Positions 1 through 64,000 of a stretch of 64,000 bases of DNA are shown here, one piece after another. The stretch is taken from assembly GCF_018613195.1 (NCBI RefSeq), contig NZ_JAGGQQ010000005.1, positions 339,593 through 403,592 of the forward strand, given 5' to 3'. How positions within the stretch are numbered: position 1 is the first letter of the stretch; the number at the start of each line of letters is the position of its first letter. The stretch comes from Bacillus sp. ISL-45 (lineage in GTDB: Bacteria; Bacillota; Bacilli; Bacillales; Cytobacillaceae). A program made the position numbers and the translations under genes. The notes beneath the pieces are model-generated. The model was given only the letters and a program-made list of their open reading frames with translations. It did not search any database and was not told the origin of the DNA.

Positions 1-375
1 ATTGCCTCCATGCTGCCTTTAGGTATGAAAATCATCCTTGACCAGCGTGTTGCTGAGACGTTAGAGAGGAAAATGGAGTGGGAGGTCTTCAGCAGCCAGG
101 TAAAAAGAGAAATTCGTTCAGCACAGCAAATGACTGTTCAGCCAGACAGACTGTTTATGAAGGTTGATGAGCAAATTATACTTTATGAGAAGTATAATTC
201 CAGCATGCGGAGAAGGGTGGATTTCAAGGGACATGAAATCCTGGTACAAAACCTTTCAAGCTTCAGTTTTGGAAAAATAGCTGATGGAGTTGAGATTAAG
301 GCAAGGGATTTAAAAGGAAGGGATTATCAGGTCAGGATCCATCAATTTTACCAAACTGGGGGTGTGGAACCATAA
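1..375 (+). CDS. comGF: Competence pilus minor pilin ComGF (5' end outside window)
   Basis: ComGF is a minor pilin-like component of the competence type IV pilus that takes up DNA across the cell wall. The reading frame is open from the first base of the window, so the true start, including the hydrophobic pilin N-terminus, lies upstream; the ATG at 10 is unlikely to be the real start. The visible part has the family signature of an SxxRRRVDxKGHE-like stretch in mid protein (about residues 64-76 of the visible part), which matches the RKRVDGKGH region of B. subtilis ComGF as I remember it. The stop codon overlaps the proposed start of the next gene, as expected inside the comG operon. The identification rests on motif and position. 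Confidence 0.8.
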   Translation: MASMLPLGMKIILDQRVAETLERKMEWEVFSSQVKREIRSAQQMTVQPDRLFMKVDEQIILYEKYNSSMRRRVDFKGHEILVQNLSSFSFGKIADGVEIKARDLKGRDYQVRIHQFYQTGGVEP

Positions 376-746
376 ATCAACAAGGTTTTGTCTATCCACT
401 GACGATGATTTTTTTACTATTGATGTCATTTTCTTTGCTTATATTGACTGAGAATTATGTTGCCGGAAAAAAATTCGCAAAAGAAACAGAGACAATACGG
501 CTGCAGGAGTATTATATGCTATGTTCGGTCAAACAGACGGAATCCATGAGGAGCGAGGGATCCTTGCCGGCTTCAGGTATACTGAAATATCGGTCAGGAG
601 ATGTTTCCTTTCAAATACGTGAGGTGTCAGGAAAAGTGGAAGAAGTCATCTTCACCCTTAATCTCACCAGCGGGGAAAAGACTCTTGGTATAGCCCAATA
701 TGACAAGGATACCGGCTCAATGGTAAGATGGAGGGAAAAGAAGTGA
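372..746 (+). CDS. comGG: Competence pilus minor pilin ComGG (apparent ATA start)
   Basis: ComGG is the last minor pseudopilin of the comG operon. The first ATG in frame (405) would cut off the conserved N-terminus, because the frame upstream reads NQQGFVYPLT, the counterpart of the TRGFIYP segment that precedes the membrane helix in B. subtilis ComGG. No ATG, GTG or TTG lies in the right place. The codon at 372 is ATA, preceded by a GGGGGTG ribosome binding site (about 358-364) and overlapping the comGF stop as ATAA. That start gives 124 residues, the length I recall for the family. One membrane helix (about residues 11-28) is followed by a soluble domain. Family call is good; the exact start is an inference. 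Confidence 0.78.
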   Translation: MNQQGFVYPLTMIFLLLMSFSLLILTENYVAGKKFAKETETIRLQEYYMLCSVKQTESMRSEGSLPASGILKYRSGDVSFQIREVSGKVEEVIFTLNLTSGEKTLGIAQYDKDTGSMVRWREKK

Positions 747-762
747 CAGGTGAATTAACGAA

Positions 763-1263
763 ATGAACGCTATCTATCTTATTGGGTTTATGGGTTCGGG
801 AAAGACAACCATTTCACAGGAATTGGCTAATAAACTGGAAGTATCAGTGTACGATTCAGATCAGGAAATTGTCCATAAGGCCGGAAAGACGATCAATGAA
901 ATCTTTGCCATTGATGGTGAAGAGGAATTCCGCCGCCTGGAGACCGAGGTGTTGTATTCAATGCCGGAAGCAGATGCCGTTGTCGCTACTGGAGGTGGAA
1001 TTATTGGAGCAGAAAAGAACAGGTTGTTCTTAAAGGAAAAAGCGAATGTTGTCTTCCTTCATGCTGAAATCCGTATCATCATGGATAGGCTCAGAAATGA
1101 CGATACCAGGCCATTATTAAGGAAAGCCAATAGAGAAGCTGCGGAAACATTATACCATAGCAGGCTGCCATTATACCGAGATACGGCTACGATCGAAGTG
1201 GATACCTCTGGGAAAGCTGTTTCAATGATTGTCGATGAAATCATCCAGCGTATGAAAAAATAA
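763..1263 (+). CDS. aroK: Shikimate kinase
   Basis: AroK phosphorylates shikimate with ATP to shikimate 3-phosphate in the cytoplasm, step five of the pathway to chorismate and aromatic amino acids. The 166-residue protein has the family length. The P-loop GFMGSGKTT is at residues 8-16, the shikimate-binding FRRLE at about 57-61, the GGG loop (VATGGGII) at about 76-83 and the lid arginine in DDTRPLL at about 111. A weak AGGTGA ribosome site lies 9 nt before the ATG. It follows comGG by 16 nt and may be read through from it. Another shikimate pathway enzyme, aroQ, sits 17 kb downstream. Confidence 0.95.
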   Translation: MNAIYLIGFMGSGKTTISQELANKLEVSVYDSDQEIVHKAGKTINEIFAIDGEEEFRRLETEVLYSMPEADAVVATGGGIIGAEKNRLFLKEKANVVFLHAEIRIIMDRLRNDDTRPLLRKANREAAETLYHSRLPLYRDTATIEVDTSGKAVSMIVDEIIQRMKK

Positions 1264-1304
1264 CTCATGGTTATACTTGATAAGGAGCGAAGGATGGTGT
1301 AACC

Positions 1305-1487
1305 ATGAAAACAAATGATTACGTAAAATACCTAACCCAGACCGTAGTAAAATATATTGATCAGCCCAAAGAAGAGCGCCAGAGGATGAAGCAGGCAAAA
1401 AAAGACGCAGAAGCCACTTTTATGTTCAGGTGGTTTGGCATTCTGCCATTTATGCTGATGTCGAGTATCAAAAAGAAAAAGAAATAA
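1305..1487 (+). CDS. yqzE: YqzE family protein
   Basis: Small 60-residue protein of unknown function, conserved next to the comG operon in Bacillaceae. The sequence begins MKTNDYVKYLTQTVVKY, a recognisable YqzE N-terminus, followed by a charged linker and a short hydrophobic patch (about residues 43-54) before a run of lysines at the C-terminus. The AAGGATGG ribosome site lies just upstream of the ATG. A strong terminator follows directly, so this is the last gene of the comG-aroK transcription unit. No function should be inferred beyond possible peripheral membrane association. Confidence 0.85.
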   Translation: MKTNDYVKYLTQTVVKYIDQPKEERQRMKQAKKDAEATFMFRWFGILPFMLMSSIKKKKK

Positions 1488-1492
1488 CAGGA

Positions 1493-1527
1493 AAACCCGG
1501 CTTTAACAGGAGCCGGGTTTGTTTTTT
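1493..1527. terminator. Bidirectional Rho-independent terminator after yqzE / yqhG
   Basis: A 10-bp stem, AAACCCGGCT (1493-1502) pairing with AGCCGGGTTT (1511-1520), is followed by GTTTTTTG on the plus strand and preceded by an A-rich stretch that serves the minus strand. It separates the convergent yqzE and yqhG. Confidence 0.9.
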
Positions 1528-1535
1528 GTACAAAA

Positions 1536-2324
1536 TCATAAAGCACTTTCTGTTAAATAAAACAATCCGCCGTTGACGATTTCGATTTTTATTTTTGGTT
1601 CATATTGTTCCTGTAATGCAGCTTTTTCGGTTTTATAGCTATCAGATTCCTCTTCTTCGTTCTCATAGAAATGATGGAGCAATTGCAAATCCTTCTGCCA
1701 GCGTTTTCTTGCCTCTTCTGCCCAGGCATGGTCCTCTTGTTCAACCCTTGCATTCAAAAAAGACTGGATTCTGTTAACGCCGCTTTTTGGCTTGATTAAT
1801 GGAGAAAGTGTATAGGCGTAGTCTGGTATTTTTGTACTCAATGGAAGCTTCAATAATTTATCATGAAAGTCTTCTTCCATCCTTCCATTGATCAGCTGCA
1901 GCCCGATTGAATGGAAAACATCGCGTTTTCTGTCACATTGATACGATATTTTCATATTCAGCCCTATCCAGGGTATAAGCGGTGTCTGGGCAGGAAATTG
2001 ATTATTTTGATATAACCGGATGTAACCGGCGAGGTTTTTAGTCGATGCAAAGATTTGATGAAGCCGTGGTGAGCCAAAGTGGATGACCTCACCTTTCATA
2101 TCGTCTGGCGCCTGCTGTTTATTGGTGATCAAGGTCAGCTTCATGGGATTAGGAACGCCGCCTGTCTTCTCAAGATAATGCCAGTAGAACGGGCGGTTCA
2201 TCAGCTCCTTGTCAAGATCGATCGTCAGCTGGACTGTCATATACCCCTTGTCATTTTCAAGCAATTCACAGTTATTTGCGGTGAAGTATTTTTCGAGAAA
2301 GTTATGGATTTCCTGTTGCTGCAC
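1536..2324 (-). CDS. yqhG: YqhG family protein
   Basis: 262-residue protein of the Bacillaceae YqhG family; biochemical function unknown to me. It begins with a GTG at 2324 preceded by a strong AAGGAGGGAAA ribosome site (2330-2340). No enzymatic motif, signal peptide or membrane helix is seen. It overlaps the 3' end of the helicase gene yqhH by 23 nt, so the two are translationally coupled and probably work together, for example as helicase and accessory factor. That functional link is inference from the conserved pairing, which also occurs in B. subtilis. Confidence 0.85.
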   Translation of the reverse strand: MQQQEIHNFLEKYFTANNCELLENDKGYMTVQLTIDLDKELMNRPFYWHYLEKTGGVPNPMKLTLITNKQQAPDDMKGEVIHFGSPRLHQIFASTKNLAGYIRLYQNNQFPAQTPLIPWIGLNMKISYQCDRKRDVFHSIGLQLINGRMEEDFHDKLLKLPLSTKIPDYAYTLSPLIKPKSGVNRIQSFLNARVEQEDHAWAEEARKRWQKDLQLLHHFYENEEEESDSYKTEKAALQEQYEPKIKIEIVNGGLFYLTESAL

Positions 2325-3990
2325 GCTGATTTCCCTCCTTCATTTCCTCTGCGAACTGGATCATCGACGTCAGGTTTTCCATTTTGATCCGAATTTCGCC
2401 TTCAGATGCCGACTTTCCAAAAATATCGGTCAAATGGTCCTCGATATTGCCAAACTCCAATTTTGTCAGGATATCATCCAGTTCACCGATGACTTTCTCG
2501 AACAGATTGATCTTTTCGTAAAGCAGCTTCAGTACATGTTCCTCGACTGTATCTTTTGTCGCGAAATTGTATATTTTCACATCCTTCTCCTGGCCGAGGC
2601 GGTGAATCCTTCCGATTCTCTGTTCAAGCCTCATCGGATTCCAGGGCAGGTCAAAGTTGATGATGTGGCTGCAGAATTGCAGGTTAATCCCTTCGCCTCC
2701 TGCCTCTGTTGCGATCAGGACCTGGACATTCTTTTGGAACAGTTCCCTCATCCAATCCTTTTTGCCGCGTTTGAATCCTCCCCGGAACGGCACAGAAGTG
2801 ATGCCATGCTGCTTAAGGAACCATTGAAGATATAACTGGGTGGCCCTGTATTCGGTAAAGATGATGACCTTGTCATCAATCTGCTTGATTAATTCAAGCG
2901 CTTTTTCAGCCTTGGAATTCTTTGTTACTGCCTCAACACGTTTAATTAGCTGTGCAATTGTATTCTGGAAACCGACTGAGGGATTCTCCTGTCTTTGAAG
3001 CATGTTTCTGAGAGTGTAGAAAACTGCTTCCCTGCTGCTGCAAGCTTCCCGCTGAAGCGTCATTAAAGAGAATTGACTGGAGCTGAGACCACTTTCGGTA
3101 CCTCTTAATGATTGAATTGAATCGTACAGTGCCCGTTCTTGATCGGAGAACTGAATAGGGATGGTTTCTACATGGCGCTTCGTCCATTCGATGCCAGTAT
3201 CAGAGCGCCTGTTGCGAATCATTACTTTATTGACCAGCTCTTTAAGGTGTTCGTCATCATTTACTGACCTGGCGTCCTTTTTATATTTATCAAAAAAAGC
3301 CGTTTCAGAGCCCAGATGACCTGGTTTCAAAAGTGATACAAGGTTGAAAATTTCTTCAATCCGATTTTGTATCGGAGTGGCTGTCAGCAAAAGACAAAAT
3401 CTCTTCTTGAGATTTTGGACAAATTCATAGTTTTTTGTTTTGTTATTTTTTAGCTTGTGAGCTTCATCAATTATGATAAGGTCATAATTTAAGTTGTTGA
3501 TGATATCCCTGTGAGGCGCCCGTTTCGCTGTGTCGATTGAAGATACGACAACATCGCATTGCTCCCATACATAGCTTTTCTTCTGGGCAATGGCGGGGAT
3601 ATGGAATTTTGTATTCAGCTCCATGGCCCACTGTGAAACAAGGGAAGCAGGCACAAGGATCAATACTTTTTTGACCAAGCCCCTGATCATATATTCTTTT
3701 AAAATCAAACCTGCCTCGATCGTTTTTCCTAAGCCCACCTCATCGGCAAGTATGGCTTTTCCATTCATGTTTTCAACGACCTGCTTCGCTACCTCCAGCT
3801 GATGCGGCAGAGGGGTAAGTTCAGGAAGATGCGCCGGTGCCTGAAGACCCTCAAATTCCGGTATGATGGTATGTTTTTCTATCTCCACGGCAAGCTTGTA
3901 CAGCTCCCAATTTCCCCACGGTCCGTCGTTATCAATTCTCTCAGCCATTTCGTCCTGCCAGGAAGAATCAAAGTTGATTTGCACGGTCAT
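2302..3990 (-). CDS. yqhH: SNF2-family DEAD/DEAH box helicase YqhH
   Basis: RapA/SNF2-like ATPase of superfamily 2, expected to translocate on double-stranded DNA or remodel nucleoprotein complexes such as stalled RNA polymerase. Motif I (LADEVGLGKTIEAGL) is near residue 80, the DEAH box (IIDEAHKLKNN) near 173, motif III (LLTATPIQN) near 205 and motif VI (QRIGRIHRLGQ) near 460, all intact. The upstream GTG at 3999 lies inside the GAGGTGG ribosome site, so the ATG at 3990 is preferred, giving 562 residues. It is the promoter-proximal gene of yqhH-yqhG and is divergent from the gcv riboswitch. Confidence 0.92.
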   Translation of the reverse strand: MTVQINFDSSWQDEMAERIDNDGPWGNWELYKLAVEIEKHTIIPEFEGLQAPAHLPELTPLPHQLEVAKQVVENMNGKAILADEVGLGKTIEAGLILKEYMIRGLVKKVLILVPASLVSQWAMELNTKFHIPAIAQKKSYVWEQCDVVVSSIDTAKRAPHRDIINNLNYDLIIIDEAHKLKNNKTKNYEFVQNLKKRFCLLLTATPIQNRIEEIFNLVSLLKPGHLGSETAFFDKYKKDARSVNDDEHLKELVNKVMIRNRRSDTGIEWTKRHVETIPIQFSDQERALYDSIQSLRGTESGLSSSQFSLMTLQREACSSREAVFYTLRNMLQRQENPSVGFQNTIAQLIKRVEAVTKNSKAEKALELIKQIDDKVIIFTEYRATQLYLQWFLKQHGITSVPFRGGFKRGKKDWMRELFQKNVQVLIATEAGGEGINLQFCSHIINFDLPWNPMRLEQRIGRIHRLGQEKDVKIYNFATKDTVEEHVLKLLYEKINLFEKVIGELDDILTKLEFGNIEDHLTDIFGKSASEGEIRIKMENLTSMIQFAEEMKEGNQRAATGNP

Positions 3991-4107
3991 TTTATCCACC
4001 TCTTTTAAAGTATAAATATATTGCCGAAATTAGCTTTCTAATGGTAGGATGAAGTTAGCTTTTGAATGTTTTGAAATTTGTCATTTTATAGTCTTAAATA
4101 GTCAGTT

Positions 4108-4136
4108 TTGCAGACATGTGTAATAACGTCTAGCAT
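4108..4136 (+). promoter_or_regulatory. Probable sigma-A promoter of the gcv operon
   Basis: TTGCAG (4108-4113), 17 bp, TAGCAT (4131-4136). Placed about 35 nt ahead of the first glycine aptamer, the right distance for a transcript that contains the whole riboswitch. Confidence 0.5.
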
Positions 4137-4170
4137 GCCCAATTGTGAAAATAATATAAATGCGGATGAC

Positions 4171-4374
4171 AACAAGGGGAGAGACTACTTTAGTAGCGCC
4201 GAAGGAGCAAGCAGACTTTGTGAATCTCTCAGGCAAAAGAACTCTTGTTTGACGCATCTCTGGAGAGCGCTTTTTTAGTGGGAGCCACCAAAGGGGAAAG
4301 CCTTTACAGGTAAACTTTCAGGTGAAAGGACAGAGACCTTCTCAGATTCAGAGGGGGTGCTCTGTCCTTTTTTG
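4171..4374 (+). ncRNA. Tandem glycine riboswitch (gcvT leader)
   Basis: Two consecutive glycine aptamers lie in the leader of the glycine cleavage operon. The first (about 4171-4250) has the hallmark GGGGAGAGAC start, the GCGCCGAAGGAGCAA core and the CTCTCAGGCAAAAGAAC end, closed by ACAAG/CTTGT. The second (about 4254-4330) repeats the pattern: CTCTGGAGAG, CACCAAAGGGGAAAGCC and CTTTCAGGTGAAAGGACAGAG. The known mechanism of the family in Bacillus is an ON switch: glycine binding favours read-through, so the catabolic gcv genes are expressed only when glycine is plentiful. The expression platform is the terminator listed separately. Confidence 0.95.
4328..4374 (+). terminator. Riboswitch-controlled terminator upstream of gcvT
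   Basis: GGACAGAG (4328-4335) pairs with CTCTGTCC (4360-4367), followed by TTTTTTG. The 5' arm is shared with the P1 region of the second aptamer, which is how ligand binding can prevent terminator formation. Confidence 0.85.
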
Positions 4375-4449
4375 TGGGTTCAATCGCAATTGCCTCATCA
4401 GACACGACGCAAACTGATTTTTTAGCTATAGGACGAAGGGGGATACATA

Positions 4450-5556
4450 ATGACTGAATTAAAACGGACACCGCTATTTGAAGTATATAAGGAATACGGT
4501 GGAAAAACGGTTGATTTTGGGGGCTGGGAGCTGCCTGTCCAGTTTTCAAGCATTAAGGAAGAGCATGAAGCAGTTAGGACAAAAGCTGGTCTATTCGATG
4601 TTTCTCACATGGGAGAAATAGAGGTTAAAGGCCCCGATAGTCTGGACTATCTACAAAAGATGATGACGAATGATGTTTCAAAACTCAAAAACGGCGGAGC
4701 CCAATATACGGCTATGTGTTATGAGACCGGGGGCACTGTTGATGATTTGTTGGTTTATAAACTTGAGGATGAGCTTTACCTGCTTGTTGTGAATGCTTCC
4801 AATATCGAAAAAGATTTTGATTGGATGCAGGACCATCTTGAAGGCAATGTGAAAATCGAGAACCTGTCAGAAGGCATGGCGCAGCTGGCGTTACAGGGCC
4901 CGCTTGCTGAGGAAGTCCTTCAGAAGCTTGCAAAGGATCATGACCTGAGCACAATCGGTTTCTTCAAGTTCAGCGAAGAAGTCAACCTGAACGGAAAGAA
5001 AGCGCTTGTATCGCGGACAGGATATACAGGTGAAGATGGATTCGAAATCTATTGCGATTCCGGGGATGCTGTAAGCCTTTGGAAGGAAATCCTTGAAGCA
5101 GGCAAAGAAGAGGGAGTCATCCCGTGCGGCCTTGGTGCCAGGGATACATTGCGTTTTGAAGCGAATCTGGCATTGTACGGCCAGGAACTTTCATCAGAAA
5201 TCAGCCCGCTTGAAGCTGGAATTGGCTTCGCTGTAAAGCTGAATAAAGAAGCAGACTTTATTGGAAAAGAAGCACTCAAGCAGCAAAAAGAAGATGGCCT
5301 GCCTAGAAAGCTTGTCGGCATCGAGATGATTGACCGCGGAATCCCGCGCCATGGGTACCCAGTTTATAAAGGGGACACTCAGATTGGTGAAGTCACTACA
5401 GGCACGCAATCCCCGACGCTCAAGAAAAATATCGGGCTTGCGCTGATTGATGCAAAAGAAACTGAGTTAGGTAATGAAGTGGAAGTTGAAATCCGCGGCA
5501 AGCGCTTAAAAGCTGCCGTTTCAGCTACACCTTTTTATAAAAGAGATAAAAAGTAA
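4450..5556 (+). CDS. gcvT: Glycine cleavage system aminomethyltransferase (T protein)
   Basis: GcvT takes the aminomethyl group from lipoylated H protein and transfers its methylene to tetrahydrofolate, releasing ammonia and forming 5,10-methylene-THF. At 368 residues it has the family length. Seen motifs are [11 protein letters not shown] near residue 50, [10 protein letters not shown] near 95-104, which holds the conserved catalytic aspartate, [12 protein letters not shown] near 190, and the [15 protein letters not shown] segment near 225-240. The ATG follows a GGGGGAT ribosome site. It is the first gene of gcvT-gcvPA-gcvPB behind the glycine riboswitch; the H protein gene is not in this window. 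Confidence 0.97.
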
Positions 5557-5578
5557 AAGCCGGAGAGGGGAAAAAGTT

Positions 5579-6925
5579 ATGAAGCATCGCTATTTACCGC
5601 TGACTGAAAGTGATAAAAACGCAATGTTGGAAAGCATCGGCGTTTCATCGATCGATGAATTGTTCAGCGATATTCCTGAAAAAGTCCGTTTTGCCGGAGA
5701 GTACAACATTAAACCAGCCAAGTCTGAAACAGCACTGATGAAAGAACTGGCACAGATGGCTTCGAAAAATGCTGATTTGAAAATGTATTCTTCATTTATC
5801 GGCGCAGGTGTCTACGATCATTACATTCCCGTAATCGTTGACCATGTCCTTTCGCGTTCAGAGTTTTACACTGCTTATACACCATATCAACCTGAGATTT
5901 CACAGGGTGAACTTCAGGCAATCTTTGAATTCCAAACGATGATCTGTGAACTGACTGGCATGGAAGTAGCCAATTCATCAATGTATGACGGCGGCACAGC
6001 GTTGGCTGAAGCGGCGATGCTTAGCGCAGGCCATACGAGAAGAAAGAAAGTGTTGATTTCAAGTGCTGTGCACCCAGAATACAAGGATGTAGTCAGGGCC
6101 TATGCAAAGGGCCAGTACATCGATGTCGTGGAAGTGCCTCACAAGGATGGAGTCACTGACCTTGAAGCACTTAAGGATATGGCTAGTGAAGAAATCGCTG
6201 CTGTTATTGTCCAGTATCCAAACTTCTTCGGCGGCATTGAGCAGATGAAGGAAATCGAAGAAATCGTACATGAAAATAAATCATTGTTCGTCGTATCCAG
6301 CAACCCTCTTTCATTGGGTGCATTGACGCCTCCAGGTAAGTTCGGAGCTGATATCGTTACCGGAGACGCCCAGCCATTCGGGATCCCGACAGCATTCGGC
6401 GGTCCTCACTGCGGATACTTCGCTGTTTCTGGAAAGCTCATGAGAAAGGTTCCGGGCAGACTTGTCGGCCAGACGAAGGATGATCAGGGACGCCGCGGAT
6501 TCGTATTGACGCTTCAGGCGAGGGAACAGCATATCCGCCGTGATAAAGCGACATCCAATATTTGTTCGAACCAGGCATTGAATGCACTTGCTGCCTCAGT
6601 GGCGATGACAGCCCTCGGCAAAAAAGGCGTTCGTGAAATGGCTGTTGCCAATATCCAGAAAGCTCATTATGCAAAAAAAGCTTTCAAAGAGAACGGATTT
6701 GAAATCGCATTCGAAGGACCTACCTTCAATGAGTTCGTCGTCAAGCTGAATAAACCGGTAAAAGAAGTGAACCAAAAGCTGCTTGAAAAGGGCATCATCG
6801 GCGGGTATGACCTAGGGCGTGATGATTCCAGCCTTGGAAACCATATGCTTGTTGCTGTAACGGAGTTAAGAACAAAAGAAGAAATCGATACGTTTGTAAA
6901 GGAAATGGGGGATATCAATGCATAA
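5579..6925 (+). CDS. gcvPA: Glycine dehydrogenase (decarboxylating) subunit 1
   Basis: N-terminal half of the split P protein. With GcvPB it decarboxylates glycine using pyridoxal phosphate and loads the aminomethyl group on the lipoyl arm of H protein. It is 448 residues long, the usual size for the two-subunit bacterial form. Recognisable segments are [12 protein letters not shown] near residue 76, [20 protein letters not shown] near 100 and the glycine-rich [19 protein letters not shown] near 264. The PLP lysine is in the partner subunit. The ATG follows an AGAGGGG site, 22 nt after gcvT, and the gene overlaps gcvPB by 8 nt, consistent with coupled synthesis of an equimolar complex. Confidence 0.96.
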
Positions 6926-8381
6926 GGAAGATCAGCCACTCATTTTTGAATTAAGCACACCAGGCCGTGTCGGCTACAGCCTTCCGGAGATGGATGTTCC
7001 GGAAACCGATTTATCAGAGCTTTTGCCTGAGGGATTCCTCCGTGAAGAGGAGCCAGAACTACCTGAGGCTTCCGAGCTTGATATCATGCGCCATTACACA
7101 GCATTGTCGAAGCGCAACCACGGTGTAGATTCCGGGTTCTATCCGCTTGGATCATGTACGATGAAATACAATCCTAAGATGAATGAAAATGTGGCGCGAT
7201 TCAACGGCTTTGCCCATTTGCATCCATTGCAGGATGAAAGCTCTGTCCAGGGTGCTCTTGAATTGATGTACGATCTGCAGGAACACCTGATTGAAATCAC
7301 TGGTATGGATGAAGTTACCCTTCAGCCGGCAGCCGGTGCACACGGTGAATGGACGGGCTTGATGATGATCCGTGCTTATCATGAAGCAAACGGCGATCTC
7401 AACCGTACGAAAGTTATTGTTCCTGACTCGGCGCACGGAACCAATCCAGCTTCAGCAACAGTAGCTGGTTTTGAAACGATCACTGTAAAGTCAGATGAAA
7501 ACGGTCTGGTTGATTTAGAAGACCTTAAGAAGGTTGTCGGGGAAGATACAGCGGCACTGATGCTGACGAACCCGAACACACTTGGCTTATTCGAAGAAAA
7601 CATTCTCGAGATGGCTGAGATTGTCCACGGTGCAGGCGGAAAGCTTTACTATGATGGAGCGAACTTGAATGCTGTTATGTCCAAGGCACGCCCTGGAGAT
7701 ATGGGCTTCGATGTTGTTCACTTGAACCTTCATAAGACATTCACAGGCCCTCACGGCGGCGGCGGACCTGGTTCAGGCCCAGTCGGTGTAAAAGCTGATC
7801 TGATTCCATTCCTGCCAAAGCCAATCGTGACAAAGCAGGATGGCGTTTATAAGTTTGATTATGACCGTCCGCAGTCAATCGGAAGGGTTAAGCCTTTCTA
7901 CGGCAACTTCGGCATCAATGTCCGTGCTTATACGTATATCCGCACAATGGGTCCAGATGGTTTGAAAGCTGTTACGGAGTATGCTGTGCTAAACGCGAAC
8001 TATATGATGAGAAGACTTGCAGAGTACTATGACCTGCCTTTCAACAGACATTGCAAGCACGAATTCGTCCTAAGCGGCAAGCGTCAGAAGAAGCTTGGCG
8101 TCCGCACATTGGACATCGCAAAACGCCTGCTTGATTTCGGTTATCATCCGCCAACCATCTACTTCCCATTGAATGTAGAAGAAGCGATCATGATCGAGCC
8201 GACAGAAACAGAATCGAAGGAAACACTCGATGCTTTTATCGACGCCATGATCCAAATTGCTCGAGAAGCAGAAGAGAATCCAGAAATCGTCCAGGAAGCG
8301 CCGCACTCCACAGTAGTAGGCCGTATGGATGAAACAACAGCTGCAAGGAAGCCAATCCTGCGCTACCAGAAAGCTGAATAG
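6918..8381 (+). CDS. gcvPB: Glycine dehydrogenase (decarboxylating) subunit 2
   Basis: PLP-binding half of the split glycine decarboxylase. The Schiff-base lysine is in [18 protein letters not shown] at about residue 272, and the glycine-rich tail of that motif is intact. Other family segments are [13 protein letters not shown] near residue 75, [11 protein letters not shown] near 142 and [13 protein letters not shown] near 170. At 487 residues it is of normal length. It overlaps gcvPA and is followed by a strong terminator, so it closes the glycine-induced operon. Confidence 0.97.
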
Positions 8382-8389
8382 AACGATAG

Positions 8390-8428
8390 AAGTCCTGCCG
8401 GTTTGTTATTGGCAGGACTTTGTTTTTT
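8390..8428 (+). terminator. Terminator of the gcv operon
   Basis: AGTCCTGCC (8391-8399) and GGCAGGACT (8411-8419) form a 9-bp stem followed by TTGTTTTTT. Confidence 0.9.
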
Positions 8429-8498
8429 AGTTATGAACACGGAATGACCTCGGAAAATACTGCGAGTCCGAAACCGGTGTGTATTATGAAAAATTCAG

Positions 8499-8750
8499 AG
8501 GAGAAGCCGAGATTTTGTCTGAACTTGATGTGACTTCGGACAAAATTGAGAGGAGAAGCCGAGATTTTGTCTGAACCTGGTGTGACTTCGGACAAAAATA
8601 AGAGGAGAAGCCGAGATTTTGTCTGAACTTGATGTGACTTCGGACAAAAATAAGAGGAGAAGCCGAAATTTTGTCCGAACCTGGTGTGACTTCGGACAAA
8701 AATAAGAGGAGAAGCCGAAATTTTGTCCGAACCTGGTGTGACTTCTGCTT
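8499..8750. repeat. 52-bp tandem repeat array 1 (four full units plus a leading partial)
   Basis: Full units start at 8535, 8587, 8639 and 8691, exactly 52 bp apart. A partial unit precedes them, and the array ends where the next unit should start (8743, ttctgc). Each unit carries TTCGGACAA at positions 1-9 and TTGTCCGAA at positions 33-41, with an AGAGGAGAAGCCGA stretch between (one or two arm bases vary in the first units: TTTGTCTGAA). A minus-strand reading frame runs through the array only because 52 bp units keep it free of stops; it is not a gene. It lies between the gcv terminator and the convergent yqhL. Confidence 0.92.
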
Positions 8751-8794
8751 GGTTCTGGCAGAAGGCAGTCGATCTGTTTTATGAAATGAAAAGC

Positions 8795-8828
8795 TAAACC
8801 CCCCAGCAGTCATGCTGAGGGGGAATTT
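8795..8828 (-). terminator. Terminator of yqhL
   Basis: On the minus strand CCCCCTCAGCA pairs with TGCTGGGGGG across a 4-nt loop (8799-8823 on the plus strand), followed by TTTAGCTTTTC. It also faces the end of repeat array 1. Confidence 0.75.
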
Positions 8829-8842
8829 TATGGAAAGAATGC

Positions 8843-9223
8843 TTATTTAGCTTTAACTTTGCCGCCCCATTTTTTGAAGCCGCCTTGTAGATGATTAAGG
8901 TCCTTATAGCCTTTTTTGTATAGCAGCTGGGCAGCACGTCCGCTGCGGGAACCGCTCTGGCAATAAAGGTAGACAGGCTTGTCCGGCCTGATTTCCTTCA
9001 GGCGAGTCTTAAGTTGGGTAAGCGGGATATTTCTGGCGCCTAAAATGTGTCCACCGGCGAATTCATTCGGTTCACGGACATCAATCAATTGCGCTTTACG
9101 ATAACCAGCTTTGAATTCTTCCTCTGACAGGGTCTTTAGGATTTTCTTCTGGCGGAAATACATAAACACAGAGTATAGAATTACCGCAACTGTCAGGACG
9201 ATTAAAAAGATAAGTGTATCCAA
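8843..9223 (-). CDS. yqhL: Membrane-anchored rhodanese-like protein YqhL
   Basis: Single-domain rhodanese of 126 residues with an N-terminal membrane anchor (about residues 3-22) and the domain facing the cytoplasm by the positive-inside rule (RQKK follows the helix). The active-site loop is CQSGSRSG near residue 88, with the catalytic cysteine present, so sulfur transfer or protein persulfidation is possible; the physiological substrate is unknown. The start is a TTG at 9223 behind GAAAGGAGAA; an ATG at 9228 is out of frame. In B. subtilis this gene also sits between gcvPB and lipM, so the location is ancestral. Confidence 0.9.
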   Translation of the reverse strand: MDTLIFLIVLTVAVILYSVFMYFRQKKILKTLSEEEFKAGYRKAQLIDVREPNEFAGGHILGARNIPLTQLKTRLKEIRPDKPVYLYCQSGSRSGRAAQLLYKKGYKDLNHLQGGFKKWGGKVKAK

Positions 9224-9400
9224 AACATATTTCTCCTTTCAAGCTTAGCTGAGCCACTTATAATTATATAAGCCTTCATGTCAGAGAGCAAAGGAAATTA
9301 GTAAATTTCTTTAAATCAACTTGCTTTGCTTTTGAAATTTATTTTGTTAGACTAAAAAAATCTTAGCTTTAAACTATTTTTAAAATGGGGTTAAATTTGT

Positions 9401-10237
9401 ATGAATAAAGAGGTATGGGGATTTATTGATTCAGGAGACTGTTCACCTTCCTTCAATATGGCACTTGATGAAGCCTTGCTTGATTGGCATGGTGCAGGAA
9501 AAATTCCTCCAGTGGTCCGTTTTTATGGATGGAACCCGGCGACACTTTCAGTTGGCTATTTCCAAAAGATTGAAAGAGAAATTGATATGGAGGCTGTGAA
9601 GCAGCACGGTCTTGGTTTTGTAAGGAGACCTACTGGCGGCCGGGGCGTTCTGCATGAACATGAACTTACATACAGCGTAATCGTTACTGAAGAACACCCA
9701 GAAATGCCAAAGACAGTAACAGAAGCTTATAGGGTAATATCTGAAGGCATATTACAGGGTTTCCAGAAGTTAGGTCTAGAAGCTTATTTTGCTGTACCGA
9801 AAACTTCTGCTGATAAAGAAGCGTTAAAAAACCCTCGGTCTGCAGTTTGTTTCGATGCACCAAGCTGGTATGAGCTTGTTGTTGAAGGACGTAAAGTGGC
9901 CGGCAGCGCCCAGACCCGGCAAAAAGGGGTCATCCTTCAGCATGGTTCCATTTTGCTCGATTTGGATGAGGATAAACTTTTCAGCTTATTCAAGTATCCG
10001 AATGACAGAGTCAAAGAAAGAATGCAGCGAGCCTTCAAGACTAAGGCAGTAGCGATCAATGAGATCAGCAGCCGTAAAATAAATCTAGAAGAAGCGAAAA
10101 AAGCATTCAAGGAAGGTTTTGAGGATGGCCTGGGAATTATTTTGGAGCCATACACTTTAAGTGATGAAGAGCTGAGTTATGTAAATGAGCTGGCCAGAAA
10201 TAAGTACGAATCTGATGAGTGGAATTTTAAAAGATAA
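9401..10237 (+). CDS. lipM: Octanoyltransferase LipM
   Basis: LipM moves octanoate from acyl carrier protein to the H protein of the glycine cleavage system (GcvH), the first step of lipoate assembly in Bacillus. The 278-residue protein has the lipoate-protein ligase fold motifs [18 protein letters not shown] near residue 76, the catalytic cysteine C150 in [13 protein letters not shown], and the lysine in GRKVAGSAQ near 166. The position one gene away from gcvT-PA-PB matches its task. The ribosome site upstream of the ATG (GGGG at 9388-9391) is weak for this genome. The gene ends in its own terminator. Confidence 0.95.
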
Positions 10238-10245
10238 AAAAATTT

Positions 10246-10272
10246 AAAAAGCGGATGACCCGCTTTTTTTGT
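10246..10272 (+). terminator. Terminator of lipM
   Basis: AAAAGCGG (10247-10254) pairs with CCGCTTTT (10260-10267), followed by more T. The following 150 nt to the nrdJ promoter are AT-rich and show no gene or other structure I can support. Confidence 0.85.
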
Positions 10273-10432
10273 TTTTATCCAGTATTTTCTAGGCTTTTGA
10301 TAATTAGAAAAAGTGCAACCCTCGAAATTTGTTGTTTTTTATCATTTACTGGAGATATTCTATCGTTCTCTCTAAATAACTCGATTTTTTAATAGTTTTC
10401 ATGTTTGACAAAATCTTTATTACTTGACCTAA

Positions 10433-10481
10433 ACACCATATATAGTGTTGTCGAAAATTTAAAATACACTATATATTGATT
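10433..10481 (+). promoter_or_regulatory. Tandem NrdR boxes overlapping the nrdJ promoter
   Basis: Two NrdR-type boxes: ACACCATATATAGTGT (10433-10448, nearly palindromic) and ACACTATATATTGATT (10466-10481). Their starts are 33 bp apart, about three helical turns, as is usual for NrdR pairs. A possible promoter, TTGTCG (10448-10453), 18 bp, TATATT (10472-10477), runs through both boxes, so NrdR bound with dATP would block it. NrdR is the known repressor of ribonucleotide reductase genes; the assignment here is by sequence match. Confidence 0.85.
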
Positions 10482-10592
10482 TTTGATGTTTCGTTATGAT
10501 AACGTAAGGGTAATTCAAAAATGCAGCTAGAATTACATACTTCTAGTAATACATTAGAGAAAAGATTTAAAACCTTAGAAGGAGTTGTAGAA

Positions 10593-11411
10593 ATGTCTGT
10601 AACTATTGGACAAAAAATGAGCCTGGATGTAGAAAGCCTGAACAAGGATATTAAGCTGTTCCCGCAGGTTCACCCGATTACATCTGACATGAAACTTACA
10701 CACAAAGGCGTTTCCCGATTAGTCATGCTGGACCGCTATACTTTTAAAGACACTGAAAAAATTACCCTATCAAATGGTGATTTCGTCGTTCTCACAATCA
10801 AAGAGGATCCAAAGTTTCCTGCTCGTGGACTTGGATTCATACTAGATATTGATTGGGAGAACAAAACAGCCAAAGTGCTTGTAGACGAAGAATTCCGCGG
10901 GGTGCTTGATGATCCTGAAGAAGCTTCGACCGGGGTGATCAAACGTTCACTGGACGTTATTGAAAAGCCGCTGGAAGTATTTTACGAGCAAATCGCGAAA
11001 CGGAATGCCACAGGGCTTGCAGCCGTTGAAAAAACAGAAGAAAAGCGCCAGGAGTGGTTCGAGAAGTTCTACCAAGAGTTAGTCTCGATGAATTTCATCC
11101 CGGCAGGCCGTGTTCTTTACGGAGCAGGCGCGGAAACAGATGTAACCTACTTCAACTGCTATGTTATGCCATTCGTACAAGATTCACGCGAAGGAATTTC
11201 TGAGCACCGCAAACAGGTAATGGAAATCATGAGCCGCGGCGGCGGAGTAGGAACGAACGGTTCGACACTAAGACCGCGCAACACACTTGCCAAGGGCGTA
11301 AACGGAAAATCATCCGGTTCGGTCTCATGGCTTGATGACATTGCCAAGCTGACGCATTTAGTAGAGCAGGGCGGGTCAAGACGTGGTGCACAGATGATCA
11401 TGCTGGCGGAT
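10593..11411 (+). CDS. nrdJ: Class II (B12-dependent) ribonucleotide reductase NrdJ, exon 1
   Basis: NrdJ reduces ribonucleotides to deoxyribonucleotides using adenosylcobalamin and needs no oxygen or separate radical subunit. Exon 1 encodes residues 1-273, ending GSRRGAQMIMLAD. The start at 10593 follows AGAAGGAG (10576-10583); the ATG at 10521 in the same frame has no ribosome site. The segment DVTYFNCYVMPF holds the first redox cysteine. Exons 10593-11411, 12545-13165 and 13415-14533 join in phase to an 852-residue protein, the expected family length. Both breaks fall between codons and show group I intron splice-site signatures, so this is a split gene, not a pseudogene. Confidence 0.93.
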
Positions 11412-12544
11412 TAACTAAATGACATTCTAAGTTAAAATTGGTAAGATTAACATGAGAACAAACGTTCGTTATAAGGAGGGCGTTTCATGAATCTGACCAG
11501 AGAATTTCTTTATCAAAAGTATATTCACGACAAAATGAGTTTAAAAGAGATAGCTGAAGAAACAGGGCTGCCAATTACGACAATTAAATCAAAGCTTAGA
11601 AGATTTGGTATTAGAAAAAAGCCAATCAAACTAGGCAATGAGATATACGATAATCGTGATTGGCTCTATGAGGAATACATTGTTAAAAGAAAGGGATATA
11701 CTGTACTTGCTAATGAACTAGGGGTAAGTTATACAACAATTTTAGATCGAATTCTTTTCTTTGGATGGGAGCTAAGGGGCCATGATGAAATTGATAAAGG
11801 TGCTCCGAGGAGAGGAACGAAACATACCCCAGCCTCCATAGAGAAAATAAAGTCGACTAGGATAAAGAAACGTGTATACTTTGAATGCTTTCAGTGTGGA
11901 CAAACTACTGAAAGGGTACGCTCAGGATTATCTAGTTCAGGTAAAAGCTTTTGTACTTATACATGTTATAAGAATTACCTGAAAGAAAATAGAGTGGAAA
12001 CAATTGATATAACTGATTCTGCACTCTATAAGGAATGGCGTAAAAAAGTATATACTCGGGATAACTTTAGGTGCAAGATGCCTGGTTGTAACTCGAGTTC
12101 AAGAGATATTGCTGCTCACCATATTTATCCCAAAAAGCCTTTCCCTGAAAAACAATTTCTTTTAAACAATGGAATCACACTCTGTAGAAACTGTCATGAA
12201 AAAACTTATGGTAAAGAAAGTAACTTTATAGATGCATTAGTCCGCGTCGTTCAGAAAATGAACGATTAGAAAATCGGGTGAATTGCAGGGAACTCCTTAG
12301 AGGCAGGCAAGCCACAACGTGACTGGAAACGGTGAGCGTGAGGGCCTAAAAATTGCTTGCATTGGACAATCTGCAGCCAAGCGTCATTGGGCAAAGGTAA
12401 TGGCGAAGGTTCAACGACTAGAGAGTGAGTCCCAACAATAAACTCTCACAAGCGCCCGACCCCTAACAGACCATGCTGAGGGTGATGATATAGTCTAGTC
12501 CGGCTGCAAAGCAGCGAAATATTCCGAAAGGAACGGTAGGTACG
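11412..12544 (+). ncRNA. Group I intron 1 in nrdJ, with homing endonuclease gene
   Basis: Intron of 1133 nt. The upstream exon ends in T (11411) and the intron ends in G (12544), the group I rule. The exon end GCGGAT (11406-11411) pairs with an internal guide GTCCGC (12240-12245), including the splice-site U-G pair. Core elements lie downstream of the endonuclease gene: P-like AATTGCAGGGAA (12281-12292), Q-like AATCTGCAGCCAAG (12368-12381), R GTTCAACGACTAGA (12409-12422) and S GATATAGTC (12487-12495); P7 is GACTA (12416-12420) with TAGTC (12491-12495). The extra stem GAGAGTGAG/ACTCTCAC after R suggests subgroup IA, as in phage and nrd introns. Confidence 0.9.
11487..12269 (+). CDS. Intron-encoded HNH homing endonuclease
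   Basis: 260-residue protein lying in the P1 loop of intron 1, with its own ribosome site AAGGAGGG. Order of parts: two helix-turn-helix-like units (about residues 15-45, LKEIAEETGLPITTIKSKL; and about 70-95, LANELGVSYTTILDRI), a four-cysteine zinc motif (CFQCG ... CTYTC, about 132-160), and an HNH domain (about 190-245) with RDNFRCKMPGC, AAHHIYPK and LCRNCHEKTYG. It is expected to cut intronless nrdJ alleles so that repair copies the intron. The coding sequence is visibly richer in A+T than nrdJ, which fits a transferred element. The 3' end overlaps intron guide and P2 sequences. Confidence 0.9.
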   Translation: MNLTREFLYQKYIHDKMSLKEIAEETGLPITTIKSKLRRFGIRKKPIKLGNEIYDNRDWLYEEYIVKRKGYTVLANELGVSYTTILDRILFFGWELRGHDEIDKGAPRRGTKHTPASIEKIKSTRIKKRVYFECFQCGQTTERVRSGLSSSGKSFCTYTCYKNYLKENRVETIDITDSALYKEWRKKVYTRDNFRCKMPGCNSSSRDIAAHHIYPKKPFPEKQFLLNNGITLCRNCHEKTYGKESNFIDALVRVVQKMND

Positions 12545-13165
12545 TGGCATCCTGACATTGTAGAATTCATCATTTCCAAAATGCAAAACCCAAGAATCCT
12601 TCGCTTCCTGATTGAAAGCACCAACGATGACTCAATCAAGAAACTGGCGAAGGAAAAGTTGAAATTCACACCGCTGACTTTGCAGGAAGAAGCAATGTAC
12701 CAGGGAATCGTTAACTATAAGAGCATCCCAGGTTACGGCGGATTCAGCGCAGATATCATCAAAGCGGCTGAAGAAAAGCTTGCAACAGGCGGAACCTATA
12801 CCGTCCATAACTCAGAATTCCTTACCGGTGCAAATATTTCAGTCACTCTGACAAAGGATTTCATGGACGCAGTTGAAAATGATTCAGATTATGAACTTCG
12901 TTTCCCTGATGTTGAAAGCTATGATGCTGAGACAATGAAGGTTTACAACGAAGAATGGCATAAAATCGGTGACGTCCGCGAGTGGGAAGAGCTCGGATAC
13001 AAAGTGCGCACCTATAGAAAAATCAAAGCAAAAGAATTATGGAACTTGATTAATATCTGTGCGACATACTCAGCAGAACCAGGCATTTTCTTCATCGACA
13101 ATGCCAATGATATGACGAACGCACAGGCATATGGACAGAAGGTAGTAGCGACAAACCCGTGTGGT
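12545..13165 (+). CDS. nrdJ: NrdJ, exon 2
   Basis: Exon 2 starts with TGG CAT CCT GAC (WHPD) directly at the 3' splice site and encodes 207 residues, continuing MIMLAD from exon 1 as MIMLADWHPDIVEFI, the expected class II sequence. It includes the HNSEFLTGANISVTLT segment of the finger-loop barrel and ends ...KVVATNPCG, the first four residues of the catalytic NPCGE motif; its cysteine is the thiyl radical position. The frame would hit a stop a few codons into intron 2, so translation requires splicing. Confidence 0.92.
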
Positions 13166-13414
13166 AGAGCAGCTTAGTTTGCCTCACGTTAAAAATTGCG
13201 GAATGAAGCGGGAACCCTGCGATGGGAATCCGAACCGAAGGCCTTGGTTAAAAACCAGGTCAGGGGCAACGCATAGATGGTGAACCTGTGAGAGCAGAAT
13301 ATAATCCATCCACGAGGCCGCAACAATGCCACAAAGCATTGAAAAGATATGCTGAACTAACGGGAAACGAACCGTTAGAACTAAGGGATAAAAAGCCTTT
13401 AGGATAACAAAATG
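13166..13414 (+). ncRNA. Group I intron 2 in nrdJ (no open reading frame)
   Basis: A 249-nt intron separating NPCG from EQPLAPNSVCNL. The exon ends in T (13165) and the intron in G (13414). The P1 helix pairs exon GTGTGGT (13159-13165) with guide GCCTCAC (13181-13187) with one mismatch and a U-G pair at the splice site. P7 can form from GCATA (13271-13275) and TATGC (13348-13352), set in R-like GGGCAACGCATAGA and S-like AAGATATGCTG contexts. It starts AGAGCAGCTTAG. It is too small for an endonuclease gene, so if mobile it would depend on one in trans. Confidence 0.83.
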
Positions 13415-14533
13415 GAACAGCCTCTCGCACCAAATTCTGTCTGCAACCTCGCTGCTGTTAACCTTGCGGAAATGGCGGACAAGGATACAAAGACAGTTAA
13501 CTTTGAAAAATTGAAGCGTACTGTAGAAGTTGGCGTGCGTATGCAGGACAATGTCATCGATGCGACTCCTTACTTCCTTGAAGATAATAAAAGACAAGCT
13601 TTAGGTGAACGCCGTGTCGGTCTTGGTGTCATGGGACTTCATGACCTTCTGATCTACTGTGAAACAGAATATGGTTCAGAAGAAGGAAACCAGCTTGTTG
13701 ACAAAGTATTTGAAACAATTGCGACTTCGGCTTACCGTGCATCTGTTGAACTTGGAAAGGAAAAAGGAAGCTTCCCATTCCTTCAAGGCGGTACTGAAGA
13801 AGAAACTAACAGACTTCGCCAGGCATTCACGAACACTGGTTTCATGAAAAAAATGCCTGAAGATATTCGCGAGTCAATCCTTGAAAACGGAATTCGCAAC
13901 TCACACTTGCTGACTGTTGCTCCGACGGGATCAACTGGTACCATGGTTGGCGTGTCAACAGGACTTGAGCCTTACTTCAGCTTCTCCTACTTCCGAAGCG
14001 GCCGTCTTGGCAAGTTTATTGAAGTGAAAGCGGACATCGTTCAGGAATATCTTGATCGCAATCCGGATGCTGATCCAGAGAACCTGCCGAATTGGTTCGT
14101 CTCAGCGATGGAATTGGCGCCTGAAGCACACGCTGATGTTCAATGTGTCATCCAGCGCTGGATTGACAGCTCGATCAGCAAGACGGTCAACGCGCCGAAG
14201 GGCTACAGTGTAGAGCAGGTTGAAAAGGTATATGAGCGCTTGTATAAAGGCGGAGCGAAGGGCGGTACCGTTTATGTAGACGGCTCCCGAGATTCACAGG
14301 TACTGACGCTCAAAGCCGAAGAAAACACGATGGAAGAGGAAATCGACAAGAAAGAAAAGCAAAAGCAGCATGTGGTACTTGTCGACACGATTAATGAATT
14401 ACGTTCTACCAACGTAACGATTGGCTCTGAAGTCGGCAATACATGTCCTGTCTGCCGCAAAGGTGAAGTAAAAGAAATCGGCGGCTGCAACACATGCACA
14501 AACTGTAACGCACAGTTAAAGTGTGGACTATAA
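13415..14533 (+). CDS. nrdJ: NrdJ, exon 3
   Basis: Exon 3 encodes the last 372 residues, starting EQPLAPNSVCNLAAVNL, so the catalytic glutamate of NPCGE is its first residue. It contains GERRVGLGVMGLHDLL, the phosphate-binding LTVAPTGSTGTMVGVSTGLEP segment and a C-terminal cysteine cluster (CPVC ... CNTCTNC ... CGL) that forms a zinc ribbon plus the redox cysteines that re-reduce the active site through thioredoxin. The second redox cysteine of the barrel is in APNSVCNL. The internal ATG at 13412 arises only across the splice junction and is not a start. Confidence 0.92.
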   Translation, partial: EQPLAPNSVCNLAAVNLAEMADKDTKTVNFEKLKRTVEVGVRMQDNVIDATPYFLEDNKRQALGERRVGLGVMGLHDLLIYCETEYGSEEGNQLVDKVFETIATSAYRASVELGKEKGSFPFLQGGTEEETNRLRQAFTNTGFMKKMPEDIRESILENGIRNSHLLTVAPTGSTGTMVGVSTGLEPYFSFSYFRSGRLGKFIEVKADIVQEYLDRNPDADPENLPNWFVSAMELAPEAHADVQCVIQRWIDSSISKTVNAPKGYSVEQVEKVYERLYKGGAKGGTVYVDGSRDSQVLTLKAEENTMEEEIDKKEKQKQHVVLVDTINELRSTNVTIGSEVGNTCPVCRKGEVKEIGGCNTCTNCNAQLKCGL

Positions 14534-14583
14534 AAATTAGGATGGGTCCTTGCGTAGATAAAATGGATTCATGTTGAAGACCT

Positions 14584-14715
14584 GTTGATTGGAGTGGAAG
14601 TCGCGTAGACTCCTGCGGGATCAGCTGGACAGGCGAGATCCCGCAGGCGCCAACGGTGATGAGGAGGCTCACTGCCAGCCCCGCGGAAAGCGAAGCGACT
14701 GGAACGGAAATCAAC
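14584..14715. repeat. 132-bp dispersed intergenic repeat, copy 1
   Basis: Bounded by GTTGATT at one end and AATCAAC at the other (short terminal inverted repeats), with a perfect internal 11-bp hairpin CCTGCGGGATC/GATCCCGCAGG and the conserved 3' block CAGCCCCGCGGAAAGCGAAGCG. A second copy with high similarity lies at 62313-62443 and a decayed 3' half at 43662-43699. No coding capacity. It looks like a non-autonomous MITE-like or structured-RNA element; related sequences occur between genes in many Bacillaceae, as far as I recall. Confidence 0.85.
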
Positions 14716-14765
14716 AGAGCCATCTCTCCTCTAACCCAAATAAATGTATAGGTACATTTACAGTA

Positions 14766-14801
14766 CAGGATGGAAATATTTTTTCCATCCTCTTTTTTTA
14801 T
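14766..14801 (+). terminator. Terminator between nrdJ and splB
   Basis: GGATGGAAA (14768-14776) with TTTCCATCC (14782-14790), followed by TCTTTTTTTA. It lies after the dispersed repeat, so the nrdJ transcript probably includes the repeat. Confidence 0.85.
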
Positions 14802-14850
14802 TTCTGCCCATACTAACTATACTGACAAATGGAATGAAATGAGGAATTGA

Positions 14851-15879
14851 ATGATGAAAGCTTTTGTACCACAGCTTGTATACATTGAACCCAGGGCTCT
14901 AGAATACCCGCTTGGACGTGAACTGAAGGAAAAGTTCGAGAAGATGGATCTTGAAATCCGGGAGACCACTTCGCATAACCAGGTGCGCGGCATCCCCGGT
15001 GATAATGAACTCCAGCAGTACCGCAATGCTAAATCAACTCTCGTTGTCGGTATCAGGAAAACGTTGAAATTCGATACCTCCAAGCCGTCTGCCGAATATG
15101 CCATCCCGCTTGCTACCGGATGCATGGGCCATTGCCATTACTGTTATTTGCAGACGACGCTTGGAAGCAAGCCGTATATTCGCACGTATGTAAATCTCGA
15201 TGAAATTTTCGATCAGGCGCAAAAGTACATGGACGAAAGAAAACCGGAAATCACCAGGTTTGAAGCTGCCTGTACATCGGATATCGTCGGGATTGACCAT
15301 TTAACCCACGCATTAAAGAAAACAATCGAATTTTTCGGAGAGTCGGAATATGGGCAATTAAGGTTTGTAACAAAGTACCATCATGTCGATCACCTTCTCG
15401 ATGCAAAGCATAATGGCAAAACAAGGTTCCGTTTCAGCGTCAATGCCCGCTATGTGATAAAAAACTTTGAACCTGGAACATCATCCTTTGATGAAAGACT
15501 GGAGGCAGCCAGAAAGGTGGCAAAAGCCGGATACCCGCTTGGCTTCATCGTTGCGCCAATTTATATCCATGAAGGCTGGAGAGAGGGCTATCACGAATTA
15601 TTTGAGAGACTCAGCAATTCCCTTGAAGGAATCGACCTGACAGGCTTAAGCTTTGAGCTCATCCAGCACCGTTTTACAAAGCCGGCTAAAAATGTGATCC
15701 AAAAAAGATATCCTAAATCCAAGCTTGAGATGGATGAAGAAAAACGAAAATATAAATGGGGACGTTACGGCATTGGTAAGTACGTCTACCAGAAGGATGA
15801 AGCGAAGGATCTTGAAGAAACGATTCGGGGATATATCCATTCGTTTTTTCCAGAAGCAGAGATTCAATATTTCACATAA
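14851..15879 (+). CDS. splB: Spore photoproduct lyase
   Basis: Radical SAM enzyme that repairs the UV-induced spore photoproduct (5-thyminyl-5,6-dihydrothymine) in germinating spores. The iron-sulfur motif is CMGHCHYC (CxxxCxxC) near residues 91-98 and the conserved hydrogen-donor cysteine is in FEAACTSDIVGIDHL near 141. At 342 residues it has the family length. Two ATG codons lie in tandem (14851 and 14854) behind a weak GAGGAATTG; either could be used. It stands alone between terminators. B. subtilis has splB elsewhere (with splA); no splA is seen here. Expression in the forespore would be expected, but no clear sigma-G promoter was found. Confidence 0.95.
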   Translation: MMKAFVPQLVYIEPRALEYPLGRELKEKFEKMDLEIRETTSHNQVRGIPGDNELQQYRNAKSTLVVGIRKTLKFDTSKPSAEYAIPLATGCMGHCHYCYLQTTLGSKPYIRTYVNLDEIFDQAQKYMDERKPEITRFEAACTSDIVGIDHLTHALKKTIEFFGESEYGQLRFVTKYHHVDHLLDAKHNGKTRFRFSVNARYVIKNFEPGTSSFDERLEAARKVAKAGYPLGFIVAPIYIHEGWREGYHELFERLSNSLEGIDLTGLSFELIQHRFTKPAKNVIQKRYPKSKLEMDEEKRKYKWGRYGIGKYVYQKDEAKDLEETIRGYIHSFFPEAEIQYFT

Positions 15880-15970
15880 ATACAAATTTTTTAACTTGTA
15901 CGCCGTACTAATTTACAAATGAAGCGCTTAAAGATGTAAAGGTGGGATTACATCGACGGGAGTGGCTCAT

Positions 15971-16855
15971 ATGTATATTGACGGCGTTTTTTCCGGCGGA
16001 GGAATTAAAGGATTAGCATTGGTAGGTGCCTGTGCGGCAATTGAGGAGCGGGGGTTCCGTTTTAAGCGGGTCGCAGGGACCAGTGCGGGTTCATTGATTG
16101 CTGGCTTGCTTGCAGCTGGATATACCAGCGCTGAAATGGCCGGTATCTTGGATGATCTAGACCTGAAAAAATTTCTCGACTCTAGGAAAACGATCATCCC
16201 ATCAGCCTTGACGAAATGGCTTTTTGTATACTGGCGGCTGGGACTCTATAAAGGGGACGAATTGGAGCGCTGGATAGGTGAAAAGCTTGCTGCCAGGGGT
16301 CTGCGCACTTTTGGTGACCTCGCCCCGGATTCATTAAGGATCATTGCGTCAGACCTCACCAACGGAAGACTGTTAATCCTGCCAGATGATCTTCCGATGT
16401 ATGGTGTTGATCCAATGACTTTTCCTGTAGCAAAAGCAATCAGGATGAGCTGCAGTCTCCCATTCTTCTTCGAACCAGTGAAGCTGCGTGACAGGGTCGG
16501 ATCTAATATTGTAGTGGATGGGGGAGTGTTAAGCAATTTCCCGATGTGGTTATTTGATAAGGATAATGTGAAAAAAGTCCGGCCTGTACTTGGTATCAAG
16601 CTCAGCCAGAATTTGATCCAGCAGCCCACCAACAAAATCAAGAACGCACTTCAAATGTTCGAAGCTTTGTTTGAAACGATGAAGGATGCCCATGACTCCC
16701 GGTATATCTCGAGGAAACATGAAAAAAATATCATTTTCATTCCTACAGAAGGCAACTTGACTACTGAATTCCAGCTTTCGAATGAAAAGAAACATGAATT
16801 GATCGATCTGGGCCAAAAGAGCGCGGAGAAGTTTTTTAAATCCTGGTGTTATTAA
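15971..16855 (+). CDS. yqhO: Patatin-like phospholipase family protein YqhO
   Basis: 294-residue lipid acyl hydrolase of the patatin family, a Ser-Asp dyad enzyme. The oxyanion loop FSGGGIKGLA is near residue 8, the nucleophile serine in GTSAGS near 37, and the catalytic aspartate in VVDGGVLSNFP near 184. It has no signal peptide, so it should act in the cytoplasm or at the inner membrane face; the substrate is unknown. ATG 15971 is chosen over GTG 15962 because GGGAG (15957-15961) is correctly spaced only for the ATG. In B. subtilis mntR lies between lipM and yqhO; here nrdJ and splB do. Confidence 0.9.
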   Translation: MYIDGVFSGGGIKGLALVGACAAIEERGFRFKRVAGTSAGSLIAGLLAAGYTSAEMAGILDDLDLKKFLDSRKTIIPSALTKWLFVYWRLGLYKGDELERWIGEKLAARGLRTFGDLAPDSLRIIASDLTNGRLLILPDDLPMYGVDPMTFPVAKAIRMSCSLPFFFEPVKLRDRVGSNIVVDGGVLSNFPMWLFDKDNVKKVRPVLGIKLSQNLIQQPTNKIKNALQMFEALFETMKDAHDSRYISRKHEKNIIFIPTEGNLTTEFQLSNEKKHELIDLGQKSAEKFFKSWCY

Positions 16856-16888
16856 TGAATAGCTACGAAAAGAGCCTTAATAAAACAC

Positions 16889-16924
16889 AAAAATCGAGCT
16901 TAGAACGAAGCCCGATTTTTTTTC
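16889..16924. terminator. Bidirectional terminator between yqhO and yqhP
   Basis: AAATCGAGCTT pairs with AAGCCCGATTT around a short loop, followed by T's on the plus strand and preceded by A's that serve the minus strand; it separates convergent genes and overlaps the yqhP stop region. Confidence 0.75.
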
Positions 16925-17268
16925 CTGCCCTTTTTACCGTCTATGACCGTTAAATGTGACGCATCCTTCTTTTTGTTGCGCGCGGATGCGAGCGACCTTA
17001 TTTTTGAACGTTTAGAGGAGACATTAGTGTCTTTTGTCTGGAACCGTTTTTTAGACCGCTTTGCTGCTTTTTGAAATGCAAGCTGGTGTTGCCGTCCTGA
17101 GCTTGAACTTGTCAAGCGGGTCACGAGGAAATAAATCAAGGCACCAACCAGGGCGATTGTTGCAAGCATGATAAGGATACTTAAAGGATCGGTAAATAAC
17201 TGAAAGGCAAAACCAAAGATTGCAAGAACGATCAGTCCTGAAACAATATACTTAGAAGCACGATTCAA
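16900..17268 (-). CDS. yqhP: YqhP-like small membrane protein (SA1362 family)
   Basis: 122-residue protein with two predicted membrane helices (about residues 6-27 and 32-52), followed by a long, strongly basic tail rich in Lys, Arg and Ser. Function unknown. I place the start at a TTG (17266-17268) because a near-perfect GGGAGGTGG ribosome site lies 6 nt upstream; the ATG codons at 17293-17301 lie upstream of that site and would have no ribosome site of their own. The family assignment rests on topology, basic tail and position between yqhO and yqhR; B. subtilis has yqhQ between yqhP and yqhR, and it is missing here. Confidence 0.7.
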   Translation of the reverse strand: MNRASKYIVSGLIVLAIFGFAFQLFTDPLSILIMLATIALVGALIYFLVTRLTSSSSGRQHQLAFQKAAKRSKKRFQTKDTNVSSKRSKIRSLASARNKKKDASHLTVIDGKKGRKKNRASF

Positions 17269-17301
17269 TGAAAGCCACCTCCCTACTAGCATCATGAGCA
17301 A

Positions 17302-17563
17302 TTTTTCCCGCTTTTAAACTTGCCAACGATTACTTTATACAAATTCTCCGATTTTATACTCTTCTCCTGCTACTTTTTCCTTTTTAAAAGTGCTTTAAAC
17401 GAGCGATTTGCATTTTCATGATTATTCGGTCCACTTGTTCTGTTAGTTTCATTTTACTAAAAATTAGCACAAACCTCTATATGAAGGTTCCTTCCTGAAC
17501 AATTTTTCCTGAAGTGCAATTGATTGGTCCGTCCGGGACATACTAACGGTGGAGGTGCAACTA
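17302..17563. other. Intergenic region, yqhQ absent
   Basis: 262 nt between divergent yqhP and yqhR. No open reading frame, terminator or known RNA is visible. In B. subtilis this position holds yqhQ, so the gene was lost or moved. Confidence 0.5.
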
Positions 17564-18079
17564 ATGGCAGAAAATCATGAAAACCTTGAACAAAATCAAA
17601 GGGAAAAACCAATGTCTTTCATCACGATGAGCATAATCACCGGGTTATTTGGAGGGATTTTTTGGAGTTCGCTTGCCTATTTAGCTTATATTTTCAACTT
17701 TACAGAAATCCGTCCAAATGTCATCCTTGAGCCATGGGCTTTGGGAGATTGGAAGGAGCAATGGCTGGGTACAGTAATATCCATTATTGCGATTGGTCTT
17801 TTTTCAACTGGCGCAGCACTTGTATACTATGCAGCAATGAGAAAGCTAAAATCCATTTGGGCTGGTGCAGCATTTGGCCTGGTGCTGTTCTTCCTTGTTT
17901 TTTATGTTCTCAATCCGCTGTTTCCTGGAATTAAACCATTCTGGGACCTGTCAAGGAATACGTTAATTACATCGATTTGCTTTTATGTTCTGTATGGTGT
18001 GTTTGTTGGTTATTCAATATCATATGAGGAAAATGAAAATCGCAACAGTGAGAAAAATCAGGAGGAAGTTACCTCTTAA
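17564..18079 (+). CDS. yqhR: YqhR family membrane protein
   Basis: 171-residue integral membrane protein of unknown function. Four hydrophobic segments are seen (about residues 20-43, 67-90, 98-118 and 132-152), with charged termini probably both in the cytoplasm. The ATG at 17564 is preceded by GGAGGTG (17551-17557); the GTG at 17549 overlaps that site and is rejected. The neighbour aroQ follows after a terminator, matching the B. subtilis order yqhR-yqhS. Confidence 0.85.
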   Translation: MAENHENLEQNQREKPMSFITMSIITGLFGGIFWSSLAYLAYIFNFTEIRPNVILEPWALGDWKEQWLGTVISIIAIGLFSTGAALVYYAAMRKLKSIWAGAAFGLVLFFLVFYVLNPLFPGIKPFWDLSRNTLITSICFYVLYGVFVGYSISYEENENRNSEKNQEEVTS

Positions 18080-18117
18080 GGCTCTCAAGGTAGTTTTAAG
18101 GAAATCAATTATGATAG

Positions 18118-18144
18118 AATGTTCTTATTGAACATTCTTTTTTT
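18118..18144 (+). terminator. Terminator of yqhR
   Basis: GAATGTTC (18118-18125) with GAACATTC (18130-18137), then seven T. It ends only 14 nt before the aroQ start, so aroQ needs either read-through or a promoter inside this region. Confidence 0.8.
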
Positions 18145-18157
18145 ACGGGAGCCTGCC

Positions 18158-18604
18158 ATGAAAAAAATACTTATGCTCAACGGTCCAAATTTGAATCGTT
18201 TGGGAAAAAGAGAACCAGGGATATACGGTGCCAGAACTTTGAAGGATCTGGAAGAACGGATGATCCAGCTGGGAGCAAAAAGCCAGGTTGAGGTTATTTG
18301 CTTTCAATCGAATCATGAAGGAGAACTGATTGACAAACTCCATGAGGCAGAAGACACTGATATAGATGGCATTATTTTTAACCCCGGGGCTTTCACGCAT
18401 TATAGTTATGGTATCAGGGATGCGATTGCAGGAATTGATTGTCCCGTTATCGAAGTACATATTTCAAATGTTTATCAAAGAGAGGAATTCAGGCACAAGT
18501 CGGTGATTGCTCCAGTATCTGCTGGGCAGATTGCCGGTCTAGGCTTTCTTGGCTATGAATTGGCGCTTGAAGCATTCAAAAGAGGTGCAAAAGGGGAGGA
18601 ATAG
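18158..18604 (+). CDS. aroQ: Type II 3-dehydroquinate dehydratase
   Basis: AroQ removes water from 3-dehydroquinate to give 3-dehydroshikimate, step three of the shikimate pathway; the enzyme is a dodecamer in the cytoplasm. The 148-residue protein has the normal length. The N-terminal MLNGPNLNRLGKREPGIYG holds the catalytic arginine and tyrosine, QSNHEGELIDKLH is near residue 50, NPGAFTHYS near 76, and the catalytic histidine in EVHISN near 101. The ATG at 18158 is behind GGGAG; the upstream ATG at 18119 lies in the terminator. It forms an operon with pepP (4-nt gap) and efp. Confidence 0.96.
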   Translation: MKKILMLNGPNLNRLGKREPGIYGARTLKDLEERMIQLGAKSQVEVICFQSNHEGELIDKLHEAEDTDIDGIIFNPGAFTHYSYGIRDAIAGIDCPVIEVHISNVYQREEFRHKSVIAPVSAGQIAGLGFLGYELALEAFKRGAKGEE

Positions 18605-18608
18605 GTTT

Positions 18609-19670
18609 ATGGAGAAAATTCAAAAATTACGTGAGAGCTTTCAAAGACTCGGAATCGATGGAATGCTGGTCACCAGTGATTACAACCGCAGATATATGAC
18701 TGGGTTCACTGGTTCTGCAGGCATGGTGCTGATCAGTGCCGAAAAAGCATTATTCATTACGGACTTCAGGTACACTGAGCAGGCTGCGAAACAATGTGAA
18801 GGCTATGAAGTTGTCCTGCATAAAGGGCTGATTCAGGACGAGGTTGCAGAGCAGGCTAAAAATTTGGGGATCAAAAAGCTTGGATTTGAAGAAAATCATG
18901 TTACATATTCTGCTTATAAAACCTTTGATAAAGGCGTGGAAGCAGAATTAGTGCCTGTATCAGGCGAAATTGAAAAGTTACGCTTGATTAAGACTGATTC
19001 AGAGATTAAGATATTAAAGGAAGCAGCAGCCATCGCAGATGCTGCGTTTACACATATACTTGAGTTTATCCGTCCGGGCAGGACAGAGCTGGAAGTATCC
19101 AATGAACTGGAATTCTTTATGAGAAAACAGGGAGCAACATCCTCTTCATTCGATATTATTGTAGCTTCAGGCTATCGTTCAGCACTTCCGCACGGAGTAG
19201 CAAGTGACAAGGTGATCGAAACAGGAGATTTCGTAACCCTTGATTATGGTGCCTATTATAATGGGTATGTATCGGATATTACCCGCACATTAGCCGTAGG
19301 CAGCCCTTCAGACAAGCTTAGGGAAATCTATGATATCGTCTTAGAAGCCCAGCTTCGCGGAATGGCAGGCATTAAGCCGGGCATGACAGGCAGGGAAGCT
19401 GATGCTCTTACCCGGAACTTTATTACTGAAAAAGGGTACGGAGAGTATTTTGGCCACTCTACAGGCCATGGAATCGGACTCGAAGTACACGAAGGACCAG
19501 GTCTGTCTTTCCGTTCCGATACCGTTCTTGAAACTGGTATGGTTGTGACTGTTGAGCCAGGGATCTACATAGCTGGACTTGGCGGTGTAAGAATAGAGGA
19601 CGATACTGTTATAACAAATGACCATAATGAGTCACTGACACATTCTACTAAGGAACTCATCATATTATAG
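18609..19670 (+). CDS. pepP: Xaa-Pro aminopeptidase (M24B, YqhT)
   Basis: Cytoplasmic metallopeptidase that removes N-terminal residues next to proline. The 353-residue protein has a creatinase-like N-terminal domain (about 1-125) and the pita-bread catalytic domain with the metal ligands in FVTLDYGAYYNGYVSDITRT (two Asp), GHSTGHGIGLEVHEGP (His), VTVEPGIY (Glu) and VRIEDD (Glu). The start at 18609 has GGGGAGGAA 7 nt upstream; the earlier ATG at 18549 lies within aroQ. In many Bacillaceae this gene precedes efp, and proline-specific peptidase next to EF-P, which relieves proline stalls, is a conserved pairing. Confidence 0.94.
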   Translation: MEKIQKLRESFQRLGIDGMLVTSDYNRRYMTGFTGSAGMVLISAEKALFITDFRYTEQAAKQCEGYEVVLHKGLIQDEVAEQAKNLGIKKLGFEENHVTYSAYKTFDKGVEAELVPVSGEIEKLRLIKTDSEIKILKEAAAIADAAFTHILEFIRPGRTELEVSNELEFFMRKQGATSSSFDIIVASGYRSALPHGVASDKVIETGDFVTLDYGAYYNGYVSDITRTLAVGSPSDKLREIYDIVLEAQLRGMAGIKPGMTGREADALTRNFITEKGYGEYFGHSTGHGIGLEVHEGPGLSFRSDTVLETGMVVTVEPGIYIAGLGGVRIEDDTVITNDHNESLTHSTKELIIL

Positions 19671-19691
19671 GACACATTAGGAGGACAAATA

Positions 19692-20249
19692 ATGATTTCA
19701 GTTAATGATTTCCGTACAGGTTTGACAATTGAAGTGGACAATGGCATCTGGCGTGTACTTGATTTCCAACACGTTAAGCCAGGAAAAGGAGCTGCGTTTG
19801 TTCGCTCAAAGCTTCGCAACCTTCGTACTGGAGCGATTCAGGAAAAAACGTTCCGCGCCGGTGAGAAAGTAGCAAAAGCCCAAATCGAGAACCGAAAAAT
19901 GCAATACCTATATGCAAGCGGCGACCAACACGTATTCATGGACAATGAGTCTTACGAGCAAATAGAATTGCCAGGCACTTCTATTGAATATGAGTTGAAA
20001 TTCCTTAAGGAAAACATGGAAGTATACATCATGCAATTCGGCCATGAAACTCTTGGTGTCGAGCTTCCAAACACTGTTGAATTGGAAGTAACAGAAACAG
20101 AACCTGGCATTAAAGGTGACACTTCTTCTGGCGGTACTAAGTCTGCGACATTGGAAACTGGTCTTACAGTTCAGGTTCCTTTCTTCATAAACCAGGGTGA
20201 CAGACTTGTTATCAACACAACAGATGCATCTTATGTATCACGTGCTTAA
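19692..20249 (+). CDS. efp: Translation elongation factor P
   Basis: EF-P binds between the P and E sites of stalled ribosomes and promotes peptide bonds at polyproline stretches. The 185-residue protein has the three-domain length. The tip loop in domain I is [11 protein letters not shown] near residue 28-38, with the modifiable lysine (K32 region). [14 protein letters not shown]-like sequence near 75 and the C-terminal [17 protein letters not shown] are typical. AGGAGGAC lies just upstream of the ATG. It ends the aroQ-pepP-efp operon. Confidence 0.97.
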
Positions 20250-20253
20250 TAAA

Positions 20254-20283
20254 AAAAACCTGCTGAAAAGCAGGTTTTTTTTA
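20254..20283 (+). terminator. Terminator of the aroQ-pepP-efp operon
   Basis: AAACCTGCT (20256-20264) with AGCAGGTTT (20269-20277), then T's. The next 190 nt up to the convergent rhodanese terminator are AT-rich and show nothing I can name. Confidence 0.92.
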
Positions 20284-20466
20284 TGTTTTCGTAAAGATTG
20301 TTGTTAAAATCCTAAAGCCGATTTTAACGTGATAAAAGTCATTTTGTAACTCGGTGCTTAGTTTGCAAGCTCTTTTCTAATAATAAGCATTAATTTTGTG
20401 AAGAAACTTAGGTAATTCAATCCTATTTTGTAATAAATAGCAACAAAGTTTGAGAAAAGAGCCTTA

Positions 20467-20500
20467 TGCAAAAAGCATCACGTTTCTCACGAGATGCTTA
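20467..20500 (-). terminator. Terminator of the rhodanese lipoprotein gene
   Basis: On the minus strand AAGCATC pairs with GATGCTT around a 13-nt loop, followed by TTTTGC. Confidence 0.6.
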
Positions 20501-20545
20501 AATTATGCAACACTTGTTGGAAAAGACAATGTGCCTGCGCTTTTC

Positions 20546-20911
20546 TTATTGCTCTATCTCATATTTCCACTCATTCATTCCGCCGGTCATATTGTAAATA
20601 TTCTTGAATCCATTTTCCACGAGGATTCCGCTTGCCTGAGTGGAGCGGTTGCCGCTGCGGCAGACCACCAAATATTTTTGGTCTTGATCAAGCTCGGAAA
20701 GCATGCTCTCTATGACCTGCAGGGGAACTAACTTGGCTCCGGGAATATGTCCTGCTGCGAACTCATCAGGAGTACGTACATCCAAAACCTGAACTTCTCC
20801 ACTATCTATCAATTCTTTTGCTTCATCGACTGAAACATCAGTATAAGAACCGCCTCCAGAACAGCCGGTAATCAACAATATAAACATAAATGCCGAAAAT
20901 ATTTTCTTCAT
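20546..20911 (-). CDS. Rhodanese-like lipoprotein
   Basis: 121-residue secreted lipoprotein: signal peptide MKKIFSAFMFILLITGC with lipobox LITGC (lipidated Cys17), a short Gly/Ser linker, then a single rhodanese domain (about residues 27-118). The active loop is CRSGNRST near residue 86, so the catalytic cysteine is present; it would sit on the outer face of the membrane. Its role may be handling thiosulfate or persulfides outside the cell, which is inference. A GGAGA-type ribosome site precedes the ATG. It is the second rhodanese in the window and is not in this place in B. subtilis. Confidence 0.88.
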   Translation of the reverse strand: MKKIFSAFMFILLITGCSGGGSYTDVSVDEAKELIDSGEVQVLDVRTPDEFAAGHIPGAKLVPLQVIESMLSELDQDQKYLVVCRSGNRSTQASGILVENGFKNIYNMTGGMNEWKYEIEQ

Positions 20912-21035
20912 GATGATCTCTCCTTAAAATACGTATATAGGTATTTTAACTTAAAAGTATTCAAGTGGATATAGACAAATTGTGTCAGGAGAAGCTTACA
21001 TAATCGGTACACTACCACTCTTTTTCTTTATATCA

Positions 21036-21066
21036 GAAAAAAGCCAGGCTATCAGCCTGCCTTTTG
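21036..21066 (-). terminator. Terminator of the SIMPL-domain gene
   Basis: On the minus strand GGCAGGCT pairs with AGCCTGGC, followed by TTTTTTC. Confidence 0.8.
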
Positions 21067-21071
21067 AAAAT

Positions 21072-21740
21072 TTAGGAGCTTATATATGTTCCTGTGACAG
21101 TCGCCTTGATTTCCAGTTTCCCCGGTTCTATCGGAGTCCCGCTCCCGCTGCTTGTATCTAAAGACGCAACCAGGAATGGGCCGGGCGAACCTTTCTGGGT
21201 TTCTTCGGTAATCGTTAGGGGCGAAATGGAGGTTTGGAGGCCTAAAGTCCGGGCTACTGTTTGAGCTTTGTTGTATGAATCGACCACTGCCATTGAAAGT
21301 GCCCTATTGTACAACTCCTGAGGCTCTGCAACTGAAAATTGTATGTTCATGATTTCGTTTGCACCATTTTCAACAGCGGTGTCGATGATCAATCCTGCCT
21401 GGGCAATATTCCTGATCGTGATATTGTACAGGTGTGTAACACGATATCCCTGGAATAACTGCTTGCCGTCTTCATAGGTATAAATTGGATCAATCCGGAA
21501 ATCTGCCGTTTTAATATCGTCCTTTGCAATCCCAAGGTTACGTAAGGCTGCTAACATGGCATTAGATTTTTCCGCATTTTCAGCCTGTGCCCTCTGCAGG
21601 TTCTGATTTTCGGTGCGCACGCCAACCGTTGCTGTCGCCTGGTTTGGCGCAGCGAACACAGAACCTTCTCCACTAACGGTAATTTTCTTTCCATTCCCGA
21701 TACCATTGTCACGGTAGCCTGTATACAATCCATTAACCAT
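21072..21740 (-). CDS. SIMPL domain-containing protein (DUF541)
   Basis: 222-residue protein of the SIMPL/DUF541 family, related to BP26/OMP28 and to periplasmic proteins linked to oxidative stress; molecular function unresolved. Seen are ITVSGEGSVFAAPNQATATVGV near residue 20, LRNLGIAKDDIKTADFRIDP near 67-86, and FSVAEPQELYNRAL plus a C-terminal KLEIKATVTGTY strand. Most family members carry a signal peptide, but none is visible here, so this copy may stay in the cytoplasm or leave by another route. It lies in the same direction as the lipoprotein rhodanese and the 50-residue gene. Confidence 0.85.
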   Translation of the reverse strand: MVNGLYTGYRDNGIGNGKKITVSGEGSVFAAPNQATATVGVRTENQNLQRAQAENAEKSNAMLAALRNLGIAKDDIKTADFRIDPIYTYEDGKQLFQGYRVTHLYNITIRNIAQAGLIIDTAVENGANEIMNIQFSVAEPQELYNRALSMAVVDSYNKAQTVARTLGLQTSISPLTITEETQKGSPGPFLVASLDTSSGSGTPIEPGKLEIKATVTGTYISS

Positions 21741-21855
21741 CCATTATCCCTCCACACTGCTTTTTCTATTACCTATAATTATGTTGGTCTTGAAGAACAA
21801 ATAACGGTCATAGGAAAAAGCAAAGAATGGACTAAAGGATAAAGGATAAAAGATT

Positions 21856-22008
21856 TTACTCGCCAGCTCCTGGTGCTTTGTCAGTGTTATTCTTATTGTT
21901 GTACTTTGTATCATTAGTCGGCGATTCCTTAGGACTTCTTCCTCCTCCTAGATAAGAAGCCCGGTCGGCTCTCTGTACTTTCTGGAACTTCTGGTGATCC
22001 TCATTCAT
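21856..22008 (-). CDS. Unrecognised 50-residue hydrophilic protein
   Basis: Small open reading frame with a strong AAAGGAG ribosome site 8 nt upstream of the ATG (22006-22008). The product begins MNEDHQKFQKVQRADRASY and continues through a LGGGRSPKE stretch into an Asn/Lys-rich tail ending APGAGE. It is hydrophilic, without helices or cysteines. The composition resembles small spore or stress proteins of Bacillaceae, but I cannot assign a family. It lies upstream of the SIMPL gene on the same strand and divergent from spoIIIA. The good ribosome site and sensible coding make it likely real. Confidence 0.7.
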   Translation of the reverse strand: MNEDHQKFQKVQRADRASYLGGGRSPKESPTNDTKYNNKNNTDKAPGAGE

Positions 22009-22160
22009 CTTTATCAACTCCTTTCAATACTATTCTTTTCGATTAAAAGCGATATTATTTCCTCTCGGTCGATACAGTTCCTAACATTCGAAATCCTAGA
22101 ATCATCCTTAAGCAAACACAAAATTAAAATCCACCTCTCAGCCATTCGCGAATCTGCCGG

Positions 22161-22188
22161 TCATAAAGTGTCCAAGCAGGCATACATA
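22161..22188 (+). promoter_or_regulatory. Sigma-E type promoter of the spoIIIA operon
   Basis: TCATAAA (22161-22167), 13 bp, CATACATA (22181-22188). This matches the sigma-E pattern (ATA-containing -35, CATACAnT -10). The known spoIIIA operon is transcribed in the mother cell by sigma-E. The start codon is about 30 nt further on. Confidence 0.75.
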
Positions 22189-22216
22189 TTAAGTAAGCGT
22201 ATTGTCAGGAGGATTA

Positions 22217-23143
22217 ATGATGGAGGATATCTTATCTTTTTTGCCGAAACGAATTGCCGAATTGCTGGATGCAGTGCCTCCTAATGATCAAGATGGGATG
22301 GAAGAAGTGCGGATACGGATTAACAGGCCGCTTGAAATAACGGTAAGAGGGAAGCCTCAATTCCTGTCGTATATCATTCCGCCTGAGGATGCTGTCCAGC
22401 TATTGAACAAGCTTGGGCATTTTTCAATGTATACGTTGGAGGAAGAATTAAAGCGTGGCTATATCACCATTGCCGGAGGCCATCGAGTTGGACTTGCAGG
22501 AAAGGTGATCCTGGAAAACGGCTTTGTAAAAGCGATCAGGGACATATCTTCCTTTAATTTCCGGATTGCAAGGGAAAAAATCGGGATTGCCGAACCGTTG
22601 CTTCCATATATTTACGAGAATGGCTGGAAACATACGATCATCATTGGTCCGCCACAGACTGGAAAAACCACTTTGCTCAGGGATATAGCAAGGATGATAT
22701 CCAGCGGGGTTCCTGAAAAAAAACTCCCCCCTCTTAAAGCAGGCATTGTGGATGAGAGGTCAGAAATAGCAGGATGCGTGAAGGGGGTCCCACAGCTTAC
22801 ATTTGGACCTAGAGTAGATATCCTGGATTCTTGCCCGAAGGCCGAGGGGATGATGATGATGATCCGCTCGATGAGCCCGGATGTCCTGGTTGTAGATGAA
22901 ATAGGCCGAAAAGAAGACGGGGAAGCGATTCTTGAAGCAGTTAACGCAGGCATTAAATTAATCATGACTACACATGGAGATTCGCTGGAAGATATTCAAA
23001 AAAGGCCAACTTTGAAACCAATTTTGGAGATGGGGATTTTTGATAGATTTGTGGAGCTTGGAAGAAGTTCTGGCCCTGGAACCATCACCTCAATAAGGGA
23101 AGCAAATGGCAAAGAAGTTCGCCAAAAAGTGAGAGTGACATAA
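22217..23143 (+). CDS. spoIIIAA: Stage III sporulation protein AA (channel ATPase)
   Basis: Type II/IV secretion-like ATPase of the SpoIIIA-SpoIIQ channel that feeds the forespore from the mother cell. The P-loop is GPPQTGKTTLLRD near residue 142 and Walker B is VLVVDEIGRKED near 222. It is 308 residues from the ATG at 22217 (a second ATG follows at once) behind AGGAGG (22207-22212). First gene of the eight-gene operon under a sigma-E promoter; the stop codon abuts the start of spoIIIAB. Confidence 0.96.
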   Translation: MMEDILSFLPKRIAELLDAVPPNDQDGMEEVRIRINRPLEITVRGKPQFLSYIIPPEDAVQLLNKLGHFSMYTLEEELKRGYITIAGGHRVGLAGKVILENGFVKAIRDISSFNFRIAREKIGIAEPLLPYIYENGWKHTIIIGPPQTGKTTLLRDIARMISSGVPEKKLPPLKAGIVDERSEIAGCVKGVPQLTFGPRVDILDSCPKAEGMMMMIRSMSPDVLVVDEIGRKEDGEAILEAVNAGIKLIMTTHGDSLEDIQKRPTLKPILEMGIFDRFVELGRSSGPGTITSIREANGKEVRQKVRVT

Positions 23144-23659
23144 ATGATCAAAATAATCGGTGCTATATTGATTATTCTGGCCACGACTTGGACAGGTTTC
23201 GAAGCCTCAAGACATCTTAGTGAGCGGCCGAGGCAGCTTCGGCTCCTGAAGTCTGCCCTGCAATCATTGGAGGCTGAAATCATGTACGGCCACACACCGC
23301 TCCATGATGCCTCAAGAAAGCTCGCTGCCCAGATGTCCAAGCCTTTATCCTGGTTTTTCGAGGCTTTTTCCAAAAAGTTGACAGAGTCTGATACAACCGT
23401 AAAAGCCGCGTGGGAAGACAGCCTCAAAGAGGTCTGGAAGATGACCGCCTTCAAACAGGGAGAGTTCGAGATCATGAAACAATTTGGTGAGACGCTCGGC
23501 AGGCATGACCGTCATTCCCAGCAAAAACAGATCCTGCTGACAATCTCCCATCTGGAAAGAGAAGAAGCAGATGCCTGCGAAAAACAAATGAAATACGAAA
23601 AAATGATGAAAAGTATCGGCTTTTTATCAGGCTTATTATTAATCATCTTACTGATGTAG
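23144..23659 (+). CDS. spoIIIAB: Stage III sporulation protein AB
   Basis: SpoIIIAB resembles the GspF/PilC platform proteins of type II secretion and is thought to organise the channel in the mother-cell side of the membrane. The 171-residue protein has an N-terminal helix (about 3-20, IIGAILIILATTWTGF) and a C-terminal helix (about 154-171), with a helical cytoplasmic domain containing RPRQLRLLKSALQSLEAEI near 30-48. The start codon immediately follows the spoIIIAA stop, so translation is coupled. Confidence 0.95.
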   Translation: MIKIIGAILIILATTWTGFEASRHLSERPRQLRLLKSALQSLEAEIMYGHTPLHDASRKLAAQMSKPLSWFFEAFSKKLTESDTTVKAAWEDSLKEVWKMTAFKQGEFEIMKQFGETLGRHDRHSQQKQILLTISHLEREEADACEKQMKYEKMMKSIGFLSGLLLIILLM

Positions 23660-23678
23660 CGTTTAGGAGGAGGACAAG

Positions 23679-23885
23679 ATGGGTCTTGAAGTGGATATTA
23701 TTTTTAAAATCGCAGGGGTAGGCATCGTCGTTGCATTTCTACACACCATTCTCGATCAGGTGGGAAAGAAGGAATATGCACAGTGGGTAACCTTATTTGG
23801 GTTCATATACATCCTTTTCATGGTGGCCTCCATTGTCGACGACCTCTTTCAAAAAATTAAATCAGTATTCCTATTTCAAGGGTAG
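23679..23885 (+). CDS. spoIIIAC: Stage III sporulation protein AC
   Basis: 68-residue membrane protein with two helices (about 6-25 and 33-55), of the SpoIIIAC/AD family, an integral part of the SpoIIIA complex. The start MGLEVDIIFKIAGVGIVVAFLH and the motif KEYAQWVTLFGFI are typical. AGGAGGAGG lies upstream of the ATG. It is followed by spoIIIAD with a gap of 14 nt. Confidence 0.95.
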   Translation: MGLEVDIIFKIAGVGIVVAFLHTILDQVGKKEYAQWVTLFGFIYILFMVASIVDDLFQKIKSVFLFQG

Positions 23886-23899
23886 GGGAGGGCTTTGCC

Positions 23900-24289
23900 A
23901 TTGAGATCCTTCAAATAACAGGGGTAGCACTGATCGCCACTTTCCTGGCCCTTATTGTCAAGGAACAAAAGCCGAACTTTGCTTTCTTGCTGATCGTGTT
24001 CACAGGTTCAGCCATCTTCTTATTTTTGGTTGACCAAATTTATCAGATCATTTCAATGATCCAGAAGCTGGCAGCTAATGCCAAGGTAAATCTCGTCTAT
24101 GTAGAAACGATACTGAAAATCATCGGAATCGCCTATATTGCTGAATTCGCAGCCCAAATCACAAAAGATGCAGGTCAGGGGGCTATTGCTTCAAAAATTG
24201 AATTAGGCGGGAAAATTCTTATTCTCGCCATGGCCATTCCGATTCTCACTGTCATGATCGAAACAATCATTCGCTTGATTCCGGGCTGA
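23900..24289 (+). CDS. spoIIIAD: Stage III sporulation protein AD (apparent ATT start)
   Basis: 129-residue polytopic membrane protein of the SpoIIIA complex. The frame upstream of the first ATG (23987) encodes EILQITGVALIATFLALIVKEQKP, the conserved N-terminal helix, so that ATG is far too late. In frame, the only codon at the right distance from GGGGAGG (23886-23892) is ATT at 23900; no ATG, GTG or TTG is available there. The C-terminal half carries VYVETILKIIGIAYIAEF and DAGQGAIASKIELGGK, highly conserved. ATT starts are rare and usually limit translation, as in infC. Family identity is sure; the start is inferred. Confidence 0.9.
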   Translation: MEILQITGVALIATFLALIVKEQKPNFAFLLIVFTGSAIFLFLVDQIYQIISMIQKLAANAKVNLVYVETILKIIGIAYIAEFAAQITKDAGQGAIASKIELGGKILILAMAIPILTVMIETIIRLIPG

Positions 24290-24337
24290 TCGCGGCCTTT
24301 TACTTAAAGCAAGAGTCAAACTAAATATTTGAGAATT

Positions 24338-24540
24338 GTCCAGCTCCAGCGCCTGGCCCCTCGGGTCATAAGCCGGCGTGTAAGTACATTCTGTGAAGCT
24401 ATTTGCTCCCACGGCTTACGCCGCGTCGCAAGGCTGCAGGGAAGGATACGGGGCAGCTGCCTGGCTGGGAACTGCCTCCTTGCCGCACGTCTTATGCCTG
24501 CCGGGGCTGATCGAGGCGCCTACGCTTTTCTTGGAAGAGG
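24338..24540. repeat. About 200-bp dispersed repeat inside the spoIIIA operon (family B, copy 1)
   Basis: GC-rich intergenic element between spoIIIAD and spoIIIAE. It starts CCAGCTCCAGCGCCTGGCCC and ends GGGGCTGATCGAGGCGCC-TACGCTTTTCTT. The same ends occur at 33722-34018 (copy 2). The ends contain inverted AGCGCC/GGCGCC blocks. There is no transposase and open frames across it are chance products. It leaves the spoIIIAE ribosome site intact immediately downstream. Confidence 0.8.
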
Positions 24541-24549
24541 TGACTATAG

Positions 24550-25749
24550 TTGAAGCAGCGTTTGCAGTTCATACTTGGCATTTTATTAATCCAGTTATTT
24601 TTTTTCATACCGGTTGTACAAGCTGTTGGTGACGAAGAGAAAACTAACACAATGATCAATCCGGATCAAATCGCCGCAGCCCAGCTTGAGGACTTGAATA
24701 TCGATGAACTCAAAGGTTTCTGGGAGGATATTATCAATAAATATGATGGCTATTTACCCGAAAGCCAGAAAGGCAGTTTATATGATTTCATCAGCGGGGA
24801 AAAAAAGTTTTCATTGAAGGAATGGTTTAAAGGGATTCTGAATTTTGCTTTCCACGAGTTTATCGTCAATGGGAAATTACTGGGTTCCTTGATTTTGCTA
24901 ACCGTTTTTAGCATGTTTCTTCAGGCCCTGCAAAATTCTTTTGAAAAAAGCACCATCAGCAAGGTAGCCTATTCCATTGTGTTCATGGTTCTCGTTATTA
25001 TTGCGCTCAATAGCTTTCATGTAGTCGTTGATTACACAAATGATGCAATTGGAACAATGATTCAATTCATTCTTGCCTTGATTCCGCTGCTCCTTGCACT
25101 GATGGCAACATCCGGCGGCCTGATATCGGCAGCTTTTTTCCATCCTGTCATCATCTTCATGATGAACACTAGCGGAATGTTCATTCAATATGTCGTGCTT
25201 CCGCTCTTATTCCTTTCCACACTTCTGAGTATTGTCAGCATATTGTCAGAGCATTACAAGGTCACGCAGCTGGCCAGCATGCTCCGTAACTGGAGCGTCG
25301 GCCTGCTTGGGATTTTGCTGACCGTATTCCTTGGTGTCATTTCGGTTCAGGGGGCATCCTCAGCTGTGACGGATGGAGTTACCGTCAAGACGGCTAAATT
25401 CATCACTGGCAACTTTGTCCCGGTAATCGGCCGGGTATTCACCGATGCGACGGACACGGTCATAAGCGCCTCCATGCTGCTTAAGAACACGGTCGGTATT
25501 GCAGGGGTCGCTATTCTGCTGATCATCGCAGCCTTTCCGGCAGTAAAAATCCTGATGGTTGCATTTATCTATAAATTTGCCGCAGCGATTCTCCAGCCGC
25601 TTGGTGGGGGACCGGTCATAAATTGTCTCGATATCATCAGCAAAAGTATTATCTATGTTTTTGCTGCGCTTGGGATTGTTTCCTTGATGTTTTTCCTGAC
25701 AATCACGGTCATTATTGCCGCTGGAAATCTAACGATGATGGTGAGGTGA
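24550..25749 (+). CDS. spoIIIAE: Stage III sporulation protein AE
   Basis: 399-residue polytopic membrane protein of the SpoIIIA channel, with a cleavable or anchoring N-terminal signal (residues 1-25, ending VVQAVG), a soluble region to about residue 85, and roughly seven to eight membrane helices afterwards. Typical segments are GGLISAAFFHPVIIFMMN near 190 and LQPLGGGPVINCLDIISKS near 350. The start is a TTG (24550) with AAGAGGTGA 6 nt upstream. It is separated from spoIIIAD by 260 nt occupied by a dispersed repeat, an unusual gap within this operon. Confidence 0.95.
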   Translation: MKQRLQFILGILLIQLFFFIPVVQAVGDEEKTNTMINPDQIAAAQLEDLNIDELKGFWEDIINKYDGYLPESQKGSLYDFISGEKKFSLKEWFKGILNFAFHEFIVNGKLLGSLILLTVFSMFLQALQNSFEKSTISKVAYSIVFMVLVIIALNSFHVVVDYTNDAIGTMIQFILALIPLLLALMATSGGLISAAFFHPVIIFMMNTSGMFIQYVVLPLLFLSTLLSIVSILSEHYKVTQLASMLRNWSVGLLGILLTVFLGVISVQGASSAVTDGVTVKTAKFITGNFVPVIGRVFTDATDTVISASMLLKNTVGIAGVAILLIIAAFPAVKILMVAFIYKFAAAILQPLGGGPVINCLDIISKSIIYVFAALGIVSLMFFLTITVIIAAGNLTMMVR

Positions 25750-25760
25750 GGGGGGAAGAA

Positions 25761-26390
25761 ATGGATTTTCTAAAAGAATGGATAACCAATATTATTATCT
25801 TCATACTCCTGGCTACTGTCCTTGATATGCTCCTGCCTAATTCGAACTTCCAGAAATATACGAAGATCGTCACAGGTTTAATTTTGATCGCCATCATCTT
25901 GTCTCCCGTCATGAAACTATTTACTTCGGATTTTGAAACAGCGATCGCATCAATGGGCCAATTCAATAGTTTTGAGGACGAAAAGATAAAAAATTCAATA
26001 GAATTTCAGAAAAAAGAAATACAAGCATCCCAGCATGCATATATTTTAGAAACAATGGCTGTCCAACTGAAAACAGCCGCAGAGGAGGAGTTGATGGAGC
26101 AGCAAGGAATGGAGATCGCTAATATCGAGCTTGGAGTAAATGATCAGGATCAGCGGCCTTTCCCTGAAAACCTGGAGTATGTCATCGTGCATCTGAAAAA
26201 AGCCGAAGATGAGGGAGAGACTGTGGCAGTAGTAAGAGAAGTAGAAATTGATACGAACGCACCCCTTCCATCAAAACAAACCTCTCAGAATACAGATCAA
26301 ATATCTTCTCTTCTGTCAGAGAAATGGAATGTTCCTGAAAAGTCAATTCAAATCATGATAGAAGGGGGGAGTGACGAGCATGGACAATGA
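25761..26390 (+). CDS. spoIIIAF: Stage III sporulation protein AF
   Basis: 209-residue protein with two N-terminal membrane helices (about 6-25 and 33-52, with LPNSNFQKYTKIVTGLIL between) and a cytoplasmic or intermembrane alpha/beta ring-building motif domain in the C-terminal half. It is part of the SpoIIIA complex. ATG 25761 follows GAGGGGGGAAGAA; upstream ATG at 25623 lies inside spoIIIAE in another frame. It overlaps spoIIIAG by 11 nt. Confidence 0.94.
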   Translation: MDFLKEWITNIIIFILLATVLDMLLPNSNFQKYTKIVTGLILIAIILSPVMKLFTSDFETAIASMGQFNSFEDEKIKNSIEFQKKEIQASQHAYILETMAVQLKTAAEEELMEQQGMEIANIELGVNDQDQRPFPENLEYVIVHLKKAEDEGETVAVVREVEIDTNAPLPSKQTSQNTDQISSLLSEKWNVPEKSIQIMIEGGSDEHGQ

Positions 26391-27039
26391 GAAGGGTCCG
26401 CTTAGCTGGCTTAAGAAACAAATAAGCAGCAAAGACGGGCCGCCAGAGAAGAAATCTGGCAAATACCAATACTTAATGATTGTCGTCCTGTTCGGGGCAG
26501 CGATCATGCTCATAGGCAATATCCTAGGAGACCAAAATCCTGATATGGCGGTTACAGCCACTAAGGAGGCAGAGACTCAAGAGGATGCTGCCGTGTTCGG
26601 GCAAAAGAAAACAGCAGGGAATGACGTCATTTCCGAATATGAAGAGGCTTATGAAGAACAATTGACCGAGATGCTGGAAGGCATCAATGGCGTCGGCGAT
26701 GTCACCGTTTTTGTAAACGTGGATGCTACTGATAAGAAGGTTCTTGAGAAGAACACGGTCATCCAGTCACAAACAACGGATGAAACCGATCGTGAAGGCG
26801 GCAAACGCAAGGTCCAGGATGCTTCACAGGATGAGCAGCTGGTCATCATCCGTAACGGTGAAAAAGAGGTTCCTATCGTTCTTGAGACAAAGAAGCCAGA
26901 AATCAGGGGTGTCCTCGTGGTAGCAAAGGGAGCCGAAAATATACAAGTGAAAAAATGGATTATCGAGGCCGTCACCAGGGCTTTGGATGTACCAAACCAT
27001 CGGGTGGCAGTCATGCCTAAAAAATCTAAGGGGGAATAA
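26380..27039 (+). CDS. spoIIIAG: Stage III sporulation protein AG
   Basis: 219-residue single-pass membrane protein (helix about residues 29-47) whose extracellular domain forms the large 30-mer ring of the SpoIIIA-SpoIIQ channel. The ring-building motif spans about residues 85-210, with the EEQLTEMLEGINGVGDVTVFVNVD segment and KPEIRGVLVVAKGAEN near the end. ATG 26380 sits 8 nt after GGGGGAG and is preferred over GTG 26371. It overlaps spoIIIAF. Confidence 0.94.
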   Translation: MDNEKGPLSWLKKQISSKDGPPEKKSGKYQYLMIVVLFGAAIMLIGNILGDQNPDMAVTATKEAETQEDAAVFGQKKTAGNDVISEYEEAYEEQLTEMLEGINGVGDVTVFVNVDATDKKVLEKNTVIQSQTTDETDREGGKRKVQDASQDEQLVIIRNGEKEVPIVLETKKPEIRGVLVVAKGAENIQVKKWIIEAVTRALDVPNHRVAVMPKKSKGE

Positions 27040-27042
27040 TGG

Positions 27043-27588
27043 ATGTTATTGAAAAAGCAAACAGTGTGGTTGTTAACGATGTTAAGTCTTGTAGTGGTAC
27101 TATCGGTTTACTATATCACTTCACCTGAACAGCAAAAGGCTGATCTGGCAGGTGTCGAAGAGCAGAAGGCTGATGGAAAAGAGACGGCAGCAACTGAATC
27201 CACAGATGGCAAGACAGTTATCTCCGGCATTGCAAGCGATGAAAAGTTCGAGGCACTTCGCATGAAGCTGGAAGAACAGCGCACTAAAATGAAGGAAGAC
27301 CTTCAGGCGATTGTAGCATCTACAGACCTGCCTGCTCAAGACCGCAGCGATGCAATTGAAAAGATGAACGAGCTTGATGAAGTAACTCAAAAGGAATTCA
27401 CTCTTGAAACATTGATCAAGTCAATGGGCTATGAAGACGCCCTTGTCCGTGCGGACGGAGAGAACGTCAGAATCACAGTAAAAGCTAAGGAACATTCAGC
27501 ATCAGCCGCAAACGAAATCATCCAGATGGTCCGTACAGAACTTGGCTCACTGCAGCATGTAGCAGTACAATTTGAGCCTGTAAAATAA
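27043..27588 (+). CDS. spoIIIAH: Stage III sporulation protein AH
   Basis: 181-residue single-pass protein; residues 4-26 form the membrane helix and the rest lies between the two forespore membranes, where its ring-building motif (about 90-181) binds SpoIIQ of the forespore to form the feeding channel. Visible signature: LEEQRTKMKEDLQAIVASTD near 78 and the C-terminal AANEIIQMVRTELGSLQHVAVQF. AGGGGGAA lies 7 nt before the ATG. It is the last gene of the operon, followed by a terminator. Confidence 0.95.
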   Translation: MLLKKQTVWLLTMLSLVVVLSVYYITSPEQQKADLAGVEEQKADGKETAATESTDGKTVISGIASDEKFEALRMKLEEQRTKMKEDLQAIVASTDLPAQDRSDAIEKMNELDEVTQKEFTLETLIKSMGYEDALVRADGENVRITVKAKEHSASAANEIIQMVRTELGSLQHVAVQFEPVK

Positions 27589-27599
27589 GAGGGAAGTAC

Positions 27600-27634
27600 A
27601 AAAGGGAAGGCGGTGGCCTTCCCTTTATTTTTGC
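27600..27634. terminator. Bidirectional terminator after spoIIIAH
   Basis: AAAGGGAAGGC pairs with GCCTTCCCTTT across a 4-nt loop (27601-27625), with ATTTTT after it and A-rich sequence before it; it serves spoIIIA and the convergent receptor gene. Confidence 0.9.
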
Positions 27635-29106
27635 TGAAGTGTGATTAAGTTATTTAAAGATTGATGCGCTTCCTCAACAGATTTAAACAATTGCTCATGA
27701 TGTTCACTCTGCGAAATTGCCGCTGATGATATTTCCTCCAATGCAGCGCGCGCCTGCTGGATGACGGAGCTGAAGCCGGTAATGGAACTTTCGATTGCCA
27801 TTGACGATTCCAGGATCGTCCTTGTTAATGCATCCTGCTCTGATATGTCACTCTTTAAAACTTTGAAAGTATGGTGGATCGTTTCGAATGCTTCCATTGT
27901 TTCTGATGCTAATTCGAGGTTTTCTGTAAGTTTTTCAGCTGTCAGGTTGACTCCTTCTTTTGTTTTGGAAGTGTCACTCATAACGCTGGTTAAGTTTTCG
28001 GCAATCTGTGTCGCTGTATGACTGGTGATGTCAGCAAGCTTTCTTACTTCTTCCGCAACGACGGCGAACCCCTTGCCGCTGTCTCCGGCACGTGCTGCCT
28101 CGATGGATGCGTTCAATGCCAGCAAATTGGTCTGGGAAGCAATTCCCTGGATATCTGATGCAAACCTGGCTGTTTCTTTGATCAGCGCGGAAAGAGATAA
28201 GATATGTGAATTGACATTCTGCATATTTTCATAGGAAGCTGTCAATTCTGATATTAGACTGGACATCAGCTCATCGCCTTTATCTGAGACGTTTTCGGCG
28301 GCCATTGCGTCCTGGTGCAGCTTTTCGACAAGGGACGATGTCCTGGTGATGACCTGATTTGTCTTTTCAAGAGATTGAGTAATGTCCACGACTGAATCTG
28401 ACTGAATATTGATCCCTGCAGCTATCTCTGCCACAGACTGGGTCATTTCCTTCGAAGATTGATAATTTTCCTTACTCTTGAATTTCACCTCATCAATCAG
28501 CTTTGCAATGTTCCTTGTATTACTTTCAATGACTTTCCTTGTCTCTAAATCCTTGATTAAGAGATCATCTGTTTCCTGCTTTGCTGACTCAATTGTCTGA
28601 GCCAGTTTTTTGGCAATAGAAAACTGGAAACCAAGCATGACTGTGACCAGCATGTACAATAGATAGATCGTTACATAGTTTTTAGTTTCCAGTGGCAGTA
28701 CATCATGATGCAGCCATGTGAACAGTGAAATAAGCATGAATCCAAGGACGGATGCCATGTATAGCAGTTTCCTGTCCATGTAGATTGCTGCAGCAGCAAG
28801 GATAAAATAAAGAAGGGTATAGGCAGTTGGCGAAACGCTAGTTTCCATAATCAAGAGCAGAACGGCAGATACAATGATAACGGAAAGGTAAGGAATGAAA
28901 GTTGTTAACCTTTTGGTATAGTGGAGCAATGCGACAGCTGCAACGCCTGCACCCCCGCCGACGATGATTGAAAGGATTACGGCAAGTTCCTTTTGCATGG
29001 CAATATCAACTACTGCTGCTAAAATGACAGATACAAGAGTGGCTTTGACGATCAGGGAATTTTTCCTTTCCAAATCCTCTTTTTTAATGTCTTCAATATT
29101 TTTCAT
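27625..29106 (-). CDS. Methyl-accepting chemotaxis protein
   Basis: 493-residue chemoreceptor-like protein. Residues 1-185 hold about six membrane helices with very short loops and no extracytoplasmic sensor domain, so the signal is probably sensed in the membrane. The rest is a coiled-coil signalling domain with the CheA/CheW-binding hairpin tip around [20 protein letters not shown] and [14 protein letters not shown] (about residues 335-375). There is no HAMP domain. ATG 29106 is chosen because GAGGAGAA lies 8 nt upstream; the longer frame from 29220 has no site. In B. subtilis spoIIIAH is followed directly by accB, so this gene is an insertion here. Confidence 0.92.
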
Positions 29107-29236
29107 GTAATGTATTCTCCTCATATTCAAGCTAATGTAATATTCGCTAGAAATTTTAGGATTCCTTTCGTATGAATTCACTTTTTTTTCAGAAAATATT
29201 AAAATGGAGAAGGAAGACAAGAAACATTGTTACATG

Positions 29237-29266
29237 TTGAAGTTTTACATGGTATTATCGTATAGT
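29237..29266 (+). promoter_or_regulatory. Probable sigma-A promoter of accBC
   Basis: TTGAAG (29237-29242), 18 bp, TATAGT (29261-29266), about 40 nt before the accB start. Confidence 0.6.
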
Positions 29267-29313
29267 ATTAGTATCTAGTCTTAATAATTGAAATGGACAA
29301 GGGGTGCCCAAAG

Positions 29314-29826
29314 ATGTTAAAAGTACAAGAAATCAGAGAGTTAATCAAACTAGTAGATCAATCAAGCATTGACGAATTTTCATATGAATATGAAGGATCA
29401 AAAATCAAAATGAAGAAGCATGGAGGAGTTAAATCTGTAGTTGAGCACGTGCAGCCGGCAGCATCGGCTCCAACACAAGCTCCACAGACTGCACCAGTTG
29501 TACAGGAAGCTCCAAGAACCGAGCCAAAGGCAGAGGCAGCAGCGATCCAGGAAGTGAAGCAGGAGGAAGTACAGGACACATCCAACTTACATAAAATCGT
29601 CTCTCCGATGGTCGGGACCTTCTATCAATCTTCTTCGCCTGAAGCAGATGCATATGTCAAGACAGGCTCGAAGGTAAGCAAAGATTCGATTGTATGTATC
29701 GTAGAAGCAATGAAGCTCTTCAACGAAATCGAAGCGGAAGTCAACGGGGAAATCGTTGAAGTACTTGTTAAAGATGGACAGCTTGTAGAATACGGCCAGC
29801 CTTTATTCCTGGTTAAGCCCGAATAA
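29314..29826 (+). CDS. accB: Biotin carboxyl carrier protein of acetyl-CoA carboxylase
   Basis: AccB carries CO2 on biotin between the carboxylase AccC and the transferase AccAD to make malonyl-CoA for fatty acid synthesis. The 170-residue protein has an N-terminal helical part, an Ala/Pro/Gln-rich linker (about 45-90) and the biotinyl domain (about 95-170) with the target lysine in [10 protein letters not shown] near 134. The start at 29314 follows AAGGGGTG and gives [17 protein letters not shown], the family N-terminus; the ATG at 29293 precedes the ribosome site. It is cotranscribed with accC. Confidence 0.96.
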
Positions 29827-29838
29827 GGAGCGATATTG

Positions 29839-31194
29839 ATGATAAAAAAATTACTGATAGCCAACAGAGGAGAAATAGCAGTCCGGGTCATCCGTGCCTG
29901 CAGGGAAATGGGTGTTGAATCCGTTGCTGTTTATTCAGAAGCTGACAAGGAATCACTGCATGTTCAGCTTGCTGATGAGGCATATTGCATCGGACCAAAG
30001 GCTTCAAAGGACAGCTATTTGAATTTCACCAACATTATCAGCGTGGCCAAGCTGACCGGATGTGACGCCATCCATCCAGGTTACGGCTTCCTCGCCGAAA
30101 ATGCCGATTTTGCTGAGCTTTGCAGGGAGTGCAATATCACGTTTGTCGGTCCATCCCCTGAAGCCATCCAGAAGATGGGGACGAAGGATGTTGCCAGGGA
30201 AACGATGAAGCAGGCCAATGTACCGATTGTACCGGGTTCACAGGGAATCGTTGAAAGCACGGAAGATGCTGTCAGTCTGGCGAATGACATCGGTTACCCT
30301 GTCATCATCAAGGCAACGGCTGGCGGAGGCGGTAAAGGAATCCGAGTGGCCAGGACCGAGCAGGAGCTGGTCAAAGGAATCAACATCACGCAGCAGGAAG
30401 CGATGACAGCGTTCGGCAACCCGGGCGTTTATATTGAAAAATATATTGAAGATTTCCGCCATGTTGAAATTCAGGTGCTTGCTGACAGTTACGGCCACAC
30501 CATCCACCTGGGGGAGCGTGATTGCTCGATCCAGAGGCGCCTGCAAAAGCTGCTTGAGGAAACACCTTCTCCAGCGCTTGACGGGGAAATCAGGGCTGAA
30601 ATGGGCGAAGCTGCGGTAAAGGCTGCGAAGGCAGTTGATTATACCGGTGCCGGCACGGTAGAATTTATATATGACTACCGCAATCGCAAATTTTATTTCA
30701 TGGAGATGAATACCCGCATCCAGGTTGAACATCCTGTAACTGAAATGGTTACCGGCGTTGATTTGATCAAGGAACAGATCAAGATTGCGTCCGGCGAAAG
30801 GCTTAGCCTTAAGCAAGAAGATGTCCAGTTCAACGGCTGGGCGATCGAATGCCGGATCAACGCAGAAAATCCAGCGAAAAATTTCATGCCATCGGCAGGC
30901 AAAATCAAAATGTATCTCCCTCCTGGCGGTTTTGGTGTTAGAATAGATTCAGCGGCATATCCTGGTTATACAATCCCGCCTTACTATGATTCAATGATCG
31001 CGAAGGTCATTACTTATGGAAGCAGCCGGGAAGAAGCGATTGACCGTATGAAGAGAGCGCTTGGTGAGTTTGTGGTTGAAGGAATCCACACCACCATCCC
31101 GTTCCACCTTAAGCTGCTGAACCATGAAAAATTCGTGGAAGGGCAGTTCAATACGAAATTCCTGGAAATGTATGATGTAATGTCAGAAGAATAA
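29839..31194 (+). CDS. accC: Acetyl-CoA carboxylase, biotin carboxylase subunit
   Basis: ATP-dependent carboxylation of biotin on AccB. The 451-residue ATP-grasp enzyme starts [20 protein letters not shown]; the glycine-rich ATP loop [15 protein letters not shown] is near residue 159, the metal and bicarbonate region [15 protein letters not shown] near 287-301 with the catalytic arginine and glutamate, and [11 protein letters not shown] near 335. The ATG at 29839 follows AAGGAG; the TTG at 29836 is one codon earlier and less likely. It is 12 nt from accB. Confidence 0.96.
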
Positions 31195-31209
31195 TAGGAG
31201 GGTCTAGCC

Positions 31210-31620
31210 ATGAGTGAACAGCAACATTTACTTGAAATGAGCCATGATGAGAATGGTCTGGGGAAAGTTGAAATCGCACCTGAAGTAATTGAAGTCATTG
31301 CCAGCATCGCTGCATCCGAAGTAGAAGGTGTCACGCAAATGCGCGGCAGCTTTGCAGCTGGAGTAGTCGAAAGACTTGGCAAGAAGAACCACGGCAAAGG
31401 TGTCAAAGTCGAGCTTGCAGAAGAAGGAATCAAGGTTGACGTGTATTGTGTCATGAAGTTTGGTGTATCGATTCCTGTGGTTGCGCAAAAAATCCAGGAC
31501 AATATCCGCCAGGCATTATTGAACATGACAGCACTTGATGCAACAGAAGTCAATATCCACGTTGTCGGCGTCCAGTTTGAAAACCAAAAAGTAGAACCAG
31601 AAATCGAACAAGAAGTTTAA
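31210..31620 (+). CDS. yqhY: Asp23/Gls24 family envelope stress protein YqhY
   Basis: 136-residue Asp23 domain protein. The family signature is EVIEVIASIAASEVEGVTQMRG near residue 24 and KGVKVELAEEGIKVDVYCVMKFGVSIP near 63. In Firmicutes it is usually kept next to accBC, and B. subtilis yqhY mutants acquire suppressor mutations in acc genes, pointing to a role in tuning fatty acid synthesis or malonyl-CoA levels (from literature as I recall it). TAGGAGG lies before the ATG; it ends the accB-accC-yqhY unit. Confidence 0.93.
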   Translation: MSEQQHLLEMSHDENGLGKVEIAPEVIEVIASIAASEVEGVTQMRGSFAAGVVERLGKKNHGKGVKVELAEEGIKVDVYCVMKFGVSIPVVAQKIQDNIRQALLNMTALDATEVNIHVVGVQFENQKVEPEIEQEV

Positions 31621-31627
31621 CCATCAA

Positions 31628-31666
31628 ACCAAAGGCATAAGTATGCATGCCTTTGGTTTTTTTTGT
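31628..31666 (+). terminator. Terminator of accB-accC-yqhY
   Basis: ACCAAAGGCA (31628-31637) pairs with TGCCTTTGGT (31648-31657), then TTTTTTTTG. Confidence 0.93.
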
Positions 31667-31679
31667 AGTTCAGGAATTG

Positions 31680-32095
31680 TTCGGACAGAACTTCGTGATG
31701 AAGAGGAAAAGTTGTCCGAAGTAGATCCAAGTTCGGACAAAACTTGGTGAGGAAGAGGAAAAGTTGTCCGAAGTAGATCCAAGTTCGGACAAAATCGCGT
31801 GTCGGGGAGGAAAAGTTGTCTTAAGTAGGCCCAAGTTCGGACAAAACTTGGTGAGGAAGAGGAAAAGTTGTCCGAAGTAGACTCAAGTTCGGACAAAACT
31901 TCGTGTGGAAGAGGAAAAGTTGTCCGAAGTAGACCCAAGTTCGGACAAAACTTGGTGAGGAAGAGGAAAAGTTGTCCGAAGTAGACCCAAGTTCGGTCAA
32001 AACTTCGTGTGGATGAGGATAAGCTGTCCGAAGTAGACCCAGGTTCGGACAAGATTTCGTGTCGAGGAGGAAAAGTTGTCCGAATCACTTGAAGA
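31680..32095. repeat. 52-bp tandem repeat array 2 (eight units)
   Basis: Eight head-to-tail units of exactly 52 bp, starting at 31680 and ending at 32095. Consensus landmarks: TTCGGACAAAA at unit positions 1-11, GAGGAAAAG at 24-32, TTGTCCGAA at 33-41, then GTAGACCCAAG to 52. Units 3, 7 and 8 carry most of the changes. The two arms are inverted copies of each other. The array is placed right after the accBC-yqhY terminator and about 160 nt before nusB. Open frames through it are artefacts of repetition. Confidence 0.95.
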
Positions 32096-32257
32096 ACCAA
32101 CAATTACAAGATTTCTTAGCTTATAAGAGATATTTTCTTTTGTTTTGATTAACTTTTTTCTAAAAAGTGAAAAATAATAGGAAATCATGCGTAAATAGAT
32201 ATGATATGCTATTATTTTGTTAGAATCAGACAAGCCATAAAGGAGCTAAGGAATTCA

Positions 32258-32650
32258 ATGAAAAGAAGAACAGCACGAGAAAAGGCATTACAAGCCTTAT
32301 TCCAGATTGATATAAGCAAGGTGGAAGTTTCAGACGCGATTGAGCATGTGCTTGAAGAAGAAGCCGGAGACGAGTATCTGAACAAGCTTGTAAACGGCAC
32401 TGTCCAGCACCAGCAGGAAATTGATGAGGAGATCAAGGTGTACCTGGAAAAGTGGTCCCTCGACCGACTAGCAGCTGTTGACCGGAATCTTCTTCGTCTG
32501 GCCGTTTACGAATTGAAGTATTGCAACGGAGAGGTACCGATGAATGTCGTTCTTGATGAAGCGATCGAAATTGCTAAATTATATGGGGATGACCAATCAA
32601 GCCGATTTATTAATGGTGTTCTGTCTAAAGTAAAGCAGAACATTTCCTAA
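32258..32650 (+). CDS. nusB: Transcription antitermination factor NusB
   Basis: NusB binds boxA RNA with NusE (ribosomal protein S10) and promotes processive transcription of rRNA operons. The 130-residue all-helical protein starts [20 protein letters not shown], and [21 protein letters not shown] (about 72-92) and NEAIE-like [26 protein letters not shown] (about 103-128) are the family blocks. The ATG at 32258 gives the correct N-terminus; the frame from 32201 is an upstream extension. It is followed by folD. Confidence 0.96.
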
Positions 32651-32703
32651 ACCATTGGAAGCAGGCAGGTTGGACCTTCCCTGATCAAATAGGGGGAGTA
32701 AGT

Positions 32704-33576
32704 ATGGCTGCTATTATTATTGATGGAAAAGAAATTGCCAAAAAGAAAAAACTAGAAATCGCCGACCAGGTCCAGGAGCTGAAAAAACAGGGAGTAACTC
32801 CAGGCCTGGCAGTGATTCTTGTCGGTGATAACCAGGCATCGAGAACGTATGTCAACAGTAAGCAAAAAACGGCAAGAGAACTTGGTATGCATAATGTCCT
32901 GATTGAGTATCCTGTCTCCATTACTGAGCAAGAGCTACTGGCAAAAATAGACGAACTCAACAAGGATGAAGATATTCACGGGATTTTAGTGCAGCTTCCG
33001 CTTCCAAAGCATATTAGTGAAAAGAACCTGATTGAAGCTATTTCTCCTGAAAAAGACGTTGATGGCTTCCATCCAATCAATATCGGCAGGATGATGACTG
33101 GGCAGGATGCTTTTTTACCTTGCACGCCGTATGGTGTAATGGTCATGATGAAGGAGATAGAGATGGATCTTTCCGGCAAGCATGTGGTCGTGGTTGGCAG
33201 GAGCAATATTGTCGGAAAACCAGCAGGCCAGCTTTTCTTGAACGAAAATGCAACCGTTACATATTGTCACTCGAGGACAAAAGACTTAAAGGAACATACG
33301 AAACAGGCAGATGTAATCGTAGCCGCAGTCGGAAAAGCGGACTTGATCACAGCTGACCATATCAAGCCAGGCGCTGTGGTCATCGATGTTGGCATGAACC
33401 GCAATGACATGGGCAAGCTCTGCGGTGATGTAGCCTATGATGAAGTCAAAGAAAAAGCAGGGTATATTACTCCTGTGCCTGGCGGGGTTGGCCCAATGAC
33501 CATCGCCATGTTGATGTACAACACTCTGAAGTCTGCAAAGAACCATATGAATAGACTTCAAAACTCAAATTTATAA
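32704..33576 (+). CDS. folD: Bifunctional methylenetetrahydrofolate dehydrogenase/cyclohydrolase
   Basis: FolD converts 5,10-methylene-THF to 10-formyl-THF with NADP, supplying one-carbon units for purines and formyl-methionine; it can use the methylene-THF made by the gcv system. The 290-residue protein has the catalytic [17 protein letters not shown] (lysine near 56), [12 protein letters not shown] near 95, [11 protein letters not shown] near 140 and the Rossmann segment [13 protein letters not shown] near 160. [13 protein letters not shown]-like [18 protein letters not shown] is near the end. AGGGGGAG is just upstream. It follows nusB by 53 nt. Confidence 0.97.
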
Positions 33577-33585
33577 GGCGTGATT

Positions 33586-33681
33586 CTGTCCATATCTGTT
33601 ATAAGTTAGAAACTGAAAATCCACTTATGTTAAGTGACGAATCGGGATTCTAAATTTATAATGGATATGGGCAGTTTTTTT
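33586..33681 (+). terminator. Long hairpin with T-run, probable folD terminator
   Basis: CTGTCCATATCTGTTATA (33586-33603) pairs with TATAATGGATATGGGCAG (33657-33674), 15 of 18 positions, around a loop of about 53 nt with smaller internal pairings, and is followed by TTTTTTT. The long loop is unusual for an intrinsic terminator. Confidence 0.55.
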
Positions 33682-33721
33682 GATTTTCAAGATAGCATGG
33701 ACTTTTAGAACTAAGATTAGT

Positions 33722-34018
33722 GTCTAGCTTCAGCGCCTAGCCCCTCGAGTCACTTGTCTAACTGCGGCTCCTAACTCCTTGAGACGCTTCGGTCCTGCCA
33801 ATGTAGTCAAAGAACGACTTCACTGACAGACCCTCCAGCGCTTGTCGGAGTTGGGCAGTCGGCTATATTTTTCGATTTCGGTCCTGCCAATGAAGTCAAA
33901 GAACGGCTTCACTGACAGGCCCTCTGAGGCACAGGACGTGCAGACCCGCCAGCACACGATGTGGCGTTTTAGGCGGGCAGTGCTTGTCGGGTCTGCCCAA
34001 GGCGCTTACACTTTTCTA
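33722..34018. repeat. About 300-bp dispersed repeat between folD and xseA (family B, copy 2)
   Basis: The ends match the element at 24338-24540: CTTCAGCGCCTAGCCCCTCG at the 5' side and CAAGGCGCTTACACTTTTCT at the 3' side. The interior differs and contains a 46-bp segment present twice (33790-33835 and 33879-33924), beginning CGGTCCTGCCAATG and ending GACAGxCCCTC, 89 bp apart. Several hairpins are possible (for example GACCCG...CGGGTC). It has no coding capacity. Confidence 0.75.
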
Positions 34019-34047
34019 ATTAATAGTCCCGCAAAAGGAGTTTGTGA

Positions 34048-35406
34048 ATGGATAATCAGCGTTATCTAACCGTCAACGCGTTAACCAAATACATAAAGCG
34101 AAAATTCGATGCAGACCCGCATCTTCAGGGCGTTTATATTAAAGGAGAAATCTCCAACTTCAAAAGGCATTCGAGCGGCCATATGTATTTTACTCTCAAG
34201 GATGAGAAAGCCAGAATCCTTGCTGTCATGTTCGCTGGTGCTGCCCGATCCATGAAATTCAAGCCTGAAAATGGCATGAAAGTCCTGGTCAGAGGAGATA
34301 TCTCAGTTTACGAAGGCAGTGGCCAGTACCAGGTTTACATTAAAGAAATGAAAACCGATGGAGTGGGTGACTTATTTGTCGCTTATGAGCAGCTGAAGAA
34401 GAAGCTTGAACAGGAAGGCCTTTTTTCACCGAAATACAAGCAGCCTATTCCGAAATATCCAAAAGCTGTCGGCATTGTTACTTCGCCAACGGGGGCAGCA
34501 ATCCGCGATATATTAACGACAATCAAGAGAAGATACCCCATTACTAAGGTGCTTATTTTCCCTGCCCTGGTACAGGGAGACCAGGGAGGACCTTCCATCG
34601 TGAGGGCAATCGAGAAGGCGAATGAAAGGGCAGACATTGATGTTCTGATCATTGGACGCGGAGGCGGATCGATTGAGGAACTCTGGAACTTCAATGAGGA
34701 AACCGTTGCAAGAGCGATTTTTGCCTCGAAAATCCCAATTATTTCGGCAGTGGGCCATGAAACAGACTTCACCATCGCTGATTTCGTAGCAGATATGAGA
34801 GCTCCGACGCCAACTGGTGCGGCTGAATTGGCTGTCCCTCATATCCAGGAACTGGTCGAAAGGGTAATGAACAGGGAAACCAGACTGATGAGGGCGATGA
34901 GGGAAAAAGTGTTCTTCCAGCAGGAGCGCTACCAGCGGCTGATCAGATCTTACGCTTTCCGCTATCCAAGGAAGCTGTATGAGCAAAAGCTTGAACAAGT
35001 CGACAAGCTGACAGAATCGCTGACCCGGGGCGCCGGGAAACTATATGCTTCAAAAGGTGATGCTCTTGTTCAGCTGAAGAGAAGATTGGATCGAAGCCAC
35101 CCAGAAGAACTGCGGAAGCTTTCTGCTGAAAGACACCTGAGGAGTACAAGAGCTTTAAACCGGGCCATGACCGCCGTCTTGTCTGAGAAGCGGAAAGAGT
35201 TCAACGGTATAGTTTCAACCCTTGAAGCGTTAAGTCCGCTGAAAATCATGGACCGAGGCTATAGCCTGGCATACACAGACGAAGGGGAACTGATCAAGAC
35301 AGTCACCCAGGTAAAACCCGAACGGAAAATAAACGTAAAGCTTTCTGATGGAAGCATTCAATGTATCGTGACAGATATCGAGGAGAGTGAGAACGATGGC
35401 AGATGA
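34048..35406 (+). CDS. xseA: Exodeoxyribonuclease VII large subunit
   Basis: Catalytic subunit of exonuclease VII, which degrades single-stranded DNA from both ends to oligonucleotides. The 452-residue protein has an N-terminal OB fold (about 1-110, including [20 protein letters not shown]), a central catalytic domain with [16 protein letters not shown] near 147, [14 protein letters not shown] near 207 and [22 protein letters not shown] near 234, and a C-terminal coiled coil. AAAGGAG lies upstream of the ATG. It overlaps xseB by 11 nt. Confidence 0.97.
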
Positions 35407-35629
35407 AAAAAAATTAAGTTTTGAACAGGCAATGGACCAACTGGAAAGCATTGTTGAGAAGCTGGAAGAGGGCGATGTGCCTTTGGAAGAAGCGATCTCT
35501 TTTTATAAAGAAGGAATGGAATTATCCAAGCTTTGCCATGATAAGCTAAAGAATGTGGAAGAACAGCTAGCCCAGATCATTACAGAAGATGGACGGACTG
35601 AAGGTTTCTCCATAAACGAGGAGGAATAG
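35396..35629 (+). CDS. xseB: Exodeoxyribonuclease VII small subunit
   Basis: 77-residue helical-hairpin subunit that binds the XseA coiled coil. [37 protein letters not shown] is the family signature. ATG 35396 has GAGGAGA upstream and overlaps the end of xseA; the GTG at 35387 is less well spaced. The following TTG start of ispA is 2 nt after the stop, so xseA-xseB-ispA form one operon. Confidence 0.96.
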
Positions 35630-35631
35630 TA

Positions 35632-36525
35632 TTGCATACTGTTTCACTTGACTCTTTTACCATAAAATATAAAACTCTCGTCGAGGAACGGTTAAGGGGG
35701 GCGGTTGGTGCCCTTGAAACGCCGGAGAATCTTGCAAAGGCGATGCTATATTCTCTGGAGGCTGGAGGAAAACGGATTCGACCGCTGCTGGTATTCGCTG
35801 TAATCGATGCATTTGGAAAAGACCCGCAAAATGGAGTTGATGCTGCCGCGGCGGTCGAAATGGTCCATACGTATTCGTTGATACATGATGACCTGCCGAG
35901 CATGGACGATGATGATCTAAGAAGGGGAAAGCCGACGAACCATAAAGTATTCGGTGAAGCGACTGCCATCCTTGCAGGGGATGCTCTTTTGACATTAAGT
36001 TTCAACATCCTGGCAGAAATTCCTGAGGAATCGGCATCAGCTAATGTTAAACTGGCATTGATCAAGGGATTATCTGTTGCTGCAGGTGCTGCTGGTATGG
36101 TGGGTGGACAGGCAGCAGATATGGAAGGGGAAAATAAGAGGCTCTCACTTGAGCAGCTTGAATATATCCATATTAATAAAACAGGAAGACTACTGGAATA
36201 CAGTATCATTGCAGGTGCAGAAATAGCCGGGGCAACTGCCAGGCAAAAGGAAATACTGTCAAAGTTCGCCTACCATATTGGCCTTGCATTCCAAATACGT
36301 GATGATATCCTCGACCTTGAGGGAAGTGAGGAAATGATCGGCAAGCCGGTAGGGAGCGATACAGCAAATGAGAAAAGCACGTACCCAGCGTTGCTTGGAA
36401 TAGCTGGAGCGAAAGAAGCACTGGACCACCACTTGCGGAGCGCGAAAGAGTCCCTAGGCAAAAGCGGACTTGAAATTGGAATCCTTGAACAGATCACTGA
36501 TTTAATCGGACTGCGTAATCATTAG
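35632..36525 (+). CDS. ispA: Farnesyl diphosphate synthase (polyprenyl synthetase)
   Basis: Condenses isopentenyl and dimethylallyl diphosphates to farnesyl diphosphate, precursor of quinone side chains and undecaprenyl phosphate. The 297-residue protein has the first Asp-rich motif in IHDDLPSMDDDDLRRG (about residues 84-99), GGKRIRPLL near 44 and the second Asp-rich motif IRDDILDLEG near 222. TTG start behind GAGGAGGAA. It lies upstream of dxs, which supplies its substrates by the MEP pathway, although a terminator separates the two. Confidence 0.95.
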   Translation: MHTVSLDSFTIKYKTLVEERLRGAVGALETPENLAKAMLYSLEAGGKRIRPLLVFAVIDAFGKDPQNGVDAAAAVEMVHTYSLIHDDLPSMDDDDLRRGKPTNHKVFGEATAILAGDALLTLSFNILAEIPEESASANVKLALIKGLSVAAGAAGMVGGQAADMEGENKRLSLEQLEYIHINKTGRLLEYSIIAGAEIAGATARQKEILSKFAYHIGLAFQIRDDILDLEGSEEMIGKPVGSDTANEKSTYPALLGIAGAKEALDHHLRSAKESLGKSGLEIGILEQITDLIGLRNH

Positions 36526-36564
36526 AGCAGTCGTTGAGAATAGTTCGATAGTGTGCTATAATTG

Positions 36565-36597
36565 GCTGTTAGCACGGTAGTGTTGACAGCTTTTTTT
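36565..36597 (+). terminator. Terminator of xseA-xseB-ispA
   Basis: GCTGTTAGCAC (36565-36575) pairs with GTGTTGACAGC (36580-36590) with two non-Watson-Crick positions, followed by seven T. Confidence 0.75.
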
Positions 36598-36872
36598 ACA
36601 TAAGGCTGTTTACGCATCGATGGACATTTCGAGCATATACATTTCTCCTTGTTATTAGAGGGACCAGGACTCTTAACGCGGAGGCTTCTGAACCGGAATG
36701 AAACTTCTTATACCCGTTCAGAATGCGAAAAGGACATTACATAAATAAGCATATTTCCATGTATAGCTTGAAAACCATTCTTTACTTAATATATGTTATT
36801 ACTAACAACTTTTTTAGTTATGGGATAAAAAGTGCGGAATAATAAGTCAGAAATGAAAGTGAGTGGTCCGAA
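36598..36872. other. 275-nt leader region upstream of dxs
   Basis: No gene is visible. A hairpin with arms TTCTGAACCGG (36687-36697) and CCCGTTCAGAA (36713-36723), 10 of 11 paired, stands out; no T-run follows it. The ribosome site before dxs (GTGAGTGG) is modest. Whether the leader regulates dxs is unknown. Confidence 0.4.
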
Positions 36873-38765
36873 ATGGATCTTTTATCAATAAAAGACCCTT
36901 CCTTCTTGAAAAATCTTTCGACTAATGAATTGGAAGAGTTAAGCGGGGAGATTCGGCAGTTTTTGATTGAAAAGTTATCAGTTACGGGTGGACACATTGG
37001 ACCTAACCTCGGGGTTGTCGAATTGACGATAGCCCTCCATAAGTGTTTTGACAGCCCGAAGGATAAATTTCTTTGGGATGTTGGGCACCAATCATACGTA
37101 CATAAAATCCTGACTGGAAGAGCGTGTCAGTTTGACACGCTTAGGCAGCATAAAGGGTTGTGCGGTTTTCCAAAGATGGTTGAGAGTGAGCATGATGTCT
37201 GGGAAACAGGACATAGTTCAACTTCTCTTTCTGCTGGTATGGGGATGGCAATAGCCCGTGATTTGAAGGGCGAAAACTCCCACATCGTTCCGATTATCGG
37301 TGATGGTGCCCTAACCGGAGGCATGGCTTTAGAGGCCTTAAATCATATCGGGCATGAAAAAAAGAAGCTAATTGTCATTTTGAATGACAATGAAATGTCG
37401 ATTGCACCTAATGTGGGCGCATTGCATAGTGTTCTCGGCCGCCTTCGTACAGCCGGTAAGTACCATTGGGTTAAAGATGAACTCGAATATCTGTTAAAAA
37501 AGGTACCTGCCATTGGCGGTCAACTCGCGGCGACTGCTGAAAGAATAAAAGACAGCTTAAAGTATCTTTTTGTATCAGGAATCTTTTTCGAGGAATTAGG
37601 GTTTACTTATCTTGGGCCAGTAGATGGACATGATTATGATGACCTGTTTGAAAACCTTGCATATGCAAAAAAACAGGAAGGACCTGTATTATTGCATGTC
37701 ATTACGAAAAAGGGCAAAGGGTATAACCCGGCTGAAAACGATAAAATTGGCACATGGCATGGAACCGGACCTTATAAGATGGAAACCGGCGATTTTGTAA
37801 AGCCTGAATCCTCACCACCAGCCTGGAGTAAGCTGGTTAGTGAGACAGTAAGGAAAATCGCGAGGACAGATGAACGAATTGTGGCTGTGACACCGGCGAT
37901 GCCTGTCGGTTCGAAGCTTGAGGGCTTTGCCAGTGAATTCCCAGACCGGATGATTGATGTCGGGATTGCTGAGCAGCATGCGGCGACTTTTGCAGCCGGT
38001 CTGGCGACGCAAAATATGAAGCCGTTCCTGGCGATCTATTCAACCTTCCTGCAGCGCGCATATGACCAGGTGGTCCACGATATTTGCCGCCAGAACTTAA
38101 ATGTGTTCATTGGTATTGACCGCGCCGGACTTGTAGGCGCTGACGGGGAGACACACCAGGGTGTATTTGACATTGCCTTTTTAAGGCATTTGCCTAATAT
38201 GGTATTGATGATGCCAAAGGATGAAAATGAAGGACAACATATGGTATACACCGCAATAAAATATGATGAGGGCCCGATTGCCATGCGTTATCCTCGAGGC
38301 AATGGCCTAGGTGTACCGATGGATGAAGAGCTGAAAGAAATTCCTATTGGGACCTGGGAAGTACTTCGTGAAGGTGAAGACGCAGCTATCCTGACATTCG
38401 GCACAACTATTCCAATGGCAATGGAAGCAGCAGAAATGCTTGCAAGGCAGGGCGTATCAGTAAAAGTAGTCAATACCCGCTTTATCAAGCCTCTCGATGA
38501 AGAGATGCTTCTGGGCATTCTGAATAAAAATATGCCGATCCTGACCATCGAGGAAGCCGTCCTACAGGGTGGATTTGGAAGCTTCGTTCTCGAGACGTCG
38601 CATGACCTGGGCTACCAGCATGTAGAGATAGACAGGATGGGAATACCGGATCAATTCATTGAGCATGGCAGTGTCGATAAGCTTCTCGAGGAAATTGGAA
38701 TGACAACAGAAGATGTCGTCTTGCGGATGCAAAAGCTTGCGAGACAGAAACAAAAAAGGGCGTAG
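36873..38765 (+). CDS. dxs: 1-deoxy-D-xylulose-5-phosphate synthase
   Basis: Thiamin diphosphate enzyme condensing pyruvate and glyceraldehyde 3-phosphate, the entry step of the MEP isoprenoid pathway. 630 residues, normal length. Visible are [18 protein letters not shown] near 40, [10 protein letters not shown] near 69, the ThDP/metal motif [18 protein letters not shown]...[10 protein letters not shown] (about 146-180), and the pyrimidine-binding [17 protein letters not shown] near 365. C-terminal transketolase domain is intact. It is followed after 3 nt by tlyA, so the two are cotranscribed. Confidence 0.96.
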
Positions 38766-38768
38766 CAA

Positions 38769-39617
38769 ATGAAAATCAAAAAGGAAAGATTAGATGTACT
38801 GCTTGTTGAACGCGGCCTTGCGGAGACAAGGGAGAAAGCCAAACGGACAATCATGGCAGGACTCGTCTACACGAATGAAAATCGGCTGGACAAACCGGGT
38901 GAAAAGGTTAGCAGTGACATTCCTCTGACTGTAAAGGGCAATGTCCTCCCATATGTGAGCCGTGGAGGACTGAAGCTTGAAAAGGCATTAAAGGTTTTTG
39001 ACCTTGATGTTCAAGGAAAAACACTGCTGGATATTGGTGCTTCGACCGGCGGCTTTACCGATTGTGCCCTACAAAACGGAGCTAAGATGAGCTATGCTTT
39101 GGATGTTGGCTACAATCAGCTTGCCTGGAAGCTGCGTCAGGATGAACGTGTCGTCGTGATGGAGCGAACGAATTTCCGTTATGTGAAACCGGAGGATCTC
39201 ATTAAGGGGATGCCGAATTTCGCGAGCATAGATGTATCTTTCATATCCCTTCGTCTTATTTTACCTGTGCTCAAAACGCTGTTGACAATAGGCAGCGATA
39301 TCGTCGCTCTGGTAAAGCCACAATTTGAGGCGGGAAGAGAACAGGTCGGTAAAAAAGGAATCGTACGTGACAGGAAAGTTCATGAACAAGTCCTGGACAG
39401 GATTATTTCTTTTTCGATTGAAGAGGGCTATGATGTGATCGATTTGAGCTTCTCGCCAATTACTGGCGGAGATGGCAATATTGAATTTCTTCTTCATCTG
39501 CAGTGGAACGGAACCGAAGAGCAAAAAGGGAAACTGTTGCTGAAGTCGCATCCTGAAGCAGTCGTGACTGAAGCGCATAATGAACTAAGATCAAAGCAAA
39601 CTAGCGAAGAAGAATAG
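38769..39617 (+). CDS. tlyA: TlyA family rRNA 2'-O-methyltransferase (YqxC)
   Basis: 282-residue protein with an N-terminal S4 RNA-binding domain (RLDVLLVERGLAETREKAKR, residues 7-26) and a FtsJ-like methyltransferase domain: SAM loop LLDIGASTGGFTDCAL near residue 87, ASIDVSFISL near 155 and VALVKPQFEAG near 178 (K-D-K-type catalytic residues). Mycobacterial TlyA methylates 16S and 23S rRNA and confers capreomycin sensitivity; the hemolysin label is historical. The order dxs-tlyA-ahrC-recN is the same as in B. subtilis. Confidence 0.93.
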   Translation: MKIKKERLDVLLVERGLAETREKAKRTIMAGLVYTNENRLDKPGEKVSSDIPLTVKGNVLPYVSRGGLKLEKALKVFDLDVQGKTLLDIGASTGGFTDCALQNGAKMSYALDVGYNQLAWKLRQDERVVVMERTNFRYVKPEDLIKGMPNFASIDVSFISLRLILPVLKTLLTIGSDIVALVKPQFEAGREQVGKKGIVRDRKVHEQVLDRIISFSIEEGYDVIDLSFSPITGGDGNIEFLLHLQWNGTEEQKGKLLLKSHPEAVVTEAHNELRSKQTSEEE

Positions 39618-39641
39618 GCTTACTAAGCCTGTTCTTTTTTG
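39616..39641 (+). terminator. Short terminator of dxs-tlyA
   Basis: AGGCTT (39616-39621) pairs with AAGCCT (39625-39630), then GTTCTTTTTTG. The stem is only 6 bp. Confidence 0.6.
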
Positions 39642-39793
39642 TGTATTTTAAACCGATTGGGTTGTGTGATTGTTTTAATGTAATCGAACCAATAACATTC
39701 TGGGCCATATCTAGGGTTAAATGAATTACTCCTTAAAACAGTTCACCACTTCGTCAATTCCGCCGATAACTTTTGCCGAAAGTCCACGAATGA

Positions 39794-39822
39794 TTGTACA
39801 TTCTGCCGAAATCGGCTAACAT
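39794..39822 (+). promoter_or_regulatory. Probable sigma-A promoter of ahrC-recN
   Basis: TTGTAC (39794-39799), 17 bp, TAACAT (39817-39822), 42 nt before the ahrC start. The spacer contains TGCCGAAATCGGC, a short palindrome. The 170 nt upstream hold nothing else I can name. Confidence 0.5.
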
Positions 39823-39864
39823 ATGAGTATATGAATGTTTCGGATATATCCAGGGGTGATATTA

Positions 39865-40314
39865 ATGAATAAAGGACAACGACATATAAAAATCCGCGAG
39901 CTGATTGCGAGCAAGGATATCGAGACGCAGGATGAACTGGTGGACCGGCTGAAAGCTGCCGGTTTTAATGTTACACAGGCAACGGTTTCCCGTGACATCA
40001 AGGAGCTCCATCTTGTAAAGGTTCCTTTGATCGATGGCAGATACAAATACAGCCTCCCGGCAGACCAGCGTTTCAATCCATTGCAAAAACTAAAAAGGTC
40101 ATTAATGGATGCTTTTATCCGGATCGATCAGGCAGGCCACCTTTTGGTGATGAAAACCTTGCCTGGAAATGCCAATGCGATCGGGGCATTGATTGATAAT
40201 CTCGATTGGGAAGATATTCTTGGCACGATTTGTGGGGACGATACCATCTTGATTATTTGCCGTACTCCAGAGGATACTGAGCAAGTCACAAATCGTTTTC
40301 TCGAAATGCTGTAA
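39865..40314 (+). CDS. ahrC: Arginine repressor/activator AhrC (ArgR)
   Basis: Hexameric arginine-dependent regulator that represses arginine synthesis and activates its breakdown. The 149-residue protein has the N-terminal winged helix (about 1-70; [34 protein letters not shown]) and the C-terminal oligomerisation and arginine-binding domain with [33 protein letters not shown] 39865 follows GGGGTGAT; the ATG at 39835 is upstream of that site. An arginine-type transporter gene (artP) lies at the end of this window and would be a natural target. Confidence 0.96.
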
Positions 40315-40330
40315 ATGAGGTGACGTTTGC

Positions 40331-42022
40331 TTGTTAAATGAATTATCGATTCGAAACTTTGCCATTATAGAATCATTATCCGTTTCTTTTAATAAAGGAC
40401 TAACCGTACTCACCGGAGAGACAGGCGCAGGGAAATCCATTATCATCGATGCCATCCACCTTCTTGTAGGCGGGAGGGGCTCGGCCGAATTCGTCCGTCA
40501 TGGTGAAGATAAGGCTGAAATAGAAGGTTTGTTCCATCTTGAAGGGGAAAATCATCCGAGTTATGCGAAGGCATCTGAGTTTGGCATTGAAATTGATGAT
40601 GCCATGATTGTATTGAGAAGAGATATATCAGCGAGTGGGAAAAGTGTTTGCCGGATCAACGGCAAGCTTGTTACGATTGCTGTCTTGCGTGAGGTGGGCT
40701 CAACTTTGATCGATATTCATGGCCAGCATGAGCATCAGGAATTGATGGATGAGACGAAGCATATCACTCTTCTTGATCAATTCGGAGCAGATGAAATCCT
40801 GCCTGCGCTTCAGGAATATCAGCACGTCTTTCGATCTTTTGAACAAACACAGAAAAAGCTGAAGAGCCTGAGCGAAAATGAACAGCAAATGGCCCACAGA
40901 CTTGATTTGATTCAATTCCAGCATGATGAAATCCTTACGGCCGACCTGAAAATCAACGAGGATGAGGAGCTTTTTGAAGAGAAGCGCAAGCTTAGCAACT
41001 TCGAAAAGATTTATGAGAGTATTCAGACCAGTTATACCGCATTGCAAGGTGAGCAAAAGGGCCTTGATTGGGTTGCTCTGGTCATGGACAATCTTCAGAA
41101 TGCAGCAGAATTGGACCATGAGTATAAGAATGTTGCTGACACAGTAGCGAACAGTTTTTATATGCTTGAAGATGCTGCAAGGACGATCAGGAATGAACTG
41201 GATTCTCTTGAACATGACCCTCAGCGCTTGAATGAAATTGAAGACAGGCTGAACGAAATAAATCAGTTGAAACGGAAATACGGAAGTACGATAGAAGAAA
41301 TCCTGGAGTATTCCTCGAAAATCGAGGAAGAAATCGAGACGCTTCAAAATAAAGAAGTACATATTGGCCAGATGGAAAAGGAGCTAGCATCACTTAAGAA
41401 GGATTTGCGCATCGAGGCCAATAACTTGACTCAAACTCGCAGGAAATATGCTAAGAAACTTACGAAATTAATCCATAAAGAACTAAAAGAGCTGTATATG
41501 GAGAAGACAGTATTCGACCTGAGAATTGACTCCGATACAGACCATTTTCATAAAAGCGGCGCAGATAAGGTTGAATTTTATATCTCAACAAATCCGGGCG
41601 AACCTTTGAAGCCTTTGTCAAAGATTGCTTCCGGCGGAGAACTTTCACGTATCATGCTCGCGCTGAAAAGTATTTTCTCAAAACATCAGGGTGTAACCTC
41701 AATCATTTTCGATGAAGTGGACACAGGAGTCAGCGGCCGCGTGGCTCAATCGATTGCGGAAAAAATCTACAATGTCTCGACGGGATCTCAGGTTCTTTGC
41801 ATTTCTCATTTGCCTCAAGTTGCCGCGATGGCCGATACTCATCTGTATATCGCAAAGGTGATAAAGAATGGAAGGACCAAAACATCTGTCACTCCACTGT
41901 CTCCATCTGAGAAGGTAAAGGAGATCGTCAGAATGATTTCGGGGGTCGAAGTTACAGACCTGACGAAACAGCATGCTGAAGAGTTGCTGAGGCTTGCACA
42001 GAATATGAAGGCTGTAACATGA
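40331..42022 (+). CDS. recN: DNA repair protein RecN
   Basis: SMC-like ATPase that gathers at double-strand breaks and promotes end joining to recombination. 563 residues: N-terminal ATPase half with NFAIIESLSVSFNKGLTVLTGETGAGKS (P-loop near 30-38), long coiled coils in the middle (about 155-370), and C-terminal ABC signature SGGELSRIMLA near 434 with Walker B SIIFDEVDTGVSG near 457. TTG start at 40331 behind GAGGTGA, giving MLNELSIRNFAII, the expected N-terminus. 16 nt after ahrC. Confidence 0.96.
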   Translation: MLNELSIRNFAIIESLSVSFNKGLTVLTGETGAGKSIIIDAIHLLVGGRGSAEFVRHGEDKAEIEGLFHLEGENHPSYAKASEFGIEIDDAMIVLRRDISASGKSVCRINGKLVTIAVLREVGSTLIDIHGQHEHQELMDETKHITLLDQFGADEILPALQEYQHVFRSFEQTQKKLKSLSENEQQMAHRLDLIQFQHDEILTADLKINEDEELFEEKRKLSNFEKIYESIQTSYTALQGEQKGLDWVALVMDNLQNAAELDHEYKNVADTVANSFYMLEDAARTIRNELDSLEHDPQRLNEIEDRLNEINQLKRKYGSTIEEILEYSSKIEEEIETLQNKEVHIGQMEKELASLKKDLRIEANNLTQTRRKYAKKLTKLIHKELKELYMEKTVFDLRIDSDTDHFHKSGADKVEFYISTNPGEPLKPLSKIASGGELSRIMLALKSIFSKHQGVTSIIFDEVDTGVSGRVAQSIAEKIYNVSTGSQVLCISHLPQVAAMADTHLYIAKVIKNGRTKTSVTPLSPSEKVKEIVRMISGVEVTDLTKQHAEELLRLAQNMKAVT

Positions 42023-42056
42023 AAAGCTATCCATAAAGGGTAGCTTTTTTATTTTT
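42021..42056 (+). terminator. Terminator of ahrC-recN
   Basis: AAAAGCTATCC pairs with GGGTAGCTTTT around AATAAA-like loop sequence, followed by TTATTTTT. Confidence 0.85.
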
Positions 42057-42063
42057 ATACAGG

Positions 42064-42093
42064 TTATAAATGCGGGGAGTCGAGGCAAAATTA
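42064..42093 (+). promoter_or_regulatory. Possible sigma-F/sigma-G promoter of spoIVB
   Basis: TTATA (42064-42068), 15 bp, GGCAAAATTA (42084-42093), resembling the forespore pattern GYATA-N15-GGnnAnAnT. spoIVB is known to be transcribed in the forespore, which supports the match. Confidence 0.5.
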
Positions 42094-42146
42094 AAGATGT
42101 AGCCATTTCGATGTGTGTGGACTAGAAGCGAGGAGAGTGAAATGAA

Positions 42147-43433
42147 TTGAAGAAAGATTTTCTCAGAAAATTTATTGGTGGAATTCTCCTTGTTTCATTA
42201 ATTGCTTTAGGATTTGCAAAACCAGTACAAGAATATTTGTCTATTCCAGAAGATATAACGTTATTCGAGGGGCAAAAGCTTGATTTCCAGGCAAATGCAA
42301 TCCAGGTTACTGCTCTGGTAAAAGACTCAAGCATCGGAGTGAACCAACAAGGTGAAACTTTGACGCTTGAGGCCAAAAGGCATGGGAAGGATGAAATGGT
42401 CCTTGAATTAGCGGGCTTCCCTGTTAAAAAAGTCGATGTCAATGTCCTGAAGGATTTTAAGGTCAGGCCAGGGGGTCAATCTATAGGAGTAAAATTAAAT
42501 ACGGTAGGTGTCCTTGTGGTCGGACATCACCAGGTGCAGGCTGATGAAGGTAGAGTATCGCCAGGTGAAAAAGCTGGCATTAAAAAAGGTGATATTATCA
42601 CTGAAATCAATGGACAGCAGATTGAAAAAATGGCAGATGTCGGCCCGTTTGTAAAACAAGCGGGAGAAAACGGCAAGCCGTTGGATGTTGTAATCAAAAG
42701 GGAAAATGAAAAAGTCAAAACCAAACTCCAGCCAGAAAAAGATGTGAATGAAAACACATATAAGCTTGGGTTATATATACGCGATTCAGCTGCAGGAATC
42801 GGAACGATGACATTTTATCACCCGCAGTCCAAAAAATATGGAGCACTCGGACACGTCATTTCTGACATGGACACGAAAAAACCGATCGTCGTTGGGGATG
42901 GCCAAATTGTGAGATCAACTGTTACTTCGATCGAAAAAGGCGGGAAAGGTAACCCGGGGGAAAAGCTGGCTCGCTTTTCATCAGACCGGGAAGTTATTGG
43001 GAACATCAAAAGAAACAGTCCTTTTGGGATCTTTGGTGAACTGAACAAGGATATTTCAAATGGGGTATTTGATAAGCCTCTGCCTATAGCTCTTTCTCAT
43101 CAAGTAAAAGAAGGTCCGGCGAAAATCCTGACGGTTGTGAATAATGATGAAGTGAACCTTTTTGATATAGAAATCGTCAGCACCATCCCTCAAAAGTTTC
43201 CAGCAACAAAGGGCATGGTGATTAAGATAACCGACCCTGAGTTATTGGAAAAGACAGGTGGAATTGTCCAGGGGATGAGCGGAAGTCCAATTATCCAGGG
43301 TGACAAGCTAGTGGGCGCAGTAACTCACGTCTTCGTAAATGACCCAACAAGCGGTTATGGAGTTCATATAGAGTGGATGCTGAATGAAGCGGGCATCGAC
43401 ATATACGAAAAACCAAAAGAGCAGGCAAGTTAA
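42147..43433 (+). CDS. spoIVB: SpoIVB serine peptidase
   Basis: Forespore-secreted SA-clan peptidase that crosses to the intermembrane space and cleaves SpoIVFA, releasing pro-sigma-K processing by SpoIVFB in the mother cell. The 428-residue protein has an N-terminal membrane anchor (about 9-26), a PDZ domain (about 110-195; [18 protein letters not shown]) and the peptidase domain with catalytic His236 in LGHVISD and Ser378 in GMSGSP, the same numbers as in B. subtilis. The start is TTG 42147 behind GAGGAGAG. Immediately upstream of spo0A as in other Bacillaceae. Confidence 0.96.
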
Positions 43434-43441
43434 TACAGGAA

Positions 43442-43472
43442 TTCGGCGGCTGCTAATAGCCGCCTTTTTCTT
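43442..43472 (+). terminator. Terminator of spoIVB
   Basis: GGCGGCT (43445-43451) pairs with AGCCGCC (43458-43464), followed by TTTTTC. Confidence 0.9.
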
Positions 43473-43492
43473 TGTTTATTATAACGCAGGGT

Positions 43493-43598
43493 GCATGACG
43501 GACAAAAACGGCATGATAAACATGCAAAAGTGTCCATCATCACCGGCATGACGGACAAAACTCCATGGTAATCCTGAAAAAGTGTCCATCATCAGCTG
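43493..43598. repeat. 53-bp tandem repeat, two units (array 3)
   Basis: Two units of 53 bp starting at 43493 and 43546 with ends GCATGACGGACAAAA and AAAGTGTCCATCATCA conserved and the middle diverged. The GGACAAAA and inverted TGTCC arms, the spacing between them and the unit length resemble arrays 1 and 2. It follows the spoIVB terminator. Confidence 0.75.
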
Positions 43599-43661
43599 CT
43601 ATGTTGAGGGACAGCAATCATTACAACTGGGGTAAGCTTTCGTCTAAGAGGTTCACAATCA

Positions 43662-43699
43662 GCTCTGAGGAAAGTGAAGTGCCTGAACGGAAATCAGCA
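43662..43699. repeat. Decayed 3' half of the 132-bp dispersed repeat
   Basis: TGAGGAAAGTGAAGTGCCTG followed by AACGGAAATCAGC matches the 3' part of the copies at 14584-14715 and 62313-62443 with scattered changes and one deletion. Confidence 0.6.
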
Positions 43700-43733
43700 C
43701 AAACCAATCTTGAAACCCTTAATAAGAAGATTA

Positions 43734-43740
43734 TTCGACA
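43734..43740. promoter_or_regulatory. Distal 0A box upstream of spo0A
   Basis: TTCGACA, the reverse complement of the Spo0A binding core TGTCGAA, 130 bp upstream of the promoter-overlapping box. Confidence 0.5.
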
Positions 43741-43844
43741 AAATCACCAACCCTTTTTTGTCAACTGGCGAAATAAGTCGAAAAATAAAGGAAAATGAAG
43801 CATTTATAAGAAAATATTACTTTTTTAAGAAAAAATTAAAAATA

Positions 43845-43873
43845 AGAGGAATTTCTGTTGCATTGTCGAATTA
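43845..43873 (+). promoter_or_regulatory. Sigma-H promoter of spo0A with overlapping 0A box
   Basis: AGAGGAATT (43845-43853), 11 bp, GTCGAATTA (43865-43873) fits the sigma-H pattern RnAGGAwww-N11-RnnGAATww. TGTCGAA (43864-43870), a perfect 0A box, overlaps the -10. In B. subtilis spo0A is driven from a sigma-H promoter and autoregulated by Spo0A~P. Confidence 0.78.
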
Positions 43874-43941
43874 GTCATTTAGAATAGAATTTAGAGAAGA
43901 TAATATTTGTGATCATAATTGGATTGAGGAGGAACCAAGTA

Positions 43942-44739
43942 GTGAACAAAATAAAAGTATGCGTCGTTGATGACAACAGAGAATTAGTAGGTCTTCTTGA
44001 AGAATATATTTCTTCACAGGATGATATGGAAATTGTAGGGGTTGCCCATAATGGCCAGGAATGCTTAGAGATGCTGGAAGATACAGATCCAGATGTTTTG
44101 CTTTTAGATATTATTATGCCGCACCTTGACGGGCTGGCGGTCCTGGAAAGGCTTCGTGATATGAAGAAGGGAATCATACCGAATGTTATCATGCTGACAG
44201 CATTTGGCCAGGAAGATGTAACAAAGAACGCAGTAGAGTTAGGGGCGTCCTATTTCATTCTAAAGCCTTTCGATATGGAGCATCTGGCAGGTCATATCCG
44301 CCAGGTAAGCGGCAAGGCAAAGTCAGTAGCCCGAAAACCATCTTCATCAATCAATTACGGCAGATCAAATACGGAACAAAAGCCTAAAAACCTTGATGCA
44401 AGCATTACAAGCATCATCCATGAAATTGGCGTTCCTGCCCATATTAAAGGCTATATGTATTTGCGTGAGGCCATTTCCATGGTTTATAACGATATTGAAC
44501 TTCTTGGCTCGATCACAAAAGTCCTCTATCCTGATATCGCCAAGAAATTCAATACAACGGCAAGCCGTGTAGAACGTGCCATCCGCCATGCGATTGAGGT
44601 TGCGTGGAGCAGAGGAAATATCGATTCCATTTCCTCGTTGTTTGGGTATACTGTTTCAATGTCGAAGGCAAAGCCGACAAATTCGGAATTCATCGCGATG
44701 GTCGCTGACAAGCTGCGTCTTGAACATAAAGCGTCTTGA
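43942..44739 (+). CDS. spo0A: Master sporulation response regulator Spo0A
   Basis: End point of the phosphorelay; Spo0A~P binds 0A boxes to repress abrB and activate early sporulation genes. 265 residues: receiver domain (1-125) with acidic pocket VVDDN near 9-12, phosphorylated Asp56 in LLLDIIMP, the switch threonine in MLTAFG near 86 and Lys in FILKPF near 108; then a linker and the Spo0A DNA-binding domain (about 150-265) with the recognition helix around [18 protein letters not shown]. The start is GTG 43942, 8 nt after GAGGAGGAA. Confidence 0.98.
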
Positions 44740-44785
44740 AAGAGTTAGGCATTATTTAGCTATTTATTCATAACATTTTAGAATA

Positions 44786-44836
44786 AACATCTTGCTTTAT
44801 CACGGTTTTGCCGTACTAAAGTAAGATGTTTTTATA
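44786..44836 (+). terminator. Terminator of spo0A
   Basis: AACATCTTGCTTTA (44786-44799) pairs with TAAAGTAAGATGTT (44817-44830) with a single G-U, an inner CACGG/CCGT stem, and TTTTTA after it. Confidence 0.8.
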
Positions 44837-44924
44837 TGCTTGAAATTTGGTAAAACCTGTGTATGCATATTATCATGAATATGTACAAAGGATGCTCTGC
44901 TACTTCACAAGGGTGCGTCTACTA

Positions 44925-44948
44925 AAAAACGCCTTGAAGGCGTTTTGA
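44925..44948 (-). terminator. Terminator of the yycC-like gene
   Basis: AAAACGCC and GGCGTTTT form an 8-bp stem (44926-44946), followed on the minus strand by TTAGTAG; the T-run is within the arm. Confidence 0.7.
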
Positions 44949-44951
44949 GAT

Positions 44952-45092
44952 TTACTTTTCTTTCTCTTTTTCAAGTTCCGTTAACTTTTGAATAAGGATA
45001 TGCTGGGGCATATGCATGATTTGTTCAATAGGTACACCGAGTTTTTCGGAAAGCTTAACAGCGGTTTCTGCAGAAATATGTAATGGTCTCAT
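44952..45092 (-). CDS. yycC: YycC-like small protein
   Basis: 46-residue protein MRPLHISAETAVKLSEKLGV, followed by PIEQIMHMPQHILIQKL and a charged Glu/Lys tail. The MHMPQHIL block is what I recognise as the YycC family; function unknown. GGAGGT lies 8 nt upstream of the ATG (plus-strand ACCTCC at 45101-45106), and a terminator follows. In B. subtilis yycC is elsewhere, so the neighbourhood differs. It is divergent from the glycerophosphodiesterase gene. Confidence 0.82.
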   Translation of the reverse strand: MRPLHISAETAVKLSEKLGVPIEQIMHMPQHILIQKLTELEKEKEK

Positions 45093-45134
45093 TGTTTTTT
45101 ACCTCCAAATTTAAAAAGATAGGTGTGATGGTTT

Positions 45135-45869
45135 ATGACTCTTATTTTAGCACATCGCGGCTATGCTGCAGAATATCCAGAAAACACGATGCTTGCTTTT
45201 AAAGAAGCTGAAAGAGCGGGTGCAGATGGCTTGGAGCTCGATGTCCAAATGACTAGGGACGGTGAGCTGGTCGTGATTCATGATGAAAAGCTAGATCGGA
45301 CTACCGATGGAACTGGACTGGTAATGGATTATAATTTTGGGGATTTAAGAAAGCTGGATGCCCGTTTCAAATTCAAGGAATCAGCAAAAAAAGAACAGAT
45401 TCCTTCCTTGGCTGAAGTCCTGGAATGGTTATCGGGTACCGGCATGGTATGCAATATTGAATTGAAAAACAGCATAATTCCTTATGAAGGTATGGAAGAA
45501 AAGGTCATAAATATGGTTAGGGAGTATGATTTATCAGACAGGATTATCATTTCCTCCTTCAATCATTACAGCATTGTCCACAGCTATTTACTAGCTCCTG
45601 AGATTGAAATCGCACCCTTGCTTTCTGAGGGCTTATATATGCCTTGGATTTACGCACAGTCAATCAAGGCGAAAGGCTTTCATCCTCACTGGCGGGCTGC
45701 GCCTGATCAAATCGTCAAGGCTTCACTTGAGAGCGGGATTGAAGTTAGACCATATACGGTAAATAAAGAGACAGAGCTGGAAAGGTTGTTCATTGTGAAT
45801 TGCAGTGCGCTCATAACAGACGATCCAGCAAAAGCAAAAAGAGTTAAAGAGAAAATAAAACAGGCCTGA
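45135..45869 (+). CDS. yqiK: Glycerophosphodiester phosphodiesterase (YqiK/GlpQ family)
   Basis: Cleaves glycerophosphodiesters such as glycerophosphocholine to sn-glycerol 3-phosphate and an alcohol. The 244-residue GDPD TIM barrel has the catalytic histidines in LAHRGYAAEYPENT (His7) and VIHDEKLDRTTDG (His50) and metal-ligand acids in ADGLELDVQMTRDG (about 30-43). There is no signal peptide, so it acts in the cytoplasm. It stands alone between spo0A and bkdR, as yqiK does in B. subtilis. Confidence 0.93.
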   Translation: MTLILAHRGYAAEYPENTMLAFKEAERAGADGLELDVQMTRDGELVVIHDEKLDRTTDGTGLVMDYNFGDLRKLDARFKFKESAKKEQIPSLAEVLEWLSGTGMVCNIELKNSIIPYEGMEEKVINMVREYDLSDRIIISSFNHYSIVHSYLLAPEIEIAPLLSEGLYMPWIYAQSIKAKGFHPHWRAAPDQIVKASLESGIEVRPYTVNKETELERLFIVNCSALITDDPAKAKRVKEKIKQA

Positions 45870-45896
45870 TAAATATCAAGGCCTGTTTTGCTTTTT
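45857..45896. terminator. Bidirectional terminator between yqiK and yqzF
   Basis: AAAACAGGCC and GGCCTGTTTT frame a 13-nt loop, with GCTTTTT after it. It also covers the 3' end of convergent yqzF. Confidence 0.8.
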
Positions 45897-46139
45897 ATTG
45901 CTATCAGGAATTCTAAAAAATGCCTGGACTTTATTTCTTTTTCGATCACGATGCAGGATAAATCCAGCGATGAATCCCAGTCCAGCCAGGAAGAAAAGAA
46001 GTCCCGCAAGGAATTGGAGCCATAAAAATGGGAAAGGTGCCTGCAAAATTCCAAACACCATGTCGCGCATCAGTTTTACCCCTAAAGCAGCAATGACGCC
46101 TGGTATCAACATAATGATTAATGCTAAGATCCTGATCAT
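45876..46139 (-). CDS. yqzF: DUF2627 membrane protein YqzF
   Basis: 87-residue membrane protein with two hydrophobic segments (about 3-24 and 38-64) and a basic C-terminal tail. The start MIRILALIIMLIPGVIAALG and the GFILHRDRKR end match DUF2627. CGAGGGGAAACC gives a good ribosome site. Function unknown. In B. subtilis it also lies next to bkdR. Confidence 0.87.
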   Translation of the reverse strand: MIRILALIIMLIPGVIAALGVKLMRDMVFGILQAPFPFLWLQFLAGLLFFLAGLGFIAGFILHRDRKRNKVQAFFRIPDSNKKQNRP

Positions 46140-46254
46140 TTGGTTTCCCCTCGTTATTTGTCCTCATCTAAAAAGTATACTGAACCCCGTGTTTTTCCGC
46201 AATATAAGATGCTCGTAGTCAATTATCTGCAGAAGAGTTAGAAAACAAAGAAAT

Positions 46255-46283
46255 TTGTCAGCGCATTCAAAAAGAATTACAAT
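46255..46283 (+). promoter_or_regulatory. Sigma-A promoter of bkdR
   Basis: TTGTCA (46255-46260), 17 bp, TACAAT (46278-46283), 70 nt before the bkdR start; close to consensus. Confidence 0.7.
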
Positions 46284-46352
46284 AATAGTGAAAGATTTTG
46301 CAGACTTTAAATTTGTTCCATGAAATATTTTTCCAGATATGTGGTGGATATT

Positions 46353-48413
46353 ATGCAAAGAGTAATGATTGTAGGAGCGGGTAAGGGTGGAACGGCCATT
46401 CTTGACATTTTTAAGCAGACTGCAGAAGTGGTTGCAGTGGTGGATATCAATCCTGATGCTCCAGGGATTATCGCAGCGCAAAATGAAGGCATTCAAACCG
46501 GGACAGACTGGCATAAGTATATGTCTGATCAGTTGGATATTATCATTGAAGTGACCGGTGAAGAGGAGGTCTTCAAGGAATTAAGAGATGCTCGCGGTAA
46601 AAACACTGTGCTGATACCGGGTAGTGTCGCATTCCTCTTGGCCACCCTTTTAGAAGAAAAAGAAGAACTGATAAAAACTCTCAGAAAAATTACATATGAA
46701 CACAACTTGATATTTAATTCTTCTGGTGATGGCATGGTTGTCATCAACACAGAAGGAATTGTAACGTTGTTCAACAAAAGCGCAGAAAAAATAATAGGAA
46801 CAACAAGTGAAGATGCAGAAGGCAAACATGTCTCCGAAATCATACCAACCAGCAAGCTTCCAAGAGTTCTTAACACAAGGAAGATAGAAGCGAATCAGGA
46901 ATTATTGCTTCCGAATGGGTCTAAAATCATCACGACAAGGATACCGATCATAGATGAAAATGACCAACTGATTGGAGCATTCTCTGTTTTTAAGGATATA
47001 ACTGAAGTTGTGAATCTTGCGGAAGAGATAACGAATTTAAAAGAAATCCAAACAATGCTTCAGGCCATCATAAACTCCAGCGATGAAGCCATTTCTGTGG
47101 TAGATGAGGATGGCCGGGGAATCCTGATCAATCCTGCTTATACCAGGATAACCGGACTTAAGGAAGAGGAAGTAATCGGGCAGCCTGCCACCGCGGACAT
47201 ATCTGAAGGTGAGAGCATGCATATGAAGGTGCTCAAGACGAGAAGACCGGTCCGGGGTACAGCGATGCGGGTTGGACCCAATAAAAAAGAGGTTGTTGTC
47301 AATGTTGCACCTATCATAGTAGATGGGAAGCTAAAGGGAAGCGTTGGGGTTATCCATGATATGTCTGAGATCCAGAGCTTAAACCGGGAGCTGACACGAG
47401 CAAGGCAGATTATTAGGACGCTTGAAGCGAAATACTCGTTCGAGGATATTATCGGCCAATCAGAGGAGATGACGATTCCGATTGAACAGGCAAAGCTAGG
47501 TGCAAAAACTCCTGCGACTGTCCTCCTTCGCGGGGAGTCAGGAACAGGTAAGGAGTTATTTGCCCATGCGATTCACAATGCCAGCGACCGGAAGTTCAAC
47601 AAATTCATACGGGTAAACTGCGCAGCAATTTCAGAATCACTGCTCGAAAGCGAACTCTTCGGCTATGAAGAAGGAGCATTTTCAGGTGCCAAACGCGGCG
47701 GGAAACGGGGGTTCTTCGAGGAAGCCAATAACGGCAGTATCTTCCTTGATGAAATAGGTGAATTGCCTGCCAATACCCAGGCTAAACTGCTCAGGGTTTT
47801 GCAGGAGAGAGAGATTGTCCGGGTTGGAGGAACGAAGCCGGTACCAATCAATGTCAGGGTCATAGCTGCAACGAATATGAACCTCGAAAAGGCGATTGCG
47901 AATGGCAGTTTTAGAGAAGACTTATATTATCGTCTGAACAGGATGCCGATTCATATCCCTCCTCTGAAAAGAAGGAAGGAAGACATACCGCTCCTCTGCG
48001 AAAGATTGATTCAAAAAATCAATCAAGATTATGGCCGTAACGTTGAAGGAGTTTCCGAGGAAGCAATTAAAAGGCTGATGGCGTATGATTGGCCCGGAAA
48101 TGTCAGGGAACTCGAAAATGTTCTTGGCCGTGCCATCATATTTTTGAGCTACAGCGAAACCATTATCCGATTGGAGCATTTACCTGATTTGCAGAACAGT
48201 CAGGTGAAGGAAAAGGATGATCACATTGGCCAAGCTGTCCCCGCTGAAACTCTTGCATTCCAGTTAGAAAAGTATGAGGCTAAGGTAATCAAGTCAACTC
48301 TCAAGGCTGTGAATGGAAATAAAACAGCTGCGGCCAAAGTATTAGGAGTATCGGTCAGGAATTTATATTATAAGCTAGAAAAATATAATATTGAAGCAAA
48401 TAGCATGCAATAA
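46353..48413 (+). CDS. bkdR: Sigma-54-dependent activator BkdR
   Basis: Bacterial enhancer-binding protein that activates the adjacent bkd operon with SigL. 686 residues from ATG 46353 ([17 protein letters not shown]), with GTGGTGGAT upstream. Parts in order: an NAD-binding-like N-terminal domain with GAGKGG (about 7-115), two PAS domains (about 130-235 and 240-345), the AAA+ domain with GESGTGKE (about 396), the sigma-54 contact loop GAFSGA (a common variant of GAFTGA, about 448), FLDEIGE, and a Fis-type helix-turn-helix (about 645-680). The N-terminal domain could sense a redox or amino-acid signal; this is inference. Confidence 0.95.
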
Positions 48414-48423
48414 TTTTCATACC

Positions 48424-48439
48424 ATGCAATTTATTGCAT
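48424..48439. promoter_or_regulatory. Palindrome upstream of ptb, candidate BkdR site
   Basis: ATGCAATTTATTGCAT is a perfect 7-bp inverted repeat with a 2-bp centre, about 42 bp upstream of the -24 element. Another ATGCAATAA half lies at 48404-48412 in the end of bkdR. Enhancer position and palindrome fit an activator site. Confidence 0.55.
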
Positions 48440-48480
48440 AATATTTTTCGGCAAAAGTAAAGCGTTTTCAAGTATTTAAG

Positions 48481-48497
48481 TTGGCACAGTTCTTGCA
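48481..48497 (+). promoter_or_regulatory. Sigma-54 (SigL) promoter of the bkd operon
   Basis: TTGGCAC (48481-48487) and TTGCA (48493-48497), with exactly 10 bp between the invariant GG and GC, a clear -24/-12 promoter. Confidence 0.92.
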
Positions 48498-48545
48498 TAT
48501 ATAATTAGTGGTGATGCGAGAAGATCAGAAAGGGTTGAAAAAGTC

Positions 48546-49451
48546 ATGAAACTAGACTCACTTATCAGCATGGCATCCCAGGATGGCAGGAAAACAGTAG
48601 CTGTTGCAGCCGCGGAAGAATCTGAGGTTTTAGAAGCGGTCGCCAAAGCTGTGGAACTGGAGCTCGCTGATTTTCTTCTTTTCGGAAACAAGGAAGAAAT
48701 AGAGCGCATGATCGCAGCGAAGCATCCAGACCTTGCGGGCAGCAAGGGGATTGGAATCATTTCCGCGCCAAATAATAATATTGCTGCAGAAATGGCTGTG
48801 AAAGCAGTCAAGAACAAAGAAGCCAATGTCTTGATGAAAGGCAATATCCCTACTGCAGTGATTTTAAAAGCTGTCCTGAATAAAGAATATGGTCTGAGGA
48901 GCGGGACGGTACTTTCACACGTGGCGGTGTTTGAAGTGCCAGGGTACGATCGATTTACAATCGTAACCGATGCTGCGATGAATATTTCACCGGACGTTGA
49001 GCAAAAAGCACAAATCATCAAGAATTCAGTAAAGGTAGCACATTCTATAGGTATTGATATGCCAAAAGTGGCACCGCTGGCAGCCGTGGAAGTGGTCAAT
49101 CCAGCGATGCAGGCGACAATAGATGCTGCATCATTAACGATGATGAACAAAAGAGGACAAATTCCCGGGTGCATAGTGGATGGTCCGCTTGCCCTTGATA
49201 ATGCGGTGTCACAGCTTGCAACAGAGCATAAGGGAATCAAAAGTGAGGTTGCCGGCCAGGCGGATATACTTTTAGTCCCTGCAATCGAGGTGGGAAATGT
49301 TCTATATAAATCATTAATGTACTTTGCCAACGCAAAGGTTGGCGCTGTCATTGCCGGGGCTAAAGCTCCAATCGTGTTAACATCCAGGGCGGATACTGCT
49401 GAAAGCAAGCTATACTCACTTGCATTAGCGTTATGCTCTGCTGCTAAATAA
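48546..49451 (+). CDS. ptb: Phosphate butyryltransferase
   Basis: Converts branched or straight acyl-CoA (isobutyryl-, isovaleryl-, butyryl-CoA) plus phosphate to acyl phosphate and CoA. The 301-residue protein belongs to the phosphate acetyl/butaryl transferase family: [18 protein letters not shown] near 97, [18 protein letters not shown] near 140, and [21 protein letters not shown] near 237. First gene of the SigL-dependent operon; with Buk it converts acyl-CoA energy into ATP. Confidence 0.95.
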
Positions 49452-49479
49452 CTTACATAAACCAGGGGAGGAATTAGGT

Positions 49480-50574
49480 ATGGAAATTTTTAAGTATCTA
49501 GAACAGTACGATTATGAACAGGTTGTATTTTGCCAGGATAAACAATCAGGATTGAAAGCAATCATCGCGATTCATGATACGACTCTTGGACCAGCATTGG
49601 GCGGAACTCGTATGTGGACCTATGCATCAGAAGAAGCGGCTATCGAGGATGCACTTCGCCTTGCAAAAGGCATGACTTACAAGAATGCTGCTGCTGGCCT
49701 GAACCTTGGCGGCGGAAAGACGGTTATAATCGGAGATCCCCGCAAGGATAAGAACGAAGAGATGTTCAGAGCTTTCGGCCGTTATATCCAGGGCTTGAAC
49801 GGAAGATATATTACTGCTGAAGATGTAGGTACAACTGTTGCAGATATGGACTTAATCCATGAGGAAACAGACTATGTCACTGGTATATCACCAGCATTCG
49901 GTTCATCAGGAAATCCTTCCCCGGTAACAGCATATGGAGTGTACAGAGGGATGAAGGCAGCTGCTAAGGAAGCGTTTGGAACGGATTCGCTTGAAGGAAA
50001 AACAATCGCTGTTCAGGGTGTAGGCAACGTGGCATTTAATCTTTGCCGCCACCTGCATGAGGAAGGTGCCCAGCTGATTGTTACGGATATTAACAAGGAA
50101 GCTGTACAAAGAGCTGTTGAGGAATTCGGTGCAAAAGCAGTTGATCCGGATGAAATCTACAGTGTAGACTGTGACATTTACGCACCATGTGCATTAGGGG
50201 CGGTAATCAACGACGAAACAATTCCTCAATTAAAAGCCAAGGTTATTGCTGGTGCTGCCAACAACCAGCTCAAGGATACAAAACACGGAGATATCATCCA
50301 TGAAATGGGAATTGTATATGCTCCGGATTATGTTATCAACGCTGGCGGTGTAATCAACGTTGCAGATGAGCTATACGGCTATAATGCTGAGAGAGCAATG
50401 AAAAAGGTTGAAACGATTTACAACAATATCGAAAAAGTAATCCAAATTGCTAAGAGGGATGGGCTTCCTACTTATAAAGCGGCTGACCGCATGGCAGAAG
50501 AGCGCATTGAGAGAATGCGCAACTCTCGAAGCCAATTCCTGCAAAACGGCCACCATATCCTAAGCCGCCGTTAA
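49480..50574 (+). CDS. bcd: Leucine dehydrogenase
   Basis: NAD-dependent oxidative deamination of leucine, isoleucine and valine to branched-chain 2-oxo acids, the substrates of the Bkd complex. 364 residues, the usual length. Substrate-binding GGTRMW near 41, catalytic lysine in LGLGGGK-like [12 protein letters not shown] (about Lys80) and the NAD loop [11 protein letters not shown] near 180. AGGGGAGG is upstream of the ATG. Confidence 0.96.
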
Positions 50575-50667
50575 TTAAGACTTTTTTCGTCACCTTTGTT
50601 GCTGTCTTGCGTAAAAATAAATTTTATTCAATAAGCAACATTCGAAACAGCCTTAATGAAAGGTTCC

Positions 50668-50703
50668 GCAGAGAGCGCTGAATATATGTTTCGGCGCCTC
50701 TGC
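50668..50703 (+). other. Hairpin between bcd and buk
   Basis: GCAGAGAGCGC (50668-50678) pairs with GCGCCTCTGC (50694-50703) with one bulged base. No T-run follows, so it is not a classic terminator; it may be an RNA-processing or stability element. The rest of this 196-nt gap, the longest in the operon, shows nothing further. Confidence 0.45.
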
Positions 50704-50770
50704 TGTTTCCTAAATGCTACTGACGTATTGTGGATTTTAGGGTATCCGCAAGCTAATTGGAGGTTTAACT

Positions 50771-51856
50771 GTGCAACAAACAGAACATCGGATTCTAGTC
50801 ATCAATCCAGGATCTACATCAACGAAAATTGGAGTATATGATAATGAGGTATCCGTATTTGAAAAAACGATCCGGCATGACTCAACTGTCATCAACTCCT
50901 ATGAAACCATCATCGACCAATACGAATTCAGGAAGAATACGATACTTGAAACGCTTGATACGGAAGGAATCAACATTTCAAAATTGAGTGCTGTTTGTGG
51001 GCGCGGCGGGCTTTTACGGCCAATCGAAGGCGGAACATACGCAGTGAATAATAAGATGCTCGAAGACCTGCGAGCCGGTTACTCTGGCCAGCATGCTTCA
51101 AATCTTGGAGGTATTCTTGCCTATGAAATCGCATCTGGTTTGAATATCCCTTCCTTTATCGTCGACCCGGTCGTGGTCGATGAACTTGACCAGGTAGCAC
51201 GAGTGTCAGGATTCTCCCTTATTGAACGAAAAAGCATCTTCCATGCCTTGAATCAAAAGGCAGTCGCACGCAGGGTCTCGAAAGAGCTAGGCAAAAAGTA
51301 TGAAGAATTGAACTTGATTATTACTCACCTTGGAGGCGGTATCACCGTAGGGGCTCACAAAATGGGAAGGGTTGTCGATGTGAATAACGGTCTGCATGGC
51401 GATGGTCCTTTCAGTCCCGAGCGTGCAGGCACAGTACCGGCAGGTGACCTTGTGGAATTATGTTTTTCTGGTGATTACTTCAGGGAAGAAATCATGAAAA
51501 AGCTTGTCGGCCAGGGCGGTCTAGTAGGATACCTTGGAACGAATGATGCGATTAAGGTCGAAAAGATGATCAAGCAAGGGAATAAGAAGGCAAAGCTTGT
51601 GTACGAGGCCATGGCTTACCAGGTCGCAAAGGAAATCGGTTCTGCCAGTGCCGTCCTTGCTGGGAAAGTAGACGCGATTGTCCTGACGGGCGGTCTTGCA
51701 TATGGCAAAGAGTTCGTCCAGGAAATCTCTGAAAGGATCAACTGGATTGCGGACGTCATTGTCCACCCGGGAGAAAACGAATTGCAAGCCCTTGCTGAAG
51801 GAGCCCTTCGTATTTTGCGCGGTGAAGAAGAAGTAAAAGAATATCCGGGCAGGTAG
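50771..51856 (+). CDS. buk: Butyrate kinase
   Basis: Acetokinase-family enzyme converting butyryl or branched acyl phosphate and ADP to the free acid and ATP. The 361-residue protein starts with GTG behind GGAGGTTT. ATP/phosphate motifs [16 protein letters not shown] near 9, [14 protein letters not shown] near 77, [15 protein letters not shown] near 180 and [13 protein letters not shown] near 300 are intact. It works with Ptb to release branched acids while saving energy, or in reverse to prime branched fatty acid synthesis from short acids. Confidence 0.95.
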
Positions 51857-51932
51857 GATGGCTGGATTTAAGGACCAGTCAGAACCTCAGTAAACAAATA
51901 AACGATATAACATAAATAGAGGAGGGATTTAG

Positions 51933-53354
51933 ATGGCTCAAGAATATGATTTGGTCATTCTCGGGGGCGGTACAGGCGGATACGTTGCAGCAATCAGAGC
52001 TTCTCAGCTTGGCCTGAAAACTGCCATAGTTGAAAAAGGAAAGCTTGGCGGAACATGCCTGCATAAGGGCTGTATCCCCAGTAAGGCATTGCTGCGCAGT
52101 GCTGAGGTTTATGCCACAGCAAAGAAAAGTGAAGATTTTGGCGTGACGACAGGTGAAGTTGGTGTCAATTTCACAAAGGTACAGGAAAGAAAAGAAAAAA
52201 TCGTCGAGCAGCTCCACCGTGGTGTACAGCACCTGATGAAGCAGGGCAAGATCGATGTTTATGAAGGTTTGGGAAGGATTTTAGGCCCATCCATATTTTC
52301 ACCGATGCCAGGAACCATTTCTGTTGAGATGAACAATGGCGAGGAAAACGAGATGTTGATTCCAAAGAATGTCATCGTTGCGACAGGTTCAAGACCAAGA
52401 ACTTTGCCTGGGCTTGAAGCAGATGGCCAATACGTGATGACTTCTGATGAAGCGCTTGTCATGGAGGATCTGCCTAAGTCGATCATCATCGTCGGCGGAG
52501 GCGTAATCGGGATTGAATGGGCATCCATGCTTGCAGATTTTGGTTCTCAGGTTACAGTCATTGAATACGCAGACCGTATTGTTCCCACTGAGGACAAGGA
52601 TGTTTCAAGAGAAATGCAGCGCGCAATGAAGAAAAAAGGCGTGAAAATCATTGCGAACGCGAAAGTCTTATCGGAGACCCTGCAAAAAGGCGATGGTGTC
52701 ACGATCAGCGCTGAGGTTAAAGGCGAAACGAAAGAATTCACTGCTGAAAAATTGCTTGTTTCTGTTGGGCGCCAGGCAAATGTTGAAGGAATCGGCCTTG
52801 AGAATACAGAAATTCAGCTGGAAAGAGGTTTCATCCAGACGAACGAATATTTCCAGACGAAGGAATCCCACATCTATGCGATTGGCGATGTGATTGGCGG
52901 TTTGCAGCTAGCGCACGTGGCTTCACATGAGGGGATAGTGGCTGTTGAACACATTGCCAATCAAAATCCACACCCAATCGACTATACGCTCGTCTCAAAA
53001 TGTATATACAGCTCTCCAGAGGCTGCCAGCGTTGGACTGACTGAAGACGAAGCAAAAGAAAAAGGTCACGATGTGAAGATAGGCAAATTCTCTTTCAAGG
53101 CAATTGGAAAAGCGCTTGTATATGGTGAATCCGATGGTTTTGTGAAAATCGTAGCTGACAAGGAAACCAATGATATTCTGGGTGTCCATATGATCGGCCC
53201 GCATGTAACAGATATGATCTCAGAAGCGGGACTTGCAAAGGTTTTAGACGCTACACCTTGGGAAGTTGCCCATACAATCCATCCTCACCCGACATTGTCA
53301 GAGGCCATCGGCGAAGCAGCCCTGGCTGTGGATGGAAAAGCAATCCATTCTTAA
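51933..53354 (+). CDS. lpdV: Dihydrolipoyl dehydrogenase of the branched-chain complex (E3)
   Basis: FAD enzyme that reoxidises the lipoyl arm of BkdB with NAD. 473 residues: FAD loop LGGGTGGYVAAIRA near 9, redox-active disulfide GGTCLHKGCIPSKALL (Cys42 and Cys47 region), NAD loop VGGGVIGIEWASM near 186 and the C-terminal catalytic pair in AHTIHPHPTLSE (His and Glu). Behind GAGGAGGG. B. subtilis also has a dedicated lpdV at this site. Confidence 0.96.
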   Translation: MAQEYDLVILGGGTGGYVAAIRASQLGLKTAIVEKGKLGGTCLHKGCIPSKALLRSAEVYATAKKSEDFGVTTGEVGVNFTKVQERKEKIVEQLHRGVQHLMKQGKIDVYEGLGRILGPSIFSPMPGTISVEMNNGEENEMLIPKNVIVATGSRPRTLPGLEADGQYVMTSDEALVMEDLPKSIIIVGGGVIGIEWASMLADFGSQVTVIEYADRIVPTEDKDVSREMQRAMKKKGVKIIANAKVLSETLQKGDGVTISAEVKGETKEFTAEKLLVSVGRQANVEGIGLENTEIQLERGFIQTNEYFQTKESHIYAIGDVIGGLQLAHVASHEGIVAVEHIANQNPHPIDYTLVSKCIYSSPEAASVGLTEDEAKEKGHDVKIGKFSFKAIGKALVYGESDGFVKIVADKETNDILGVHMIGPHVTDMISEAGLAKVLDATPWEVAHTIHPHPTLSEAIGEAALAVDGKAIHS

Positions 53355-53425
53355 TATATATTTTGATCAAGAGCTCTTTTACCTCAGGTAAAAGAGCCTT
53401 GTACGAACAATTGGGAGGTATAAAG

Positions 53426-54421
53426 ATGGCAGAAAATCGTCACGCTGCACTTGGCTTAAGTGATGAAAAAGTTTTGGAAATGTATGAAACAATGCTGTTG
53501 GCCCGCCGGCTGGATGAGCGGATGTGGCTATTGAACCGTGCCGGGAAAATTCCGTTTGTTATTTCCTGTCAGGGACAGGAAGCGGCACAGGTAGGAGCTT
53601 CTTATGCCCTGGATCGTGAAAAGGATTATGTGCTTCCGTACTACCGTGATATGGGAGTGGTCTTAACTTTTGGCATGACTGCAAAAGACCTGATGCTTTC
53701 CGGTTTTGCCAAAGCGGAAGACCCGAACTCCGGGGGACGCCAGATGCCTGGTCACTTCGGCCAAAAGAAGAACCGGATCGTCACAGGGTCTTCACCTGTT
53801 ACGACACAAGTTCCTCACGCAGTCGGTATTGCTCTTGCAGGCAAAATGGAGAAGAAGGACCTGGTAACATTCGTTACGTTTGGAGAAGGTTCATCAAACC
53901 AGGGGGATTTCCACGAGGGTGCTAACTTTGCCGGCGTTCATAAGCTTCCGGTCATTTTCATGGTAGAAAACAATAAATATGCGATTTCGATCCCTTACGA
54001 GAGACAGGTTGCAGCTGAAAAGGTTTCAGACCGTGCAATCGGTTATGGCATGCCAGGTGTCACTGTGGATGGCAATGATCCTTTAGAGGTTTATAAAGTT
54101 GTCAAGGAAGCTGCTGACCGCGGACGACGTGGTGAAGGGCCGACTCTTGTAGAGGCTGTATCCTACCGCCTGACTCCACACTCATCAGATGATGACGACA
54201 GAAGCTACCGCGCGCCAGATGAGGTTGCGCAGGCTAAGACGAAGGACCCGATCATTACCTTCGGCGCATATTTAAAGGAAAATGGCATCATGAATGATGA
54301 TAGTGAAAAGGAAATCAACGATCGAATCATGAAGCTGGTCAATGAAGCAACCGATTATGCTGAAAATGCACCGTATGCAGAGCCTGAACATGCTCTGAAA
54401 TACGTATATGCTGAAGAGTAA
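53426..54421 (+). CDS. bkdAA: Branched-chain 2-oxoacid dehydrogenase E1 alpha
   Basis: Thiamin diphosphate decarboxylase half of the E1 component, acting on 2-oxoisovalerate and related acids. 331 residues from ATG 53426, which follows GGGAGGT; the frame to 53258 extends into lpdV. ThDP motif: GEGSSNQGDFHEGANFAGVHKLPVIFMVENN (about 156-186). The loop HSSDDDDRSYR near 253 corresponds to the phosphorylation loop of eukaryotic E1 alpha. Partner of bkdAB, 12 nt downstream. Confidence 0.95.
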   Translation: MAENRHAALGLSDEKVLEMYETMLLARRLDERMWLLNRAGKIPFVISCQGQEAAQVGASYALDREKDYVLPYYRDMGVVLTFGMTAKDLMLSGFAKAEDPNSGGRQMPGHFGQKKNRIVTGSSPVTTQVPHAVGIALAGKMEKKDLVTFVTFGEGSSNQGDFHEGANFAGVHKLPVIFMVENNKYAISIPYERQVAAEKVSDRAIGYGMPGVTVDGNDPLEVYKVVKEAADRGRRGEGPTLVEAVSYRLTPHSSDDDDRSYRAPDEVAQAKTKDPIITFGAYLKENGIMNDDSEKEINDRIMKLVNEATDYAENAPYAEPEHALKYVYAEE

Positions 54422-54433
54422 GGGGGAACGAAA

Positions 54434-55417
54434 ATGGCGGTAATTTCTTATATAGATGCAGTGACATTGGCAATCAAAGAAGAGATGGAAAGAGATCCGA
54501 GAGTTTTTGTCCTCGGTGAAGACGTTGGTAAAAAGGGCGGGGTATTCAAAGCAACACAGGGCTTGTACGAAAAGTTCGGTGAAGACCGGGTAATCGATGC
54601 ACCTCTGGCAGAATCGGCTATTGCAGGTGTTGGAATCGGTGCCGCAATGTACGGTATGCGCCCAATCGCTGAAATGCAATTCGCAGATTTCATCATGCCT
54701 GCTGTAAACCAGATCATTTCAGAAGCGGCAAGAATTCGTTACCGCTCAAACAATGACTGGAGCTGTCCAATGGTTATCCGTGCTCCATATGGCGGAGGTG
54801 TCCATGGAGCGCTTTACCATTCACAGTCTGTAGAGGCAGTTTTTGCGAACCAGCCTGGCTTAAAAATCGTCATGCCTTCGACTCCTTATGATGTAAAAGG
54901 ATTGTTGAAAGCTGCGATCCGGGATGAAGATCCTGTATTATTCTTCGAACATAAGCGTGCTTACCGCTTGATCAAAGGGGAAGTTCCTGAAGACGACTAT
55001 GTTCTTCCAATCGGCAAAGCTGACGTGAAGCGTGAAGGCGAGGATATCACGGTCATTACTTACGGCCTGGCAGTCCACTTTGCGCTGCAGGCAGCTGAAA
55101 GGCTTGCGAAAGACGGGATTTCTGCCCATATCCTTGACCTTCGAACTGTATATCCATTGGATAAAGAAGCCATCATCGAAGCTGCTTCGAAAACTGGTAA
55201 AGTCCTTCTTGTAACAGAAGACAATAAAGAAGGCAGCATCATGAGTGAAGTTTCTGCGATTATCGCTGAGCACTGCTTATTTGAATTGGATGCACCAATC
55301 AAGAGACTTGCTGGTCCAGATGTACCAGCGATGCCTTATGCTCCAACAATGGAGAAGTATTTCATGATCAATCCTGATAAAGTTGAAAAAGCAATGAGAG
55401 AGCTTGCTGAATTTTAA
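54434..55417 (+). CDS. bkdAB: Branched-chain 2-oxoacid dehydrogenase E1 beta
   Basis: Second half of E1. 327 residues, transketolase-type pyrimidine and C-terminal domains: LGEDVGKKGGVFKATQGL near 27, the ThDP-contact ESAIAGVGIGAAMYGMRPIAEMQF near 58 and GGGVHGALYHSQSVEAVFA near 118 with catalytic histidine. The helical C-terminal domain carries VTEDNKEGSIMSEV near 260. AGGGGGAAC ribosome site. Confidence 0.95.
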   Translation: MAVISYIDAVTLAIKEEMERDPRVFVLGEDVGKKGGVFKATQGLYEKFGEDRVIDAPLAESAIAGVGIGAAMYGMRPIAEMQFADFIMPAVNQIISEAARIRYRSNNDWSCPMVIRAPYGGGVHGALYHSQSVEAVFANQPGLKIVMPSTPYDVKGLLKAAIRDEDPVLFFEHKRAYRLIKGEVPEDDYVLPIGKADVKREGEDITVITYGLAVHFALQAAERLAKDGISAHILDLRTVYPLDKEAIIEAASKTGKVLLVTEDNKEGSIMSEVSAIIAEHCLFELDAPIKRLAGPDVPAMPYAPTMEKYFMINPDKVEKAMRELAEF

Positions 55418-55462
55418 CATAGTCACATTGGATATAGAATGATGGAGAAGGAGGGTCAATCT

Positions 55463-56797
55463 GTGGCAATCGAACAAATTAAAATGCCTCAATTAGGTGA
55501 GAGTGTAACTGAGGGGACAATCAGCAAGTGGCTGGTTTCCGTTGGTGACAAAGTAAATAAATACGATCCACTTGCAGAAGTCATGACCGACAAAGTAAAC
55601 GCTGAGGTACCATCTTCATTTTCGGGTACAATCAAAGAATTGATTGCGGGTGAAGGGGATACATTGGCAGTTGGTGAGATAATCTGCACGGTTGAAATTG
55701 AAGGCGGAACTTCTGATGAAGTACCAGCAGCGGATGCAGCTGCTTCAAATTCCGCAGCTTCAGCAAGTGCCGCTCCAGCTCCAGGACAAGCAGCGGATGA
55801 AGGAAGCAAGGGTAGATATTCACCTGCTGTTTTGAAGCTGGCTCAGGAGAATAACATAGATTTAACCCAGGTCAAGGGAAGTGGAGCTGGCGGAAGGATT
55901 ACGCGCAAAGATTTAAAGCAAATCATTGAATCTGGCAATATTCCACAATCTTCTGGACAGAAAGAAGAAGTAAAAGAAAGCACACAAACACAGCCTGCTG
56001 TATCACAGCCAGCAGCACAAACTCAGACTGCAGCGCCATCCCAGTCTGCAGCTGCCCAGTCTGCAGCATCAGCACCTTCAGTAACGGTGGCTGCCGGTGA
56101 CATTGAGATTCCTGTGACGGGAGTCCGCAAGGCGATTGCCGCTAACATGCTTCGCAGCAAGCACGAAGCTCCGCATGCATGGACGATGGTAGAAGTGGAT
56201 GTTACGAATCTTGTAGAGTACAGGAATGGCCTTAAGGATGATTTTAAGAAAAAGGAAGGCTTCAACCTTACATTTTTTGCTTTCTTCGTGAAGGCAGTTT
56301 CCCAGGCATTGAAAGAATTCCCGCAGATTAATTCCATGTGGGCTGGAGATAAGATCATCCAGAAAAAGGATATCAATATTTCCATTGCAGTGGCTACTGA
56401 TGATGCGCTTTTCGTACCTGTCATCAAGAATGCAGACGAAAAGACAATCAAGGGCATTGGCCGAGAAATCAATGAGCTTGCTCAAAAGGTACGCACAGGC
56501 AAGCTTCGTTCCGAGGATATGCAAGGCGGAACATTCACAGTTAATAACACAGGTTCCTTCGGTTCCGTTCAATCAATGGGAATCATCAACTACCCGCAGG
56601 CAGCGATTCTCCAGGTAGAATCGATCGTTAAGCGCCCTGTCGTCATGAACAACGGCATGATTGCTGTCCGTGATATGGTGAACCTCTGTCTGTCTCTTGA
56701 TCACCGTGTACTGGATGGCCTGGTTTGCGGCCGCTTCCTTGCAAGGGTTAAGGAAATTCTTGAGAATACATCAAAAGAGACAACGTCCATATATTAA
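55463..56797 (+). CDS. bkdB: Branched-chain 2-oxoacid dehydrogenase E2 (lipoyl acyltransferase)
   Basis: Core of the Bkd complex; accepts the acyl group on lipoate and passes it to CoA. 444 residues: lipoyl domain (1-80, target Lys in EVMTDKVNAEVPS near 44), Ala/Ser-rich linker, E1/E3-binding domain (YSPAVLKLAQENNIDL...GRITRKDL, about 120-155), an Ala/Gln/Ser-rich linker and the catalytic domain (about 210-444) with the active histidine in SLDHRVLDG near 413. GTG 55463 follows AAGGAGGG and gives the VAIEQIKMPQLGES start; ATG 55439 lies before the ribosome site. Confidence 0.95.
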   Translation: MAIEQIKMPQLGESVTEGTISKWLVSVGDKVNKYDPLAEVMTDKVNAEVPSSFSGTIKELIAGEGDTLAVGEIICTVEIEGGTSDEVPAADAAASNSAASASAAPAPGQAADEGSKGRYSPAVLKLAQENNIDLTQVKGSGAGGRITRKDLKQIIESGNIPQSSGQKEEVKESTQTQPAVSQPAAQTQTAAPSQSAAAQSAASAPSVTVAAGDIEIPVTGVRKAIAANMLRSKHEAPHAWTMVEVDVTNLVEYRNGLKDDFKKKEGFNLTFFAFFVKAVSQALKEFPQINSMWAGDKIIQKKDINISIAVATDDALFVPVIKNADEKTIKGIGREINELAQKVRTGKLRSEDMQGGTFTVNNTGSFGSVQSMGIINYPQAAILQVESIVKRPVVMNNGMIAVRDMVNLCLSLDHRVLDGLVCGRFLARVKEILENTSKETTSIY

Positions 56798-56807
56798 TAA
56801 AAATGCA

Positions 56808-56843
56808 GAACGCCCAGGAGAACCTGGGCGTTTTATTTTTTTG
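56808..56843 (+). terminator. Terminator of the bkd operon
   Basis: AACGCCCAGG (56809-56818) pairs with CCTGGGCGTT (56823-56832), then TTATTTTTTTG. Confidence 0.93.
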
Positions 56844-56962
56844 TTCGGCCGCATAAAAATGTCCTTCGTTGCTAGAAAAGGATTCGTATACTAAAATAAA
56901 GTAGAGTATAAAAATTAGAATTTTACTACAATTTTTGTGAAGGGGGGAAAGCTGTCTGAACT

Positions 56963-58933
56963 ATGGACAGTAGGTTTATGACGATTGATAATATGAAAGC
57001 TACCTCGTTCAAAGATGCAACATTTGAAGATTGGCAGGAAAAAGCCGCAGCCTCATTAAAAGGCAAACCGATTGATTCTCTTTATACGAATACATATGAG
57101 AATATAACTCTAAAACCACTTTATACAAAAGAGGATCTTCCAAGTGAATTGGCAGGAGAACTGCCTGGTCAGCTTGATTATAGAAGAGGCATCCATTCTC
57201 TTGGATATCAGTCTGAGCCCTGGCAGATTGCAAACCGCCTTTTTTACTCTAATGTAGGCGAGTTGAAAGAGAAACTCGACAATGCGCTATCGAAGGGACA
57301 AACCGCCATTGCCTTTGACGTAAAACAGGAGTTGTTTTCCGATAACCGTGCATTCGTTTCCTTTATTTCTTCCTATAAAAATAAGTATCCATTGGCTCTG
57401 GACGCTGGTTTGTTACAGACGCCATTGCTTGCCGCATTGGCTGTTGCCGGAAAGGAATCTGGCAGTGCTGAAGGACTTTCAGGTTTCGTCGCAGGTGATC
57501 CAATTGCCGAAGCAGGTTTGCTTGGCGGACTCCCAGTCGGGGAAGATGAATTTTTTATGAAATGGGCAAAGATCCTTGAAGAAGCAGCACAGCAATTACC
57601 AGAAGTTAAGACGATACTAGTCAATAGTGCCCCATACCATAATAGCGGTGCTCATGCCGTGCAGGAGCTGGCTATTGCCGTATCTACCGGGGCTTATCTC
57701 CTTCAAAAGCTGCTCGACAATGGATGGGAATTAAAGAAAGCGTTATCAAAGATTGTATTCCATTTTGCAATTGGATCAAACTTTTTCATGGAAACTGCGA
57801 AGCTTAGGGCTGCCAGACTCTTGTGGAGCAAAACAGCAGAAGCTTTCGGAGCACAACCTGAAGATTGTAAAATGGTCATATCAGCTGAAACCTCGAAGTT
57901 CACAAAAACGATTTTCGATCCCTACGTGAATATGCTGAGGGTCGGCAATGAAGCCTTTGCTGCAGTTTTAGGAGGAATTCAGTACCTGCATAGTGGAAGC
58001 TTTGATGAACCAGCAGGAACTGTGAATCCTTTTTCGGAAAGGGTTGCCCGAAATACGCAGCTGGTGCTAAAATCTGAAGCTCATCTTGAAAAAGTGGCCG
58101 ATCCAGCAGGCGGTTCCTGGTATGTCGAGTCACTGACAAAGGAACTGGCTGAAAAGGCATGGGAAGTATTCCTTGATATGGATCGTAGGGGCGGTATATA
58201 TGAAACGTTGAAATCAGGCTGGCTCCAGGAACAGATTGCCCAGACAGCTGTAGTCCGTGAACAGGACATCGCTGCGCGTAAAAAGAGCATGGTTGGAACG
58301 AACGTTTATGCCAACCTTTCAGATGATTTCAGTAAACCTGCAGTCCAGGAGATCAAAAGCCATTACATGAGCGACTCACTTGATGCTACCATCAGTAAAA
58401 TTTCGTCTGACAGCTCTCTGTTAGAGAGTTTTAAAGAAGTGGAACCAAGCTTTGCTCCATTGAAATTAAAAAGATTAGCTGAGCCATATGAAGAATTGAG
58501 GTTCAGGGCAAGGAAGCTGCAGGAAGAGGGTTTAGCGACAAAGGTCGGCTTGATTTGCCTGGGTGAACTGAAGAAGCATAAGGCAAGAGCAGATTTTATT
58601 TCCGGATTCTTGTCAGCCGGAGGGATTCTTGCTGAAAGGAGCGGGGAAGTGGACTCTATTTCAGCAGCCATTGATTTTATTAACTCGTCTGAAGCGAAAC
58701 AGTTTGTGATTTGCGGCGATCAGTCTGCTTACAATTCTTTTGGGCCTAATCTGGCACAGGAGATTACAAATGAGCACGATGTCAGGCTTTATCTGGCAGG
58801 CATCCCGGATGAAAAACAAAGTGAATGGAAAACTGCCGGAATACAGGAGTTCCTGCATATGAGAAGCAATGCGTTGCAGACTCTGTCATCTATGCTTCAG
58901 GAAATGGAGGTGGATACAAATGCAAAAGCCTGA
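56963..58933 (+). CDS. mutA: Methylmalonyl-CoA mutase small (beta) subunit
   Basis: Non-catalytic partner of MutB in the heterodimeric adenosylcobalamin mutase. 656 residues, with an N-terminal TIM barrel ([20 protein letters not shown] near 73, ANLS-like stretches) and a C-terminal flavodoxin-like domain that lacks the DxHxxG cobalamin signature, as is normal for this subunit. ATG 56963 lies 15 nt after AAGGGGGG, longer than usual; ATG 56978 is an alternative start. A TATACT at 56887-56892 may be its -10. The end overlaps mutB by 14 nt. B. subtilis lacks this operon. Confidence 0.92.
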
Positions 58934-61100
58934 TTTTACAAAAGTCCGTTTGTTTGCTGAGGAAAAGGAAGTCAGCAAGGAACAAGTGAATCAGCACATA
59001 CAGCAGAACATCGATGATCTGTTATTCGAAACGAATGAGCAGATCAAGGTGAAACCAGTGTATACAAAAAAAGATGTAAAGGCATCCAAACATATGGAAG
59101 GCATGCCTGGCCTCCCTCCTTTTACGAGGGGACCGTACCCAGCGATGTATGTGAACCGGCCATGGACGGTAAGGCAGTATGCTGGGTTTTCGACTGCGGA
59201 AGAAAGCAACGCATTTTACAGGCGAAACCTTGCAATGGGCCAAAAGGGATTGTCTGTTGCCTTTGACCTGGCAACGCACAGGGGATATGATTCTGACCAT
59301 CCCCGCGTTGAGGGTGACGTAGGGAAAGCAGGAGTAGCGATTGACTCCATTTTAGATATGAAAATTCTGTTCGACGGAATCCCGCTCGACCAAATGTCTG
59401 TATCCATGACTATGAATGGTGCTGTGCTGCCCATCATGGCGTTCTTCATCGTGACGGCCGAGGAACAGGACGTAACACAGGATCAATTATCCGGGACAAT
59501 TCAAAACGACATCCTGAAGGAGTATATGGTCCGGAACACTTACATTTACCCGCCGGAAATGTCGATGAAGATCATTGCTGATATTTTTGAGTACACTTCA
59601 AAATATATGCCGAAATTCAATTCAATCAGTATTTCAGGCTATCATATGCAGGAAGCGGGTGCTCCAGCGGATATCGAATTGGCGTACACGCTCGCGGATG
59701 GTCTTGAATATGTCAGAACTGGCCTTAAGGCTGGAATCGATATTGATTCATTCGCACCACGGCTAAGCTTCTTCTGGGCAATCGGCATGAATTATTTTAT
59801 GGAAGTGGCCAAGATGAGGGCTGCACGCTTTATCTGGGCAAAAATGATCAAGACATTCAGTCCGAAAAATGAAAAGTCGATGGCCTTGAGGACTCATTCT
59901 CAAACATCCGGGTGGAGTTTGACTGAGCAGGATCCATATAATAATGTTATTCGGACATTGGTAGAGGCACATGCAGCGGCAATGGGCCACACTCAATCAT
60001 TGCATACCAATGCACTGGATGAAGCAATTGCGCTGCCGACTGATTTTTCCGCACGCATTGCCCGTAATACACAACTATTTCTTCAGGAAGAAACGGGGAT
60101 TACGAAGGTCATTGATCCATGGGCAGGCAGTTACTATGTTGAGAGTCTGACAAATGCATTGATCGAGCGTGCATGGGAGCATATCGAAGAAATCGAAAGT
60201 CTTGGCGGGATGGCGAAAGCAATTGAGACCGGACTTCCTAAAATGAGGATTGAAGAAGCAGCGGCAAGGCGCCAGGCACAGATTGATTCTGGAAAAGAAA
60301 CGATCATCGGCGTGAATAAATTTAAGCTGGACCAAGAGGATCCACTGGAAATTCTGGATATCGATAATACAGCCGTCCGTGCGAAACAGCTTGAAAGGCT
60401 TAAACAGCTGAAAGAAAACCGCAATGATGAAAAAGCCCAGGAAGCTCTGAATGATTTAACAAGAGCAGCAGAAACAGGCGAAGGCAACCTGCTGGAATAT
60501 GCGGTAAGAGCTGCTCGCGAAAGGGCGACACTTGGAGAAATTTCAAATGCAATTGAAAAGGCAGCTGGAAGGCATAAAGCAATCATCCGATCAGTCAGCG
60601 GGGTGTATAGCACAGCGTTTACAAATGGGGAAGAAATTGCCGAGGTGCAGCAAATGACTGAGGAATTCCTTGAAAACGAAGGACGCAGGCCGCGCATCAT
60701 GATTGCGAAAATGGGACAGGATGGACATGACCGCGGAGCAAAGGTCATTTCTACCGCTTTTGCTGATTTAGGTTTCGACGTGGATATTGGCCCGCTCTTC
60801 CAAACGCCTGAAGAAACAGCGATCCAGGCAGTTGAAAATGATGTCCATGCGATCGGAATCAGCTCTTTGGCAGCAGGACATAAAACATTACTGCCGCAGC
60901 TTGTGAAGGAGCTGAAAAAATTAGGCCGCGAGGATATTGTCGTCATTGTCGGCGGCGTGATTCCTGCCCAGGATTATCAATTCCTTTACGATAACGGAGC
61001 AAGTGCGATTTTTGGACCTGGAACGGTCATCCCAGTTGCGGCGCAGAAGGTTTTAAGGACCATTTATGAGCGTTTGGGCTATGAGGAAGTGTCGAGTTAA
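58920..61100 (+). CDS. mutB: Methylmalonyl-CoA mutase large (alpha) subunit
   Basis: Catalyses the B12-radical rearrangement of (R)-methylmalonyl-CoA to succinyl-CoA. 726 residues from ATG 58920 behind GGAGGTGGA; earlier frame extension is within mutA. Substrate barrel with [21 protein letters not shown] near 73-93 (conserved Tyr) and [12 protein letters not shown] near 118, and a C-terminal B12-binding domain with the base-off histidine in [12 protein letters not shown] (about residue 601) plus [10 protein letters not shown] near 655. Joins the bkd operon functionally through propionyl-CoA from isoleucine and valine. Confidence 0.97.
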
Positions 61101-62227
61101 TGCCAGATGAAAAGAAGCCAGAATGGTTCGATCCCAATAAGGCTGATTCGTTTTCAAGTGTAGTGAAGCCAGGAGTGGCGGGTGTAAATGCCGATAGACC
61201 GGCAGCGAAAGCCGGCCGTTTTGTTAAGAAAAAGAAAACTCCCAGTTTAGATCCGATGTCACTAGCGGATGAAATCAAGACCGGGGGCAGGACAGCACTG
61301 GCAAAAGGGATTACATTGATTGAAAGCAATGCTGAGCATGACTTTCAAACGGCCCAAACCCTCCTGCATAAGCTATTGCCTGAGTCCGGAAGCTCCATCA
61401 GGATTGGAATCACAGGTGTTCCTGGAGCAGGCAAAAGTACATTTATAGAAAGCTTTGGCAGCTACCTATGCGACCAAGGGAAAAAGGTCGCTGTTCTTGC
61501 GGTGGATCCAACCTCCAGCCTGACTGGAGGGAGCATTCTTGGCGATAAGACGAGGATGGAAAAGCTGGCGCGGAATCCGCGGGCATTCATCCGGCCATCT
61601 CCTTCAGGAGGGAAGCTAGGCGGTGTCCATCGGAAAACGCGGGAAACGATGCTGTTATGTGAAGCAGCTGGGTTCGATGTCATCCTTGTTGAAACGGTTG
61701 GGGTAGGCCAAAGTGAGGTTATTGTCAGGGATATGGTCGATTTCTTCATGCTCCTCGTCCTGACTGGTGCCGGAGATGAACTTCAGGGAATGAAAAAAGG
61801 GATCATGGAGCTTGCGGATGCGGTGATTGTGAATAAGGCAGATGGCCCAAATGAACAATCAGCGAAAAAAACGAAAGAAGAGTATAACCGGATCCTGCAT
61901 TTCCTGCAGCCTGCGACAAAAGGGTGGCAGACCGCTGCCATGACCAGTTCAGCAATTCATAACAAAGGTATTGGTGAAATCTGGGAAACAATCACTGCCT
62001 TTGAACGGTTTACAAAAAAAAGCGGGATCTTTGATGAAAGAAGGAGACTCCAGACAAAAGAGTGGCTGAATGATATGATCATTGATCAGCTTCAGATGAA
62101 TTTTTTTCAACATCCCTCCATTAAGAGTTTGCTTCCAAAAGTAGAAAACGAAGTTATTTCGGGAAACAGGCCAGTAGCTTCAGGTGTCGAGGAGTTATTT
62201 AGAGCTTTTTTTGGAGATGAAAATTAG
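61100..62227 (+). CDS. meaB: MeaB/ArgK-type GTPase, mutase chaperone
   Basis: G3E P-loop GTPase that loads and protects adenosylcobalamin in methylmalonyl-CoA mutase. 375 residues: a Lys/Pro-rich N-terminal extension (about 1-50), P-loop GVPGAGKST near 107, switch region DPTSSLTGGSILGDKTRM near 134, VETVGVGQSE near 196 and NKADG near 248, then a C-terminal dimerisation arm. Its ATG shares one base with the mutB stop (TAATG), indicating coupling. Last gene of mutA-mutB-meaB. Confidence 0.95.
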   Translation: MPDEKKPEWFDPNKADSFSSVVKPGVAGVNADRPAAKAGRFVKKKKTPSLDPMSLADEIKTGGRTALAKGITLIESNAEHDFQTAQTLLHKLLPESGSSIRIGITGVPGAGKSTFIESFGSYLCDQGKKVAVLAVDPTSSLTGGSILGDKTRMEKLARNPRAFIRPSPSGGKLGGVHRKTRETMLLCEAAGFDVILVETVGVGQSEVIVRDMVDFFMLLVLTGAGDELQGMKKGIMELADAVIVNKADGPNEQSAKKTKEEYNRILHFLQPATKGWQTAAMTSSAIHNKGIGEIWETITAFERFTKKSGIFDERRRLQTKEWLNDMIIDQLQMNFFQHPSIKSLLPKVENEVISGNRPVASGVEELFRAFFGDEN

Positions 62228-62312
62228 CTGTTGAGGTATCAATACTTGAATCCCTCTAGAAGGACAAACTGGTTTGTTTATTTTGAATTTAAAAATGAAT
62301 GTATACAGCTTA

Positions 62313-62443
62313 GTTGATTGGAGTGGAAGGCGCGAAGACTCCTGCGGGCTCAGCTGGACAGATGAGACCCCACAGGCGCCAACGGCGGCGAGGGGCTCAT
62401 CGCCAGCCCCGCGGAAAGCGAAGCGCCTGGAACGGAAATCAAC
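62313..62443. repeat. 132-bp dispersed intergenic repeat, copy 2
   Basis: GTTGATTGGAGTGGAAGGCG at the start and CTGGAACGGAAATCAAC at the end, with the same internal order as the copy at 14584-14715 (ACTCCTGCGGG, CAGCTGGACAG, CAGGCGCCAACGG, CCAGCCCCGCGGAAAGCGAA). It follows meaB. The first hairpin arm is less complementary here than in copy 1. Confidence 0.85.
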
Positions 62444-62463
62444 GGACAATTATAACAAGCTAC

Positions 62464-62516
62464 AAAAAGAGAGAGGGTGCCCATATGTTTAAAGATTTTG
62501 GGAAACTCTCTTTTTC
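62464..62516 (+). terminator. Possible terminator of the mut operon
   Basis: AAAAAGAGAG pairs with CTCTCTTTTT (ends at about 62514) with a loop of some 30 nt containing GGGTGCCC; the T-run is part of the arm. Weak evidence. Confidence 0.4.
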
Positions 62517-62591
62517 CACATTCGTATTCCAAGGCCATTTTCGGTATTACTCGTTATGTTCCATAATTCGAAAAGCATTACGTAATCAAGC

Positions 62592-62625
62592 AAAAAAAAG
62601 CGGACAACGGAATGTTCCGTTGTCC
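62592..62625 (-). terminator. Inverted repeat with T-run on the minus strand
   Basis: GGACAACGGAA (62602-62612) and TTCCGTTGTCC (62615-62625) are perfect inverses. The eight A at 62592-62599 make a T-run on the minus strand, yet no minus-strand gene is visible upstream of it. The core GGACAA/TTGTCC is also the core of the tandem arrays. Confidence 0.5.
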
Positions 62626-62774
62626 TTCATCTAGGGAGTTTAGGGGTATGGATCTAGCTGTATTGTTACCTTTCCCGGAATTCCTGAAAGTTAAACATAC
62701 TTTGAAAAATTAATTTTAATTGGTATCATGTATTTATGTACCAGTTATTTTTCAGCAGAGGAGATATCGAATCG

Positions 62775-63212
62775 ATGAGCATGGATTTCAATTTTTTTAT
62801 GAATGATGTAGTCCGCCAGGCGCGCCAGGAAATCGTGGCAGCTGGATATACAGAATTAACCTCTAGTGAGGAAGTAGAACAAGCATTTGCTAAAGAAGGA
62901 ACAACACTTGTCATGGTAAACTCAGTTTGCGGTTGCGCCGGAGGCATTGCCCGTCCTGCAGCAGCACATGCTGTTCATTATGATAAGCGCCCAGACAATC
63001 TTGTGACTGTTTTCGCCGGCCAGGATAAAGAGGCAACAGAAAAAGCACGAAGCTATTTTACGGGCTACCCGCCATCATCTCCATCTTTCGCATTGTTGAA
63101 GGATGGCAAGCTTTGCACAATGGTCGAACGCCACGAAATCGAAGGTCATGACCCAATGCAAGTAGTGAACAAACTGCAAAATGCATTCGAAGAATATTGC
63201 GAAGAAGTATAA
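62775..63212 (+). CDS. brxB: Bacilliredoxin BrxB (YqiW/YphP family)
   Basis: Thioredoxin-like protein that removes bacillithiol from oxidised proteins in Firmicutes. 145 residues; the active motif is CGC ([15 protein letters not shown], about residues 52-54), with the DUF1094 end [29 protein letters not shown] 62775 is behind GAGGAGA; ATG 62781 gives MDFNFF and is also possible, and the ATG at 62736 precedes the site. Ends with a terminator. Position before art genes matches yqiW in B. subtilis. Confidence 0.94.
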
Positions 63213-63218
63213 GTTTTT

Positions 63219-63249
63219 TAAGAACTCCGGTTTTGCCGGGGTTCTTTTT
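63219..63249 (+). terminator. Terminator of brxB
   Basis: AGAACTCCGG pairs with CCGGGGTTCT (63221-63244), then TTTTTT. The 180 nt that follow are very AT-rich; they presumably hold the artP promoter, but I cannot fix it or an ArgR site with confidence. Confidence 0.85.
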
Positions 63250-63432
63250 TTATTGGTAAAATCCATATAATTTATATTTAAAAATATTATTGCATATTTA
63301 TTAATATGTGTTAAAATACATTTTAGTTAATAAATATTAGTTGTTATGCAGAAAACTTTATGTTTAATAGCTGATATATTAATAAAGCTGTATAAAATTA
63401 CAGAATGAATATTATAGGGGGAAAACAAACAA

Positions 63433-64000
63433 ATGAAAAAAGTAATTTCAGTTTTTATGATGAGCGTGTTATTAATGGGAATTCTCGCTGCATGCGGGAC
63501 AAGCACTGAAAAAACATCTGGGGCCGGCGGAGAAGAAAAGAAAGTCCTTAAAATGGGGACTTCAGCTGACTATCCTCCGTTTGAATACGTGGAAACAGCT
63601 ACAAGTGATGAAATTATTGGTTTTGACGTAGATCTGGCAAATCTGATTGCAAGTGAGTTAGGGTATGAAGTGGAAATTAAGGATATGGATTTCAACGGTC
63701 TTATCGGTGCACTGCAGGCTGACCGCGTGGATTTTGTCATGGCAGGCATGACTCCAACTGCTGAACGTAAAGAAAACGTTGATTTCACTGATGTTTACTA
63801 TACAGCGAAACATATGATTGTTTCTGCGAAAGACAGCAACATCAAAGCAATCGAGGACCTAAAGGGAAAGACTGTTGGTGTCCAGCTTTCGTCCATCCAG
63901 GAAGAAGAAGCGGAAAAAATTTCAGAAACAGTTGAAATTAAGATTGAGAAACGAACAAGAATCCCTGAATTGGTGCAGGAAATTAAAGCTGGCCGTATTG
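63433..64000 (+). CDS. artP: Amino acid ABC transporter substrate-binding lipoprotein (ArtP-like), 3' end outside window
   Basis: Start of a solute-binding protein of the polar amino acid (SBP_bac_3) family. Signal peptide MKKVISVFMMSVLLMGILAAC has lipobox LAAC (Cys21), followed by a Ser/Gly/Glu linker and the mature fold: MGTSADYPPFEYVE near 44, IIGFDVDLANLIASELGY near 62 and DFVMAGMTPTAERKENVDFTDVYY near 99. 189 residues are seen; the window ends before the stop. In B. subtilis the gene after yqiW is yqiX (artP), part of an arginine transporter, so arginine is the likely substrate; this is inference from position. Confidence 0.88.
   Translation, partial: MKKVISVFMMSVLLMGILAACGTSTEKTSGAGGEEKKVLKMGTSADYPPFEYVETATSDEIIGFDVDLANLIASELGYEVEIKDMDFNGLIGALQADRVDFVMAGMTPTAERKENVDFTDVYYTAKHMIVSAKDSNIKAIEDLKGKTVGVQLSSIQEEEAEKISETVEIKIEKRTRIPELVQEIKAGRI

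Follow-up and report, generated by a model that had tools for sequence, protein, structure and literature searches.

Two predicted group I introns interrupt the class II ribonucleotide reductase gene nrdJ of Bacillus sp. ISL-45, one of them between active-site codons

In the 64,000-nucleotide stretch of DNA from Bacillus sp. ISL-45 that we analysed (hereafter, the window), the ribonucleotide reductase (RNR) gene nrdJ is open only in pieces, which raises the question of whether the interruptions are introns whose removal would restore the gene. The three exons, of 273, 207 and 372 codons, all join in phase 0 to give 852 codons across gaps of 1133 and 249 nt, in agreement with the preliminary description of an 852-residue class II reductase in three in-phase pieces. 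NF005991 (vitamin B12-dependent RNR) is the top NCBIfam match of each piece, every single piece scoring below the cut-off for the whole protein, and by this match to an adenosylcobalamin-dependent reductase family the product is assigned to class II, with its cofactor use predicted. The exons are intact and, since exon 3 shows 98-99% amino acid identity against 86-94% nucleotide identity in the relatives L004-L009, their sequences indicate constraint at the protein level. The unspliced message has a stop (TAA) immediately 3' of exon 1 and another three codons past NPCG. Upstream of the gene there are two palindromic boxes, where 0.11 matches are expected with up to 2 mismatches; they resemble what we take to be the NrdR box consensus.

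The reading that we consider nearly certain is that nrdJ is cut by two group I introns, each folding on its own guide and spliced so that the reading frame is restored; we infer splicing in vivo, and likewise endonuclease activity and homing. In the proposed mechanism, P1 of each intron would align the terminal U of the 5' exon opposite a G of its own guide, guanosine bound at P7 would attack, P10 would position the 3' exon, and the exons would be ligated in frame. Such guanosine-initiated steps are the established splicing mechanism of group I introns. The features are compiled in Table 1.

Table 1. Features of the nrdJ locus in window coordinates. Slashes within amino acid motifs mark insertion points; slashes between strands separate the two sides of a pairing.
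Feature	Position	Strand	Remarks
Palindromic box pair 5' of nrdJ	10433-10448, 10466-10481	+	pattern search, up to 2 mismatches
nrdJ exon 1	10593..11411	+	273 codons; reading frame open from ATG at 10521
Intron 1 (predicted group I), 1133 nt	11412..12544	+	site B, LAD/WHP; RF00028; empty site in relatives
Intron 1 P1	11406-11411 / 12240-12245	+	exon 1 GCGGAU / guide GUCCGC; U-G at splice site
Putative HNH endonuclease ORF, 260 aa	11487..12269	+	in intron 1 P1 loop; PF01844; PHROG HNH families
Intron 1 guide region	12231..12245	+	P10 strand GATGC 12231-12235 pairs exon 2 GCATC 12547-12551
Intron 1 P7	12416-12420 / 12491-12495	+	GACTA / TAGTC
nrdJ exon 2	12545..13165	+	207 codons; C-terminal end ...TNPCG
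Intron 2 (predicted group I), 249 nt	13166..13414	+	site C, NPCG/E; no ORF; covariation; terminal G at 13414
Intron 2 P1	13158-13165 / 13181-13188	+	exon CGUGUGGU / guide GCCUCACG; 7 pairs and one U-U
Intron 2 P10 strand	13177-13180	+	GTTT; pairs exon 3 13415-13418
Intron 2 P3	13196-13201 / 13318-13323	+	TTGCGG / CCGCAA
Intron 2 P4	13209-13211 / 13230-13232	+	
Intron 2 P5	13215-13217 / 13224-13226	+	
Intron 2 P6	13235-13236 / 13265-13266	+	
Intron 2 P6a	13240-13246 / 13255-13261	+	
Intron 2 P7	13271-13275 / 13348-13352	+	GCATA / TATGC
Intron 2 P7.1	13276-13280 / 13306-13310	+	
Intron 2 P7.2	13286-13289 / 13294-13297	+	
Intron 2 P8	13324-13329 / 13336-13341	+	loop holds 311-316 aa ORF in some relatives
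Intron 2 P9	13357-13363 / 13372-13378	+	
Intron 2 P9.1	13381-13387 / 13396-13402	+	
nrdJ exon 3	13415..14533	+	372 codons plus stop

The last nucleotide is T in each upstream exon and G in each intron, each intron has a P1 with a U-G at the splice site, and matched P7 strands are present in both (GACTA/TAGTC and GCATA/TATGC), all of which the preliminary description had proposed; P1 of intron 2 also contains one U-U. Intron 1 matches the whole Rfam model RF00028 (81.4 bits, E 4e-19, span 12188-12516) above its gathering score of 50, so that the conserved group I catalytic core is found; P10 is present as well. The P10 and P1 guide motifs recur in eight of the nine relatives first listed at site B; the exception is L040, whose intron was reassigned to A2 when its junction was read. 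The intron core of L044 is 91.8% identical, against 72-77% for the exons. Anatomy and comparison thus support the assignment of intron 1 to group I.

The guide of this intron sits within the 3' end of an ORF whose product has PF01844, HTH and PHROG HNH matches, as do known HNH homing endonucleases with an N-terminal HTH; phrog_8446 covers its N-terminal part. The ORF is intact and, with 30 synonymous and 15 nonsynonymous codon changes relative to L006, seemingly constrained; it encodes a putative endonuclease. No close viral relative was found for the full-length protein: matches occur at 39 viral loci but are for the most part limited to its C-terminal third (28-47%), and among the matches listed to phage and viral DNA the C-terminal half or less is aligned, at most 47% identical. 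Intron 1 is potentially mobile, in that its P1-loop endonuclease would cut intron-less nrdJ, into which the intron would then be copied.

The second insertion lies, as described earlier, exactly between the codons for G and E of NPCGE (junction 13165/13415), a motif whose Cys we take to be the radical residue and whose Glu we take to be the catalytic one. The covariance-model check suggested for both insertions succeeded for intron 1, as given above, and failed for intron 2, which has no match to the Rfam group I models even at E<=1, a result that speaks to the reach of the general model and not to a defining feature of the class. Of 20 sources that have the intron 2 type of core, L176 alone gives an RF00028 match over the core that reaches the gathering score; group I diversity seemed unlikely to fit any single alignment, according to PMC6125680. 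A lone sub-threshold snoRNA-like Rfam match on the other strand of the 249-nt intron was taken as chance.

For intron 2, covariation was evaluated in an alignment of 20 of the 35 unique site-C introns (13 long and 2 divergent ones were excluded), in which 99.1% of the cells of the P1-P9.1 structure are paired and 28 of 62 pairs have changed on both sides, the exon-guide pairing included. The covariation score is 0.352, a value that none of 500 shuffled alignments reached (0.122); slid versions score 0.033-0.095, but against these the structure is favoured by having been drawn from the window row. Both-sided changes occur in P3, P5, P6a, P7.1, P7.2, P8, P9 and P9.1; the three pairs of P4, the two of P6 and the five of P7 form but are invariant, and these helices are therefore supported by position, not by covariation. 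An exon-guide P1 with a U-G is possible in 35/35 unique introns and P10 is complete in 32/35, with GTTT/GAAC swapped to GCTT/GAGC in three introns. All modelled pairs form in the window intron except one in P6a and the U-U omitted from P1. The pairing GCCTC/GAGGC was rejected as P3, its 5' strand being the P1 guide, in favour of TTGCGG/CCGCAA. The P7.1/P7.2 and P9.1 extensions, which mark subgroups IA1 and IA2, give intron 2 a likeness to subgroup IA. Anatomy, comparison and covariation together support its prediction as a group I intron, and the original assignment of both insertions to group I holds up.

Intron 2 represents a version without ORF of an element that, in close relatives of it, has one inserted at the P8 loop. 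The product of this ORF has no Pfam family (three tested); a sequence search of the PDB with one of them gave no relative at E<=1, and the AlphaFold model has a mean pLDDT of 61.7, with a poor nuclease part. Its motif YKPDF...VEIK, read by eye, may be of the PD-(D/E)XK type; L022 has VEII. In viral contigs, the exact site-C guide/core pattern gave 0 matches and the ORF 2 weak ones. Phage DNA similar to the intron 2 core was found in 51 records, five with at least 80% of the core, and nrdJ annotation is absent in both of the two such records inspected.

Comparison with uninterrupted nrdJ genes, a check already suggested, was made in 80 relatives; these were the top 80 among 334 ranked on exon 3 similarity and not a random sample. 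The nrdJ pieces are directly contiguous in the DNA at the window junctions in 44 of them, so the predicted splice products correspond to empty-site alleles. Introns at four sites interrupt the gene in 36/80, with two or more in 12/80 and from none to three per gene, which shows that the rarity of two introns in a chromosomal class II gene had been overstated. The distribution is patchy. On the nrdJ tree, built without L012 (exon 1 incomplete), the 18 carriers at site C require 15 changes (mean of the shuffles 16.5; 37/200 shuffles as low or lower) and the 17 at site A require 14 (25/200), and presence at these two sites hardly follows the tree; at site B, where 16 carriers require 12 changes (3/200), some phylogenetic signal remains. 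The site-C introns of L015 and L022 are 91-92% identical in their 5' part, against 77-81% for the exons, and a weak test for co-conversion beside site C gave p values of 0.067 at 30 nt, 0.034 at 60 and 0.19 at 120. A model built from the intron 2 type has matches in two phages and, among 398 genomes searched in the class, in 22; because several families of the class have introns of this type directly after NPCG, it is plausible that the NPCG/E site offers a target in nearly any nrdJ. Both introns lie in the catalytic core, presumably since no other targets are as constant in DNA sequence.

PF02867 matches in the draft genome (99.84% complete, 27 contigs) are confined to the nrdJ pieces, and PF13597 has no match in the same 27 contigs; a second PF02867 gene occurs in 20/20 other genomes searched in the genus. 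On the evidence of this draft, the twice-cut nrdJ seems to be the sole RNR catalytic gene, so DNA synthesis and growth would depend on two splicing events. With nrdJ seemingly alone, splicing could act as a regulatory gate on dNTP supply instead of being a neutral load, and a benefit of RNR introns to phages through splicing regulation is suggested in PMC3653736; we regard a gate as improbable, as introns are distributed almost at random among the relatives at sites A and C, which points to parasite turnover rather than a kept function. If the introns are real but at least one of the two fails to splice in this strain, only truncated or split NrdJ would be made. Splicing is itself deduced, and translation of the HNH ORF, which overlaps the intron 1 guide, could interfere with it, but the nearly complete pairing of window intron 2, the failure to find another RNR catalytic gene in the draft and the separation of NPCG and E onto different chains that would result leave such a defect very little probability. 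Slightly less credible still is a pseudogene in which intron 1 is group I and the 249 nt are some other structured insertion or a decay product: although this segment lacks an Rfam match, nrdJ is open in pieces only and the second PF02867 gene makes it in principle dispensable in the 20 other genomes, we set the idea aside on the strong intron 2 covariation (P1 and the P10 swaps included) and on exon conservation; the precise placement of the introns at empty sites and the failure to find the second RNR gene in the window genome also speak against it.

Two group I introns in nrdJ, the reading we retain, have counterparts in class I RNR genes, namely Twort nrdE, SPbeta nrdE/nrdF, Bacillus nrdE/nrdF and Bastillevirinae R1; according to PMC3653736, PMC3984707 and PMC11878797, these are likewise group I ribozymes, sometimes several per gene and some with HNH, those of Twort nrdE lying near functionally important residues. 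Those introns are in class I genes, many in phages, whereas the present ones are in a chromosomal class II gene, and intron 2, unlike them, separates the radical Cys-Gly codons from the catalytic Glu codon. No report of group I introns in Bacillaceae nrdJ was found among the matches listed in the open-licence PMC literature; as RNRdb holds over 100 curated group I introns among RNR entries, earlier sightings in nrdJ are possible. The two-intron nrdJ is a well-supported case of a known kind, less exceptional than thought.

A broader picture, possible but more doubtful than not, is that the nrdJ catalytic core in the class is an intron nest, with GGSR/R, GGSRRG/A, LAD/W, NPCG/E and, once, APTG/ repeatedly colonised by group I introns carrying LAGLIDADG, DUF559 (Vsr-like), HNH and unclassified endonucleases, in a fast turnover that hardly tracks the gene tree. 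The window species seems to lack the class I RNR that its genus has; its entire synthesis of DNA precursors would then pass through two ribozymes, with splicing obligate and possibly regulatory.

Since the general Rfam model misses the type of group I intron that intron 2 represents, such genes are likely annotated as broken or split. Relatives with zero to three nrdJ introns make gain, loss and homing traceable in one gene, and the locus offers a natural, testable case of an apparently essential chromosomal enzyme that would rely on two self-splicing events, one of them at active-site codons.

The preliminary description had joined three in-phase coding pieces, separated by 1133 and 249 nt, into the class II ribonucleotide reductase (RNR) gene nrdJ; their shared phase, spacing and codon numbers were confirmed (see table), and NF005991 (vitamin B12-dependent ribonucleotide reductase) is the top NCBIfam match for each. 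An unspliced message would meet a stop codon immediately behind exon 1 and another three codons past NPCG. A GGAG lies 8 bases upstream of the start, preceded by two putative NrdR-type boxes. The gene is intact and probably essential, and both intervening segments are group I introns. Intron 1 interrupts LAD|W (site B) and intron 2 NPCG|E (site C); relatives also have introns at GGSR|R (A1) and GGSRRG|A (A2).

Two of the checks proposed earlier fared differently. Comparison with uninterrupted genes bore out the junctions: among the 80 named relatives, which are the best 80 of 334 from a search with nrdJ exon 3, the nrdJ pieces are directly joined exactly at the predicted points in 44. The search with Rfam group I models recovered intron 1 (RF00028, 81.4 bits, E = 4e-19) but not intron 2, which is without a group I match in the Rfam library even at E ≤ 1.

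For intron 2 a structure was drawn manually on the window's own copy and compared with site C introns from two sources, the named relatives and 193 searched genomes of the family, of which 43, including the strain's own, gave a DNA match, some weak and partial. After removal of identical copies, 35 unique sequences remained; the alignment took in the 20 that lack a long insert and excluded 13 long ones and the divergent short L030 and L076. Across this alignment the structure is 99.1% paired, 28 of its 62 pairs show both-sided changes, and the covariation score is 0.352 vs 0.122 after shuffling (0 of 500 shuffles as high); sliding the structure along the alignment gave only 0.033 to 0.095. Both-sided changes fall in P3, P5, P6a, P7.1, P7.2, P8, P9 and P9.1, and P4, P6 and P7 are invariant. 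The exon-intron helix P1, possible in all 35 unique introns, is changed on both sides in two of the 20 (L062, L105). P10 is complete in 32 of the 35 (exceptions L022, L104 and L112), with GTTT/GAAC swapped for GCTT/GAGC in L030, L076 and L109.

A covariance model built from 19 site C introns recovered the type from 22 of the 398 genomes searched across the class, the strain's own included, and from one Enterocloster phage (128 bits) and one Listeria phage (124 bits). Judging by flanking frames, 14 of the 15 class-wide matches above 100 bits (own included) lie directly behind NPCG in genes of nrdJ type, which come from several families, and L172 and at least some weaker matches sit in other genes. 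By coordinates, just one (L176) of the 20 sources with this core type has a gathering-level Rfam group I match over the core itself. An ORF of 311-316 aa occupies the P8 loop in L005 (5009-5941), L009, L010, L011 and L022 and is missing from the window's intron; the three tested (L005, L010, L022) matched no Pfam family, and it is possibly an unclassified homing endonuclease. The L030 (5828-6003, 176 nt) and L076 (5803-6003, 201 nt) insertions, also at NPCG|E, share little beyond the guide region with intron 2 and are matched neither by Rfam nor by our model; by eye, each could be a tiny group I intron with P3, P7 and P8.

An HNH-domain ORF of 260 aa lies in intron 1, and its 3' end encloses the guide and P10 strands. 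Because both motifs lie immediately past the 5' splice site in ORF-less relatives, the ORF is placed in the P1 loop. Of the nine relatives listed at site B, eight have both motifs; the intron of the remaining one, L040, belongs to A2. Compared with L006 (M. selenatarsenatis SF-1), 30 of the ORF's 261 codons differ synonymously and 15 nonsynonymously, suggesting that the ORF is under constraint.

Coordinates of nrdJ and of other features in the window
Feature	Position	Strand	Remark
nrdJ exon 1	10593-11411	+	273 codons
nrdJ exon 2	12545-13165	+	207 codons
nrdJ exon 3	13415-14533	+	372 codons
Intron 1 P10 strand	12231-12235		GATGC; inside 3' end of HNH ORF
Intron 1 guide strand	12240-12245		GTCCGC; inside 3' end of HNH ORF
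NrdR-type boxes (putative)	10433-10448, 10466-10481		2 matches vs 0.11 expected
Glycine riboswitch match	4166-4254	+	Rfam
Listeria sRNA sbrA match	62595-62663	-	Rfam

The window's genome also has a group I intron (95.4 bits) at L001 (G000:C27:410301-410666), inside an apparent flagellin gene named by translation. On the minus strand of L003 (G000:C11), positions 1501-2098 match tmRNA at 162 bits; ARAGORN called no tmRNA at this place. The 3' end of the match is overlapped by a weak group I match of 34.7 bits, below the cut-off, and an smpB-like ORF, also named by translation, is nearby.

The genome is a 99.84% complete draft of 27 contigs. In it, the RNR barrel (PF02867) is found in the nrdJ pieces only, class III RNR (PF13597) has no match, and R2 (PF00268) matches a single distant gene (67 bits), which by profile range looks like the counterpart of a lower-scoring second R2-like gene (75-79 bits) present in 13 relatives. 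The strain's own distant gene (L186 7268-8166, G000:C25) reads as a 216-aa ORF followed by an overlapping 83-aa ORF, and the frames of its likely counterparts in relatives are longer (295-318 aa). The other 20 of 21 searched genomes of the genus carry an additional PF02867 gene (two pieces in G070) adjoined by a PF00268 gene of 242-257 bits, itself split in G070 (184 and 60 bits); PF13597 occurs in one of the 21. Only three short stretches (70-102 bases) of the window's genome match, at the DNA level, the 11-kb region of G072 in which this pair lies. On these results the strain appears to depend on nrdJ as its sole RNR, as far as a 27-contig draft, which may have gaps, can show.

Group I introns in RNR genes are of a kind already known. 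RNR is described as the most frequently interrupted among phage nucleotide-metabolism genes with such introns, and Twort nrdE as having two close to functionally important residues (PMC3653736); those of Bacillus nrdE/nrdF have been reviewed (PMC3984707), and over 100 were counted in RNRdb entries (PMC2795772). Among the open-licence papers surveyed, we found no report of an intron nest in a chromosomal class II nrdJ of Bacillaceae. By analogy with the known class, both introns would splice through the same steps, and we infer splicing, endonuclease activity and homing.

At least one nrdJ intron occurs in 36 of the 80 relatives (best 80 of 334), with 17 carriers at A (A1 or A2), 15 at B and 17 at C; 12 have more than one, and L076 (Neobacillus niacini MER531) alone has three. 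Seven combine A and B, leaving a 30- or 24-nt exon flanked by two introns (A1+B in L004, L037, L051, L056, L069 and L076; A2+B in L070). An Rfam group I intron at L174 (2255-2683), behind VAPTG in exon 3, marks a fifth site. Two of the motifs have presumed likenesses: GGSRRG to loop 2 in class I enzymes, APTG to the substrate phosphate loop.

On a quickly built tree from trimmed nrdJ exons (the window among its 80 rows), site C requires 15 changes for 18 carriers (shuffled mean 16.5; 37 of 200 shuffles as low), site A 14 for 17 (15.7; 25 of 200) and site B 12 for 16 (14.8; 3 of 200), so that presence at A and C hardly tracks the tree and B retains some signal. The closest kin differ: the window has B+C, L004 A+B, L005 C, L006 B and L008 none. 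In some cross-species pairs introns are closer than exons: the site C intron (5' 160 nt) is 91-92% alike in L015 and L022 vs 77-81% for exons, and the intron 1 core 91.8% in L044 vs 72-77%. The co-conversion signal beside site C is weak. Nine ORFs scanned for Pfam families included LAGLIDADG at A1 (L004) and A2 (L070), DUF559 at A2 (L020) and HNH at site B (window, L044, L064). Patchy presence, the intron-exon identity contrast and the endonuclease ORFs point to rapid gain and loss of nrdJ introns, which the change count pools, with horizontal spread.
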